Source: Henricia sp. BOLD:AAB3569
Lineage: Eukaryota > Echinodermata > Asteroidea > Spinulosida > Echinasteridae
Direction of reading: 5' to 3'
DNA length: 64,000 nucleotides
Assembly: GCA_037783545.1 (NCBI GenBank)
Contig: JBBELK010000690.1
Coordinates: 62,001 to 126,000, forward strand
In this document: positions 1-64,000 of the stretch, piece after piece
How the letters are laid out: each line of letters opens with the position of its first letter
How positions within the stretch are numbered: the stretch's first letter is position 1
Position numbers and translations under genes: made by a program
The notes under the pieces: generated by a model
The model's database searches: none
Told to the model about the DNA's origin: nothing
The model's input: the letters and a program-made list of their open reading frames with translations, nothing else

Positions 1-1276
1 GTTTAAACACAGCACTGGTGCCATGCAATGTGGGGTACATGATGCATGCACGTGTCTGGCTTATTGCTGTCAGCTTATGGGATTTAGATGGGTGCTGAAA
101 GCAATTATTTTGAAGCAGGACTTCTGGGCTACCCAACATGTGACCCCTGTTTAGCCCAGGAATGCAGGAGTGATTCTGGCTTGGTGTATTTATTTATTGA
201 CAGCCGGGTGCATATGCCAACCAAAATGCCATGGAGTAAAATGTACATGTACTCTCTAAAAATAGCCAACAATGTTGGTAGGCGACAACATGTACCTAAT
301 CTCTCCCCTTAAGTTGCCCTGACAAAAAAGTGGAGATTGTCACCCTTTGAAGTAAGAAAACCTCCACCCCCAGCATTTAACAGAACATCTCTAATATGCA
401 TATGGGTGGTGCACTTGTTGCCAATTCATCTTGTTCGCCAATGCGGCTGCCACTGGAACCAATACACGTACATTTACATGTATACTTTCAATTGATACCA
501 TTTTTAAGACTGTGTGAGTTACATGTACTGTATGACTCAAAACACAGTGAAGGAGGCCATAAAAAGGCTTATGTCAAATTATCAATGTTAATTCTCCAAA
601 AGGCAAAACTTTTGTTCTTTGCATTGGAGATATTAGTGGCTTCATTAAAAGTTGTGGTTGAAACAAGATGAATTTCTTTGTACAAATTGAAATTTTAATT
701 TTCCGTCCAATGTTTTGACAATTTGACTAAATGTCACCTGTACATGTAGTCACTACCGTAGAGTAGTTATGGGGCTTCAAAAATGCCACAAACTGCACTG
801 AGGATTTCACGTCTTAAAAAACGAAAATGGGTGTGAAATGCAAATTTCAAGAGGGCGTCCTCTTGAGAAACTGTATTAAGAGAAACTGAGCTGAAACTAT
901 ACACCTTTCCCATTACCATGGAAACCTTCCCTGTACAATGTATGTCCGCCATAGCTAAGATGCAGTCAGTGCATGAACTACATGCATTGTGATGATGCTC
1001 ATTGTGTCGTCACTTCGAATAACTTGCGCATTTGTTGCAATGGTGAATTCACATTGAGCCTTTTCGCGCGCGCGCAATTGCCAGAGAAAAAGCAAAACAA
1101 AAACAACTCAACGATGTATATCTAGAACGCCGTGTAGGAAAGTGAATGCAAAATATGGCAAAACGACAAGCTAATTGCGGTGAGTTTTACCGATTTACAC
1201 AAAAAAACGTATTTATGAATGTATTTAAAGTAGGTTTGGCCAATCTTAAACAATCCGTTGAAAACTGGCTGGGGTC
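1..1276. other. Non-coding stretch left of the Harbinger element
   Basis: No convincing gene or terminal inverted repeats seen. It holds scattered TACATG motifs and short open frames without recognisable protein character. Confidence 0.5.
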
Positions 1277-1819
1277 CAGGGGCGGTATTCACAAAACTCA
1301 GTCTAAGCGGGGTAATTAAATCTGTCTTAAGTCTAAGCACCCTGCTAAGATAAGTGGGGCACTCAACTTCGTATTCACAAAAGATTTAAGCGCCCCGCTT
1401 ACCTTAGTGGTGTACTTAATCAATCAGTGCAAGCTTTACTCTGTCACGTCATAAAGTCTCTGCAATCAAAGCAGCGCGGACCACGCGCGGACGTTTCAAA
1501 AACATTCAATTACTACGCGCGTGCATCATACGCGCACATTACGCGCGTGTCGTGCACACATTATGCGCGTGTCGTGCACACATACGCGTGCACGTACCAC
1601 AAGTAGACGACGTACGTTGTGCATGCTATGCGGTAGTCAATTATGGTCAGTGGCGAACAAAGATGGAAAACGAAGGTTTTTTAGTGTCAGTAAGAATAGA
1701 AATTGAAATCTGTTGTAATCTCCCAATGTCTAAATTGTTTAGGTGTTCTCTAATCAATCATATAGCCGTTTTTCGACAAAACACTGGGCAGAAAAACAAT
1801 GCAATTGCAGACGTTAAAT

Positions 1820-2150
1820 GCACTTAAGACAGGTCATACCACACTTAAGTTTAAGTCTCAAAAATAAGCGGGCCACTAAAAGAAAACGCGCTGTGAATAC
1901 CACTTAACTTTATGATTTGACTTAAGTGTAGAATTTAAGCGGGGCGCTTAAATTTCACGACTTAAGTCGTTTTGTGAATACTGGGGCGGTATTTACAAAA
2001 TGACTTAAGTCATGAAATTTAAGCGCCCTGCTTAAATTCTACACTTAAGTCAAATCATAAAGTTAAGTGGTATTAACAGCGCGTTTTATTTTAGTGCCCC
2101 GCTTATTTTTGAGACTTAAACTTAAGTGTGGTATGAGCAGTCTTAAAAAG
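1820..2150. repeat. Head-to-head inverted repeat inside the Harbinger element
   Basis: About 160 bases at 1820-1979 are the near-perfect reverse complement of 1984-2150, with only a few bases between them. Both arms carry the same AAGCGGGGCGCTT-like and CTTAAGT-rich motifs as the outer ends but diverge from them after roughly 15 bases. This looks like the right end of one Harbinger copy abutting the left end of another, so the 4.8 kb unit is probably two copies joined. Confidence 0.7.
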
Positions 2151-2161
2151 TTAAGAGTGTC

Positions 2162-3125
2162 ATGGCGGCGTTGTTATGTGCACATCGTTTCCGAGAAATT
2201 AATGAAAGAGTGCTTCAAAGAGAGAGAATTTTCCGCGAAGGAGTTCAGCCTTTAGAAGATTATACGGATTCTGAACTGTACTCGAGATATAGGTTCGATA
2301 GGGCGGGTATTTTATTTATTACTGACCTGATTAGGGACGAAATCGATTATCGGGGTTATCGACGGAACACACATACGAATCATTGCACCATCAGAGCAGG
2401 AAGAGCAATATGTAAATCATAAAAATTATCACTCAATCAACGTGCAAGTGGTGGCCGACGACAAGTCCCGTTTCACAGCCATCAATACCACATTTCCCGG
2501 CAGTACACACGACTCCCGAGTTTTAGGAGAAAGCTGTGTTGAGGAACAATTTGAAGCCAATCAGTATGCTCCGGAAACTGTCCTCCTCGGGGACACGGGG
2601 TATCCTTCCAAGTCGTGGCTTCTTACGCCTTTCCTACGTCCATCGAATCCTGCTGAGGCCAGGTACAATGCTGCACGCAGGTAGGCTAAGCCCTGTTACA
2701 TGTATAACAATTTTTGTGAAGTTACCATTTTTTTCTTCGACTGACATGATTGAATAAACTTACAGAAGTGGGCGAACAATATCAGTATCCACAAAAGTGA
2801 CAATTTCACGCCGTACGTGTTTCACTGATTGTGATTAAGTTCTTTTCCCGATGCTGCAGATCAACTCGAAGCGTTGTGGAGAGGACAAATTGGCCAGTGG
2901 AAACGGAGATTTCACTGCCTCCACGGCGAGATTCGTCTTTCCCCGGGGAGAGTTTGTCGAGTGATCACTGCATGTGCTGTTCTACACAATATTGCAAAGC
3001 AACGAGGGGTGCCAGAGTATGATGTAGAGCCGGAATTAGATCCACCACCACAGCCTGATCAACCACTACAGCACCAGAATGCAAACCTCACTCGAAACCA
3101 AGTTGTACATAGCTATTTCCAGTAG
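2162..3125 (+). pseudogene. Harbinger (HARBI1-like) DDE transposase, broken
   Basis: The N-terminal part from ATG 2162 has a typical HARBI1 start, with YTDSELYSRYRFDR and a DLIRDEI helix. The reading frame then shifts near 2355 with loss of the segment that normally carries the helix-turn-helix. In the next frame the catalytic core is clear: IDGTHIRI (first D), YVNHKNYHSINVQVVAD, GSTHDSR and GDTGYPSKSWLLTPF (second D). An intron follows at 2681-2859 (GT...AG), then TRSVVERT (catalytic E). One extra base near 2888 shifts the frame before WKRRFHCLH and LHNIA. It ends at TAG 3123-3125. All three acidic catalytic residues are present but the frame is broken at least twice. In living copies it cuts and joins the element's own ends in the nucleus. 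Confidence 0.85.
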
Positions 3126-3521
3126 GTTTGTCGTTATTTTACTAGTTGTGACCATGACTTCCTAAGTGACTGCACTGCATGATTTTGCATACTGAACTAT
3201 TATGTACACACATAGCTTTGTGCTTCACTTTATACTACAACTGAATACACAACGCGTTCTGTTGTCTTTAGACGCGCTCACTGAAATTGTTACATTTAAT
3301 TGTATTGATTTTGACCCTATTCAGCCCCATTCGTCAAGTTAAAGGCACTATTACAAATAAAAACATAACGAGGCTCAATTAAAAATTGGCACACAATAAA
3401 AAATAAAAAAAACATGACGCAGGTTTGTGCTGTTCTTTGTGTTTAATTTTTGGAAGACTTTAAAACAACCTTTAGCACAACTTAAATTCAGTACAACTTT
3501 CAACAATATAGCATTTTAATA

Positions 3522-3858
3522 AGGCCAAACAAAACAAGTGGTGCGTTTACGGTAACAGCCTAAATAAAATCCAGGTAGGTAGGTAGGAAAATAATTTTAT
3601 TTTGTCATTTGTTTTTACATTTAATTTCATGCATTTGCGTGTTGTTTTGCAATGTTTGAAACTCACTATTAACACTATTAACCATGTTCATGTACAAGTG
3701 TAGAAATTGTTATGTTCGTTGGACATTATTGGAAATAGTGCTCATTTAAAATTATCAACTTGAAAATTAGCAATAAAAAGTTTGAGGTCGGTAATTTGGC
3801 CTAAAAAATTCCAGGTAGGTCGGGTTACCGTAAACACACCATTTATTTTGTTTGGCCT
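3522..3858. mobile_element. Short inverted-repeat element (MITE) in the Harbinger
   Basis: The ends read AGGCCAAACAAAACAAGTGG and, complemented, AGGCCAAACAAAATAAATGG, each followed by GTG(C/T)GTTTACGGTAAC and AGGTAGGTAGG-like sequence. No coding capacity. The AGGTAGGTCGGGTTAC motif recurs in the element at 12203-13086, so the two families are probably related. It sits between the 3' ends of the two Harbinger genes. Confidence 0.75.
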
Positions 3859-3893
3859 AACCTTTGGAATAAATATTCAAATCAAATAAAACT

Positions 3894-5315
3894 TTAATTG
3901 GACAGAGACTTCTCAAGGAGTGCAATTTTCAACTTAAGCAGCTGCTTCCCCAATTCCAGCTTCTCTGTCTCCACCACACATCTTCTCTGATCTAGGATGA
4001 TCAACTTCCTGTATTCCTCATTCTCTTCACTGGTACTGCTTGCTCTCTTTCTAGGCCTTGTCGGCAGTAGAGGAGCCAGAGTAGCCAGGGAGACCAATAT
4101 GATGTCATCATCGTTTGAGCTGAGGGAAACGCCACGGAAAAAAGGAAAAGAAACCGTTGGAAATATTTTAAAGAATGACACATTTTGCATGCATGATCCC
4201 CCAAGATTAAAAGACAAGTTTGCCATTAATATTCTAGTAGTTAAAATGTTAGAAAATCATTATACCTCTCAGCAGGTGTGGCTGCAGCCGATGGGTCTGC
4301 TTCGACCACTTGAAAGTTGAATTGCCACGGAACGGCATCCAGGCTGTCAATGCCACCGCTAATGCCAACCATGGTCAGTGATGTTTCCCCCCCCCCCCCC
4401 CCAGCAGGGACATTAACTGGTGGTCCAGTGGAGTCAATTCAGGTGGTGCTGGACCGCCTCCTGTATAAATGAAATTGAAGTCCTTCCATAATATAAATTA
4501 AGCGAGATATATTCTAGTGTAAGTTACTTGCCGACGTTTTTCGCCCTTATTCACGCCAAAGATGGCTACTTAATATTTACTTTCGGGCAAATTCATGCAA
4601 GTTTTGTGGAGGTAGGCCTACCTGCATGTAGAATTCCAATGCTTGGTACAAAAACTCTGGATGCTAGGATAGGGCGACAATTTGTGTGTAAAAAAGCTAT
4701 ATTAGGGCGACACGCTCTATTAGGGTGACATTTTGGTGTCGCCATATTTTTCAAAATAATTTGTTTAGGTCAAAAACCATTTTTTTTAAATTGAGAACCA
4801 TTTTTATTAGGTCTAGAACCAATTCTCTTAGGTCTGTAACCATTTTTGGAAACTTCGGGTAAAAGAATAAAGTGTCATTTTGAGTGGTTCTTGCCAAAAT
4901 TTCGGTGGTCCCCGGGGAGAGGCTTCCCAAAATGTCGCCCTATTGCGGCATCCAGAATTCCCATAATTATAAATCTGTGTTTATATAAAATTAATGTAAA
5001 GTGAATTGGAAGAAGTATTAAATTGCCTCGTGTTTGCCATACCTGTAGCACGTGCCTCCTTCCTCTGTCTGCTTGCTTCCTCCTTCATTTTACTGTTCAT
5101 GTTTTGCCATTTCTTTTGCAGTTCCGGCACATCCCTGCGCACAGCCGGGAATTGGCAATCGAGACATCTGCAATGTCTTGCCAAGCCTTGTGTTTATCTT
5201 GGGCCGATGTCGTATTTGAGAATTTAGGTCGCAATATCTCTTGCCGCTTCTCCCATTCAGAGAGAAGCAACAGCTTTTCCTTCTCTGAGAAGTTTGGCTT
5301 TCGTTTACTTGCCAT
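3894..5315 (-). pseudogene. Harbinger Myb/SANT-like accessory protein, broken
   Basis: This is the second gene of the Harbinger element, antisense to the transposase. In this family the protein has a Myb/SANT-like (NAIF1-like) DNA-binding domain and works with the transposase at the element ends and in nuclear import. The exon from ATG 5315 starts MASKRKPNFSEKEKLLLLSE and contains KHKAWQDIAD. A frameshift near 5145 is followed by DVPELQKKWQNMNSKMKEE, and the exon closes at a CAG/GTATGG donor near 5043. A middle exon at about 4460-4270 encodes GISGGID and is spoiled by a run of about 17 C. The last exon (about 4120-3894) encodes the basic and coiled-coil-like tail ending LLKLKIALLEKSLSN. Another repeat (4657-4955) lies in its first intron. 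Confidence 0.75.
4657..4955 (+). mobile_element. AGGGCGACA inverted-repeat element, copy 1
   Basis: The ends read CTGGATGCTAGGATAGGGCG and, complemented, CTGGATGCCGCAATAGGGCG. The interior has repeated AGGGCGACA and AACCATTTTT motifs. A second copy in the opposite orientation lies at 39848-40154. It is non-coding and inserted in an intron of the Harbinger Myb-like gene. Confidence 0.8.
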
Positions 5316-5651
5316 TTTATTGACTATACTTTAAACAATATCATGCAGCATTTATTTCCGACAGGCCAGATACGACCCAGCGCGCGCGCGTACATCGCGC
5401 GCGTGCCAACTTACCACATTTTTTTTTATTTTTGAAACACCCGCCAGTATCACATGTCGTCTGCGCGAGTAGGCCCTATGTTTACTGACTTTACTCTGTT
5501 GCAGCTAGTGCTTACAGATGAACCTTTACACCGGAATTTTCCAGTATTTATATCAACTTGTATTCTTTGGCGACTGTTAAGCCGCTTTGTTCCCGACCAT
5601 TTACTGCATATGTGTGTAATTGATTGATACAGCAGTCCACCTAGCTACATG

Positions 5652-5903
5652 TATATGGGTCTTTCTATAAATTAGGGGTCCAGCTTTGGTGTCCCCCGTT
5701 ACATTTTACATCTTGTTTTTGTAAATTCAGGACACATTCTTTAAATACTTTCCATCTCAAAGAGTGTGTACATAAAGTACAATTCATACAAAATGGTTTA
5801 AAAGCCATTTTAATGATTTTTGTACGAAAAATAACACATATATCAGGTGTAACGGGGGACACCAAATGTCACACTTTTGGACCCCTAATTTATAGAAAGA
5901 TAT
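5652..5903. mobile_element. GGGTCNTTCTATAA MITE, copy 1
   Basis: The ends are inverted repeats containing CTTTCTATAAATTAGGGGTC followed by a GTAACGGGGGACACC-like block on the right arm. A diverged copy with the same layout lies at 55394-55671. Short and non-coding. Confidence 0.75.
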
Positions 5904-6104
5904 ACACTATTGTGACGTATGTGTCGCGCATGCGCCAATTTGTTGATTTAAGTGATTGCACATAAGTGGACAACTAAGATAAGTGGGGCGCTTCAATCTT
6001 TTGTGAATACCAAGTTGAGTGCTCCACTTATCTTAGCGGGGTGCTTAGATTTAAGACAAACTTAAGTACCCCGCTTAGATTGAGTTTTGTGAATACCGCC
6101 CCAG

Positions 6105-8208
6105 GGCGCTGATAAAAATGATGTTTATTGTGTTTTTGCGTCACTCGTGCTGCAGTTTGCCATATCTCTGTGCACAAAATTGAGGACTCGGGTCACCAAA
6201 ATGGAGATCCACTTTTTGGTTACCTCAACCTGAGGCTGTGATTGGTCAAGTCCAAAATGGGCGGAGCTTACTGGATCGGTCTATAATTGGCGGTCCGCCA
6301 ATAATTCAAGGCGTATAATAGACTTGCCAAAGTCTGACCTCCCGTGCTTGGTCTTCAACGCGCAGCGCACCCTCCGGACCGGTGACCTGTCCAATCTGTT
6401 TTCTTCTGTTTCCTCTGTCTCAGAAAGTCTTCCGATCAGCGTTTCATCTAGCGACCAGTCCACCCGTCCTCTTGATTTTAGACGGACACTTTGCGAAATG
6501 GACAATAAAACTTGACGGGTAGAATTTTGTCAAATGACATAAAAAACGACAGGTGGATTTTTGGTTTAAAATGTATGAATAAAAACACAGAAGTACCTCG
6601 TAATCTGTGTGGCAGGCCGCTGCATCGAGCGGCGGTGGTACCGGTATGCTAGCTCACGAGTGGACTCTTGTACATGTTGCACATGTATGCACACAGTACA
6701 CATATCACGATTTCCAACTTGCCTGGTGTCCGTAACCGCTTTACACGTTTGTGCGCAGCACCGCGCATACCAGTGTACAGAACATGTTGAAACAACCCAC
6801 TGTCCACTGTCCTTTCCGTCGATCTGCCGTTCCACCGTTCCGCATTTTACCAACATCCCCACTGGACTGTAGTGCTGTTATCCTATCATCGTGATCGCGT
6901 GCGTTGCTACAGGTCAACTCGTTAGCTTACTCGACTCAAACCAACTCGACCATCACATACCTGCCAACATTGCCGAGTAAAAATCAGACTATATATTGAA
7001 ACTTGCAACGGTCGAGTAGGTACAACGGTCAAGTTGACCTACATTGTAGTACTGCACACGTTTTCATGTACACAACACATGTGGTGCGCGCAGGGAGTCA
7101 GGTCAAGTCGACCTTTTACCAATTGTTTTCAACACTTTTAACACTTAAAAATCGGAACAAATACGATACAATCAGACTAGTTTGCAGGTATGCCATTGTA
7201 CCAACCTGATCAATGTCGTACCAACCTCGACTCACAGGGCGGGTACTTTTTAACTGCAATTAGAAAGGACAGGCAGTTTTGGAAATCCTAGATGAAAGGC
7301 TGCTTATTATTCTTTCACTATACGGAATTTGTTCAAGGTCTGTGACGTAATTAATTGAAGGCCATCGTTTGTTTGTGTGTAAAGGCGAGCCGCTGGCAGC
7401 GGCTTCCTGGCCGAAGTAGACATTTCACAAGCCGCTTTGAGCGGCGCGCCGTAGGGAAAGGAGACAGCAGAAAAGAGATTTCACAGGCCACCAGTCCAGA
7501 GGCCGCGCTGCACGCAGTGCACCACAGACCAAACACGGGAAGTCAAAATTGGGCAAGTCTAGAAAAGGCGCAAAAATGGACGTATAAAAACATCGTTTTT
7601 CACAGGGCTTAGGATTTCTAAAATACAAATTCGTTCAGAGAAAATTTTTTTTTCTATTATTCCATAATAGATAGGCCATACCTCCTTCAATTCATTTCAG
7701 AAGCATGAACTACAAACAGAATTTTAAACTGAATTCCTGTAGGCCTACATAATCTCATGCCATAATAATGTACATACATGTAACTACATGTACATATGAC
7801 AAGCACAAAACTGAGCTCTTATGAGTTCTGTTTACATAAATTTCCTAATTTTTTCCTGGATAACAATCTTATAAGAAACAGGATGTGTGCAGTATGTTAT
7901 CAAAACAAGCATGCTGTCAAGTGCCATACTGTGCAAGAGTGTGTAAAACATGTAGGTACAGTGCACATGTACATGGTTCAACATGTCATCCAGGATGGCA
8001 TCCACCATCCAGCACCTCAATCAAAACTATGACAAGGCTACCGAGGGTCAATGCAAACAAATCGTGGGGATAATTGGCAAATGGTCAAACATCTATCATA
8101 ACTACATGTACCTGTAGGACATAACAGCCTAAAAACCTGATACTTTACTTATTGCAGGTACCGGTATTCAGGCATTGGTTGAGAGGGCTATATATATACC
8201 GGTATGGG
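6105..8208. other. Non-coding stretch 6.1-8.2 kb
   Basis: No gene and no clear element ends. The region around 6600-6870 is moderately CpG-rich with several overlapping open frames on both strands, which look like shadows of base composition rather than exons. Confidence 0.4.
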
Positions 8209-8610
8209 TAGGTCGTTCAGGCGAGGGACTATCTCTGGACCTAGCTCCACCCCAAACTCCCGTCGTTAGAACGCAATTTAGCTCCGGGGCTAGCCCTCCC
8301 CAAATTTAGCCCCAGAAATTTGTGGGGCTAGCCCCACTTTCAGCACAGCGGGAGTTTCTTTTATGACTTAGCTCCACCTATATATTTACTGACTGAATGC
8401 AACTGACCTCGCTCTGTGGCATGCATCTGACCAATGTTAATATGCTATCGAATTTGACCACATTTAGCTCCTCTGAAACGGTAGCTCCGGAGTTATCATC
8501 ACCGTTTGAACGGGAGGGCATTTTGGACTAACTCACTGTAGCTCCAGTGAACCCCCGCTGAGTCCACTAATTGGATTGGGGCTAAAAAAGTAGCCCTCCG
8601 TCTGAACATA
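8209..8610 (+). mobile_element. AGGTCGTTCAG inverted-repeat element, copy 1 of a tandem pair
   Basis: It starts AGGTCGTTCAGGCGAGGGAC and ends TAGCCCTCCGTCTGAACATA, whose complement begins TATGTTCAGACGGAGGGCTA. The arms are rich in palindromic TAGCTCC and GGGGCTAGCCCC. It is followed 15 bases later by a second copy in the same orientation. Non-coding. Confidence 0.75.
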
Positions 8611-8625
8611 CATGTACCAATATAG

Positions 8626-9055
8626 AGGTCGTTCAGACAAGGGGCTATCTCAGGAGCTAGCTCCGGAGCTAGCTAGCTCCACCCCAAACTTCCGTCGTTA
8701 GAACGCAATTAGCTCCACCTCTGGGGCTAGCTCCGGGGCTAGCCCTCCCCAAACTTAGCCCCACAAATTTGTGGGGCTAGCCCCACTTTCAGCCCAGCGG
8801 GGTTTCTTTTATGACTTAGCTCCACCATTATTTACTGACTGAACGCAACTGACCTCGCTTTGTGGCATCTGGCCAATGTTAATATGCTATCAAATTTGAC
8901 CACATTTTAGCTCCGGAGCTAACTGTAGCTCCGGAGTTATCATCACCGTTTGAACGGGAGGGCATTTTGAACTAACTCACTTTAGCTCCAGCGAACCCCC
9001 GCTGAGTCTGTTAATTGGCTTTGGGCTAAAAAAAGTAGCCCTCCGTCTGAACATA
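8626..9055 (+). mobile_element. AGGTCGTTCAG inverted-repeat element, copy 2
   Basis: Same start (AGGTCGTTCAGACAAGGGGC) and end (CTCCGTCTGAACATAC) as the copy at 8209-8610, collinear with it throughout. It differs mainly by extra GAGCTAGCTCC units and scattered substitutions. Confidence 0.75.
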
Positions 9056-9612
9056 CCCATACAGTCCATATCATGCATCACCCCTGGGCTGGCTCCGGGG
9101 AGAGTTCGGCCCCAGGGTTTGACGGATCTAGTGGGAAAAGGCCTGGAACTTGCTTGCTCCATGCTTGACCCAACTTGATTATTTACATGTGTGGTATTTT
9201 GGTCTGGGTACTACTAACACACAGAGGTGATGGATGGGTTTGGCTTGTATCCCCAATCTGGGCTGTCCAACAAGTTGATACATGTACATGTACATGTCCT
9301 CACATCTAGTATGCTCGGCACTGTGTCTGGGCACTCTGCCAGAATGGTACATGTAGGGTCATGTCCCCAGCTACATGTACCTGTGGATAACCACCCATCT
9401 GGGAGGAAACCCCAGAGATACCTGCAATGCAAAAGACTTTGACAAAAGAAGACCTTTTCAGACCACTCTAGGCAAATTTGGCATTGACAAACTCTTTAAC
9501 CTCATGGCAACCCCAATACTGATTTATTTCCCCCAGCTGAACCTTATTCCAGACTAATGTAAGCATAAGGCAAGACCAATATGAAATCCGAGGCCAAACC
9601 CATACCAATAAT

Positions 9613-10016
9613 CAGTGTTGTAGTCGAGTCACCAATATCGAGTCCGAGTCCGAGTCTCCGGTCATTAGCTTCGAGTCCGAGTCCGAGTCACGAGTTTGCC
9701 AAATTAATGAAACTGAATCTGCTATATTTTGTTTACACAATATGTAAAATGATGGCATAATCATGCGCTCCTTGCCAGCGCCTGGTGGGGCAGTGTGCAT
9801 ATTCACGCATCGGACTGTTTTTTCCCAAGAATCCTGCATTAAGCGGGCCAATATATAATTTTTTTCTTTTTTGAATTACCGGTATGTGACTCGTGAGTCA
9901 CGAGTCACCATGTTCGAGTCGAGTCCAAGTCCGAGTCATTTTCCAATGTGACTCGAGTCGAGTCTGGTTTGAGTCACGAAAATTGTGACTCAAGTCGGAC
10001 TCGATATTATTGGCCG
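9613..10016. mobile_element. GAGTCCGAGTC repeat element (hAT-like family)
   Basis: The left arm begins CAGTGTTGTAGTCGAGTCAC and continues ATCGAGTCCGAGTCCGAGTC. The right arm has the complementary GACTCGAGTCGAGTC and AAGTCGGACTCGATATTATT. The right terminus lacks the CTACAACACTG expected as mirror of the left end, so the copy is probably truncated. Related arms occur at 41646-41906, 55681-56214 and, as a remnant, 32880-33110. Confidence 0.6.
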
Positions 10017-10183
10017 ATATCTTTTTCAGCTGATATTTTTGCCTATAATAAAAAAACATTTTGCAGATATTTCGACTAGTATTTTTTTCGGATGGGTATA
10101 AAGATGAATGGACACTAGCCAGGAGTTGTTTATTTTCACAATGGAGAACAACATCAGGGTATGAATTCAACTGAAATTCATGT

Positions 10184-11169
10184 AATAGACCTATGACATA
10201 ATGACGTCACGCAATGTTTACCGCGGTGCATTATGGGTGAGATGTGGGGACGAAATCTCTGCATCGATAGTTTGCACAATTATTGCAGGGTCATTTTCGC
10301 CGCCTTTTGAGGCCTTAAAAGTTAAAACCATTGTTCCGGCGTCCGTCGTGGGCTTAAAACTCACATTTCGGAATTTTGTTCGGAGTTAGTGGTCAAACAA
10401 CTGCCCTACTGTTATTCCTTCTTGTAAATTGGTTTGTAATAATTGTTAATTTTTGCTTGTGTGGATAAAATAGCACAGTGTTGTGTAGAAAAATTATATA
10501 ATATGGAGATGGTGATAAGGTCCATGCCAAAAACAACAAAGGAAAATATATCTTAGATTTTTTCAATTTAATTTTTTTTTTTAAAACACATGTACTTCTT
10601 GTGTTGTAAATGTGCTTATTACAAAAATAAATCCCAAAATTCGGCCATCCTCATAGAAATAAGAGAGTTTTTCTTAAGCGAGCACCTGATTTGGACACTG
10701 CCGTCTGCTTGCAAGTGGTCGTAATTACCATGCACCTACCATCGCGAAACATGTAGGTTGGAGTACGTTACCAGACTGATTTCTGAGACGTCGTCGTCTG
10801 CTCGCAAGTGGTCGTATTACTACGCATCCACTATTACGAAACATACAGACTGAGGAACGTTACCAGACTAAATTTTAATTCTTAATGTTTGTCTTAAAAA
10901 ACTGCTTCAAAAACACCTTTCCACTCAAAAGAAACAATTCGATTTTTAATATGTTGTTTATTGAATGTTGCGGCCTAGATTCATGTTAGAATGATTTCTA
11001 TTGCAATTAGTTCTAGGTCAAATCGTAAATTGACTAGACTATAATACGCTAGGCGCTATGCATACCCGGTACAACGCACGCAAACTAGAGATGCAGAGAT
11101 TTCGTCCCACTTTTCACCCATAATGCACCGCGGTAAACATTGTGTGACGTCATACGTTTCAGGTCTATT
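10184..11169. mobile_element. Element with ~80-bp ends carrying TGACGTCA
   Basis: Left end AATAGACCTATGACATAATG and right end, complemented, AATAGACCTGAAACGTATGA. Both continue through TGACGTCA, TTTACCGCGGTGCATTATGG and GACGAAATCTCTGCAT for about 80 bases. The interior is AT-rich and non-coding. The first 30 bases are shared with the short elements at 38419-38575 and 63623-63722. Confidence 0.8.
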
Positions 11170-11338
11170 CATATACCGGTAAATGCTCTCTAAATTCCTA
11201 AGAATGAATAAGTGATAGTTTTAGGGATTATGACCCAGGGACCACCGGGGTGAATGAATTCGATACAAATGTGGACAAATGGACAACAAATGTCCATGAG
11301 TTTCGGAAATCTACATGTAGATGCAGTGAAAAGCAACT

Positions 11339-11411
11339 TGGCTCCACCGGGATTCGAACCGCGGGCCTTCTGCTTAACGTGCAGACGCCCCACCAATTTA
11401 GCTATGAAGCG
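11339..11411 (-). repeat. tRNA-Asn(GUU)-like sequence, degenerate
   Basis: Read on the - strand it has a box A (TAGCTAAATTGG), a perfect anticodon stem TCTGC/GCAGA around a loop with GTT, and a box B (GGTTCGAATCC). The acceptor arm pairs 6 of 7. Only 3 of 5 pairs form in the T stem and position 33 is C instead of U, so it is more likely a tRNA-derived repeat or pseudogene than a working tRNA-Asn gene. Confidence 0.55.
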
Positions 11412-11419
11412 AACTGGTA

Positions 11420-12019
11420 GTCTAGAATTACGGTATTGCAGCAGTTGTTTCTCACTGATTAAATTCACTCCATTCGAGTTAAAATTCACTCCCTTACACT
11501 GAAATTAGGGTCAAGACGGTTTGGAGTGAAATTCCCTCATGACAATAGATTGAAATCTCACTCGAGTTGTCAATGGAAGGGGTCCTTTTTCAAACTTTTT
11601 CAATCTAAAGAGACATTTTCACTCTAAAACGTCTAGTCCCTTATTTCACTCTTTCAGATATAGAGAGTGAGCGGAACCTTAAAACATGAAAGAGATTAAA
11701 GTCTATTGCTGCACCTACAAGGGTGTCACTTGTACCCTATTGGTACGTCGTAATTTTAACCTTTTTAGCTGACATGGTGTCTGAACACAGTCGGCGAAAC
11801 TGTCCAGCCGGCGAAACTGTCCAGCCGGTAAAACGGTCCAGCCGGTAAAACGCACACGAGAGTTTACCCTACATATATACAGCACATGAAACAGACCTCT
11901 AGACATGCCGAGTTTGCTCCTTTAAACTTGACAAATATACTGGTATCATCACTCAACATCAGGTCAACACTGCTCATGGTTGATTTAGGGTGCACTTTCT
12001 GGTAGAGCCACTTACATAG
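11420..12019. other. Non-coding stretch 11.4-12.0 kb
   Basis: No gene or element ends recognised. A short run of GTCCAGCCGG units at about 11810-11845 is the only local repeat. Confidence 0.4.
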
Positions 12020-12202
12020 GCCTACACCCTCTTTACACTTGATCCCGAGCTCGGGGTCGAACACCGAGCTCGGGATCAGCCCCGGATCACAAACTGAGTG
12101 TAAACGCTCTCAGGACCAAATTGGCCCCGGATCAGACCCCGAGATTTTGGTCTCGCGTTGGCGGAGGGTTCGATCCTGAGCTCGGTACCAGTTTGCGGTT
12201 AG

Positions 12203-13086
12203 GCATAAAAAAAAAAAATGTTATGTTGGCGTAACGGGCCCCCAAAAATAGGGTAGGTAGGTCGGGATTTTTTTTTTTTAATTTTTTTTATTTTCTCCCA
12301 GCAACGAAAATGACATGTTTTCTAATTGTTTAAGCCGGTATTTTCCAATGTCTTTGTATGGACCCGCTTCTTCCTTTGACGATTGTATTTTCAGCACCGT
12401 GTACCCCACCTTGACATCGTCGGCGCAGCTGTACGCTTCGGAACCGCGCTCCATGTTGATGCGACTAGAACACGGGGCCGGGTCGCCGGGGTCACAAAAT
12501 AGTTTACAATTTTTAGAATGTACATGTATATATATCAGTTTTTATTGTGTAAAATGCTGAAAAAATAATTAAAATAATTTATATTGTAACAAACTATTTT
12601 TTAAACACAAAATAAATAGCCAAATATTTTAAATTTTGTATGTAGCTGTCCGCGCCGTGCAACAGTCTAGGACGAGGCTACCATATTTTTCATGTAGAGC
12701 TCCTTCGGTTCAGCGAGCGTGAGGCTGCTCTCTGAGTAGGAGTCGGGGACGCGACTATACATGTACAATATACTTGGTGCATCTCCGTATCGATATCACA
12801 CCCGTACATATCATGTACATTGTTGTAGAGCCTGCGCAATCTTCTGCTGCATGTTCGATCGTTGGTGCAACAATGTGCACTCCAAAGTTCCACGCGCGCA
12901 AAGTTCCAGACAAGTCAATACAACAATGAGAAACGGTCAGAAATGGTTTCAAACATATTTATAACGCATTTATATAGATTTTAATCATTAAATTTCTTCC
13001 CTTGAAAAAAATAAAAATATCCAGGGTCGGCCGTATTTTTAGGGTCGGTCGGGTTACGCCAACATAACAATTTTTTTTTTTATGCC
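12203..13086. mobile_element. GTTATGTTGGCGTAAC inverted-repeat element
   Basis: The left arm reads AGGCATAAAAAAAAAAAATG then TTATGTTGGCGTAACGGG. The complement of the right arm reads AAGGCATAAAAAAAAAAAAT then GTTATGTTGGCGTAACCCG, followed on both by a CCCTAAAAATA-like block and AGGTCGG. Arms of about 60 bases; non-coding interior. Confidence 0.8.
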
Positions 13087-13318
13087 TTAGATAAGCAATT
13101 ATTCTTTACCATATCCTGCCGCATCCGCTCCACAGGGAGCGGATGCCCACGAAATTCAAGTGGCCTTGTACACTGTACATGTACATGTACCGTACCGGGT
13201 ACAACCCATGCATACACACAATACACGTACCGGTAGAGCATGACCTTTTACTGCAACTTCAGGCACCACGCTCGAGATCAACTACAGAATGTAAACGCGG
13301 CACTCAGGATCATTGCGG

Positions 13319-14141
13319 TTAAAGGTACACACTGGCCTACTGTTTACATGATTTAGTGATTTAGCAGCATTGACAATACTTTTTTGATGGTCGTTGTGAA
13401 AAAAGATCATCAAAATATCCCGTAATTTACTAAAGAAGTGCAAAATTAATAAAAACGGTCAAAAGACGGGTTATACGCTTTACCAGCCGTTGCAACTACG
13501 CGCGAGCCTCACGATTTTGTCACAAACGATTCGCTCTTCTCCTGCTCAGGATATCTCCAATTTTTTGCTCACGATTTCACTGGACAGCTTGACGACCGAA
13601 TAGGAATTTCCGTTTTCTTTTGAGGAGTTGGCATCATGTATTTTCTTCACGAACGTACACCAAAGCAACACGCCCGTGTGTGTGTGCACTCAGGCTATTT
13701 GCCGTGCTGCGCGGGGCAAATATTCTACACTCCACGGTAGCCTCCCGTTCTCCGGACTCTCGAAACAAACAATTATGTTCAAATTTTCATACTTATGTTT
13801 AACTTTGTTTCATACCTGTCTAGTCTCTCTTTTGTCAATTACTTATAAATATTGGGGGAAAATCAGAGTTGAATTTGGTGCAGTTCTGCAGTAACAAACT
13901 TTTATACGGCTGGAAATACAACTACATGTAACTCACAAGACCACGTGACTTTTCGGAACCAGAATTTGGTTCCGAAAAGTCACGTGACCTTGAATTTTTC
14001 AAAAGTGCTCAAAAATGGCTATTTGACGGCGTCTTTTCAGGATATATCTAATTTACTCTCGAAGGCGCTTCAGAATAATGTACAATGTATGGGTCTATTT
14101 CGAGCCCAAAATAGCCCAACAAAGCCGGTGTGTTCCTTTAA
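13319..14141 (+). mobile_element. TTAAAGG(T/G)ACACAC element, copy 1
   Basis: The ends read TTAAAGGTACACACTGGCCT and, complemented, TTAAAGGAACACACCGGCTT. Other copies lie at 22590-23431 and 34412-35085, both in the opposite orientation, and share the whole interior. A 50-base near-perfect palindrome with CACGTGAC at both ends lies at 13941-13990. Non-coding. Confidence 0.85.
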
Positions 14142-14209
14142 CACTGGCGCATTCTTATCAGGGGATCAATCTTGATCTCGAGCTCGGGACCAGTGTAAAC
14201 ACAGTGTTA

Positions 14210-14345
14210 GGGGGCAAGTGGTACATAAAGTATACATGTACATGTACTAATTCTTAGTCAAGATTACATACATGTACATACCGTACTGTACATGTACGTA
14301 TCTCTTAAATGTAAATTTGCTTGCAGTACATGTACAGGTGTACAT
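14210..14345. repeat. TACATG-rich simple sequence
   Basis: Dense ACATGTACATGTAC-type self-complementary hexamers. The same motif is scattered over the whole window and is a hallmark of this genome's background. Confidence 0.6.
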
Positions 14346-14767
14346 ATGCTCAGATTATGTCCTGAAATCTCTTGGAATTTTTGTACTGTACATTAAATTA
14401 ATTTTTACAATGTCCATTGTTAAATAAAAATACAGTAAATGTTATTAGAGATTAGGCCAAGAAGAAAAAAATAGCTGGGTTTCCTATTACCTGCCCCAAC
14501 CTAGAAAATCATGCAGAACCTATATCTTTTTGCTCAAAAATCAATAAAAAATAAAAACTTATTGTGCCTACATGTACGTACCTACTTGGTAAAACCTAAA
14601 TTTAGTTTACATGTACATGTACATCACCTTTATTTTTTTTACCCTGTCAAAGCATGAAAAGGTGGCTCACTCTTGTACGGTATATTTGCAATGTTGTAAT
14701 GTGCAAGTGGTAACAAACATACTGACCGTCATCCAAAATGATTCAAACCGGCCATTCAACACTGGCT

Positions 14768-14839
14768 AGCTCGGTGGTCGAGTGGTTAAGACATCTGCCT
14801 TGTTTGCAGGAGGTTGTGGGTTCAAATCCCACCTGAGCA
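14768..14839 (+). tRNA. tRNA-Thr(UGU)-like unit in a repeat (copy 1)
   Basis: A 72-base cloverleaf can be drawn. The acceptor pairs 6 of 7 (AGCTCGG with CTGAGCA). The D arm has box A TGGTCGAGTGG, the anticodon stem TCTGC/GCAGG encloses loop CTTGTTT (anticodon TGT), and the T arm GTGGG/CCCAC is perfect with loop TTCAAAT. A second copy with the same flanks is at 21425-21496 on the - strand, so this is a repeat family with a tRNA head. Whether either copy is transcribed as a tRNA cannot be told. Confidence 0.6.
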
Positions 14840-15419
14840 CGCTATCAAGTTTTTCATAGTGTCTCGGAAAAGCACTGAGTATACTAATATATGTCGGTTA
14901 AGGGCAAAACAAACGCTAATTAACATTTATTCTCCCGACGCAAGCTAAATCAATTACTGAAGAAAAATCAGCAGAAGTTGGTAACATTTGAATCAAGTTT
15001 GAATTTAAGATTCAAAAATATGAAAAAATAGGCCTGTCCAGTGTGGGAATTTCACTGAGGCCACGGAGGCCATTGCCTCCGTTGCCCCTGGTCTTGCCTT
15101 GGTGCCCTTTTGCAATACTCTCACAGACTTTTTGATTTTCCAATGGAAGTGCCCTTTCTAAACACAAGAATGGCAGTGCCCCTTCGGTAATGAAATTCCT
15201 ACCCTGCCTGTCCCATGTTTTTTTTTGTTTTAATTAATAAAAACAAATGTTTAGGCCTACAATGTTCTTTTAGCATAAATTTTTCTTTTTATAGGCTTAC
15301 TGCAAATGCTGGAGCCTAAGTTTTTCAACATTTCAGCTACTGTACATGTACCAAGGACAAAAAAAAAGTCACATTCATGATTTTATTCACAGAAGAACTT
15401 CTATTTTAGAAGAACTGAT

Positions 15420-15900
15420 ATACCCCTTTTCCACTACCAAATCTCCGGTTATCTCAGGGTTAACGGCAAGCCTTAACCCAGAGATACCCCGGGGCGGCAC
15501 GAGCGTTCCCACAACTCTTTTTCCGCCTTTGGTTAAGACAAAAAATTTGGCCATTACCCCGGGGTTCATTAACCCTGCCAGCGACCAGGGTTAAGGATAC
15601 ATATTATATAGCAATCTCGGGGTTAACGGCCGAACCCCGGGGTAAGCATTGTAGTGGGAAACTAAGCAGGGTTAAGTGTTCCACAGGCATCAGCCTCTCT
15701 AAAGTGTTAGCCTCTCTAAAGTGTTAACCCGGGGCAAGTTTGCCCCGAGTTTAGCGAAACTCTGGGTTAATGAAACAAATGGGAACAGAACTCTGGGTTA
15801 ACGAACCTGGGGGGTAAGAAAAGCTTAACCCGGGGTAAGAAAAGCTTAACCCGGGGCAGGAAATCTACAGGTTAAGCAGTTTGTAGTGGGAAATGGGTAT
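15420..15900. mobile_element. TACCCCTTTTCCACTAC inverted-repeat element
   Basis: It begins TACCCCTTTTCCACTACC and ends GTAGTGGGAAATGGGTAT. The arms contain many GGTTAA(C/G), AACCCGGGG and CCCCGGGGT palindromic blocks. No coding capacity. Confidence 0.75.
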
Positions 15901-16856
15901 TACTGTGCTTATTTAAGTTAAAACATCTTAATGTTGGCAAAAACATCAGTTTGCAATCATGCAATGCAAGTATGCATCCCTGCAGTGTCAAGTTCACCAC
16001 AATATCCTGCATACTGTTCAAATCAAAAATAAAACAAAACCAAATTCTGGGTCATACAGCCTTGACCCCCTTCTGGATAAAGTTAATGCTTCCCTGGAGA
16101 TAACAGGGTTGCCACCATCAATTGCTAAACAACTGCTGTATTATGGTTGCATTATCATTGGGATAGACATACTGTGTTCATGTACCATGTACATACCACT
16201 GCACACATGAACAGTTTAATCAAGGGTTTCCCTTAACTTATTTTTTTACTCGCCCGCCGGACCAGTAAACCAACATTTTAGGTAGTCCGCAAGCTGTTTC
16301 ACTAGCCCGCATGTTTTTACCCATTTTTTTATAAATTTCTTCTTTTTGTACCAACATCTATCGAGTGTGGAATTTTGCAAAGAAAAGGCTTTGGTTTTAT
16401 TTTCAGCGGTACAGAACGACTTATTAAAGCATCAGTAGGCACATTTGATGAGGGAAAAAATAATAGTGAAAAAAAAAACTTGAATATTTTACTATAGAAA
16501 CAAACAGAAACAACATGTACATGTAGCAGGAATAACTTTACTAGGAAAAACTTTGTTCTCATGTGTTTTGTAAAGGTCTGGTAATTGCCAAGTATTAAAT
16601 TCTTTCCAAATGTAAAAATAAACCTACATGTAGTAGTTTTCCATTTCTTTTTCATCTATTACTTTTAAAAGCTTCTAATCGTTCCAAAAATTCCGTTTAC
16701 GAACACCCTGTGCTGGCCGTGCGCGTGTGGTTAGCATCATGGTTAATGTGCATGTGTACACATTATACATATAGTGTGTAAACAAACCGGATGAATGTCC
16801 GGACATGCATGTACCCACTGCATGTACATGTACATGTATGTATCGATACATTCAGT

Positions 16857-17208
16857 GGGGTACCGTGGCCGAGTGGTTAGGGCCACTTGCAATCATGGGT
16901 GAAAACTTGGGGTTGCGGGTTCGAATCCGTCTGCGGTACCTGTGCCCTTGGGCAAGGCACTCAACCACACTTGCTCCATCCTTCGAAAGGGATTTAAAGC
17001 CGTTGGTCCAGTGTGTTAGGTAATTGGTAACGCACTCTAAAGATCCCAGAGCATTCTTTCGTAAAGAGCAAGAGGATTCCCCGGTGTCTCTGGCCATTTC
17101 TAATTCTAATTCTTCATGGGTTTCCTCACGCTTACGAGTGACAGTGAAATGAGCACTATTGAGGAATCCTTGGTATGAATACCAGAAAGAAATAATAATA
17201 ATAATAAT
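16857..17208 (+). mobile_element. tRNA-derived SINE, family A, copy 1 (full length)
   Basis: It opens with a tRNA-like head (GTGGCCGAGTGGTTAGGG for box A, GGGTTCGAATCC for box B), with the long variable region of a Ser/Leu-type tRNA. The central block is TGTGCCCTTGGGCAAGGCAC then TCAACCACACTTGCTCC. The tail is conserved (GGAATCCTTGGTATGAATAC, AGAAAGAAATAATAATAATA). Other copies are at 20811-21140 (5' truncated), 40161-40507 and 62353-62696 (both - strand). It would be copied by a LINE reverse transcriptase. Confidence 0.9.
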
Positions 17209-17260
17209 GTGCCATTGTTCCTTCCCCCATGTATTATGGTCATACATGTACATGTACATG

Positions 17261-17388
17261 GGTTGCGTTCCAAACACACACGAACGTTGCCAACGTTCGC
17301 CACTGGTTTCAGTGCTTTTGTGCACGCGGCTATGGAAAGCCTGGTACCTGTTGTTTGCCAACGTTGGAACGTACGTGGAACGCAACCA
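17261..17388. repeat. GGTTGCGTTCCAAAC palindromic element
   Basis: It begins GGTTGCGTTCCAAACACACA and ends ACGTGGAACGCAACC, with CAACGTTCGCC and CAACGTTGG inside. A related but larger and interrupted member is seen at 35985-36980, and a diverged interior at about 22090-22190. Confidence 0.6.
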
Positions 17389-18482
17389 TGTGTTCGTTCA
17401 TGCACTAATTTTTCTGCGCAAACCATGCGTGCGCGCAATTTGTTTACCAATTTGTTTTACGCAGCTGTCGAATGTTCGTCAATTATCTCGATGTACATGT
17501 TGTGTACGGTACGTGCGGTCGCGGTCGAAAACGAAAGGCTATTTGTTCGGTGAAAAATACCAAGCCGACTTCTGAGTAACAAATCACGGACTTCGCGTGT
17601 TCGAGCATATGTCGCACATCGTCTGGTTTTGGTGCCGGTGCCGCAGACGTACGGTACGGGTGGGCATCAGACACATGGTATTTGACATTCGCGCGCGCCT
17701 GCTGCATGGCCGCCCTGCATGCCCTACCTGGCGCGGCGACCGGCCGGCCACTGACTGCGCTACATGTAGTGTGATTTCTACCTTGAAGGTGGAACTTCCC
17801 GCGCAGGAGTTGTATTTTTCTCCACGATTACCTGTCATCTTCTTGTCCCGACCCCCGGTCCCGACCTAAGTGAATTATTTTCTGTAGGATCGCCGTCTTT
17901 TATATTTTTTTCGTATTCCCGGTTATGGTCGCGTTTTTGAAGATCCTGCAATTGGGTCCCAAACCTCGGCGCCAGATAAATAGTGCCACACAAGACTGTT
18001 TTAATACGGACGTATGTACCGGGTACGGGGTGTCCGTACATGTACGTTCACAGTGGCATGAACACATTTTTATTGCTGAAATTGCGTGCGCGGTCGCGAG
18101 CGGCCTTAATTGTGGTAATCGGTGGCAAATGCACCGGACTGGAGGCCCCAAAATTATGGATATCAACAGGAGAAATTCCTAAATTAAAAACTCATGGGGA
18201 CTGAAGTTTTTTGTGTAAAATCCACCGTACATGCCTTTCTGAAATATGGTCAACCTTGTTAACTCGCCCGCCGGACTACAAAGAGAAGGGTTTTGACTCG
18301 CCCGCCGCTGTTTTCACTCGCATTTGGCGAGCGGGCGACCGCTACATGTAAGGTCGAACCCTGTTAATGAAGCTGCAGTACAAATTAAAACTAGGCCTAA
18401 TATGCAGAACTGTACACATCCTGCGATAAAATATCTTGGGATCTCAAAAAGTCGGATAGCACTTCCAGAGCTCCGTAGTACT

Positions 18483-18592
18483 GCAAAAGGAGTTGTCCGT
18501 GAAAACGTCTTTCTTTGCCCAGTTTCCGGACAAAATGGCGGCACCCATAGCCATTCTTTGTGAAGTTCGTATTCGATTTTCAGCGGGTCAAA
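18483..18592. repeat. Half copy of the CCATTCTTTGTGAAGTTCG repeat
   Basis: The stretch with TTTGCCCAGTTTCCGGACAA, AATGGCGGCACCCATAGCC and TTTTCAGCGGGTCAAATT matches one arm of the inverted-repeat element that runs off the right end of the window (63790-64000). Confidence 0.6.
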
Positions 18593-18710
18593 TTACTTGT
18601 TATACTTGTTTACAAGTTACACTTGTTCAGCACAATGTCTTTTGTTTCTTGGGTGTACTACATGTAGTTCCCTAAAATTACGGCATGATGGCACAAAATT
18701 ATATGTTTAA

Positions 18711-18856
18711 TAGACCGTATCGAATCGCTGCCATTTCGTGGGCCACCTTTTGTTATCTAAACCGTTCAACAATGGAAGCACAACATGTGCAACCATGCAT
18801 GTCCTCAGGGAACAAAGAAACTGGCCCACGAAATGGCAGCTATTCGATACGGTCTA
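18711..18856. mobile_element. TAGACCGTATCGAAT fold-back MITE, copy 1
   Basis: 146 bases. It starts TAGACCGTATCGAATCGCTG and ends with the complement TAGACCGTATCGAATAGCTG; the arms continue through CCATTTCGTGGGCCA. The middle has TTTGTTATCTAAACCGTTC and CTCAGGGAACAAAGAAACTG. Other copies are at 44827-44941, 45250-45395 and 46370-46515. Confidence 0.9.
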
Positions 18857-18859
18857 TAT

Positions 18860-20257
18860 GAACTGTATATTTCCATGCATGTACATTTGTACTCGACTCG
18901 TGAATGCACTATGTAAATGTAGGGCAAAAAGACCACTGTACGTACGAACATATATTGCATCCTACTGTATTTTTTCCAGGTAAGCTGGTGCTTGGGTATT
19001 TTTGGCATTCTAGGGCAAACAGTTCAAAATACCCTGCATACCTTTCTCAATTGCATGACTTTTCTGACATTCTTTTCAGTAGATTTACATGTGTCACATA
19101 GGCCCTATGGTACTTGCTCTATGCTGTGCTGGATTATCAAAACGGCCAATTTAACTTTATTACCATGCATTCCATGACTACTTGTAAGGGTTTTTACATG
19201 TATGAAACAATGAAGACATCTTTGGCTGGTGCAATGTGTGGGTTTTTTAATGTAGGCTACACAATAAGTAGCTTCCGATTGGACGACAGAGACACTAAAC
19301 GGTGGGAAAATCTGACCTTGACCATTATTGCAAAAAATTTCCTGTGCTAATAAAATCAGTGTTAACAGTCATGTGATCAGAAAATATGCATTGTCTGATG
19401 TCCGTACAGATCAAACCACGTCGCTATTCTCTACACAAATGCCCAAACACCCCAAGCCCTAGATTTTAAAATTTGGAAGAGAACGCAGAATGAAAAGACA
19501 AAGTAGTCACATGCCCAGTAAAAATGAAAAGCTTGCCAATATCAGCAAGTGAATACACAGCCCTGATTGAAAATTGAGTCAATTGTATGTGGCAGAAATG
19601 TCCACATGATTTCCCCCCACCCCCTCCTCCCCAAAACTGTACACACTAATTTTCTCATAAAAGCAACATCATCCCATAAGGCATGTAGGAACACTTTGCA
19701 TAATATATGTACTGTACCGGTATGTATTTTATATTTTATGAATGCATGTTATTTGTAGAGCTCTGGAAACACTGTACAATGTACCGTACATGTACATTCA
19801 GGTGCGAATCCACATACAATCGCGGACGTCCCTTTGTTCCTCTTTTGTTTGGACGATATTGTTCTCTTTGTTAGACCTCCCTAAAACGTCCACGATTGTT
19901 TGGGAGAACAAGCGCATGTATACGTACATCATGGTGAAGCAACCAAATGACCATATACGGTACATGCCTACTGTACATGTACCCGGTAGCATGTCTGTTT
20001 TGGTGAAATACACATGTACAATGTACATGTAGGCCTACTCTTCATAAAACGCTCAGATCCATTATGCCGATTCACATATAAAATGCAGGGTCAGCCTGAT
20101 CCTGCATGTACATTTAGGCCTACATGTACGTGCATCAGTGTTCAAAATCATGAGGTTTTCATACTTGTCTAGTATGTTTCAATCCTTCATTGAACCATGC
20201 ATTACATGTATTTCACACTTGTTTTTCAAGAACCTGCAGCTTGAGCTTATAATACCA
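18860..20257. other. Non-coding stretch 18.9-20.3 kb
   Basis: No gene or element ends recognised. TACATG-rich around 19770-20130. Confidence 0.4.
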
Positions 20258-20376
20258 GCAGCCGATTTCACGAAACTTTACGCAATTGCGCAAGTCCACT
20301 TACGCCATTACTTGCGCAATAATTTATGGCGTAAGTGGACTTGCGCAATTGCGTAAAGTTTCGTGAAATCGGCTGC
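20258..20376. repeat. Near-perfect hairpin element
   Basis: The left arm starts GCAGCCGATTTCACGAAACT and runs through TTGCGCAAGTCCACTTACGCC. The right arm is its exact or nearly exact complement, ending AAATCGGCTGC. The arms are about 50 bases with a loop of about 15. The near identity of the arms implies recent origin or correction. Confidence 0.85.
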
Positions 20377-20630
20377 AGGTATTTATCTCACCATTTAGAG
20401 TAAAATCAACCATGGGTCAACCAAAGGTCAAACAATTCACACTTGTGCAAATAAGACAATAGATCACATTCACAGGGTTAGAAAATGGGTTATCCATGTG
20501 GGTTATCCATGTGGATAGAGATACACGTTATGCATGCGTGTACGTACTGTATGATAAAAACCAACCCGTGTACAGTACATCTCATGCACACTCTTAGTCT
20601 TGGGAAACAATGAAAAGCTGTATCTAATAT

Positions 20631-21416
20631 CAGGGGTCGAAATTAACCTGAATTTTGTGCTGGTCAGAAGGACCAGTAGACCCGAGAATACTCTACTGGT
20701 CCTGCTGGAAATTTGGTGGTCCACTGGTGCTTTTCAAATTGGCACCGAGATACTGCAATACTTTCTGGTTTTAAAAGGTCATTGAGTGCAGGATGGATGG
20801 CATTGCTTTTTGGGGTTGCGGGTTCGAACCTCCCCGGGTTGCGGGTTCGAACGGCTACGGTACCTGTGCCCTTGGGCAAGGCACTCAACCACACTTGCTC
20901 CATCCTTCGGAAGGGATGTAAAGCCGTTGGTCCAGTGTGTTAGGTAAAATGGAAACGCACTCTAAAGATCCCAGAGCATTCTTTCGTGAAGAGCAAGGGG
21001 GATCATCCCCGGTGTCTCTGGCCATTTATAATTCTAATTCTTCATGGGTTTCCTCACGCTTGCGAGTGACAGTGCAATGAGCACTATTGAGGAATCCTTG
21101 GTATGAATACCAGAAAGAAATAATAATAAATAATAATAATCCAACACTGGGGCATGTCTGGAGAGGTCGGAGAAAGAAATGAAGTTATCTGAAAATGTCT
21201 AAAGCGATCAGGAATTATTTGTGGTAACCAGGATTTTTTTGCATTGAGTAAGAAATGTTTATACTGTGGATTAGGCATCGGGGAACGTTTGCGTGAGTCA
21301 GGAAATGTTTTCACTGGTCCATCGGACCAGCATTTTTGACAGATCTACCAGTAGTGGTCCTTCTGATTTTTTACTGGTCTCGGACCACAGGACCGCAGTG
21401 CTAATTTCGACCCCTG
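20631..21416. mobile_element. hAT-like element with CAGGGGTCGAAATTA ends
   Basis: It begins CAGGGGTCGAAATTAACC and ends GCTAATTTCGACCCCTG. The interior repeats TCAGAAGGACCAGTAGACC-like sequence in opposite orientations. The flanks CTAATATC and GTAATAGC match at 6 of 8 positions, as expected of a worn 8-bp hAT duplication. It landed in the tRNA-Thr-like repeat (its two halves are 21425-21500 and about 20590-20630 on the - strand) and was itself hit by a SINE (20811-21140). Confidence 0.75.
20811..21140 (+). mobile_element. SINE family A, copy 2 (5' truncated)
   Basis: It starts within the tRNA-like head at GGGGTTGCGGGTTCGAAC, which is duplicated once, and keeps the central and tail blocks to the (TAA)n end. 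Inserted in the hAT-like element 20631-21416, so it is younger than that element. Confidence 0.85.
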
Positions 21417-21424
21417 TAATAGCA

Positions 21425-21496
21425 TGCTCGGGTGGGACTCGAACCCACGACCTCCTGCAAACAAGGCAGACGTCTTAACCACTCGACCACCAAGCT
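21425..21496 (-). tRNA. tRNA-Thr(UGU)-like unit in a repeat (copy 2)
   Basis: Same cloverleaf as 14768-14839: AGCTTGG with CCGAGCA acceptor, anticodon loop CTTGTTT, perfect GTGGG/CCCAC T stem. The block with ATTTATTCTCCCGATGCAAG lies upstream of the tRNA unit here (about 21555-21600) but downstream of it in copy 1 (about 14925-14965), as expected if the parent was a tandem array. Confidence 0.6.
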
Positions 21497-21599
21497 AACC
21501 GGTGTTACATGTATATGGCCGGTTCAAATAATTTTGCAACAGGGATCGCAATTACTGTAATCAGTAATTGATTTAGCTTGCATCGGGAGAATAAATGTT

Positions 21600-22589
21600 A
21601 ATTAGGGTTGTCTTGACATTTTTCTAAAACATGGATTTTTTTTCCAACTTTGCCCTGTTTTATGGCCTATACATTGTAGAGGAAGTAACCACAAGTGTAT
21701 AGTGTGCATGTCAACAAAGAAACAAACCTTTGACCTAGCAGCTAAAACTACACAGCCTGATTGCTGGGAAGCTAAAGTTAGTCAAGGACGCACAGCAATT
21801 AATCTATGCCAAACATCTGTTTGATATGAGACTGGGCGCTGTCACATCAACCTGCCAAATGACAATCCCTGCAGGAAGGTAATCTTAATGGGATTTCATG
21901 CCTGCCGTCTTTTTTATCAAGAATGCCTGATGCCAAGTGTCCGCCTACTGCACAAGCAGTTTTGCACAAAATGCATTGACATGGACAAAAAAGCCTGTTA
22001 AAGAAATAACTGATGCTGCGGTTGAAAAGACAAACATATACATTGTATGTATGGCAGTACTTGAGATGTAATTTCATGGTTCTGTATCAACACAACACCA
22101 GGGCTTCATTACCAACATTCACCACTGGCTGCAGTGTTTTTGTGCACTCGTCTACGGAATGCTGTGTACTAGTTGTTTGCAAACATTCTAAAAGTTGGCA
22201 AAGTTTGCTGGATCGTGAAAAACATTTTTCCATTCACCGCAAAAATTCCCTACCCTCTGCAAATACATGTATGTTCGCACTGCCAATATTAGCTGATCAC
22301 CACAACCTTTTTTGATTGCCGCAAAAACACATTGCTTAGTGCAAATATTTCCACTCGCCTTAACAAATTTTCATTCACCGAATGTACATGTACATACATG
22401 TACGTATATCTATTTCCCACCAACTAAAAACATTTCTTGCCTACCGCAAGCATTTCTTGCATGCTGCAAAACAATTCTCACATGGTGCAAAAATTTTCTG
22501 CGTACCAAACTTATAATTACTAAATATTCAAATACATGTAATTAAAGAGCTTTTCAGATTTTTTTCAGAAAATTGATTTCATGTTAACC
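21600..22589. other. Non-coding stretch 21.6-22.6 kb
   Basis: No gene. The segment about 22090-22190 resembles the interior of the GGTTGCGTTCC element. About 22200-22510 has loosely periodic TTGC(C/T)(T)ACCGCAA and CATTCACCGCAAA motifs. Confidence 0.35.
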
Positions 22590-23431
22590 TTATAGGAAAC
22601 ACCGGCTTTGTTGGGCTATTTTGGGCTCGAAATAGACCCATAAATGTACATTATTCTGAAGCGCCTTCGAGAGTAAATTCGATATATCCTGAAAAGACGC
22701 CGTCAAATTTAGCCGTTTTTGAGCACTTTTGAAAAATTCAAGGTCACGTGACTTTTCGGAACCAAATTCTGGTTCCGAAAAGTCACGTGGTCTTGTGAGT
22801 TAGTTGTATTTCCAGCCGTATAAAAGTTTGTTACTGGCAGAACTGCACTAAATTCAACTCTGATTTTCCCCCAATATTTATAAGTAATTGACAAAAGAGA
22901 GACTATTTATACAGGTATGAAACAAAGTTAAACATAAGTATGAAAATTCGATCATAATTGTTTGTTTCGAGAGTCCGGAGAACGGGAGCGAGCGCGTGCT
23001 ACGGCAGGCTACCGTGAAGTGTAGGATATTTGCCCCGCGCAGCACGGCAAATAGCCCGAGTGCACACACACACGGGCGTGTTGCTCCGGTGTACGTTCGT
23101 GAAGAAAAAACATGATGCCAACTCCTCAAAAGAAAACAGAAATTCCTATTCGGTCGTCCGGGCTGTCCAGAGAAATCATGAGCAGAAAAATGGAGATAAC
23201 CTGAGCAGGAGAAGAGCGAATCATTTGTGACAAAGTCGTGAGGCTCGCGCGTAGTTGCAATGGCTGGTAAAGCGTATAACCCATCTTTTGACCGTTTTTG
23301 TTAATTTTGCACTTCTTTAGTAAATTACGGGATATTTTGATGATCTTTTTTCACAACGACCATCAAAAAAGTATTGTCAATGCTGCTACATCACTAAATC
23401 ATGTAAACAGTAGGCCGGTGTGTACCTTTAA
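22590..23431 (-). mobile_element. TTAAAGG(T/G)ACACAC element, copy 2
   Basis: Reverse-oriented copy of 13319-14141 over its full length. It includes the CACGTGAC palindrome (about 22744-22792), the GAAGAGCGAATC block and the CGACCATCAAAAAAGTATTG block near the other end. Confidence 0.85.
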
Positions 23432-23648
23432 CAATCATGTAAAATACATGTACCGGGGTACCTCCCCAAAATACTATCCATGGGAAGAAAACAAAAAATT
23501 TGCAATCTCCGATTTGGAGGTGGAAGCTAAGTAAAAGGTTGGTGCAATCACTGCACTGCTTTAAAATGTAACCAGACAAATTAGTTTACAAAACACCAGG
23601 GTTTTTTTTGTTTTTTTTGGGGGGAAAATATATGGATTAAGAGCGGGA

Positions 23649-23723
23649 AATTTCAGAATGGTAAGGAGAAAAATATGACAAATGATATGGTATCAAAATC
23701 TCGACACCAATGGGAAAAATAGG
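23649..23723 (+). repeat. Short repeat shared with 60783-60855
   Basis: Contains GACAAATGATATGGTATCAA followed by AATCTCGACACC and GGGAAAAATAGG. The reverse complement recurs at 60783-60855. The extent of the parent repeat is unknown. Confidence 0.6.
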
Positions 23724-24301
23724 GCGCTCAAAAATGTGATCTGGACACGCTCCTTTAACGCAATATTTTATATTCTTCTCAGCTTTTAGCTGGATTTTGT
23801 ACCAGTAGTTCGAGTATGGGATGAATAGTACAGCCAGTTCATCCTCCACATGACATGACCCCTTTAAAACATAATAATCACCCTCCAGTGTCCCATGCAC
23901 GAACTGTTTTTCTCCCAAACTCTGCATGGTTGGAACACTGCCCAAGAATTGTGCAATTTGAGTTATAAAATGCAAACCATAAACAAAAATTTATCACATG
24001 GAGAGAACAGCAGGAGGTCACATTCTTTTCTATACATGTACATGTAAACACTCTCGAAAACGAACAGTATAAAAATGCTAAAAACGTACTTCTTCAAATA
24101 TTTACAAACAGTTCTAGAATGTGGACCAGTTAGTAAATTGTGCTTTATTTTAATAATAATAATTTATTTTGAAAATATTTACATGCCATACACACTGCAC
24201 AGAAATACACTGAGAAGTCTGAAATTGATAAAGAGGTCATTTGCTAAATAGTGGTCACTCGTCTTTGGTCCCAAAATGGCATACATGCTAAAAAACCTCT
24301 A

Positions 24302-24670
24302 TTAACACCGTGTTTACACTCGAACCGGCAAAGGTGGATACAGATCCAACGTTTTTATTGCGACCGCAAAACTGAACATTTGCTGTGTTTACACTACACC
24401 TCGATCCGGCTTCAACTCGCCTTCAGAAACCGCAAAGTCACCACTAGTTGCAACTGCAGTGCATGCGTGAGCTGTTAGTTGTTATGGCACTAGTGCCAGA
24501 TTGGTCAATTAAATCTGCTACACGGTGGGTACACTCAAATTGCCGAATCTGTATTCGGGTAGCGTTTACACTACATGTACAAGCGACCTTGACGATTACA
24601 GGGTTCAACCCCGCAATTGCGGGGTTCAACCCTACCCCAAAGGTGACTTTAAGTCCAGTGTACAAGGGCC
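24302..24670. repeat. GTGTTTACACT repeat with internal palindrome
   Basis: CCGTGTTTACACTCGAAC and GCTGTGTTTACACTACACC stand in the left half; the complementary GTGTAAACGC-type block lies in the right half (about 24560). A perfect palindrome centred on GCAATTGC with arms GGGTTCAACCCC spans 24601-24633. It resembles the ends of the outer element at 12020-14210. Confidence 0.45.
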
Positions 24671-25004
24671 GACGATCATTTCGGCAAAAACCTGTTACAA
24701 CATGAAGTCTATAATTTGAGCACAGATTATTTTTTGAGGCAGCAAATTCGGCAATAAAAAGGCTGCTGTATTCCTGTGAGCTGTGAGTTCGGATGTGCCA
24801 AAATCAATTGATTTCACGACAAACTTTTTGTCAAAATCTTAGGGGAAAAATGCACGCATCGAATATCGAATACTCGATCGAAAATGAAACCGATTTTTCG
24901 AATAGTAAACTATTTGAAAATGCACAGGCCTATAAAATATACATAGGGCCTAAGCAAAACAATAGAGAAAGAAATGAAAACATTGTTCATTATACATGTG
25001 GAGT

Positions 25005-25165
25005 TACTCCAAAGGTAGTGGGTTCGAATCCCAGCCCGGCCCGGCCCTTCCACGGTGCGTGTGCCCTTGAGCAAGGTACTTTGTCACGCATTGCTTCTCT
25101 CCACCCAGGAGCAAAATGGGTACCTGAGAGGGTAGCGAAAGTTGATGTGTTTGATTAGCCGTTGA
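25005..25165 (+). mobile_element. SINE family D, copy 1, left half
   Basis: A tRNA-like box B (GTGGGTTCGAATCCCAG) is followed by GTGTGCCCTTGAGCAAGGTA and CTCTCCACCCAGGAGCAAAATGGGTACC. It is cut at 25165 by the element 25166-26188 and resumes at 26189. The second copy is at 41455-42058. Confidence 0.8.
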
Positions 25166-26188
25166 TAGGGACTTGGAAATCAGTGACGTCATCACGCGCG
25201 CACTGGGTACACTAGTAATAGTTAGTTTCACAGCGGATTTTTGCCGTCTCTGAAGTGGCGCATCATGAAAAATGCGCTATAAAATCTCACAACATTGTTC
25301 AATTCATTTTTTTAATAGATTCGTGGAAAAAAGCATACTTTTCTGACGATATGCATTTGTTAAAACGATTTGTAAAAGATTTATAGTGGGGCGCAGCAAT
25401 ATGTTTGTTTGATAGTGAGATTTATGACCCAAAAAAAGGTAGTTCATGTTGCTAAACAGACTTGTGAAACCAACACATAGTTTGGAGAGATAGTTGTTTG
25501 TGTTTGTGCCAAATTTCATTGAAGAAAACATTCCCCTTGCTTGTTATTTTTAGAACACAAAAATGATTAACGGCTCCGTCTTGCACACGTTGTCGAGTGC
25601 GTAGTCTTCATTCCAGGCATAAATGTGAGCTTACACATAGACAAAGACGTCGCGCGCCCTCACGTACGTGTGCATATTAGGGAGGTTTCGCACCGTCACG
25701 GATACCGATACGGATACGTGTTAAGTCATATGATTACATACATGACATTTTTTATTCCTGTCCCTTCTACGCTTCGGTACGCGTGTACTGCCAACATGCA
25801 AAAAACGTTCAGTACATTGTGGATGAGGGTTATTTTGGCGCACAATTGCCACGTGAGGGCGCATTTCTTATTACTCAGTTTAACGCAAAACGAGAAACCG
25901 TGTTGAATTAAGACTAATCAGACTTGAAGTTGAAGATATCTTCGTTGGCTTGGCACAATATGTCACTGTGGGGGCGCTTCATACTGCATCGCATTCTTCG
26001 AGCTCTCTCCTAATCAGTTTACACGCACGATTTCGCGGGAAAACCGCCGATTCCTAAGACGCATATCTCGGCAACCGCTTACTCAATTTATGCGATAAAT
26101 GCTGTTTTAAAATTAACATAAATAATCTGTAATGTGAGATGATATTTTCAATCAAAATCGAACTTTGAATTTGTTTTCCAAGTCCCTA
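25166..26188. mobile_element. 1.0-kb DNA element with 7-bp target duplication
   Basis: The termini are TAGGGACTTGGAAA and its exact complement. CCGTTGA stands on both sides (25159-25165 and 26189-26195). The interior is non-coding. The host SINE reads through cleanly when the element is removed, which confirms the limits. The superfamily is not clear; a 7-bp duplication is uncommon. Confidence 0.85.
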
Positions 26189-26308
26189 CCGTTGAGCGCC
26201 TAAGGCAGCCGGGGCTGTATATTAATTCCCCAGGGAGCTGAGAAGGATTAAGGAATGATATTAATGAGCCCAATGACCAGGGGTAATAATGCAGAAAGCG
26301 CATTGATG
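26189..26308 (+). mobile_element. SINE family D, copy 1, right half
   Basis: Tail block CCCCAGGGAGCTGAGAAGGA, GAGCCCAATGACCAGGGGTA, ATAATGCAGAAAGCGCATTG, matching 41945-42030 in the second copy. It runs directly into the minisatellite. Confidence 0.8.
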
Positions 26309-26312
26309 GATC

Positions 26313-27113
26313 CATCGGATCGAAGTGGCGTGGGGGCGAGGGGTGAAGGGGCGAAGTGGCGATGGGGCGAAGTGGCGGTGGGGCGAAGTGGCGGTGGGGC
26401 GAAGTGGTGGTGGGGCGAAGTGGTGGTGGGGCGAGGGACGATAGGGTGATGGCGTGAAGGGGTGATGAGGTGAAGGGGCAATGGGGCAATGGGGTGAAGG
26501 GGCGATGGGGTGAAGGGGCGGTGAAGGGGCGATGGGGTGAAGGGGCGAAGGGGTGAAAGGGCGATGGGGTGAAGGGGCAATGGGGCGATGGGGTGAAGGG
26601 GCGATGGGGTGAAGGGGCGAAGTGGAGGTGGGGCAAAGTGGAGGTGGGGCAAAGTGGAGGTGGGGCAAAGTGGAGATGGGGTGGAGGTGGAGATGGGGCG
26701 AAGTGGCGATGAAGCGAAATGGTGGTGGGTCGAATTGGTGGTGGGTCGAATTGGCGATGGGGCGAAGCAGTGTGGCGAAGTGGCAGTGGGGTGAAGTGGT
26801 GATGGGGCGAAGTGGTTATGGGACAAAATGGCGATGAGGCAAAGTGGCGGCGGGGCGAAGTGGTGGTGGGGCGAGGGGTCAAGGGGCGATGGGGTGAAGG
26901 GGCGATGGGGTGAAGGGGCGAAGTGGAGGTGGGGCAAAGTGGAGGTGGGGCAAAGTGGAGGTGCAACGAGGGCAATGGGGTGAAGGGGTGAAGGGGCGAG
27001 CGATGATGGGGTGAAGGGGCGAAGTGGCGGTGGGGCAAAGTGGAGGTGGGGCGAAGTGGCGGTGCAAGAAGGGGGGGTGGCAAGAAGGGGCGAAAGGGCA
27101 AAGAGGCGAAGTT
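26313..27113. repeat. G-rich minisatellite, about 800 bp
   Basis: Two related units alternate in blocks: GGGGCGAAGTGGCGGT-like (about 16-17 bases) and GGGGTGAAGGGGCGAT-like. The order is first type, second type, first type, second type, first type, with hybrid units between. Both strands are open over long distances because the unit lacks stop codons; the implied Pro/Ser/His/Ala-rich proteins are artefacts. Confidence 0.9.
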
Positions 27114-27329
27114 GTATGATATTTAATTTATTCCAATGTGTGGACTGGTGAAGGGGTGAAATGACATGGGGCAAAGTGGAAATAGGACAAAGTGACCGAC
27201 TAGTACAACAACCACCACCACCACCACCAAAAACAAAACTAGGCCTAACAAAAAATAAAAAATAAAATCAGTATAAAACAAATGTAAAATAAAATATAGG
27301 AATCATAATGACAGTAAAATATTTCCTAC
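27114..27329. other. Spacer with CCA microsatellite
   Basis: Minisatellite-like degenerate units to about 27195, then (CCA)n at about 27213-27228, then A-rich sequence leading to the splice donor of the - strand exon. Confidence 0.5.
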
Positions 27330-27665
27330 CAGTTGCAGCATCTTCATAATTCCAGGTAAGGTAGTCAAGTAATGCGGTTCCCATCGCAGACAGAATCTTT
27401 CCCTGTAATCGAGCTGGCTACTGCCGGCCGCATCGTGACGATACGGCGGCTGAGCCGACCGGGCCGCAGCCGAGCTGAACCGTACGCCCGGTTGGTCAGC
27501 GCTATCCTCCACTGGAGAATGTTCGGCTTCCGGCAAATCGTCCCGTTCTTCTTCATCTACACCAGTAATTCCAGGATCATTTTGTGCCTCGGTCCTCCTT
27601 CGTCTGTCCAGGGAGTCGGGAAGGGGTTCATCTGGGGGTATCTCCTCGGTAACGGACCGATACAT
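27330..27665 (-). CDS. Probable first coding exon, MARVEL/CKLF-like membrane protein
   Basis: The frame is open from a stop near 27772, but the first in-frame ATG is at 27665, giving MYRSVTEEIPPDEPLPDS. About 85 residues of acidic, Pro/Ser/Ala-rich sequence follow, then LDYRERFCLRW and YLTTLPGIMKMLQL. The exon closes at a CTG/GTAGGA donor (27330/27329). A short aromatic and arginine patch followed by (F/Y)L-x-(S/T)-LPGI-x-K running into a hydrophobic helix is how the first membrane segment of MARVEL-domain proteins (CMTM, plasmolipin, MAL) often starts, and an exon end inside that helix fits. I found no further exons on the - strand in the window, so the gene is incomplete here or has large introns through the repeats to the left. 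It lies head to head with the homeobox gene. The family assignment is an inference from about 25 residues; it could be another membrane protein. Confidence 0.45.
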
Positions 27666-27704
27666 TGCCTGGCAATCTGCACAAGTTTCCCGCGCTGAGC
27701 TCAC

Positions 27705-30326
27705 GTGTTTAACTGGGCAAATTACGTATCCCCCGGTGTGGCAAAGACAGCCGATTTTGGCGGGAGATCAGTTTAAAACTCCAGCAAAAATATAAGAAAG
27801 TTATTTATGCCGAATTTCAATCTTTTAATTCAACAATTTACATAATCAAAAACGCAAGTAGTTATGTTTAGCACGTTTACGTAAACAAAAGACGTTCTTT
27901 TTTGTTTGACAAACAGAAAAATTCCAAACGAGCTCCGTCATATTTTCGTTATTTTCATGCCTGAATTCCTTGAAAATTGTCTGATTCCTTTGGTGTTAAA
28001 CAAATTATTGGTCTGTTGACAATTTTCTAGATAGTCTGATGATAGTAGAACCTCTTGATATTGTTTATTATTTAAAAAAAAAAACGATTCCAAACGAAGA
28101 TGAAGCAAAAAATAAATTGTCATGTCCTGGTTCAATATCCTCATCAAGGCTCAAGATTGTATCCTCGAAATTTTCTTGAGGGCGGGCTTGAAAACATTGT
28201 CATTATTTGCTCCATACAAGAAACACGAAGAACACAGAAAGCATGGCAGGAGCCCAAGACCACAGCGAGCATAGCGTCTGTGTTGTGCCGCAAGGGCGTT
28301 GCAAAAAACCCGTCTCCGTCAGGCTACCGACTCAGCATTTTCTCACCGGGCGTGGCACCTCCAACCTCTAACAGGAACAAAGAATATTTTCAAAGTAAAG
28401 CTAGTCCCTCTGAAGATCTTTTGAATCGCTAAAAATCCCGAAAAATACAGCAAAACCAAAACGAGTTCCCGCGCAGCCTTCTTAATCCACCTGCAAATGA
28501 ATGTCGGCACGAACGGTTCACCCTCGACCTAGCTGGCCTGTACACCGTCTTACAGGCATTCCATATGCACAATATAATATACAATTAAGATAATTAACAA
28601 CAGCAAACCATTTCAAGAAAGGTATACTTTTTCAATTACAAATAATACACTTTATTTTAAAAATATTTTGAATTGACAAATTTACTTTTCTTTAGAAAGC
28701 TTTTGTGCTTTTAAAACTGCAAAAATACAAACGTTTTGAACGAGACTGCAAAGTTTACGTTAGTTTGTTTATAATTCTCTACTCTAGTAATACAAACTAG
28801 ACAAAGTAACAATTTTCGCGCTTTGCAGAGGGGTTTTCGCTATGACATTTGAGACAAAGGGTTGAAAATGGAGGCTCTTCGTCAATTAGTCAATGCTCAT
28901 TGATAAAGTATGTAAAATCCACGGAGAAAATGTTTAAATAATGTCTAAACAGTGCTTGAACAAGGCCCGAGCCAGTTGTTCCCCTGGCGGCGTCAGTAAC
29001 GGCGGATTCCCAAGTGATAGCTGCCCTCACTGACGCCAAAATTAACGCGGTCAGCGAGGAGGCAACGGAACGACGGTCATTTTTTGCAAAAAAACAATGT
29101 TTTAGGCAAATGTTATCTTTAAATCATTATTTATTCCACAGAAGTATGTCTTTATGACAGACTTTTGCATCAACTTACTTCATTTGGTAGCACAAACCCA
29201 TTCCACAGAGGACTCGTCGCGTGCCGACACTGGCTCGCTGTCGGCCGTAAAACAGGGCGAATAGAGCTGGTAGATATATTCTGGAAGAATACTCCTCATA
29301 ATTAAGAGCAAAACTACGTTTACATTGTGATTATCACGTGACTGCACTTGAGATATGTTGGTAGCACAGCAATGTCGATTGTGCCGGCATCAGGTGCATC
29401 CATGGGTTCCGGCACCGCTCTCGCTCCGAGATCAAAATGACGGTTATAAGCAAGCTAGAGAGTATTATTCGTCAAATTGGGCACCGAATTAAGCATTCCA
29501 AATTATTTGATTTAATATTTAAAATCGTCCATAAATTTGCAATAAAAACATCCGATTCTTGTGGCAAATGACACAGGCATGTCTGGGTGTGTCGACGCGA
29601 GCAGCGACCGAGGCGCGTCGGTGCGATTTCTGCGCTAAGAGCGCTTGTGATTCTTGGAGAATCTTAAGCCACAATGCCTGCAGTGAAAAATAAACGGAGT
29701 AAAAGTTTGAAAATCGCGCTTCCAGGGCGGAATTGGTCTCTGCGAATGGCAGATGTCCACCGGCGTTGTCGGTGATGAAGGGACCGTCTCAAGTCCCCGC
29801 CTCTTTTCTCGGATGTCGCCAGTCGATATCGGCGATACGTGGGTGAAGGTTCCATCAGGAGTTCACGTGGCACTTTCCATAGAGTCAGTTGAGGTTTATG
29901 ACTGAACAATTGTTCGCACGGACTGGAGTTACAAAATAAACTTCTGCAAACTTCGTTCCTTATGTGACGCCGTTTCAAATTTTTGAATCGTGAGAATTCT
30001 GCGTGGAAAGTGGGCAGGACGTTACGCTATTGTCCTGGAATTTCGGCACAACGACGAGCCAATTTTTTACAGACGATTTTGCACTTGGTTTGTATACATG
30101 TGCAGAAAAATGCGTTTTTTAGAGGGAAAACATCTGATTTAAATTGTCATTAAATTTTATGCAATCCCCTAGTAATGATTGATTGGAGGGTTCTAGCAAC
30201 TGGTTGTGTTTACGCGTATCCAACCAAGCCAAAGTAGGGCTCAAAAGCAAGTTTGCTGCGGTACAGTGCAGACGGGGGAAGTCTTAGCGTCTCGGGACAG
30301 GTGGGTCTTCAACAAGTGATATCAAC
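27705..30326. promoter_or_regulatory. Shared upstream region of two divergent genes
   Basis: This 2.6 kb lies between the two putative start codons and probably holds both promoters and 5' untranslated sequence. No transposon ends, SINE heads or TACATG clusters were recognised, unlike nearly everywhere else in the window. Locally GC-rich and CpG-containing at about 28220-28380, 28970-29070, 29370-29460 and 29580-29880. No TATA box, start site or factor site can be assigned with confidence. Confidence 0.4.
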
Positions 30327-30741
30327 ATGCAACAATGGCCAGCCGCCAGACCCCGATGCGTTGGGGTAACAGATGCATCTGTAGAGCCCGCTCTACTCCT
30401 GAATTACGACGAATACAACACTTTTGGCCCGCCGGTATTGGAGGACGCTTCCCCGGTAACGGGCTCGTGCATGTTCACCACCACTATTAGCCATCCCGTT
30501 GTGCCTTCAAGTCAGCGCGATAATTATTACGACACCCTTGCCGCTCCTCAAGCATCTTACGTTAGCTCTCCCTCGTCGATTCACATGAAATGCTCGGCAA
30601 ACACCGCCACTGTTTCCAGCCCTTTCCCCGACATCCTCTTGACTGAAGACCAGCAAGACGCCGAAGTCCTACAATCTCCTGAGGCAGCACCATTCCGCAC
30701 TTCCCCGTTGATGGAAGAGGGCTCCCATGCTGAACACTCAG
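30327..30741 (+). CDS. Posterior-Hox-like homeobox gene, exon 1
   Basis: First coding exon (138 codons plus one base) of a predicted 233-residue homeodomain transcription factor acting in the nucleus. The start is the first ATG of the frame, with A at -3, and the exon ends at TCA-G/GTAAGA, phase 1, which joins exactly to the phase of exon 2. The encoded stretch begins MQQWPAARPRCV and is low in complexity, rich in Ser, Pro, Ala and Thr, with tyrosines around residues 27-72 and an acidic LLTEDQQDAEVL segment. Such a disordered N-terminus is usual for Hox proteins. No YPWM-type hexapeptide and no Trp just before the homeodomain is seen, as in many Hox11-13 proteins. The open frame continuing to 30980 is read-through of the intron. 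Confidence 0.7.
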
Positions 30742-32879
30742 GTAAGAAACACCAATGTCGATTTTTTCATAACATCGTCATCTGTGCCTTGATCCCGTTG
30801 GAGCATCTTTTAGGGAATTTTAGCCAAGGAGGATTATCGCGTAACAGCTGCTCGGCAATTTCTCTCCGAGCTGTTTTGCAGAACCTGATTTTGGGGGCTT
30901 TTCAGCATGGCACCAGTTACATTGTGAAATTTGATGAATTATCCAGAATAGGTATAGTAAAAGTTGAAAAGGTATCTTGAAATGACTGCTGTGTGTGCTT
31001 TCATGTTTAGTTTTTACTATTTGCCTGGGGTTTAATGTTACTGAAATTTTGAAACTGTACAAGCTGTAAGATACAAAATGTAAAATGTGTATTTTGCAAA
31101 GATTGTAGTTTAACTATAAAATCGGCAACGGGCGCAGAGGAGCAATCGTCCTATTGATGTTAATTACCCAGTAGCATGAATAGATAATTAATACCCTACC
31201 CTGCGTCCTGTCCCGTGCGTTAACATTTCGCTCATTTCGAGTTTCTAGAATTGCCCTAAGAATTTTGAATCACCGAGTGACGAAAATGAGGACAATCGGG
31301 TCGGTGTTGCCCAATATCGTCCGGAACGTATTTTTCGTTTCATTCTCGCTCTTTTTCTCCCCATCCATGCATCATTGCGGGGTCGAGTAGCGTCCCATTG
31401 ACCCAGCCAAGATGCCCGACAGCTGTACGCGCATGCTCACCCATAGGACCTCTTTTTCTTCTGGACACAAGTCGGCGTCTTTGTGAACAACCGATTGTCA
31501 GTAATTGGTTGTGTAGGGCATAGGCACTGCCGTTCAGTCGAAGGTAGACAGGCGAGTGTGCCGTCAGCAATTTTATCGTGTGCGAAGGCGTTTCATTTTC
31601 GGCGGCAAGTCGGCAATTTTCTAAGGCGCGACTTGGCCACGTGCTGGCTCGTGCCATCAACAAGCGTGTCTAAGTGGGCCCGTGTTATACAATACGGACA
31701 AATAAAAGCAATTGACGTGTTTATTGGGAGAGTACAAAAGTCAACGTATTCGAATAAATCAGCTGAAAGTATTCCATACTGCAGACCTTCCAATTGCAGA
31801 TGCTTGAACAAAGTTTAGTTTGGCTATCAAATGTTTTGCATTTTGACTTATCACAGTATACATACAGACGGAAAAATGTACTTCCCTTTATTTTATTAAA
31901 AATGGAAACAGTATATAAACTTGCGCACCACACGAACATGCACGTATTGGTTTGACACATCTTTTGGATGAGGTTTTAATATTGTCTTGGCAGGACAATT
32001 TTTCTTTTTATTAAAAAAATAATAATAGAAATAAATTAAACAACAGGTAAATGCAGTTAACTTACACTCTTCAATAATTTGAAACCATAATTTTTACTTC
32101 ATGAATTATTCCGGGAAATGTAAAAGCCCACTGAATATAATGCTCACGCCGGCACGAGTGGCCGAGATTCGACCCTCGCCGGCACGCGAACACTTCAAAA
32201 CGCGCCCCCTCCAGCAGAGAGATAATCCATGGGTGACGACTGTACCCACCTAAGTCTATCCTAAATCTAATGGACTGCAAGATATAAGGGGGGTAAACAC
32301 CACGGGCCATGCTGTTGTCTCTGCTCAATCACCAGTTGGCTTAAGTTGCCGTATCACTGGGTAAAAATTAGGCCAGAACGCCTGAGATGCAACAAGTGAC
32401 CACTTGCCCGTCTGTGAGTGTAAGCGAGAGGGTTTTGTTCCTTGAACGTACTGTTTTTGTTCTTTTTGGGGGGGGGGGGGGGATTAGGATGCCGTTAAAA
32501 TCCGCCTGACACCTTGGGTGGCCTGGGAAGTTATTTGATTCATGTTCCTTTGAGGTCCCATCATTGTCGTTTGTATTGCCGCAGGCATTTGCAGCGAGTA
32601 GTCGAGTTATCCCCGTGTCATCGCGTGCGCGGATTTTTGCACGAACGATGTTTTTGAAGGATTATGATCAAGATTATGAGTTTAAGACCAGTCAAACACG
32701 GTGAACGTACATGTGATGTGAATGCTGTATTGTAGGAAAGACATCACAACTTTCCCCTTATATGTTATGGTTTTTGATGTTGTTACTGTTTTACTTTTTG
32801 AAATCATTATTGTGTTCTTATTTGCGTTAGTCTTATCGATAATGCTACCGCGGGGTGACACCAAGTTGTTTTATTAGTT

Positions 32880-33110
32880 GTTGATGGTGTTGTCTCAGAA
32901 TAGCGACTCAGAGTTGTAACCAGTCATTGACTCTAGTCGACTCTTGTAATCATGAGGCAGGTGACTTGTTTTGAGTCGATTTATTATTAGGTTCGGAGGT
33001 TGGAGTCAAGTCTTTTGATGCAAGACTTTAGTCAAGTAAAATGATTTGCTGTACTGACTATTGGCAAGTCGTCAAAAATTGTGACCCGAGTCAGACCCGA
33101 GTTTCGAATC
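32880..33110. repeat. Remnant of the GAGTC repeat family
   Basis: GCGACTCAGAGTTGTAACCA, TCTAGTCGACTCTTG and, at the other side, AATTGTGACCCGAGTCAGAC resemble the arms of the element at 9613-10016. Strongly diverged. Confidence 0.4.
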
Positions 33111-34411
33111 ATTACAATCATGGATGGCGTTGGTCACGGTGCCAGACTGTGCTGATGTGGCTTAAGAATTATCAAAGTAAAAATCCCCAAATATTGATAC
33201 AATCTACGACAGTTATAAAAACGCAAAATGTGCCTTTCTTTAAAATATAATAAAAGGAAAATCAAACTTGAATGAAGTATTTTCGATTCAATTTTCATTT
33301 AAATTTATTTCAATTTATAATATATTTGTGTGTTGTTGAGGAAAAAACGCTCATATTTCATTCACGGGCAGTGTGGTTTAATATCTTAATATGGCCAGTG
33401 GGTATGCGCGTGGCAAACACGGAACAGTAAATAGCCACTACACCCATACGCGTGTCTGGACAGCAAAGTGGTTTTTAAAAATGCCCATATTTGGTCATGG
33501 AGTGTGCCTAGGCTTTGCGCCACGACACGGAGTTGCAAAGTGGCAGTTCGTAATAACACGGTGTCATAGTGCGGCATTCATTAAGTACACGTACAGACAT
33601 TGCATTGTACACTGGGCACGTCGCGAGCCATGCAAAATATGTCGGATATGACATTAATAAATCATGCCCCTTTGATAACCTGCCAAAGATCCACGGTGCA
33701 CGCTTTTCCCACAAATCAGAGACACTCAACAAAATGTGTTTAAAAGTTAGCGACATTTGGGATGGGGAATGGTGAGTTAGCTGTTGCAGTGCAATGGACT
33801 ACTTCGTCGATCAAGTTAAAAACATTTTCGTTATCGATTTGCGTTAGTTGTTTTCTGTAACAAAAGTGTTCACACAAGGTATCAACGTAATCATGTGTGA
33901 ACATGTTTGTGCATTGGTGGGCTCAATTTGAACGCAGTGTATATTGGGCACAATTGTTAGAACATTGGATAATTATCCCGTGTATACACTATGTTTTAAT
34001 CAGTATAACGAACGATCCACGATCAAAATTTCCTTTTAACAGTATGTGGGGTTGGGATCCCTCCCAGGCACACGCACCATTGACCGATGGGTCACCATTT
34101 TTACAGGTTTGTATATAAAGAAACCCACACTGTATGATATTGGCAGTGTGCTGCCATCACTAAAAAGCCGTCTGTGGTGGGGATTGGGCAGGATAGGACA
34201 GGGGTGGGGCTGCGAGGGGTCGATCGTCTGCATACCAAAGGCAAACGTTATTCGGTGTTCTAATGGCATTATTTCGCAAAACCGACATTTATTTATAAAA
34301 ATGCTTCCATGCGCATTGTACGTTAACTTTGTAGATTTTTTTAAAATTTACATGTGGGTCACGATTAAGTGGAGTTGCGCAACGTGTGTGGGTAACAGCA
34401 ACAAGGGCGTC

Positions 34412-35085
34412 TTAAAGGGACACACCGGCTTTGTTGGGCTGGAAATAGACCCATACATTATTCTGAACCGCTTTCCAGAGTAAATTAAATATATCCTGAA
34501 AAGACGCCGTCAAATTTGGCCGTTTTTTAGCATTTTTCAAAAATTGAAGGTCACGTGACTTTTTGGAACGAGATTCTGGTTCCGAAAAGTCACGTGGTCT
34601 TGTGAGTTAGTTGTATTTCCAGCCATAGAAACCAGCGCAAAGTGCGAGTTGCTTTTGTCATTCGTGGTTGGTTTCTCTTCTTGTTGGAAAATAATGTCCT
34701 ACGTGAACACCATGTACATACCGTATTTTCCAATTTGTACACTATTGAGGGCGCTAAAGACACCAAAATGTTGCGTTCGACTTGCTTCTTCGAGTCAGCG
34801 CTGACCTGAGGGATCATGCAAGGTGTGGCGAGTCAAGAAAACGAGGTTAATCACGTGTCGACCCATATCGAACGCCACCTTTATTTACAAACACATGATA
34901 CATAATACATCGCGACGGCTGGTAAAGCGTATAGCCCAACATTTGTCTCTTTTGTTAATTTTAAACATTTCTAGTTAATTACGTGACATTTTGATAATTT
35001 ATTTTCACAACGACCATCGAAAAATTATTGTCAAGGATGCTAGATCGCTACATTATGTAAACGGTAAGCCGGTGTGTCCCTTTAA
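34412..35085 (-). mobile_element. TTAAAGGGACACAC element, copy 3
   Basis: Ends TTAAAGGGACACACCGGCTT and its close complement, reverse oriented like 22590-23431 but with a shorter, diverged middle. The CACGTGAC palindrome is at about 34551-34596. In intron 1 of the homeobox gene. Confidence 0.8.
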
Positions 35086-35483
35086 GTTGAACAACAAGGT
35101 CGTCTTCGGAAACTTAATACATGTATCTCGTCTTTTTTTTTATTGATCGACGAAAACGCTAAAGCAAATCTGCGTAAAATTCACGAGTAATTATACAAAA
35201 CAGCCATACACCTGGTAATTGACAAATTTCAAATTGACACTGGCATGTTTTATTATATTACGTCAAGCGTCTTTTCATTTGCAAATGTTATCACAAAAGA
35301 AAGCACTGAGACCCTCGTCTGACAGTTTGAAATTCCTCATTGAGCACATAAATTGCAGCTATAGACCTTATTCCTGTGGACCACTGACGTATATACATGT
35401 ACAGTTGACTGATAAGCAACTCCCTTATTGAAGCAACCTTCCGTTATCTTATTAAAGTAAAGGCAATGCCCTTTCTGGAGTAT

Positions 35484-35746
35484 ATGTAAAGTGGAATACA
35501 GGCAATCTCGTGGATCGGGAACCAGTCTAGGCAAAGCGTTGTTTTTCTTGGAGTAAGATGGCCGACGTGTTGATTCAATTCTCGCATGTCCAGTTCATCG
35601 ATATATATACACTGGATGAAGTATGCAATAGCAGTTGGCTATACGAGAATTGAAGCCATACGCCGGCCGCCATTGTACTACACGAACAATGGTTGGCCTA
35701 GACTGCTCCCCGGTCCATGCGATCGCTTGCATTCCACTTAACACAT
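35484..35746. mobile_element. Fold-back element with CCAGTCTAGGC arms
   Basis: The left arm AAGTGGAATACAGGCAATCT, then ACCAGTCTAGGCAAAGCGTT, mirrors the right arm (complement AAGTGGAATGCAAGCGATCG, then GCAGTCTAGGCCAACCATTG). The arms continue inward to GGCGGCCG. A partial third arm (ACCAGTCTAGGCAAGGCATT, TACAATGGCGG) lies at 35779-35870. Confidence 0.7.
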
Positions 35747-35778
35747 GTAGACCACGATGTAGACTAGTGGAGACAGTA

Positions 35779-35870
35779 TGACCAGTCTAGGCAAGGCATT
35801 GTATTTGGTGGGGTACAATGGCGGACGGTGGCTTCAATTTTATACGTCGTTGCTTCATTCATATCGATGG
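35779..35870. repeat. Single arm of the CCAGTCTAGGC element
   Basis: Matches one arm of 35484-35746, with GGTACAATGGCGGACGGTGG and TTCAATTTTATACG. The partner arm is missing. Confidence 0.55.
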
Positions 35871-35984
35871 TCCAGTTGCTGTGTGTCGTCCATTTTATAT
35901 GTCGCTGACGCGGGCACAAGTTTAAGTTGTGTCCCCTGAATTAGTTTTATAAAATGCAGCTGTTGATGGAAAAGGCACCAGACT

Positions 35985-36980
35985 ACCATGCGTTCCAAAC
36001 TCACGAGTCTTTTATTTGCTCATGTGTAATTTCAAGCCACAGCTTATGAATTCGAACACGGCCTTCGTCCGAGTGTGCAATGAGGCTTGTAACGCACACG
36101 TAGTCTGGTACCTTCTCAACAAGCAGTTTGCAATTTATAAAATCGATACAGGGAACATGGATAAGGTGTGAGGAAATGTCTTTATTTGGCCGCCCCTTGC
36201 GCGTCATCCACATACGCGAACGTTTGCAAACGTTAGTAACAATTTAGAGTGAAAACGAATTGTGCGCCACCAACGTTCGCCAACGTTGGCCAACAAACTG
36301 TTGGTTCCCGTCCACATATTCCACACAGGAGAATATAAGGACAGGTAAAGGGCGCTTCATCTTGATCTGTAATTGGTCGTCTTTGCGCGTGCGCATTGTG
36401 TTTTTTATATTTAAAAATTGTCTAAGCCCTTTGCTTTAGGCAATGTACTTTATTTACATAATTGGATATGTTCGACACGCACGGCCAAGTTACAAATGTC
36501 AATGCAAAATCTGCGCACTTACTAAAAAAATAAAAATAATAATAACCACGTGACGGGCAGAATTCTGCCCATCATGGCTGCCCTTTACCGATCCCTATAT
36601 TTTCGCAATAAGCGAACCAATCTATAGGGATCGGGAACCAATCTAACTGTTGGATTGTTCGCGATGTTCGCGAGTCATTTCAAAATGGCGTGCGCGACAT
36701 GAAAGATGACAGACGATGGTTTGCAGTTTGGAAAATAACAAATAAATTGCACCTTTCGTGGTTTTCTCCCTTATCATTGGCGATACACAATCAATGGCAA
36801 TGTGTCAGATTTCCTCAAAAATTTGGTAAGCAGCGGAGAGCCACATTACAACGTCGGTACGACTGCTGTGGCTGTGGGCGCCGCCATCTTGACAATGTAT
36901 TTTGGCAAACAATCCATTCCACATTGAGCAAACGTTGGCGCCAACGTTAACAAACCGTTCGCGTGTTTGGAACGCAGCCC
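35985..36980. mobile_element. GCGTTCCAAAC element, twice interrupted
   Basis: The left terminus ATGCGTTCCAAAC at about 35988-36000 is split from its continuation ACGCGAACGTTTGCAAACG (from about 36214) by about 210 bases of other DNA. The right end, GTTCGCGTGTTTGGAACGCA, lies at about 36958-36977. The Mutator-like MITE at 36301-36645 sits inside. Related to 17261-17388. Confidence 0.55.
36301..36645 (+). mobile_element. TGGTTCCCG Mutator-like MITE, copy 1
   Basis: It runs from TTGGTTCCCGTCCACATATT to CGGGAACCAATCTA and carries the family interior (GATTGGTCGTCTTTGCGCGT-like, GGGCAGAATTCTGCCC). ACTGTTGG stands on both sides, but the first few bases of the left terminus appear lost. Other copies are 37347-37695 (reverse) and 59478-59811. 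Confidence 0.8.
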
Positions 36981-37331
36981 CGTTCTCACGACCCAATTCA
37001 CCTTAGGCATTGTGTTGGAAAAAAGAGAAATAGAATGCCACATGCTAACTTTGAGACAATGGGGAAAACCCCCTGTATTTTTCGAAGATAACAGAGATCC
37101 GCCGTAGTTTTTTTTCCTTCTTCTTAGGCCTACTTTATTTTCACACGATGTAAATGAAAAAAATGTACACGCATATAGAAAATACACATACATTGACATA
37201 ACAAGAGAAAAAAATAATGTTTTGTGGACGGAGTTTTAATATTGTGGCTACATCGGTTTATATTTGTGATTTTCGAGAGAGATATGAAGGGATTGCAGAA
37301 TTGCAACGATACATTATTGTAATGTTGTGTA

Positions 37332-37843
37332 AAGCCTGGTTTCCATTATATTGGTTCCCGATCCCTATAGATTGGTTCGTTTATTGCGAAAATATAGGGA
37401 TCGGTAAAGGGCAGCCATGACGGGCAGAATTCTGCCCGTCACGTGGTTATTATTATTTATTATTTTTTAGTAAGTGCGCAGATTTTGCATTGACATTTGT
37501 AACTTGGCCGTGCGTGTCGAACATATCCAATTATGTAAATAAAGTACATTGCCTAAAGCAAAGGGCTTGGCCAATTTTTAAATATAAAAAACACAATGCG
37601 CACGCGCAAAGACGACCAATTACAGATCAAGATGAAGCGCCCTTTACCTGTCCTTATATTCTCCTGTGTGGAATATGTGGACGGGAACCAGTCTAGGTTT
37701 CCATATCATCGCAAACAGTAACGCAGACAGTCGGCAAAGTTGAACCAAGTTTAACTTTTCCGATTGTTTCCGTCAGTGTTTGCGTTGCAGTTGTTTGCGT
37801 CTAGTCTGCGTGAGCGCGTTCCGATTATATGGAAACTAGGCTT
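37332..37843. mobile_element. AAGCCTGGTTTCCAT element hosting a MITE
   Basis: Left end AAGCCTGGTTTCCAT and right end ATGGAAACTAGGCTT. The MITE 37347-37695 has jumped into the left terminus and duplicated GGTTTCCAT. The interior has several TTTGCGT(C/T) and GCAAACAG motifs. Confidence 0.65.
37347..37695 (-). mobile_element. TGGTTCCCG Mutator-like MITE, copy 2
   Basis: 349 bases with ends TATATTGGTTCCCG and, complemented, TAGACTGGTTCCCG. It is flanked by a perfect 9-bp direct repeat GGTTTCCAT at 37338-37346 and 37696-37704. A 9-bp duplication points to the Mutator (MULE) superfamily. Reverse orientation relative to 36301-36645. Confidence 0.85.
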
Positions 37844-38418
37844 AAATCTTATTTTTGGCAAATATTGTGGAGATCCGATTTCATACAAAAGGTTCATTGT
37901 GCTGTAGATTAGGAGATAGGAAAGACTGCATGATATCTTTTGAGTGCGTCCGAATTACTTGGAAGGAAAGAATTGTTTAAACCAAAAGATATAGCCAGCT
38001 GTCACTGAATCGTGAGAACATACAAGCCATTGAAGCCGTAGCCGAGTGCCATTTTGCCGCGGCCTATAAGGCTGGGTTCAAAGTACGGCCTGCTGATGAG
38101 ATTTTACATGTCAAATTACTTTTTTAGTGAATTACTGGCCTTTGTGCTGAGTTTTAAAATGTCTCCTGTGTTTCTGTGTGTGTTTCATATGAAGGTCACA
38201 TTCGGTGTTATTTATTCTATTCCCCACCCCATCTTTTCCTCACAGAAGTGAGATTCCGTTAAGTGCCGAAAGAAAAAGTTTAGTGCCTCACCAAAAACAA
38301 AAGTTACAGTATTAACTTTTACTTTACTTATATCAACTCAAAATGACGAAGGAGATGTAGTTTTATAAGTGCGAGGAAAAAACCCTGGGGAAATCTCCTG
38401 GGGAAACTCACGGAGTCA

Positions 38419-38575
38419 ATGAACCTGAAACATAATGACGTCACGGTTTGTTTACATACGTGCAAATTTACGGGTACCTGACGATAGGTCGCAGGGTACC
38501 AGACGACATAGCGCCACAGGAAAGCACGTATGTACACAAACCGTGACGTCATTACTCATTATAATTCAGGTCATT
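38419..38575. mobile_element. TGACGTCACGG short inverted-repeat element
   Basis: AATGAACCTGAAACATAATG then ACGTCACGG on the left; the right arm complement is AATGACCTGAATTATAATGA then GTAATGACGTCACGG. The middle contains GGTACCAGACGACATA, shared with the partial copy at 63623-63722. The end sequence resembles the 986-bp element at 10184-11169. Confidence 0.75.
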
Positions 38576-39847
38576 CAGTTGGGACTGCAGAACCAATTTA
38601 CATACCGCACGCCCAGGATTCGAACTCGGAACGCCGAAGGTGAAAGGCTCATTTTGGGCCTCGTGACTACACGACGTCGTACTTTATAACGACACGACTC
38701 GTCATTGTCAACTCAATGTAAATTTAACAATCGCTCAAACATAAAATGTCAATGTTGTCCGTACATTTATTGAGTCGTGATTGTCATGGCAATGGTCATT
38801 GTATGTTAATCATCGCCGTCATTTCTGATCGTCCTCTTTTCATCTTTCACCACGTTACCGTTCACGTGAGTCCTTTGAAAAGTCTGCTCTCTGTGCATTG
38901 AGGGAAAAGTGGATGAAGTAACATGAATCAGGAAGAGTCATATCGCATGGACTAGACGTGACGACGTAGATTGTATACGTGAATGTATGTACCTCGTAGA
39001 CGTGAGTTGAGTGTGTATTGGCATGGCAATATGGAGTGTGGCTGGCTCGCTTTATGGGCATAACGGCAGGCCGGCCACATGCCGGTCGCGTGCCACTCGT
39101 TTCAAAGTCCTCCTTGGATCCAGGAGCCACGTGGCCCACTGGAATCCCCTGGGTCCACAGAACCGTCACTGGTAGCACCAAGCCAAAACCACTTTCGGTT
39201 TGCTTTTCATTTTTTCGACCTCGGGGGTTTCGTCGCCGAATAAGTCCCTGGCCAAACGCAACCCCTGGCGATGACCGACCACGAAAGAACGCTACTCGTC
39301 AGGACACGGACCGGACAAGCCGTGCTGACACTTGCTTCTAGCCCCGCGGCGTGGTGAACAACCTCCCCGCTCACCCACCACTCGTGGCACTGATGAGGGA
39401 GATAGTAATACCCACTAATGCACCGTGGATGTACGCAACTGTTAGGACGAGCGGGGAAAAGGAAACAAATCCCCTGTAAACCAAACCGGAATTGCAGGTG
39501 GGCGCATTTGGGGCAGGGCTTGACTGACAACCCCGCTGGCGTATACCAGAACCAGAGAGGGTACCTAAGCGCACTTATGGGTCGGGTGACCGGCATGAAG
39601 CCGGCACGTGCGTCGGTGGTCTTTTGACGTCAATCTTCGCATTGCTTTTCAACCGGATTGTGCATGACACGAGACGGCAAAAAGACGGTTTGTAAATGGA
39701 TGGACTACAGGACATTCCATACGACCCGCGGCCGACTGGTCCACTCCCGGTCTATGTACTTTAGCCACCCGCATTCGTTTTGATTCATGAGTTCATACGA
39801 TGACATTCGAGTGCATATTTTTATTATTATTATTATTATTATTATTG

Positions 39848-40154
39848 TAATGCCGCAATAGGGCGACAATTCGGGAAGCCTTTCCCCGGGGACTACCGAC
39901 ATTTCGGCAAGAACCACTCAAAATGACACATTATTTTTTTACCCGAAGCTTCCAAAAATGGTTACAGACCTAAGAAAATTGGTTCTAGACCTAATAAAAA
40001 TGGTTTTCGATTTAAAAAAAAATTGTTTTTGACCTAAAAAAAATGATTTTTAATCTCAAAAATATTAGGGCGACACCAAAATGTCGCCCTAATAGAGCGT
40101 GTCGCCCTAATATAGCTTTTTTACACACAAATTGTCGCCCTATCCTAGCATCCA
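39848..40154 (-). mobile_element. AGGGCGACA inverted-repeat element, copy 2
   Basis: Reverse-oriented, collinear with 4657-4955: TGCCGCAATAGGGCGACAAT at its left and CGCCCTATCCTAGCATCCA at its right. Flanked by (TTA)n on one side and a SINE on the other. Confidence 0.8.
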
Positions 40155-40160
40155 TATTTT

Positions 40161-40507
40161 TTTATTATTTCTTTCTGGTATTCATACCAAGGATTCCGCA
40201 ATAGTGCTCATTGCACTGTCACTCGCAAGCATGAGGAAACCCATGAAGAATTCGAATTAGAAATGACCAGAGACACCGGGGAATATATCCCCTTGCTCTT
40301 TACGAAAGAATGCTCTGGGATCTTTAGAGTGCGTTACCATTACCTAACACACTGGACCAACTTTTCATCCCTTCCGAAGGATGGAGCAGTGTGGTTGAGT
40401 GCCTTGCCCAAGGGCACAGGTACCGCAGCCGGATTCGAACCCGCAACCCCACGTTTTCACCCATGATTACGAGTCAATGACCCAAACCACTGGGCCACGG
40501 TACCCCA
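40161..40507 (-). mobile_element. SINE family A, copy 3
   Basis: Full-length on the - strand: tail TTTCTTTCTGGTATTCATAC at the left, tRNA-like head ending GGCCACGGTACCCC at the right. A few deletions relative to 16857-17208. It ends about 0.5 kb before exon 2 of the homeobox gene. Confidence 0.88.
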
Positions 40508-41011
40508 CAGCCTCCTTTTAGATGCTGTGCCAGTGTATTATGTCAAGCGTCTTTTATTATGCCAAAGCGGAAATAATTCCACACTGATAATTCTACCATC
40601 AACCCTGAAAAACAAGTGTCAACATTTTTAAAAACTTGCCAACAAAAGCACGGTATGCCGGATTTTAAACAGTCTATATCAACATTTAAAAGTCATGCCA
40701 ACCTTTTTTTTCTTGCGTAACATTTGCAAAATATGCGTTAACTTTGTAAAATTATTATTTTCGCTTTGGCGTGCCATAGTATGGACACAGTAATGGCAGA
40801 TAGCAACCGGTTGTCAAGAAAGTGAAACCCAAGAATAAGGCCGTGTCCAAATTAAATGGCTAAGTCTTAAAATTACAAACGGGTTTATGGAAAGCCAACA
40901 TATCGGACGCGGCCTCCTCGCTGGGTATCAAGTTGCCATGTTGGAATTTTTCAACCAGTTAAAAGAACATATTAAAACCCACGATGTCGCTTTCTCTTTT
41001 TGTTTGTCCAG

Positions 41012-41169
41012 TGTCTGCCTCCTTGAAGGCCGGCAGTTCACGGCCCAAACGTCGCCCCTACTCCAAACTGCAGTTGATTCATCTGGAACAGGAGTTTCAG
41101 CGGAGTATGTACCCGTGCCGCGAGCGACGCGTCTGGCTCTCGCAGGTTCTCAATCTCACCGAACGTCAG
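41012..41169 (+). CDS. Posterior-Hox-like homeobox gene, exon 2 (homeodomain 1-44)
   Basis: Entered through a polypyrimidine tract and AG at 41010-41011; phase 1 completes a Val codon with the last base of exon 1. It encodes residues 139-191: a short VSASLKAGS linker, then the homeodomain from about residue 148. The N-terminal arm and helix 1 read RPKRRPYSKLQLIHLEQEF. P7, Y8, L16 and F20 are where the family has them, and KR-x-PY-(S/T)-K is the mark of the posterior (Abd-B, Hox9-15) class. Helix 2 is unusual (P26, C27, W33). The exon ends LNLTERQ/GTAAGT, that is between homeodomain positions 44 and 45, phase 0. Emx, Vax and Not genes also have introns here, so class rests on the arm residues and LTERQ. 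Confidence 0.85.
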
Positions 41170-41454
41170 GTAAGTACAGCTAGAGGCAGTGCACCACACA
41201 AAACAAAAACAATTTCCCCTCAAAGCATTCTGTGGCTGAAAATGTATCCCCACTATAAAGGGCCAATTAGAACATTTTAACTTAGAGCATTTCAAGCCTT
41301 AATTTTAATCAAAAATTTCAGAGTGCCAAGCCAACAGATCGCGCCGGCCTTGTAGGAACATTTATTTCTTTAAATACCACTATATTATGGATTATGAGCT
41401 CCCCTCCTCCCTATATATAGATTATTTAAAAATTAACGAGCTCGGCGCAAGATC

Positions 41455-42058
41455 TGCCAACTATGAAGTGCCATGGCCAAGTGGTGTATATTGTACCGAA
41501 TGCAACACTTTAGTTAATTCACAGGTTGTGGGGTGAAATCTCACCCCAGCCCGCCATTAGTTGTGCATGTGCTCTTAGACAAGGCAATTTGCCATAAATT
41601 GACTCTCTCGACCCAGAAGTAGTGGGTACCTGCGAGGGCAGTGAACAGGGTTGTAGTCGAGTCCATCACAAGTCTATCACAAGTCCAGAGCCGATAAAAT
41701 CCGTGACAAGCCCCGCACAAGTCCGTCACAAGTTCAGTAACAAGAAGCAAAAGAAGAACACGCACAAAAGAATGCCTTTGTTGGAGATCATTTGAACAGC
41801 TTGTGACTTGGAGTAAGACCCAGGGACTTGTGGAGGCTTGTGAGGACTTGTGATGGACTTGTGATGGACTTGTGATGGACTTGTGATGGACTCGACTACA
41901 ACCCTGGTGGTAAAAGGCGATGTGTGTGCGTAAGCTGCACAGTATGGTACTGCATGCTCCCCAGGGAGTTGAGGATTAAGTAATGTTATTGAGCCCAATG
42001 ACCAGGGGTAATAATGCAAAGCGCATTAAGACTGCTTGTCAAATGCACTATATAAGAA
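41455..42058 (+). mobile_element. SINE family D, copy 2, split by a hAT MITE
   Basis: The head is a worn tRNA-like sequence (CATGGCCAAGTGG as box A) followed by GTGCTCTTAGACAAGGCAAT and TCTCGACCCAGAAGTAGTGGG. After the insertion 41646-41906 it resumes with CTCCCCAGGGAGTTGAGGAT and GAGCCCAATGACCAGGGGTA, ending AATGCACTATATAAG. Lies in intron 2 of the homeobox gene (41170-42249). Confidence 0.75.
41646..41906. mobile_element. hAT-type MITE CAGGGTTGTAGTCGAGTC
   Basis: Ends CAGGGTTGTAGTCGAGTCCA and an exact complement at the right. The right arm includes four or five direct repeats of ACTTGTGATGG. The 8-base flanks GCAGTGAA and GTGGTAAA match at 5 positions, compatible with an old hAT duplication. 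Inserted in a SINE, in intron 2. Confidence 0.8.
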
Positions 42059-42249
42059 TGGAACAGAATAAATAGTCGCATAAAACTGATTTCGCGTGTG
42101 GCCTTTGCAAACAAATTACCCAGTGAAATTTGTGCCATCCGAGCGATGGGGAAAATAACGATTCTGATTGTACTGTGTTACCCTTTTGCTTTTTCTTTTC
42201 CAATGCCGTATATTAAAGCCCACCGATGTTTTGTTTTGTTCTCATCCAG

Positions 42250-42378
42250 GTGAAAATTTGGTTCCAGAACCGCCGAACGAAGCTGAAACGCACGATGGAT
42301 CGGGAAGAGCGTGAGAACGCGCAGATGCAACGCGACATGGCCACCCTCGCCATGAAGTTTTACGACCCCGCCCCCTAG
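42250..42378 (+). CDS. Posterior-Hox-like homeobox gene, exon 3 (helix 3 and tail)
   Basis: After the AG at 42248-42249 it encodes residues 192-233. The recognition helix is VKIWFQNRRTKLKR, with W48, F49, Q50, N51 and R53 intact, so a DNA-binding protein is expected. Position 54 is Thr where posterior Hox proteins usually have Met. The homeodomain ends near M207. A 26-residue tail, rich in Arg, Glu and Met and ending FYDPAP, runs to TAG 42376-42378. It joins in phase 0 with exon 2. AATAAA follows within 35 bases of the stop. The long open frame on the opposite strand is its shadow. Confidence 0.85.
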   Translation: MKIWFQNRRTKLKRTMDREERENAQMQRDMATLAMKFYDPAP

Positions 42379-42411
42379 GGCCACCTCTTTCTCTCTGAAA
42401 ACAAAGCGAAG

Positions 42412-42451
42412 AATAAATTTGGTCGCGACACATGTAATAAAATTGAATAAA
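42412..42451 (+). terminator. Poly(A) signals of the homeobox gene
   Basis: Three AATAAA hexamers at 42412-42417, 42436-42441 and 42446-42451, starting 34 bases after the stop codon. They imply a very short 3' untranslated region, with cleavage probably near 42465. Confidence 0.65.
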
Positions 42452-42464
42452 TTTATTGGAGCCG

Positions 42465-42530
42465 ATTTCATATGCAGCACGATATGTGGCAGAGACCATC
42501 CCCCAACCACTGTTCCCCCATTGTGTCCAG
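42465..42530 (+). repeat. CATATGCAGCACGATATG repeat, copy 1
   Basis: CATATGCAGCACGATATG, then CAACCACTGTTCCCCCATTG; the same order occurs at 53897-53965. It begins at the end of the homeobox transcript, followed by GCGGCGTAGCTAGGGTT and G-rich DNA (about 27 consecutive G near 42806-42832). Confidence 0.6.
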
Positions 42531-42883
42531 CGGCGTAGCTAGGGTTCTCTCCATAGGGGGGCGACTGGGGGTGCTGGACGTGTCTGTGGGAGGGCGGCCA
42601 TGTAATACCAAACAATTTCGGGAGGGGGGGGAGTGTAAATTTTGTACATATTACATTCACACCACCGTACTTTACACCAGACTTTATGCAGTTTCCTTGA
42701 GAAAAAAAAATCAGAAACAAATATATAATAAATTTATTTACAATGAAAGTATTATGGGGAAAGCCATGCCACAATATTTTTCTCCGTTTGCCAAATTTCC
42801 AGTGGGGGAGGGGGGGGGGGGGGGGGGGGGGGGTTGGCTGGAGCGACTGGGGGTGCGACGACTTTTCTTGGGGCGCCCCAACT

Positions 42884-43749
42884 GTAGCTATCGCCTAAAT
42901 TTGTTGGAGCTTGTTGGATGAAACGGACCGATAGCAGAGTAGAACGCCTGTCACGTGAAGGCAGCAGCCAGCCGCCGTCAAGATATATTGGATTAGGCCT
43001 ATGTCGAGTCCTGTGGTCGAGCGCATCCAACAACGCCCAACTTCGTGTTGACTACTTGTTGGTTGTGTAGACGAGCCAATATGACGGTATTTGTCTGCCA
43101 GCAAGAACCAATAGAAGGTTGGAACTTGTTTGGCGTTGCATGGATGCGCTCGTCCACACGACCCAGCATGATCCAAAATACATGTATATATACATGGGTC
43201 TGTCCACAGTAATGGGGTACATTTCTGTAACATTCAAGATCTTGGGTCCCAGTTCACTTCAAATGTCTTAATTTTATCTTTAAATTATCAAGCTAAACTG
43301 AGGAAATAACTTTTTCACCAAGGAGTAAGAAAAATAGTCCTACAACATACATTTGTGAAAACCTCGTGCACAAATTTTCCTATTACGCATGTAACAAAGA
43401 CGGAAAAAAATGTCACAAAAATGTCTGTCCACGTTACCTACGTAATAGGAAAATTTGTACACTTGCTTTTCAAAAATGTATGTTGTGGCAGCAATTTCTT
43501 ACCTTTTTGGGCAAAAGTTATCTCCTGAGAACAAAACAAGGACATTTCTTTAATTCTGAGATAAACTAAAGACATCTGAAAGGAATTATTGACTTGTTTT
43601 TCAAATGTACCCCATTACTGTGGACAGACCCACATGTATTTTGACTGCAGTTGGCTGCATGCCTTCATGCACGTGACAGTCGCTGTACTCTGTTAATTGG
43701 TATGTTTCATCCAAACATTAACCTCCAACAAATTTAGGCGATTGCTACA
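42884..43749. mobile_element. TGTAGC(T/A)ATCGCCTAAAT element
   Basis: The ends TGTAGCTATCGCCTAAATTT and, complemented, TGTAGCAATCGCCTAAATTT continue through GTTGGA to GTTTCATCC. It contains a second complete element (43195-43632). Non-coding. Confidence 0.8.
43195..43632. mobile_element. TGGGTCTGTCCACAGTAATG element (nested)
   Basis: Perfect inverted ends TGGGTCTGTCCACAGTAATG then GGGTACATTT. An inner pair AATTTTCCTATTACG and CGTAATAGGAAAATTT sits at about 43374-43455. Nested in 42884-43749. Confidence 0.85.
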
Positions 43750-44826
43750 TGACTCAACTTGTCAGATGATGGTGGACGTTGTGCGTCACACCATCCAACA
43801 TCGATGAGAAATTTCTTTGGACGTTGACCGGCAAAAAGTATATATTTTTGGCATTTCGCAGTTTTACGGTGTCATTATGTAAACCTAACGCAGCAGCTGA
43901 TGATAAAAACGACTATTACTCGATTATAGCCAAGTTATTTTGTGTTGCTTTTCCCCTCAATGCGCGTTTTATTTTGTCTGAAGAAAAATCTGAATTTTCT
44001 TGACGTACAGGGACAAGCGTCTGCTCCGGTATTTGGTCCGATGATCCGGTAAATCGCACAGGTGTGCGGCGGGCTTAAGATGGCCAATGCGTTGCTTAAA
44101 TTTTCGCACGACCGTCTGCTGTTGCACACCTTTTATTGTACAAAGGTCAATTGGGCCAACCGGTACGTGCAACTTTAGCTTATGTCCTGACGTCAAGTTT
44201 GCTCAGACGTGCGCGTTCTATAAAGTTTGAAACCTGCATCATACTCCCCTGAAAGAAATGCGCACATGTAACAAAATGTGGCGTCATAGCGTATACCAGC
44301 CTTGCCATTTAAAATCAATGTTGGTCACTTTTTTGCGTAAGAATTTGCGTGTCAAACACTAACTAGTCTGGCCACGTTTGGCCGCCGATAATGAATCTAA
44401 TACAAGTTGAGGTTTTTCTTTTCATCTAGTTGGCCACAAATTTGCAGTACTTTAAAAGCTATAAATTCAAACCCATTTTGTAAAGAGAAAATTATGTAAA
44501 TATTTTAAACAGGTCGCCGCACTTGCAGTCTTGTAAAATCATGCTGAATATCTACTTAGAACAAGTTCGAACATCGACTATAGTCAACTACAAGTTCGCC
44601 GGCTTCGCCCAAGTGGCGTGCGTGGACCGAACGTAATCTATTTTACTCGGTCGATAGCTGTCGACTATATATTTGGAACATGCATAACAGCCCTATTATA
44701 CTGGTAACCGCTCTACGTGTGTGTTTCCGCGTTCAATTGGAAACCGCCGTTCCTGTCTGATCATCTGATGAAAGTTAACTGTAGTCTCTTCGAATGTTGC
44801 TCTTAGTCGTTTTGAACCACGGGATA
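43750..44826. other. Non-coding stretch 43.7-44.8 kb
   Basis: No gene or element ends recognised. Confidence 0.4.
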
Positions 44827-44941
44827 TAGACCGCACCGAATAGCTGCCATCTTGTATAGGGCAGTTTCTTTGTTCCTTTGTATGGGGACATGTATGGTTG
44901 CACAACTGCCCTACAAGATGGCAGCTATTCGATACGGTCTA
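44827..44941. mobile_element. TAGACCGTATCGAAT MITE, copy 2 (shortened)
   Basis: 115 bases: TAGACCGCACCGAATAGCTG to GCAGCTATTCGATACGGTCTA. Lacks about 30 bases of the middle found in the other copies. Confidence 0.88.
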
Positions 44942-45249
44942 TTCACCTGGAAATTATCCCACTTTTTGCCTCAGATTCAGGAAATGTCTTGTATAAGTGT
45001 GGAATTCGCATGTAGAATGTTTAGTGATGAAATTGGACAAATAGACCAACTGACTTTTTCTCAGTTATGACGCTGTGTAAAATACTGAAACTATGTAATG
45101 CATAAGAAGAAAAAAAATAAGTTTTTTATCTTGGGCGGCCGAGTTGGCGTGGTGGTTCTTCCCCCCACACACACACATTTCTAAAACTGTACATTCTTCT
45201 TAATCTGGAATAAAAATGTAAATAAGGCGAAGTTTAATCTAATTCCGTA

Positions 45250-45395
45250 TAGACCGTATCGAATATCCGCCATTTCGTGGGGGAGTTTCTTTGTCCCTTG
45301 AGGGCATGCGTGGTTGCACATGTTGTGCTTCCATTGTTGAACGGTTTAAGTAACAAAAGGTGCCCCACGAAATGGCGGCTATTCGATACGGTCTA
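45250..45395. mobile_element. TAGACCGTATCGAAT MITE, copy 3
   Basis: 146 bases, same length as 18711-18856 and 46370-46515. The middle reads in the direction opposite to copy 1 (CTTTGTCCCTTGAGGGCATG first). Confidence 0.9.
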
Positions 45396-46369
45396 TATAG
45401 TTGATGGCATAAAGGCCCCAAGTTGCGAAAAATGAGGTAAATTTAAGAACAACGACGCCTTTTTCTTGCCGTAGCTTAAAACAGTAATTATCAATAACGG
45501 ATTTTTATTCATGACTTTATTTTAGAACTGATACGAATGGTGGGTAATATAATTATGTACTTTACAAATCCCGTCCGTGAATGATTGTTGTTTACAGCCA
45601 GAGGTGTTCCACGATAATTTTATATTTACAAATGTAGTTTAATGAAAACAATATTTTTGTACTATCCGGTCGTTGTGTCTATTAAAAGAAAATAGAAGTT
45701 GAAAGGAATTCCAAAACAACTTATATACGCAAATAATTGTTCACCGTATATAATTGGACTACTTAATACGTTCGTACACAATGTATGTGCATTTTGTATA
45801 TAGGCCTCAATGATAGGCCTACATGTATTCGTCTGATATATAGTATATGCCATTCCCAGTCACCTTACTCCCATCAACCCTATAGGTTTAAGGGGGATGT
45901 TCACATCAAAATAGTGCTATCCACAACATTGTCCCCCGAAATACAAAAAAAATAACAAAATGTTGATTTTATAAATTTTAAATTATTCGGCAGGCTGGTT
46001 TCACACTATAAGCCTTCTGGCGCGCAAATTTGGGAAAATTGAGTGCAAACGACGCACTTAAAATCACAGAACCACAAAGCACTTTACTGCCGAGTTCATT
46101 TTGTGATTTTCAGTCATATTTACACGCGAAAAAGCTCAGTGTGAATCCAGCCTTAACAATGTTTTTTCCTATACAATTTGCACTGGGATCGAAGAAATAA
46201 TCGATCCACCGTGTATTCAATACATTTTTTTTAAATGTGGAGTTCACACTAACAATTTTATCCGATTAGACGAGAGTTTGTTTCTGGGACATGGATAACT
46301 ATGGTCTGATATGAACATGCCCTAAATATTTAGTTAACAGCTAGCGATTGACCACATGTTTGCCCTCTA

Positions 46370-46515
46370 TAGACCGTATCGAATAGCCGCCATCTTGTGG
46401 GGCAGTTTCTTTGTTCCTTGAGGACATGCATAGTTGCACACTTTGTGCTTACATTGTTGAACAGTTTAAGTAACAAAAGGTGCCCCACAAGACGGCAGCT
46501 ATTCGATACGGTCTA
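46370..46515. mobile_element. TAGACCGTATCGAAT MITE, copy 4
   Basis: 146 bases: TAGACCGTATCGAATAGCCG to its complement. Same orientation of the middle as copy 3, 1.1 kb away. Confidence 0.9.
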
Positions 46516-47469
46516 TACCATACATGTATGTATTGATCATTCCCTTTTAGCTATGGCGACACATTCCATGTAATTAAATAATATTATTCTTTTTTGAAGA
46601 ATTGCGCTTGTAAATAATGACGCGCCGTTTTTACTCAGTTTGTATTCGAAAAAAATATATTTTAAATACCACTTCAAATTGTTCCTAAAATACCAAACTG
46701 TACGTTCCTCCTGGAATTAATAAATTTTAAAAGCCAATGCTCGTGAACGAATGTGATTTATTTTTCTTAAGAAACATAGAATTGTTGCAGACCCACGGGG
46801 ATATGCTGAATTTTTTGTTGTACCAAGGCGACGCGAAAAGGGTCAATACTGTTGATTTATTACGATGCATTTTACCATGTTTTAGAGATGCTATGTTCTC
46901 CTTTGTACGGAATATTAATCCTGTGGTACCCTACATGAACCATAAGAAACAGTCTGCTCAGCAAAACGTCCAACATATCACGCAGCCAACGCGCGTGACA
47001 GACCGTAACGAATCTTGGCGATTCTCGATAACGTCTTGTCAGGTCTTGCTCATGTCGTGACAGTGTCTTACGACACAGCCGCGATGTCATAACGGCGTCG
47101 TAAAGGTGCCGTTGTGATTTCGCAACGTATCATGACAAGAACTGCCAAGTTCGTGTGGTTCGCCTTATATATCTTGACGATTCGTGAAAGTGGGAACCGG
47201 GCTTTAGGCTGGGACACACCGCCGTGATTGAGGGCGACTCACCCGTCTGGAACAGTTGAGAGAAAATCATACAACGTCGTTTCCCAATATTGCCTACGAC
47301 GATTCTAATCCATATCGGTCCGATTACCTGTGACGGCGGAAGATGGCTATATATGGTGGAAGCAACGCGTCGGCCGTCTTACTCACAGCAAGACAATGAG
47401 CTGGCGTAACATCCGGGGATCAGGGATCGTATAGCATCGTCTTGTTTCCAGCTTCATTCCCTTAAAAGT
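46516..47469. other. Non-coding stretch 46.5-47.5 kb
   Basis: A 107-codon open frame starts at 46737 but has no recognisable domain. Nothing else seen. Confidence 0.35.
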
Positions 47470-47664
47470 GGGGTGTTATGGCCGAGCGGTCTAGTGCGTC
47501 GAACTTAAGTTTCTGTGCTAGTACTAGAATGTAGGTTCGATTCCTGGCCGTGACGGGTTGTGGCACCTGTGCCCTTGAGCAAGGCACTCAACCACACTTG
47601 CTCCCATTCCTGTAATTGGCGGTCCCTCCGCTGTTGGATGTGGTATATAAATAAGTAAATAAGT
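47470..47664 (+). mobile_element. SINE with tRNA-Leu(UAA)-like head
   Basis: The head reads GTTATGGCCGAGCGGTCTAG (box A), an anticodon region CGAACTTAAGTTTC with TAA, and GTAGGTTCGATTCCTGG (box B). It then has the block TGTGCCCTTGAGCAAGGCAC and TCAACCACACTTGCTCC shared with family A, but a different, short tail ending in ATAAATAAGTAAATAAG. Confidence 0.8.
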
Positions 47665-48581
47665 TTGGAGCACGTCCATCTTTTTTAATTTGTTGCTACA
47701 TTTATATGCACTATTAATTCTTTCTGCTATTGAAACAAAGGATTCCTTTAAAAATGCCCGAGGCACTGTAGCTCTTAAGCCTGAAGAAACCTGTGCAGAA
47801 TAGACGATGAAAGGTGGGACGAGGAAAAACCCCTATATACACAACTCTGTATAAGGGGAACCCACGGAATCAGGGAATGGATGTTTTTCACGGTCTGGCC
47901 GTGCCCAACGCATAGACTAGACCAGGTTTGGGTGGGGCGGGGCGTGGGGGCGGTGGTTGGGGGGTGGTGGTAGGGGGATTGTAGACAGAGGCAGTGGCGG
48001 TAAACATCGTCTAAAGTCGCCCTGATCCCCCTAGAGACTTTTCACCCTTTATTAGACACCTCGGAAACGCCGGGTCGCGTGCCACCAATCACCGCTGCGA
48101 GGACAAACTTGCCTCAGGTGCACATACACACGAACGGTCCTCGTATAATCTATCCAAAGAAACGTTATCCGGGCCTGTTTCAACAATGGCCAACTGTTCA
48201 AACTACTTGGCCCCTGCAAATGGCAGACCCGGCAGACCAACGGGGAGCAAGGGTTTAGACTCATGGGTATAGGGTGATGCACGTCAATTAGCCTGGTATG
48301 AAGTCTTTTGATTCCACAATTCGCAATAAATCCACACACAATACTACTCTGATACGAAATCTTAAAACATGAAGAAATGTCCATGATATCTTTAGCCTTG
48401 ATTAATAATAGATTACATGCATAATAATGACACACGCGTGTAACTTCACCCCCATGGTAACCCCTGGCATGTAAAGTAAATTTTCCGTATCTTAACTGGA
48501 CGACAAAACAATGTATTTTCAAAAAGCAAGTTAATCTGCAGTGAATTCGTCGGCGTTACCACGAACTGTACTGACACGCAG

Positions 48582-48902
48582 TGGCACTTCAGTGCTCGTC
48601 TCTGGCACAAAATTACGTCAGCACGTAAATTTTGTTTTCACGAACTGACACCTATGGCGGTCAATATTTTACTATTATTCTACAAGTATTCAAATGATAT
48701 TATTCGTATCGAGCATTTTCAAAGCTTTTTTTTCGGATAAATTTAACGTTTTCTTGGGTGTCAGTTCGTGGAAACAAAAATTCATGCGTTTTGGGTAGGC
48801 CTACAGTGTATATACGGAGTGCGCGCGCACACTTGGATGTGAAAGCCTGAAAGCTTGTGTCCCCCACTGTGCGATTTTCACGAACTGTAACTGAAGTGCA
48901 CT
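48582..48902. repeat. Inverted-repeat element with CACGAACTGACACC arms
   Basis: The left arm has GGCACTTCAGT and TTTTCACGAACTGACACC. The right arm has GGTGTCAGTTCGTGGAAAC and AACTGAAGTGCAC, with extra DNA inside the right arm. Non-coding; ends approximate. Confidence 0.55.
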
Positions 48903-49146
48903 TAGCTCTTTGTGGCGACAGCGACGAATTAAAGTCAAGCGATAAAGAATTGCAACAAAGATATCCCTTTGTGCGTGATGTGATTATCCATTGTCGGTTG
49001 CGACTGAACGATGCTATCGTTATTGCCTTATATTATCAGACTTGGTTTTATCAACTCGGACGGCTACGCCAGGTGTACATTTGGTTGCATCCCGGAATCA
49101 ACATCACCAATATCACCATAATGTGGTCCGTTCTGCATAATGTGGT

Positions 49147-50249
49147 CCGTTCTCACTAGAGAAATCGCTTCGTTCGACGAAGATTATTTAATCATCGTTA
49201 GTTAATGGAGCGTGCGTTCACATCTCACTGAACGAAGATCGAACGAAGAGCGTTACCATTCACATTAGACAACCGCTAATACCCCGTTCACACAGCACTG
49301 CGACCTTTACGAAGACCATGCCGATCACCCCGATTCGAAAAGTTATAAAATCGGGGCATTAGGCCACGACCCGGCTATGCTTATTTTGTGCACGTTCAAA
49401 ATAAGCATGGGGAGAGCGTGCAGCTTCTCGACCTAGGGGTGCACACAAGTAAATGGGCAAGATCTGTGCGCCGAGCTCATGAATATTTTGTATGCCCTAA
49501 CATTCTTTTATATTAGAGAGAATTGCGAGCTAAACGAGTGTGGTCTTGTGTAGAATATGACTATCGCCGCGATGTGGGGTATTTTTTCTTCCAACTACAA
49601 ACATTTTAGACACTGTAGCTCCTAAAAGTGGCCCTATTTTGCCCAGTAGCGTATGTGCCTTTGTTCCAAAATGGACGCTGGTCTGTTTAGCAATTTTCAC
49701 TGTTGCAGGGATAGTTTTGTTTCAAGTGCAAATTAGGGAATAAAAGTGACGGATTACCCTCATAAAATTGAACAGAATTGAAAAGATGAGACTTCAATGA
49801 TTAGTTTGGTTGTTGTCCTGAGTAGCTGAGAGAGTTGTGGGTATTTTTAAATGATTTTTGAAAATGGGGCATTTAAGCATTGGTTCCTATGGGAGCCCTA
49901 TTTACTTGTGTGCAACTATAGGAGATCCCACCCCTACCAAACCACGCTCATGGAGATCCGTGCACGTTTGACCACGATCTCGGCCACTTTTCCATCGTAG
50001 TATAGAAGCGACGTCTATGTGTGAACAGGGTGTAACGAAGTTGTATCAAATCGCTTCGTCGAATGAAGGGAGCGTTCACGTTACAAATTCGTTTCGTCGA
50101 ATGAAGCGATCTCTTCGTCAAATGAAGCTATTTTGCGTCGTAGAATGAAGCGATTCTAATCTTCGTCGAATGAAGAGGCGTGCGTTTACATCAGCAAATC
50201 TCTTCGTCGAATCATCGTCGAACGAAGCGATTTTTGTAGTGAGAACGGG
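49147..50249. mobile_element. CCGTTCTCACTA element
   Basis: The left arm CCGTTCTCACTAGAGAAATC then GCTTCGTTCGACGA, and the right arm complement CCGTTCTCACTACAAAAATC then GCTTCGTTCGACGA. The interior has many CTTCGTCGAA(T/C)GAAG palindromes. A second pair, CCCGTTCACACAG and GTGTGAACAGGG (about 49281 and 50018), suggests a nested second element. Confidence 0.75.
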
Positions 50250-51954
50250 GTGGATGATGTCGCACAGCTGGACCTAGTTTTTTCAACCACAGCCATAGAG
50301 TTCAAAAGTGAAAAAGTCGTCCTTTGTTACCAGTTTTATTGAGTCTAAACTAAAACCAGTAAACCCTTTACATGCGCTTTGGAAATATTGGACGTTTCAG
50401 ATTACCAGGGAATGTTTAGATACCATGGCAACTGCACGACGTCACACTTTAGTATCTATTAAATAATGCTTTTGGCGCATGTCACAATACGGAAACAGGA
50501 CAACTCGTACCCGGGACAACTCGAACCCAAAATAAGACACCCTGGTCAACTCGTACCCGGGACAACTCGAACCCTTTACATCGTCATTATCGTGTACGGG
50601 CGTGTCACTTTATGAAAGCGTTTCACGGACTTCATTTTCTGCAGAGAATTTTTTACTGGCACTTTTGCCCTTACTTGGAAAGACACTTTTACCGTAAATT
50701 TGCAGCGACCTTTGTCGGGAATTTACCGTGACATTTGTTGGGACATTCAAACTTTTGGCGAGAGTTTTAGTGCCACTTTTGCCAGCCCCTTGTGAAGACT
50801 TTTGACCCGATTTTAGCCACATTCTGCCACAACTTTTCCTTGGAATGTTGCCGGGACATTTACCAGGACTTTGTCGAAAATGTTGCCGTGATTTCTGTCG
50901 CAACTTGAGCCTTGCTCTCGCTGATTCTGGCCACGATGACAAACTCCGACAGTGACTAAATTCAGTTCTGAATTTAACTAAAACTGGTGATGCTAATCTG
51001 ACTGTGTGACTCAGTAGGCAAAAGTGCCACTTTTCAAGTTGCTCTCAGGCTGACGGCTGCACAATTCAGGCTCACAAAAAAAAACAGCCTTTCTCAACAC
51101 AGGGTTCACTCAAACTACCCAACCTTCACTCCCTTACGTCTCACATCACCTCACTTTCTTAATTATTCCTACTTTAATTTCTGCTGTAAAATTAGTAGCC
51201 TCACATTTCGACTCTAGCAGAGTCTTTCTCAAAGGCGAAATGACTAGGATATACAGAAAACAGCACATTAAAACACGATGCTAAGGTAAACACAAAGGGG
51301 GGCAGTCATGCAGAAAGGGGGGTCGTGATGAGTGAACAAAGCTGGTTATATCATGGAAGGGAATGCTAGGGAACAAAAGAGGGATTACCAGGAAAGCAGG
51401 AACAGACCAAAGTACAAGATGGGGTGGGAGTAGGAACGGAGGGGATTAGAGTTGGGAAAAAGGGGGTGGGCGGAGTTGTGGGAGGGATGGTGGGGCAGGC
51501 AAAAATGAGGAAACAAAAATGGAAGTAGGTGGAAATGGGGGAGAAAAATTAGGATATTAATCATTTCCCTCCTGAACGTTGAGACCATGTGGCTGGATGG
51601 TGCGGATCGAGTCGTTTAATCCAAAGTTTCTCTCTGCTGAGTCGAACAGAGTCTGGGTGGTGGCCAAGAGCAAATATTCACTTAATCACTAAAAAAAGTC
51701 AACCCTAAATAATAAAGAAACTTCACACTCAAAACAATTTTCTACACCTATGAACTTTTGTGTTATTGAAAATAAAACCCAATGAATCTGAAAAATGCTG
51801 GTGGTGTGATTAGATAAAACACTGACAGCCCAGAATACAGTTCTTATGGAAGAATACCCCAAACATGCCATTCCAATAAACAAAGTCACCTAGGTCCATG
51901 ATAGCATGCAATGTATGCAATACAATAGTTGGAATCCCATGGCCTATACCTACA
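50250..51954. other. Non-coding stretch with local repeats
   Basis: Two identical 28-base units (starting CAACTCGTACCCGGG) lie at 50501-50528 and 50547-50574. Loosely repeated CACTTTTGCC and GGGACATTT motifs lie at about 50640-50920. A purine-rich strand runs at 51290-51550. No gene recognised. Confidence 0.45.
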
Positions 51955-53023
51955 GAAACGAATTGCCGCCACTTAAATAATTTTTTGGGGGGCTACTTAT
52001 CGTGTACGTACACGATAATTATCGTGTACGTACAAGATAACTATCGTGTACGTACGTTTGTACATAACTAAAACCTACTTAAAGTGAGCCGTCGATTCGG
52101 CCAAAATAGCGGCCCGCTGATTCAGCCGCCGATTTAGCTGCACATTCGAAAATGATGAAAATCCAGAATACATACACTAGAGGATGTTTACCATGCACGG
52201 GGCTTGCATAATGTACGTCGCATCGGCGTAGCAAGCTTTTAAAAAGTGGAGGAGTGGGGGGTGGGAAGGGGTCCCTTAACTCCTCATTTGGGTACCCAAT
52301 ATTTTGCGACTGAAGCTAAAACAAAGTGTTTCCGCGACTAAAATCAATTAGAAAATGCATTAAAAGTTGTTAATTTGTACAAAATGAATGCATCAAATTC
52401 TTTTAATGATGTGCGTTCGAATATTTTGGTGAAAAGTCTTTACATTTTAACTCTTTGGGAGAGGTCCCTTTAACACCTTAATTAGGTACTAATTAGTGAG
52501 CGGCTGAAGCTAAACTAAAATTAGGTGTGTCCTGGATCAGAATCAATTATAATTTTTAAGTTGAAGAGGAGTAGGTCCGAACATGTAGTAAAATGATGAA
52601 ATTGTTCCGTTCCGCGACGTGGTAAACGTCCCGTGTGGTAAACATCTTCTGGTGTATGTATTGTGAATTTTTCACTATTTTCGAATGTGGAGCTGAATCG
52701 GTGGTGAAATCAGCGGGCCGCTAATTTGGCCGAATCAGCGGCTCACTTCAAGTAGGTTTTAGTTATCTTGTACGTACATGATAGTTATCTTGTACGTACG
52801 TACACGATAACTGTCGTGTACGTACACGATAACTGTCGTGTACGTACACGATAACTGTCGTGTACGTACACGATAACTGTCGTGTACGTACCGATAACTG
52901 TCGTGTACGTACACGATAACTATCGTGTACGTACAAGATATTATCGTGTACGTACATAATATTATCGTGTACGTACACGATAATTACCCCAAAAAAATGT
53001 ATTCAAGTGGCGGCAATACGTTT
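51955..53023. mobile_element. Long inverted-repeat element with palindromic arrays
   Basis: The outer arms GAAACGAATTGCCGCCACTT and, complemented, GGAAACGTATTGCCGCCACTT lead into TACGTACACGATAA arrays, then AAAACCTACTT and GAGCCG...TCGGCC blocks mirrored on both sides, and GATGTTTACC near the centre. The arms total about 250 bases, not counting array length differences. Non-coding. Confidence 0.8.
52780..52984. repeat. 22-base palindromic tandem array
   Basis: About nine units of ATAACTGTCGTGTACGTACA-type, each centred on the self-complementary GTGTACGTACAC. The mirrored arm at 52003-52062 has only about three units. The Val/Thr/Arg-rich open frame across it is an artefact. Confidence 0.88.
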
Positions 53024-53110
53024 CCGTACATACCTACTCTAACATGGGGTTAAAACCTTTTCAAAAGGATTACGACTTACCCAAGGTAAAGAAACTTTAA
53101 CACTTGAATT

Positions 53111-53246
53111 AAAGGCACAGGCTCGTCAGCAATGCGCGCCCGCCAAATTCGTGCTCGAAACACGCAGCTCCATGCCTTTGCTATGGAGCTGCGTATTGCG
53201 TGGCACACATTTGGCGGGCGCGCATTGCTGACGAGCCTGTGCCTTT
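53111..53246. repeat. AAAGGCACAGGCTCGTCAGC fold-back element
   Basis: The arms AAAGGCACAGGCTCGTCAGC and AATGCGCGCCCGCCAAAT are mirrored exactly at the right. A second inner hairpin GCAGCTCCAT / ATGGAGCTGC stands in the middle, around 53165-53195. Confidence 0.85.
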
Positions 53247-55393
53247 AACTAAACTTACAGGTCAAAAAGAAACTTAAAAAGATCAACAAACTAAATAGGC
53301 CTATATACAAAACTTTATTTTGACAGCGTAATCACCGCTTTATTCAATGGTTTGAGGTTCCTCACTCAAAGACCATCTTTGGTCAAATTGGTAAAAACTT
53401 CAGCAAGAATCTCCTGGTATTGTCGCAAAATCTCGACCCAGCTTGTGCGATATCGGGCTCATTTTTTTGCATAGCGGGTCGCATAATGAACATCATCGGG
53501 CACCATTCATGTTGGCACCATGCAGTAGTTTGCAGCAAGAGCAAACAAGCGACAGTCTAAGCTGATGCGGATCGACCAGGTAAACTCGCTTGTACCCACC
53601 GCCCTTACAGGGGCACTGGGAAAGGCTAAATGCGTCACGAGATACGCGCAGAGCATTGTGGGTTTCTTGCTATAAGACGTAAAATTACAGTTATCCCGTA
53701 ATTTGTGCCTCGTAAAATGCTACGTTATTCCCGAACTTTGACGGTGCTTTCGGCGGCGCCCGTGCCATTAAAATTCTCGAAACACTGACAAATCGCACCC
53801 TACGATCAACGATAACGTCCGCGGACGTGCATTCGGGTAACTCCGGAAACTGGAGGAATTCCTCCCGTTTCAATATGGCGGGCTGACGGCTGCCGGACCC
53901 GACATATGCAGCACGATATGGGGCCAAGGGTACAACCCCCTACCATTGTTCCCCCATTGTGTCTCAAACATCCAAGGAATTTCAAAGGAATTCCTTTCAG
54001 TTTTTAGGGGGTGGGGGTTGGGGGTTGGGTTGGTGGGAGATCCGGTGCGTTAACAGAAGGGAAGAGTGTGTTGAGTCATAGGGGCGTCAGGGGGGCGTAA
54101 TTTTTTTTTACACCACTGCGAGGGGAGAACAATGGGGTTTTATGCCTTTTTAGCGTCTTGAGAGGAGACTATATAATAGGTTAGTTATAGGGTTCAGGGT
54201 TGGTTATTTTAAAGGAATTTAGGGTTTTGAATGCGGTCGGTTTCCAACCAGCTTCGTGGTCTGGTCAGAAGAGAGCTCGACTTGTGATCATAAGGTCCCT
54301 GGTTCGAATCTATGCATGTTTGGGATTTTCAGAAATGTCTCGGTTTCTTCTTTTTCTCTTATAGTGAGAGTAAGAGTTGTCACTATTTCCAAGATTGTCA
54401 CTCGAGAAGTGTCAGTCATTGGAAACTTAGACTCTATTCGGGTTGAAAAATTGGGGTGTACCCCTCGCTGTGGTGTAAAAAAAAAAAAACACGCGTCAGG
54501 GGGCAGTACAGGAACTAAATATGATCTCAGCATAGTCGGAATCTTTTGGTCTGGGAACCAGACTAGCGCCAGAATACGACAACCGAGTTTCTACCATGCA
54601 GAAGTCAAGCGCGGCCTTTCATCTGATTGTTAATTTCAATATTAATGGGCAATCAATTCAATCGTGCTTATTTTAAACGTCTTGATGGGTTGATTACCTT
54701 TACATCTGTTCTATTTATGTACAAGTGTGTTTTCCAAACCGTATTACAATTAGACTTCCTTGTTAGCATTTTCCACATCTAACTTCGTTTACAATGAAGA
54801 CGGTCACTACAGTTTAGGATAAATACACGGGTGCTTAATTAGACTTCTGATGAACCTCTTGCTGTACCGTACCAGTTCATAAGCCTTGAGACTATTTTAA
54901 TTGGAACATAATCGCTCAAATGCTAAGTTAACGAAATCGGTCAAAAAATTAATGCCGACACAAGCGCAAGGGAGCATTCATTTTTAAAGGAAACCGAATG
55001 ACCCGCGTGCAAAAATGGGTCATTTGTCTTGAAATCAGCAGAATGTACTAATTTGAGCATGGAGAGTACAAAAGGTGGAAGGTTACATTAATATCGTAAA
55101 CAGCCACATGCAGCTGCCGACATCCGGGACAAACAATGTGGTGCAAACCGATAAAAGTATCTGAGTAAATAAATGCACGGATACAGTCGATATTTATTTT
55201 GTGTTGCACCCGTACAAGACCTTTTTTTCAACAACGAAACCATTTTCAATCGTGCATATGTGGGTGAGTTTCTAAAAACAAAAATACGAACTGCCGTTTG
55301 ATGTCGTACCGACAAATTTGGAAAACATGGGTCGCAAATTATCTTTGTTATACCAGGTTACCAAAATGTGTTGGCATCAAAGCCTAACTGCAA
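53247..55393. other. Non-coding stretch 53.2-55.4 kb
   Basis: Holds the second CATATGCAGCACGATATG repeat (53897-53965), a G/T-rich patch near 54005-54035 and a box-B-like GGTTCGAATC at about 54300. No gene recognised. Confidence 0.4.
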
Positions 55394-55671
55394 TATGGGT
55401 CATTCTATAAGTTTGAGGTCCACTTTTTCTGTCCCCGTTACATCCGACATCTTGTAAAATGTTGTATTTTGTAAATTCAGGACATATTCTTTAAATGCCT
55501 TCTAATTCTATTTCAAAGAGTTATTACATAAAATACAATTCATAAAAATATGGTTTGAAGGCATTTTTAATGATACTTGTATGGCAAATAGCAGTATGTC
55601 AGGTGTAACGGGGACAGAAAAATGTCACACGTTGGACCCCAAATTTATAGAATGACCCATATGGATAACCC
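55394..55671. mobile_element. GGGTCATTCTATAA MITE, copy 2
   Basis: ATGGGTCATTCTATAAGTTT to its complement AATTTATAGAATGACCCAT. The interior is collinear with 5652-5903, including GTAAATTCAGGACA, GGTGTAACGGGG and CACACGTTGGACCCC. Confidence 0.8.
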
Positions 55672-55680
55672 AATTTGAAC

Positions 55681-56214
55681 CAGGGCTGAAGTCGAGTCCG
55701 CACTTTCCGAGTCCGAGTCCTTGGTGTCTGAGTCCTTGGTGTCCGAGTCCTTGGTGTCCGAGTCCTTGAGTCCGAGTCCAGCAAACATCCGAGTCCTCAG
55801 CAGGCAGAGTCCCGAGTCCTTATTTCAATTTCAAGTGCAAGTGCCAATAATCGTGCCTGTGATCTTTGACAGCCCGTAAATTTGCTTTAGGCCGAGAAAA
55901 ATGTTTCTTTGGGAGGTGAGATACATTTCGAGTGCTCAAAATTATTTTAAGCGGTAGAAATGATTTATTTTACATTCTCATAATTTTATTTCACAGGTTC
56001 GAAGTACTTTCGGCCATAAAATAAATTACAATAGACACTTCAAATAATTTTCGGCGCCTGTATAATGTAGTTTTTGTAAAATATTGTATATTTATTTTTT
56101 TCACTGGACTCGGCCCAAATCTCCGAGTCCTTACCGCCCGAGTCCGAGTCCGAACTGGCCGAGTCCAAGTCCTTGAAAATCGGGACTCAAGTCCGGACAC
56201 GAGTCCTACAGCGT
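55681..56214. mobile_element. CGAGTCCTTGGTGTC repeat element
   Basis: It begins CAGGGCTGAAGTCGAGTCCG with tandem GAGTCCTTGGTGTCC units. The right arm ends GGACTCAAGTCCGGACACGAGTCCTACAGCG in two blocks. Related to 9613-10016 and 41646-41906. Begins just after the MITE 55394-55671. Confidence 0.65.
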
Positions 56215-58487
56215 TGCCAATTTTGAAAAAACAAGGACCTAGACCAAAAAATATGAGTGTGCTTGAGACCAATTGCAAACATTGTATAATACATGTACAA
56301 CAAAACGATGAAGCTTTCAATTTCTGATTACTGACATAAAAATCATTTATTTCGACTATATTACACGGCCCATACACCTCGAACAAAATTGGTACAAAAT
56401 TAGCTTTTTCTGTGTTGATAAATTTCGTTTATCTTTTGCTACGTTTGATTTAATTTATACAGAGGAAGTGAAAACTTTCCAAGCAAACATCCGTGGCGCA
56501 AGCACACACTTGCAACATGCAAGTCTATGAAGGGGAAAATTATATCTTTTAATACATATTATAGTTACATTAAGCGTTTAAAATTTACAAGAGCTCTAAG
56601 CCCACCACCCATCAAATTAACTGACACTATGAATATTCATTCTCATTAATATGCAACACTCAAAAATACATACTGTGTATACTTTTAAATGATCACTGTC
56701 ATATTCCCATTGTGTTCTCCATCAGGAAAAATATAAATTAACCCTGCGCTGCAATGAGAAAAATGCATTTGTTTTGTACATCATTAGTGGGCCTACCAGA
56801 CAGTCTGAGCTTGCCCTGGAAAATGCTTTTAACTGGATTTTAAGGTGCACCCACCATGCTTTTGGGCTTTGTCTTCGTGCCGCCATATTGGTAACAGCAT
56901 CGTCCGCGTTCATGAAACAGCCGTATGCATAGTACAAGGTGTTGGTAAAAGAATGCATTAATCGGACTTATCATGCAGCAGGCGTTGTTTCAAGTGCGCC
57001 AAAGTGACCCAGTTTCCTCGAAATCAAGAAAAGATGCTGGACAAGTCGTGTCCTGGATTTATAGAATACGACCTCAGTGCATGCTGCAAAAACAACGCAC
57101 CACATGAACAAACAGTGAGTTGGGGAATCCCCATCAGTGTCTGGAACATCTACACAACTATATCGGCCAGCTATTATTACACTACAAATCAAACAAGGGT
57201 CAATAAAATGTGTGGCCCAGAGTTACAAATAAAATGACTTGGTGGAGGGAAGAGGTTTGGGATGCACATTACACGCGTACATGAACGCGAAATGTTTGCG
57301 TATATCGGTACCTGAAAGTATTCCTTTCAAATTCAAGGTACATGAAACCGAATGCCCCAGAAACAACGTTATATTGACAAATTTATAATTAGCACGGACA
57401 GCCTCGTTTTAAATGCTGAGCCCTCGCCTGTGGCTCGGGCCATTATCACTCGTCCAGGCCCAGAGCCGGTTTTAAACGTAGGCCTATGTTTAAGACTGGC
57501 CAAACCCACTTTTAGTTTTATTCCCTAACCATGCTAATTTAAGGGCTACATGTGTCATTTTTTTGGGTGAATATCACACAAATCAATTCTGACAGCATGT
57601 GAGTGTACATTACCACTTCCGCTTCAAGAAGGAATGTGGGGTCAATCACCGCAAAAGCAAAGGCTATTTTAGTAATTCTTTGAATCATTCGTGACGCGAT
57701 ACTGAATGACCCTTCACAAGACGAAAATGTAAGATACTTGCTAAAATAATTTTAGACTTTCTGTATAAATACATTTTCCACATTTCAGAGATTATGATTC
57801 AGGAAATATGATTAAAATCTGACCACTGCACTCGGTAAACGCCCCTAAAAATCCAGTTCATTTGCGCCGTTGATAAATGAAAAATGCCAAAACTTCATTG
57901 TAAATTAGTATTAATTAGCGAGGTTTCGGCGTGCACGGTTATTGATCATGACTACGTTTAAGCAAAACCTCCAAATCGTTACGGTTCGCTGTCCGTTTTT
58001 CACCGGGGTGTAAAAGCGTTGCTCTCAGTGTCGACAACACAACTACACTGAAAAGAGTTGTGTAAATGTCATCATAACGCTCACACCGATGACGCAAATA
58101 ACACTAACAGTCGTCGTTTTGCCTACCGTGTGCGACTAAAAACCTCACTATTGATGGAAACGCGGGCTACATTTACATGTACATACATAAACAACTATGA
58201 AATAAATCAATGAATTCGGTATATACAAGAGAGTAGAAACACTACAGTGCAATATATTACTCGTTTGCAGGAGGCGTAAATTCAAAATTTCACAATTATA
58301 ATTTTGGGAACATTTACAAAACGGCACAAAAAATGAATTTGAATTATGTGCCAGAGTGTATGTAATAGAAATTCTACTGAATATTAATTTATCGAGCTAG
58401 CCGGCTCTATGTTGCAGTTCAGGCCTAGAGGTTTGTTGTCCGATTGTACCCCTATAGAACTTTGGGGTTTATACATATCCCCATAGA
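56215..58487. other. Non-coding stretch 56.2-58.5 kb
   Basis: No gene, SINE or element ends recognised over about 2.3 kb. Confidence 0.4.
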
Positions 58488-58489
58488 TA

Positions 58490-58892
58490 CAGTTGAAGTC
58501 AGAAGTATAAATGCAACTGTATGTAACCAAGTGTTAAGAAGTGTGGTCTAACACGGACACACTTGTGGGGTACCAAACACAATGGAACAATGGTACCCCA
58601 TAAAGAAATTCAAAAGGAACAGTGGTACCCCACAGAGGAATTCTAAAGAAAAGGGAAAATAGGACAACAATGCAAGTACCCCATAAACCCCTGTGTACAC
58701 AGATGGGTGTGCTTACACCATTTTTGTAACAGTCTTTACTAAAGTCTTGATTTTGTGGAATTCCTAACGTGCATGCAGTACTTAAAACATAGCTTGTACA
58801 CCTTGCAATGATTCGGGTACAGTCCTGTTTACCATTTTGGGTGATGATGGTATAGTGTAGGCTACATGTATTTATACTTCTGACCTCAACTG
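58490..58892. mobile_element. Tc1/mariner MITE with Sleeping-Beauty-like ends
   Basis: 403 bases flanked by TA. The ends read CAGTTGAAGTCAGAAGTATA and, complemented, CAGTTGAGGTCAGAAGTATA. They resemble the CAGTTGAAGTCGGAAGTTTA terminus of Tc1-like elements of the Sleeping Beauty group. No transposase inside, so it would depend on one supplied elsewhere. Confidence 0.85.
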
Positions 58893-58894
58893 TA

Positions 58895-59477
58895 GTTGTG
58901 ATTTAGCAGCAACTTTGATAGGCAGGCAGACATTAAAACAAGGCTAGCGCAAAAAAACTGCTTCCCAATTTCCACCAAACTTTGTCAGATAGTTCTCGAG
59001 TACCCTACCTTGCATGTGTCTATGGATTTTTCGCAGAGTTTGTCCATATACTTTTCGAAAATCCATCTTAGGAGTCAACAACAGCGGTTGCAATATGCAC
59101 TTTTTTTGGGCATGACAAAGCGTTGTCATCGACTTCTAAACTTTGCATTTTTTGGTAATTGAATGGACAAATTCTGCCAAAATCCATAAACACAAGCAAG
59201 GTAAGGTTCTTAAGAAATATCAAACGAAGTTTGGTGAGGATTGGGCTACAGGTTATTGCGCTAGCCATGTTTTAATGTGTGCCTGTTAAAGTTGCTGCAC
59301 AGCCATATTGCTAAATCACGCTTCTACCCATGGGGACAGTATCCTCCATAATTCTCGGGGCAGTCTGATTGGGGTAATAAAAGTGTTTGGTTAAAAAGAA
59401 AAGAAAAAAAATCCTCTTTTCAAGGACAAATGGCGTCAGGACAAGAACAATGTCATGGAAAGGAGCAACTACACTAT
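58895..59477. other. Non-coding stretch 58.9-59.5 kb
   Basis: AACTTTGTCAGATAGTTCTC and GCGCAAAAAAACTGC near the left are mirrored loosely by AACGAAGTTTGGTGAGGATT and TTGCGCTAGCC near 59225-59265, hinting at a worn inverted-repeat element of about 330 bases. No gene. Confidence 0.35.
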
Positions 59478-59811
59478 TAGACTGGTTCCCGTCCACATAA
59501 TATGAGAATATAGGGACAGGTAAAGTGCGCTTCATCTTGATCTGTGATTGGTCGTCTTTGCGCGTGCGCATTGTGTGTTTTATATTTAAAAATTGGCGAA
59601 GCCCTTTGTTTTAGGCAATGTACTTTATTTACATTTGGATATGTTCGACACGCATGTACGGCCGGGTTACAAATGCCAATGCAAAATATGCCCACTTACT
59701 AAAAAATAACCACGTGACCGGGCAGAATTCTGCCCGGTAATGGCTGCCCTTTACCGACCCCTATATTTTCGCAATAAGCGAACCAATCTATAGGGATCGG
59801 GAACCAATCTA
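59478..59811 (+). mobile_element. TGGTTCCCG Mutator-like MITE, copy 3
   Basis: 334 bases from TAGACTGGTTCCCGTCCACA to CGGGAACCAATCTA. Flanks CTACACTAT and CTACACCAT match at 8 of 9, supporting a 9-bp target duplication. The interior is the same as in copies 1 and 2. Confidence 0.85.
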
Positions 59812-61252
59812 CTACACCATGAATTACACCAATCAGTTTTATACAACACTGTGATCGTTTTTAAAGGTGGCATCAATTGTGGATTCCAAACCAAATAAAA
59901 TTCATACCACTGAGTATATTAGTGCTTTGCAAAACCGTGAAGTTTTGAAGGTTTTTTTTTTTACAAAGTAACATTCAAAATAACATTTCGTTGTCTGAAG
60001 TCATGACTATTTCTGGGTATGAATTTAAGCGAGAAGAATATACAGAAAGAAAATAATAAAAACCCAAAGCAAATGATCTCTAAAAGAGAAAAAACAAAGT
60101 ACACTGTAAACGAATTATAATTTTTTTCAGTAACTGAGCATGAAAGCTTTTACAGGTGGGAAAATTAAGCTATGGTATTGCCTATAGTGTACAAAAAGTT
60201 ACTTTTCATTGCAAAAGTTGACAGTTATGCACCTCTCAACTGTCCCTCTCAACTGTCCCCCACAACCCCCAACCCCCAACCTCCCCCCACCCCGCCCCAC
60301 ATAAGAGGTGGGAATTGTCACTTTTCGTGTGACAAAATCACCACCCCTGGGACAAAATTTAGGTGACAAAAATCCCATGCGCGCCTTGCTATTTATGCAC
60401 ACAAATTTGTATTTCAATGGGTCAAAATACCCACCCATGGGGCCACGAAAAACGTGACCAAACCCCCACTTCAGGGGTGGGGTGGCGTGAGAAGGGGAAG
60501 GGAGGGTGGGGGAAATTGATAGGTGCATTACTTTGGAGTGAGTTCAGTGTAAAATGCATTAAATGTGACTTCTGCACCTCATTAACAGATACAAACAAAT
60601 TTGACAAGTGCAAAAATACATTTAACTGAAATGTAATGTTGATATAAAGTTAGACCTGGAATGCACTACTGTGGCCAGGTGCATTGTACATAGACCTTTA
60701 TATCCCAGTACTACAGCTATCTTGCTTTTCCCATGCACAGATCCATTTTTGAGCACAGCCCCCACCCTTCCCCACCCACTCCTATTTTCCCCATGGGTGT
60801 TGAGATTTTGATACCATATCATTTGTCATATTTTCCTCCTTACCATTGTGAAGATTCTGTGTTACCGAGATAGAATTATCTTAGTAATGCAGTATAAGGG
60901 CGGAAGGTAATTCAAGCTTCAGTAGTTTGTCCTGATAACAAACAGAGCTTGCTGTTCGAAACATGAGAAACCAACCGTTTGTCACCGTTTTGTACTGTAA
61001 CACTACCTCAAGAACTATGGGGAATACATATGTCCCATAGATTCAATGTTTAGTGCCCTAAATCAAGTATACCATGCACCTGTATGAGGAAACCTAGCGC
61101 AAAAAAAAACACCTTTAGAAATTTCATCCACTTCTGAAATATCTTGTGTATTATATTTAACCCATTCAGAGACTTTCTTGAAATTATACCACAGATGTCC
61201 ATTAAAAGCTAGATAAGAATCGACAGTGTTATTGAATGGCAGATCACCATAA
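59812..61252. other. Non-coding stretch with C/G-rich repeats
   Basis: Contains a C-rich patch (60245-60300), mirrored GTGACAAAA and CCACCCCTG blocks at 60310-60490, and the repeat 60783-60855 shared with 23649-23723. No gene recognised. Confidence 0.4.
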
Positions 61253-61414
61253 GGGGCCATCCATAAAGTACGTACGCGCGGAGGGGGAGAGGGGGGTTGG
61301 AGCCAATGCGTACACCCAACATTAAAGCATATGGGTGACATCACATGACATGGGTGAGGGGAGGGGTGTCTAAAAAGTTGGCATTTCATTCGTGCGTACT
61401 TTATGGACGGCCTC
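61253..61414. mobile_element. GGGGCCATCCATAAAGTACG MITE
   Basis: Ends GGGGCCATCCATAAAGTACG and, complemented, GAGGCCGTCCATAAAGTACG. 162 bases. Compact elements with GG(C)CCGTCCATAAA-type ends are common in marine invertebrates and usually assigned to hAT. Confidence 0.8.
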
Positions 61415-61542
61415 TAACTGGTTTGGGACGGTTTGTAACGCGTGTGCACGTAAGCGCTCTAAGTGTTTAAACATAACACGTGTGATCGTCACAAACACTG
61501 AGAAAGTGCTCTTGCAGGTTTTATGTGTAATTCAATGGGAAA

Positions 61543-61719
61543 GTGCCCAAAACCACGCAAATGAGGTGCCCAAAACCACGCAAATGAGGTGCCCAAAATT
61601 ATGCAAATGAGGTGCCCAAAACCACGCAAATGAGGTGCCCAAAACCACGCAAATGAGGTGCCCAAAATTATGCAAATATGTCAAAAATTATGCAAATGGG
61701 CAAAAATTATGCAAATGAG
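61543..61719 (+). repeat. 23-base tandem array with octamer motifs
   Basis: Five full units of 23 bases (GTGCCCAAAACCACGCAAAT plus GAG, or with ATTATGCAAAT in place of CCACGCAAAT), then three shorter units (20-21 bases). Perfect ATGCAAAT octamers stand at 61601, 61670, 61690 and 61709. Confidence 0.9.
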
Positions 61720-62352
61720 AAGGCGCGGTTATGCATGTCCCGGTTACGTTTCGGTTCTAGCTTATAATGGTGTTCTGTGTATGATACACACAAGAAGAAG
61801 TCATTGTAAGAAATCACCCAAGCAATCCATTGCCTATATTCATTGGCTGTGTGTTTCACACTGAACCATTTCCATGCATTACGCACGTAAATGTGGTGCC
61901 ACCTAATTTTCCATTATTTGAGGCATTTGTCATTTCCCAACTTTTCCCTGAAAAAAGAAAATTAAAATTTTTGGATTTTCTGCGATTTCTAAGATGCCTG
62001 GAACCCTGACACATGTACTTGTCTTCCCCAGACAAATTTTAAAGGAACCCTTATGTAAGTCATCCTATTTTTTTGGACATATTTTCACACCTTGCATCAG
62101 TGTTGGGGGCAACATTTTTCAGGCCAAAGTGCCTGGAGCACAATACACCTTTAAACACAAATGCAATACAGTGTTTAAATTTGCCAACCAATAGAACTTT
62201 ATCACGGTGCGTCCATCTTTGTCTTGTTCTCCATAGGGCACGATCAATGCATCTGCCCGACCACGCGATAGCACGTGCAATCTTCCGTTGTTGTTTTAAG
62301 AGAATCACTGTCAGCGCTGCGCGTTTTCTTAATCGCACTGTGCGCATGTCAT
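61720..62352. other. Non-coding stretch 61.7-62.4 kb
   Basis: No gene or element ends recognised. Confidence 0.4.
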
Positions 62353-62696
62353 TGTTATTATTTCTTTCTGGTATTCATACCAAGGATTCCTCAATAGTGC
62401 TCATTGCACTGTCACTCGTAAGTGTGAGGAAACCCATGAAGAATTAGAAATGGCCAGAGACACCGGGGAATCCCCTTGCTCTTTACGAAAGAATGCTCTA
62501 GGATCTTTAGAGTGCGTTACCAATTACCTAACACACTGGACCAACGGCTTTACATCCCTTCCGAAGGATGGAGCAAGTGTGGTTGAGTGCCTTGCCCACG
62601 GGCACAGGAACCGCAGCCGGATTCGAACCCGCAACCCCAAGTTTTCACCCATGATTGCGAGTCAATGGCCATAACCACTCGGCCACGGTATCCCAC
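62353..62696 (-). mobile_element. SINE family A, copy 4
   Basis: Full-length on the - strand, the closest match to 16857-17208: tail TTTCTTTCTGGTATTCATAC, central block GCCTTGCCCACGGGCACAGG, head ending GGCCACGGTATCCCAC. Confidence 0.9.
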
Positions 62697-63622
<926 letters not shown>

Positions 63623-63722
63623 AATGGACCTGAAACATAATGACGTCACGGTCTGTTTACATGCGCGGGAGTCTTAGGGTACCAGACGACATAGGAAAGC
63701 ACGTATGTAAACAAACCGGGAC
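63623..63722. mobile_element. TGACGTCACGG element, partial copy
   Basis: AATGGACCTGAAACATAATG then ACGTCACGG, and GGTACCAGACGACATAGGAA, as in 38419-38575, but the right terminus is lost after ACAAACCGGGAC. Confidence 0.65.
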
Positions 63723-63789
63723 CCCCATTGTCTAGGCTTGTGACCTTGTTGGGTTTGCCAGACATGTGCTACGTAACTTCTACGAACAA

Positions 63790-64000
63790 GGAATTTGACC
63801 CGCTGAAAATCGGATACGAACTTGGGATTCTGGACACTGCCATTTTGTCCAGAATCTGGGCAAAGAATGACATTTTTGCGGACTACTCCTTTGTATACTC
63901 CTATAACATTACACGAAAAGGTTGTCCTCAAAAAAGTCATTCCTTGCCCAGTTTGCGAACAGAATGGCGGTGCCCATAGCCATTCTTTGTGAAGTTCGTA
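63790..64000. mobile_element. Inverted-repeat element cut by the window end
   Basis: TTTGACCCGCTGAAAATCGG, ACGAACTTGGGATTCTGG and ATTTTGTCCAGAATCTGGGC on the left are mirrored by GCCCAGTTTGCGAACAGAAT and CCATTCTTTGTGAAGTTCGT at the right limit. The matching half copy at 18483-18592 supplies the missing end. Confidence 0.65.

Follow-up and report, generated by a model that had tools for sequence, protein, structure and literature searches.

The echinoderm gene Hox11/13e (Szabo and Ferrier 2018), as characterized in the main text of PMC6307216, has a very divergent homeodomain, lacks a hexapeptide and carries a long charged C-peptide that resembles the C-peptide of Hox11/13d. Its scaffold is without other Hox genes, its published neighbours (histamine N-methyltransferase, astacin and copine-8) can lie several hundred kb away, and only a few transcript reads of it were recovered, all from a single testis transcriptome (PMC6307216). 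A second described group is defined by gene structure: according to PMC3707753, the homeobox is split by the second intron, at one shared position, in dipteran Abd-B, amphioxus Hox11 and Hox14, vertebrate Hox14 and lamprey Hox13beta. A 2013 review placed a loss of this intron in the ambulacrarians. The short and rapidly evolving homeodomain has left the relationships among echinoderm, amphioxus and vertebrate posterior Hox genes unsettled, and a shared intron offers an independent character. We compare with these systems a homeobox gene found in a window of 64,000 nucleotides (the whole stretch of DNA that was analysed) on contig C690.

Structure of the predicted gene

The preliminary description had joined three open segments in frame, through introns of phase 1 and then phase 0, into a protein of 233 residues, and had placed the second intron between homeodomain residues 44 and 45. 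Both points held: the predicted three-exon model is confirmed in that GT-AG sites splice exons 1–3 into one open frame of 233 amino acids, and the Q44/V45 junction in the homeodomain is exact. The coding part of exon 1 (30327..30741, on the + strand like all parts of the gene; 138 codons plus 1 nt) begins with an ATG and remains open to its donor, CAG/GTAAGA (here and below the slash marks the exon border). Intron 1 (30742..41011; 10,270 nt, phase 1) ends in the acceptor TTTGTTTGTCCAG/TG. Exon 2 (41012..41169), bordered by TTTGTCCAG/TG at its start and CGTCAG/GTAAGT at its end, encodes a linker and homeodomain residues 1–44, of which Q44 is the last residue of the exon. After intron 2 (41170..42249), which is 1,080 nt long, in phase 0 and separates homeodomain residues 44 and 45, exon 3 (42250..42378) opens at CTCATCCAG/GTGAAA, encodes homeodomain residues 45–60 and a C-peptide of 26 residues (10 of them charged), and ends with the stop codon TAG.

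The homeodomain occupies residues 148–207 of the predicted protein, and its match to the Pfam Homeodomain family (E 1.8e-18, all 57 positions covered) indicates that it is not a chance resemblance. A codon-usage model trained on 1,629 codons from this genome's other homeobox exons puts the claimed frame first of six in every exon of the gene; the test is a weak one, since in a ranking of the window's 95 open frames of at least 90 codons the exon 1 frame comes 5th and that of homeobox exon 2 12th. No conserved domain was found in the coding part of exon 1 (30327..30741), which makes it the least secure part of the model.

Posterior class and relationship to Hox11/13e

Judged from its homeodomain, the window gene is a real posterior Hox gene, as the preliminary description had proposed. 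In a tree of 37 rows, 15 of them reference rows, it falls in a posterior Hox group of 12 rows (support 98/96) and, within the same tree, in a group with the gene of contig C24 and two genes of contig C65, C65a and C65b (97/94). A tree of 22 rows from its own genome only brings the five posterior genes of that genome together (100/99). Among solved structures the best matches are Hox-C9, Hox-A9 and Abd-B, after one engrailed-derived chain, which matches through two homeodomain stretches. The data do not reject a grouping of the window gene with HOXA13/B13 (p 0.154).

The amphioxus Hox genes form one cluster with one orientation, as stated in PMC3534614. The five posterior genes of the present genome are spread over three contigs, and the trio on C65 is oriented + - +. 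In COX1 of the same assembly AAA stands at asparagine sites in eight of eight cases, by comparison with the best solved chain; this reading of AAA is that of the echinoderm mitochondrial code (table 9) and is not known from amphioxus mitochondria, so the host is an echinoderm. The mitochondrial gene order of the assembly looks asteroid. Membership of the amphioxus Hox9-15 set is ruled out by the reading of AAA as asparagine together with the orientations on C65. No Hox2-8 gene was seen among the homeodomains read from this genome.

The window gene shares with the described Hox11/13e its posterior class, a divergent homeodomain, the absence of a hexapeptide, a long charged C-peptide and a scaffold on which no other Hox gene was found. 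No YPWM-like match precedes its homeodomain, and the only tryptophan in that part of the protein is residue 4. Its C-peptide resembles that of the C24 gene with a score of 49, which none of 2,000 shuffles reached; the scores against C65 a, b and c were reached by 762 to 1,348 of 2,000 shuffles. Hox neighbours beyond both window ends, for which the preliminary description had asked, were looked for on the whole contig of 267,560 bases and none was found, nor is there another homeobox on it among the matches of two genome searches (150 of 212 and 54 of 54 candidates scored), in agreement with the Hox11/13e scaffold as described in the main text of PMC6307216. Neither copine (0 of 11 genome matches) nor astacin (0 of 23) lies on this contig, an absence that decides little given how short the contig is. 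A single copy of the window gene was found in the assembly (54 of 54 candidates scored). From these matching traits we conclude that it is very probably an echinoderm, and probably a sea star, Hox11/13e that is intact, single in the assembly and off-cluster; with the traits in such agreement, the gene itself is almost certainly one that is already known, though little studied.

Two other accounts of the gene itself were weighed. It could have arisen from Hox11/13b or Hox11/13d by a duplication within its lineage, followed by divergence, and so not be the Hox11/13e orthologue; its homeodomain is indeed identical to both C65b and C24 at 39 of 60 positions, and the trees do not resolve its branching inside the posterior group. 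Such an origin is nevertheless improbable, as the traits that define the published gene (PMC6307216) are also those of the window gene, and no other locus with these traits was seen among 31 genome matches (54 of 54 candidates scored). That the gene is a posterior Hox pseudogene in decay, which would suit the few reads from a single testis transcriptome published for Hox11/13e (PMC6307216, main text), is very unlikely in view of three open exons, four good splice sites and intact core residues of the homeodomain; no lesion was seen in the gene model, and we reject this reading. Membership of the non-Hox ANTP genes of the Emx/Vax/Not group is hardly credible and was ruled out, for although a break at CAG/GT after codon 44 is also seen in this genome's Emx, Vax and Not-like homeoboxes, that grouping, which the preliminary description had wanted the phylogeny to cover, is rejected by the AU test (p-AU 0.0144), and the window homeodomain is closer to C24 and C65b than to EMX2 (27 of 60) or VAX1 (28 of 60), with only 15–16 of 44 identities over residues 1–44 to this genome's own Emx, Vax and Not-like genes.

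The homeobox intron at residues 44/45

The gene on contig C24, which is probably Hox11/13d, has the same intron phases as the window gene, 1 and then 0, with the second intron at 44/45; this intron is absent from all three posterior genes on C65. The two genes are thus alike in their intron phases, their 44/45 split, their related C-peptides and their location on contigs other than that of the C65 trio, but they differ in 21 of the 60 homeodomain residues, and C24 retains six residues shared among the paralogues that are changed in the window gene. The trees neither establish nor reject Hox11/13d and e as sisters (p 0.543).

We take the shared intron position of the Abd-B/Hox14 type to be homeodomain 44/45, and on that reading the window gene is split where Abd-B, amphioxus Hox11 and Hox14, vertebrate Hox14 and lamprey Hox13beta are split, in different lineages. 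PMC3707753 supports the earlier remark that a comparable homeobox intron occurs in Abd-B and in some posterior Hox genes. The presence of the 44/45 intron in the window gene and C24 conflicts with the ambulacrarian loss given in the 2013 review. No report of this intron in Hox11/13d or e was found in the open-access literature searched, and a paper search with a homeodomain string gave no match in an amphioxus context. The main text of PMC6307216 contains no word starting with "intron", though it uses "homeodomain exon(s)", and thus gives no verbal account of the 44/45 split.

We lean towards the intron being a retained, old Abd-B-type intron and not a new gain in the ancestor of Hox11/13d and e. 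The fuller scenario, in which these two off-cluster genes are the branch with the ancestral gene structure, including the Abd-B/Hox14-type intron, the common ancestor of ambulacrarians still had that intron, and its loss in a, b and c came later, may be given about an even chance. Counted against retention is the Nematostella Hox-related cluster, for which PMC1779807 reports no interrupted homeodomain. Capitella pb, a non-posterior gene, has an intron inside its homeobox (PMC2603591); introns of this kind therefore also occur outside the posterior Hox genes. In other ANTP genes, moreover, introns are common at position 44/45, an observation that speaks against retention and calls for caution in the use of the intron as a character. 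Should an intron at the Abd-B position prove general in both Hox11/13d and e of echinoderms, the loss published for the ambulacrarian ancestor would have to be revised, and comparisons with chordate Hox11-14 should then centre on these two genes.

Predicted function and other features of the locus

Splicing would join the two parts of the third helix at the exon 2/3 junction, and the resulting mRNA would encode a transcription factor that binds DNA. The homeodomain retains W48, F49, Q50, N51 and R53; at six positions where the four paralogues in the genome agree it is changed (H15, P26, C27, E29, T54 and R58), which probably has shifted its DNA preference or its partners. Lacking a YPWM-type hexapeptide, the protein would not use the canonical mode of binding to PBC cofactors, and the off-cluster location suggests that the gene would be regulated by its own elements.

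Three candidate AATAAA poly(A) signals (42412..42451, + strand; at 42412, 42436 and 42446) lie 34–73 nt 3' of the stop codon; they are weak evidence, since the motif is over-represented in the window (138 occurrences against 90 expected). A minus-strand frame at 27306-27767 has no Pfam match above the cut-off. Intron 2 contains a MITE-like element (41646..41906, no strand assigned) with terminal inverted repeats of 42 nt, and a 20-mer from its terminal repeat is also present in loci L033 and L036.

Structure and placement of the window gene

The coding segments of the homeobox gene at 30327–42378, namely exon 1 (30327–30741), exon 2 (41012–41169) and exon 3 (42250–42378), join in frame as the preliminary description had proposed, giving 702 coding bases and 233 residues through two GT-AG introns (phase 1, then phase 0). 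The least certain part of the gene is exon 1, in which no conserved domain is found. The homeodomain occupies residues 148–207 (Pfam model matched over all 57 positions, E 1.8e-18); exon 2 ends at its Q44 and exon 3 begins at its V45, so the second intron falls exactly between homeodomain residues 44 and 45. Codon usage, learned from 1,629 codons of other homeobox exons of this genome (its posterior paralogues included), favours the claimed frame over the five alternatives in every exon; this test is weak, since the exon 1 and exon 2 frames rank only 5th and 12th among the 95 open frames of at least 90 codons in the window. A MITE-like element with 42-nt terminal inverted repeats (98%) lies inside the homeobox-splitting intron at 41646–41906, and a 20-mer of its repeat was found again at two other loci of the assembly (L033 and L036).

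A tree of 37 rows and 60 columns was built from the window gene, 21 other homeodomains of this genome (whose labels, such as Gsx and Emx, were assigned by us from motifs) and 15 reference homeodomains. It places the window gene inside a 12-row posterior Hox group (support 98/96) and, within that, with the posterior gene of contig C24 and two of the three on contig C65, C65a and C65b (97/94). With the 22 own-genome rows only, the five posterior genes come together at 100/99. A constrained grouping with Emx/Vax/Not was rejected (p 0.0144, 37 rows). The preliminary description, a divergent posterior-Hox-like gene with an intron-split homeobox, was right both in observation and in interpretation. 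The sequence trees do not appear to fix the branching order inside the posterior group: a tree with the window and C24 genes as sisters fits as well as the unconstrained one (p 0.543), and a tree that joins the window gene to HOXA13/B13 also passes the test (p 0.154). By sequence, the best solved relatives of the protein are Hox-C9, Hox-A9 and Abd-B; one engrailed-derived chain, which matches with two homeodomain stretches, ranks above these.

Probable identity as Hox11/13e and proposed function

The window gene almost certainly belongs to a family already described, as a new Hox11/13e. According to Szabo and Ferrier (2018, PMC6307216), every echinoderm class has Hox11/13d and Hox11/13e, and the scaffolds that carry them contain no further Hox genes. 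Hox11/13e is described there as lacking any vestige of a hexapeptide and as having a highly distinctive homeodomain; its C-peptide is long and charged, and that of Hox11/13d resembles it. All of these Hox11/13e traits recur in the window gene: its homeodomain differs at H15, P26, C27, E29, T54 and R58, where its four paralogues agree; the protein contains no YPWM-like motif; and 10 of the 26 C-peptide residues are charged. Its C-peptide scores 49 against that of C24, a value reached by 0 of 2,000 shuffles, whereas the scores against the three C65 genes were reached by 762 to 1,348 of 2,000, indicating no likeness. We infer that the C24 gene is Hox11/13d and that the C65 genes are Hox11/13c, b and a; the first two C65 genes face each other, like feather star Hox11/13b and c as described in the text of PMC7351957. 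On its contig (C690, 267,560 bases) no second homeobox was found, so the search for Hox neighbours past the window ends that the preliminary description suggested found none there. Of the three published neighbours of Hox11/13e, which are copine, astacin and a methyltransferase, the first two were likewise absent from this contig (0 of 11 copine and 0 of 23 astacin matches); this counts against the assignment, but the contig is too short for it to decide much.

The protein would be a sequence-specific transcription factor. Helix 3 would be reconstituted across the exon 2/3 junction with the core contacts W48, F49, Q50, N51 and R53 kept, and the presence of T54 instead of M54, and of P26-C27 instead of L26-T27, suggests an altered binding preference. 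Canonical cofactor binding is unlikely because the hexapeptide is absent. Szabo and Ferrier (PMC6307216) report just a handful of Hox11/13e reads, from sea star testis, and from these scarce reads our best guess is that the gene is used late, in a restricted way or in the germ line.

The intron between homeodomain residues 44 and 45

Among 34 ANTP-type homeoboxes hand-picked from the fetched loci and checked at codon 44 (PRD, POU, TALE and other rows excluded), 12 have a reading frame that does not continue into WFQ. CAG|GT stands right after codon 44 in 11 of these (Cdx, Meox, Mnx, Emx, Vax, Not-like, Dlx, C665c, Hhex-like, C24 and the window gene) but not in the twelfth, C665d. The same motif follows codon 44 in several uninterrupted genes, so it is no proof of an intron on its own, and the 3' half of the homeobox was seen only for Cdx, Mnx, C24 and the window gene. 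Judging from these genes, such a split is ordinary for the ANTP class, and the text of PMC3199776 describes Dlx with a split of this type. It separates the posterior genes: the off-cluster genes d and e have it, while a, b and c (the three on C65) are uninterrupted, as is Hox1. C24 has the same two intron phases as the window gene; upstream of the C65 homeoboxes there are phase 1 acceptor candidates in all three and, in C65a, phase 2 candidates as well.

In a review that predates the description of d and e, Pascual-Anaya et al. (2013, PMC3707753) note that vertebrate Hox14, lamprey Hox13beta, amphioxus Hox11 and Hox14 and dipteran Abd-B all carry a second intron at the same position; they infer that it disappeared from the posterior genes in the common ancestor of ambulacrarians. 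We moderately favour retention of the intron in d and e, with loss in a, b and c, because its position is the same as in Abd-B and the chordate posterior genes. Alternatively, an ancestor of d and e acquired it in a single event at a favoured CAG|G site. The argument for retention is weakened by how often ANTP genes have an intron at 44/45 and by the uninterrupted homeodomains that PMC1779807 reports in the Nematostella cluster. No word beginning "intron" occurs in the main text of Szabo and Ferrier (PMC6307216), which uses "homeodomain exon(s)", wording that suggests they may have seen the split; no statement of an intron in Hox11/13d or e was found in the body text of the open-access literature searched. 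The intron common to the window gene and the probable Hox11/13d is the part worth pursuing.

Source of the assembly and other features

The window corresponds to C690:62001–126000 of the assembly (740,731,340 bases, 2,104 contigs), a search of which found COX1 in four places, three in tandem on C955 and one on C2104. The C955 copies recur with a period of 16,221 bases, so that the mitochondrial genome stands there three times head to tail, probably through misassembly. In the C2104 COX1, 8 of 8 AAA codons fall at asparagine positions of the best-scoring solved COX1 chain, 5j4z (ovine). AAA is read as Asn in translation table 9, the code of echinoderms, which amphioxus is not known to share. 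Flatworms also use table 9, and a flatworm source is unlikely because the posterior Hox set is deuterostome-like. The ARAGORN tRNA order near cox1 is L G Y D M V C W A L N Q P, cox1, R, K (16 calls, less an Ile call overlapping Gly and Tyr), and nad1 (minus strand), nad4L, cox2 and atp8 were recognised by eye. This is presumably the sea star order, which makes a sea star the likely, not proven, source.

No central Hox gene was among the homeodomains read in 80 regions of the assembly, which may reflect assembly loss or a limit of the search; Hox1 lies on a 48.8-kb contig. The ParaHox cluster (Gsx, Xlox, Cdx) is apparently intact on C453, with Cdx on the opposite strand.

In the window, a PIF/Harbinger-type DDE transposase lies in two pieces at 2331–3122 (Pfam DDE_Tnp_4), just after an open frame (2147–2419) with no Pfam match. 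The top coding score of the 95 frames belongs to 27306–27767 (minus strand), which had no passing Pfam match; it contains LTTLPGIMKMLQLVG, which looks like a MARVEL domain start. Long minus-strand open frames over a G-rich minisatellite (26321–27061) are probably spurious. Three tRNA matches (14768–14840, 21424–21496, 11339–11411), two of them tRNA-Thr(TGT) genes, are possibly tRNA-derived repeats. Upstream of the window (L110 295–3165, in C690:52001–62000), open stretches resemble by eye a gypsy-like retrotransposon polyprotein, and at 52764–52983 of the window there are about ten tandem copies of a 22-base near-perfect palindromic unit.
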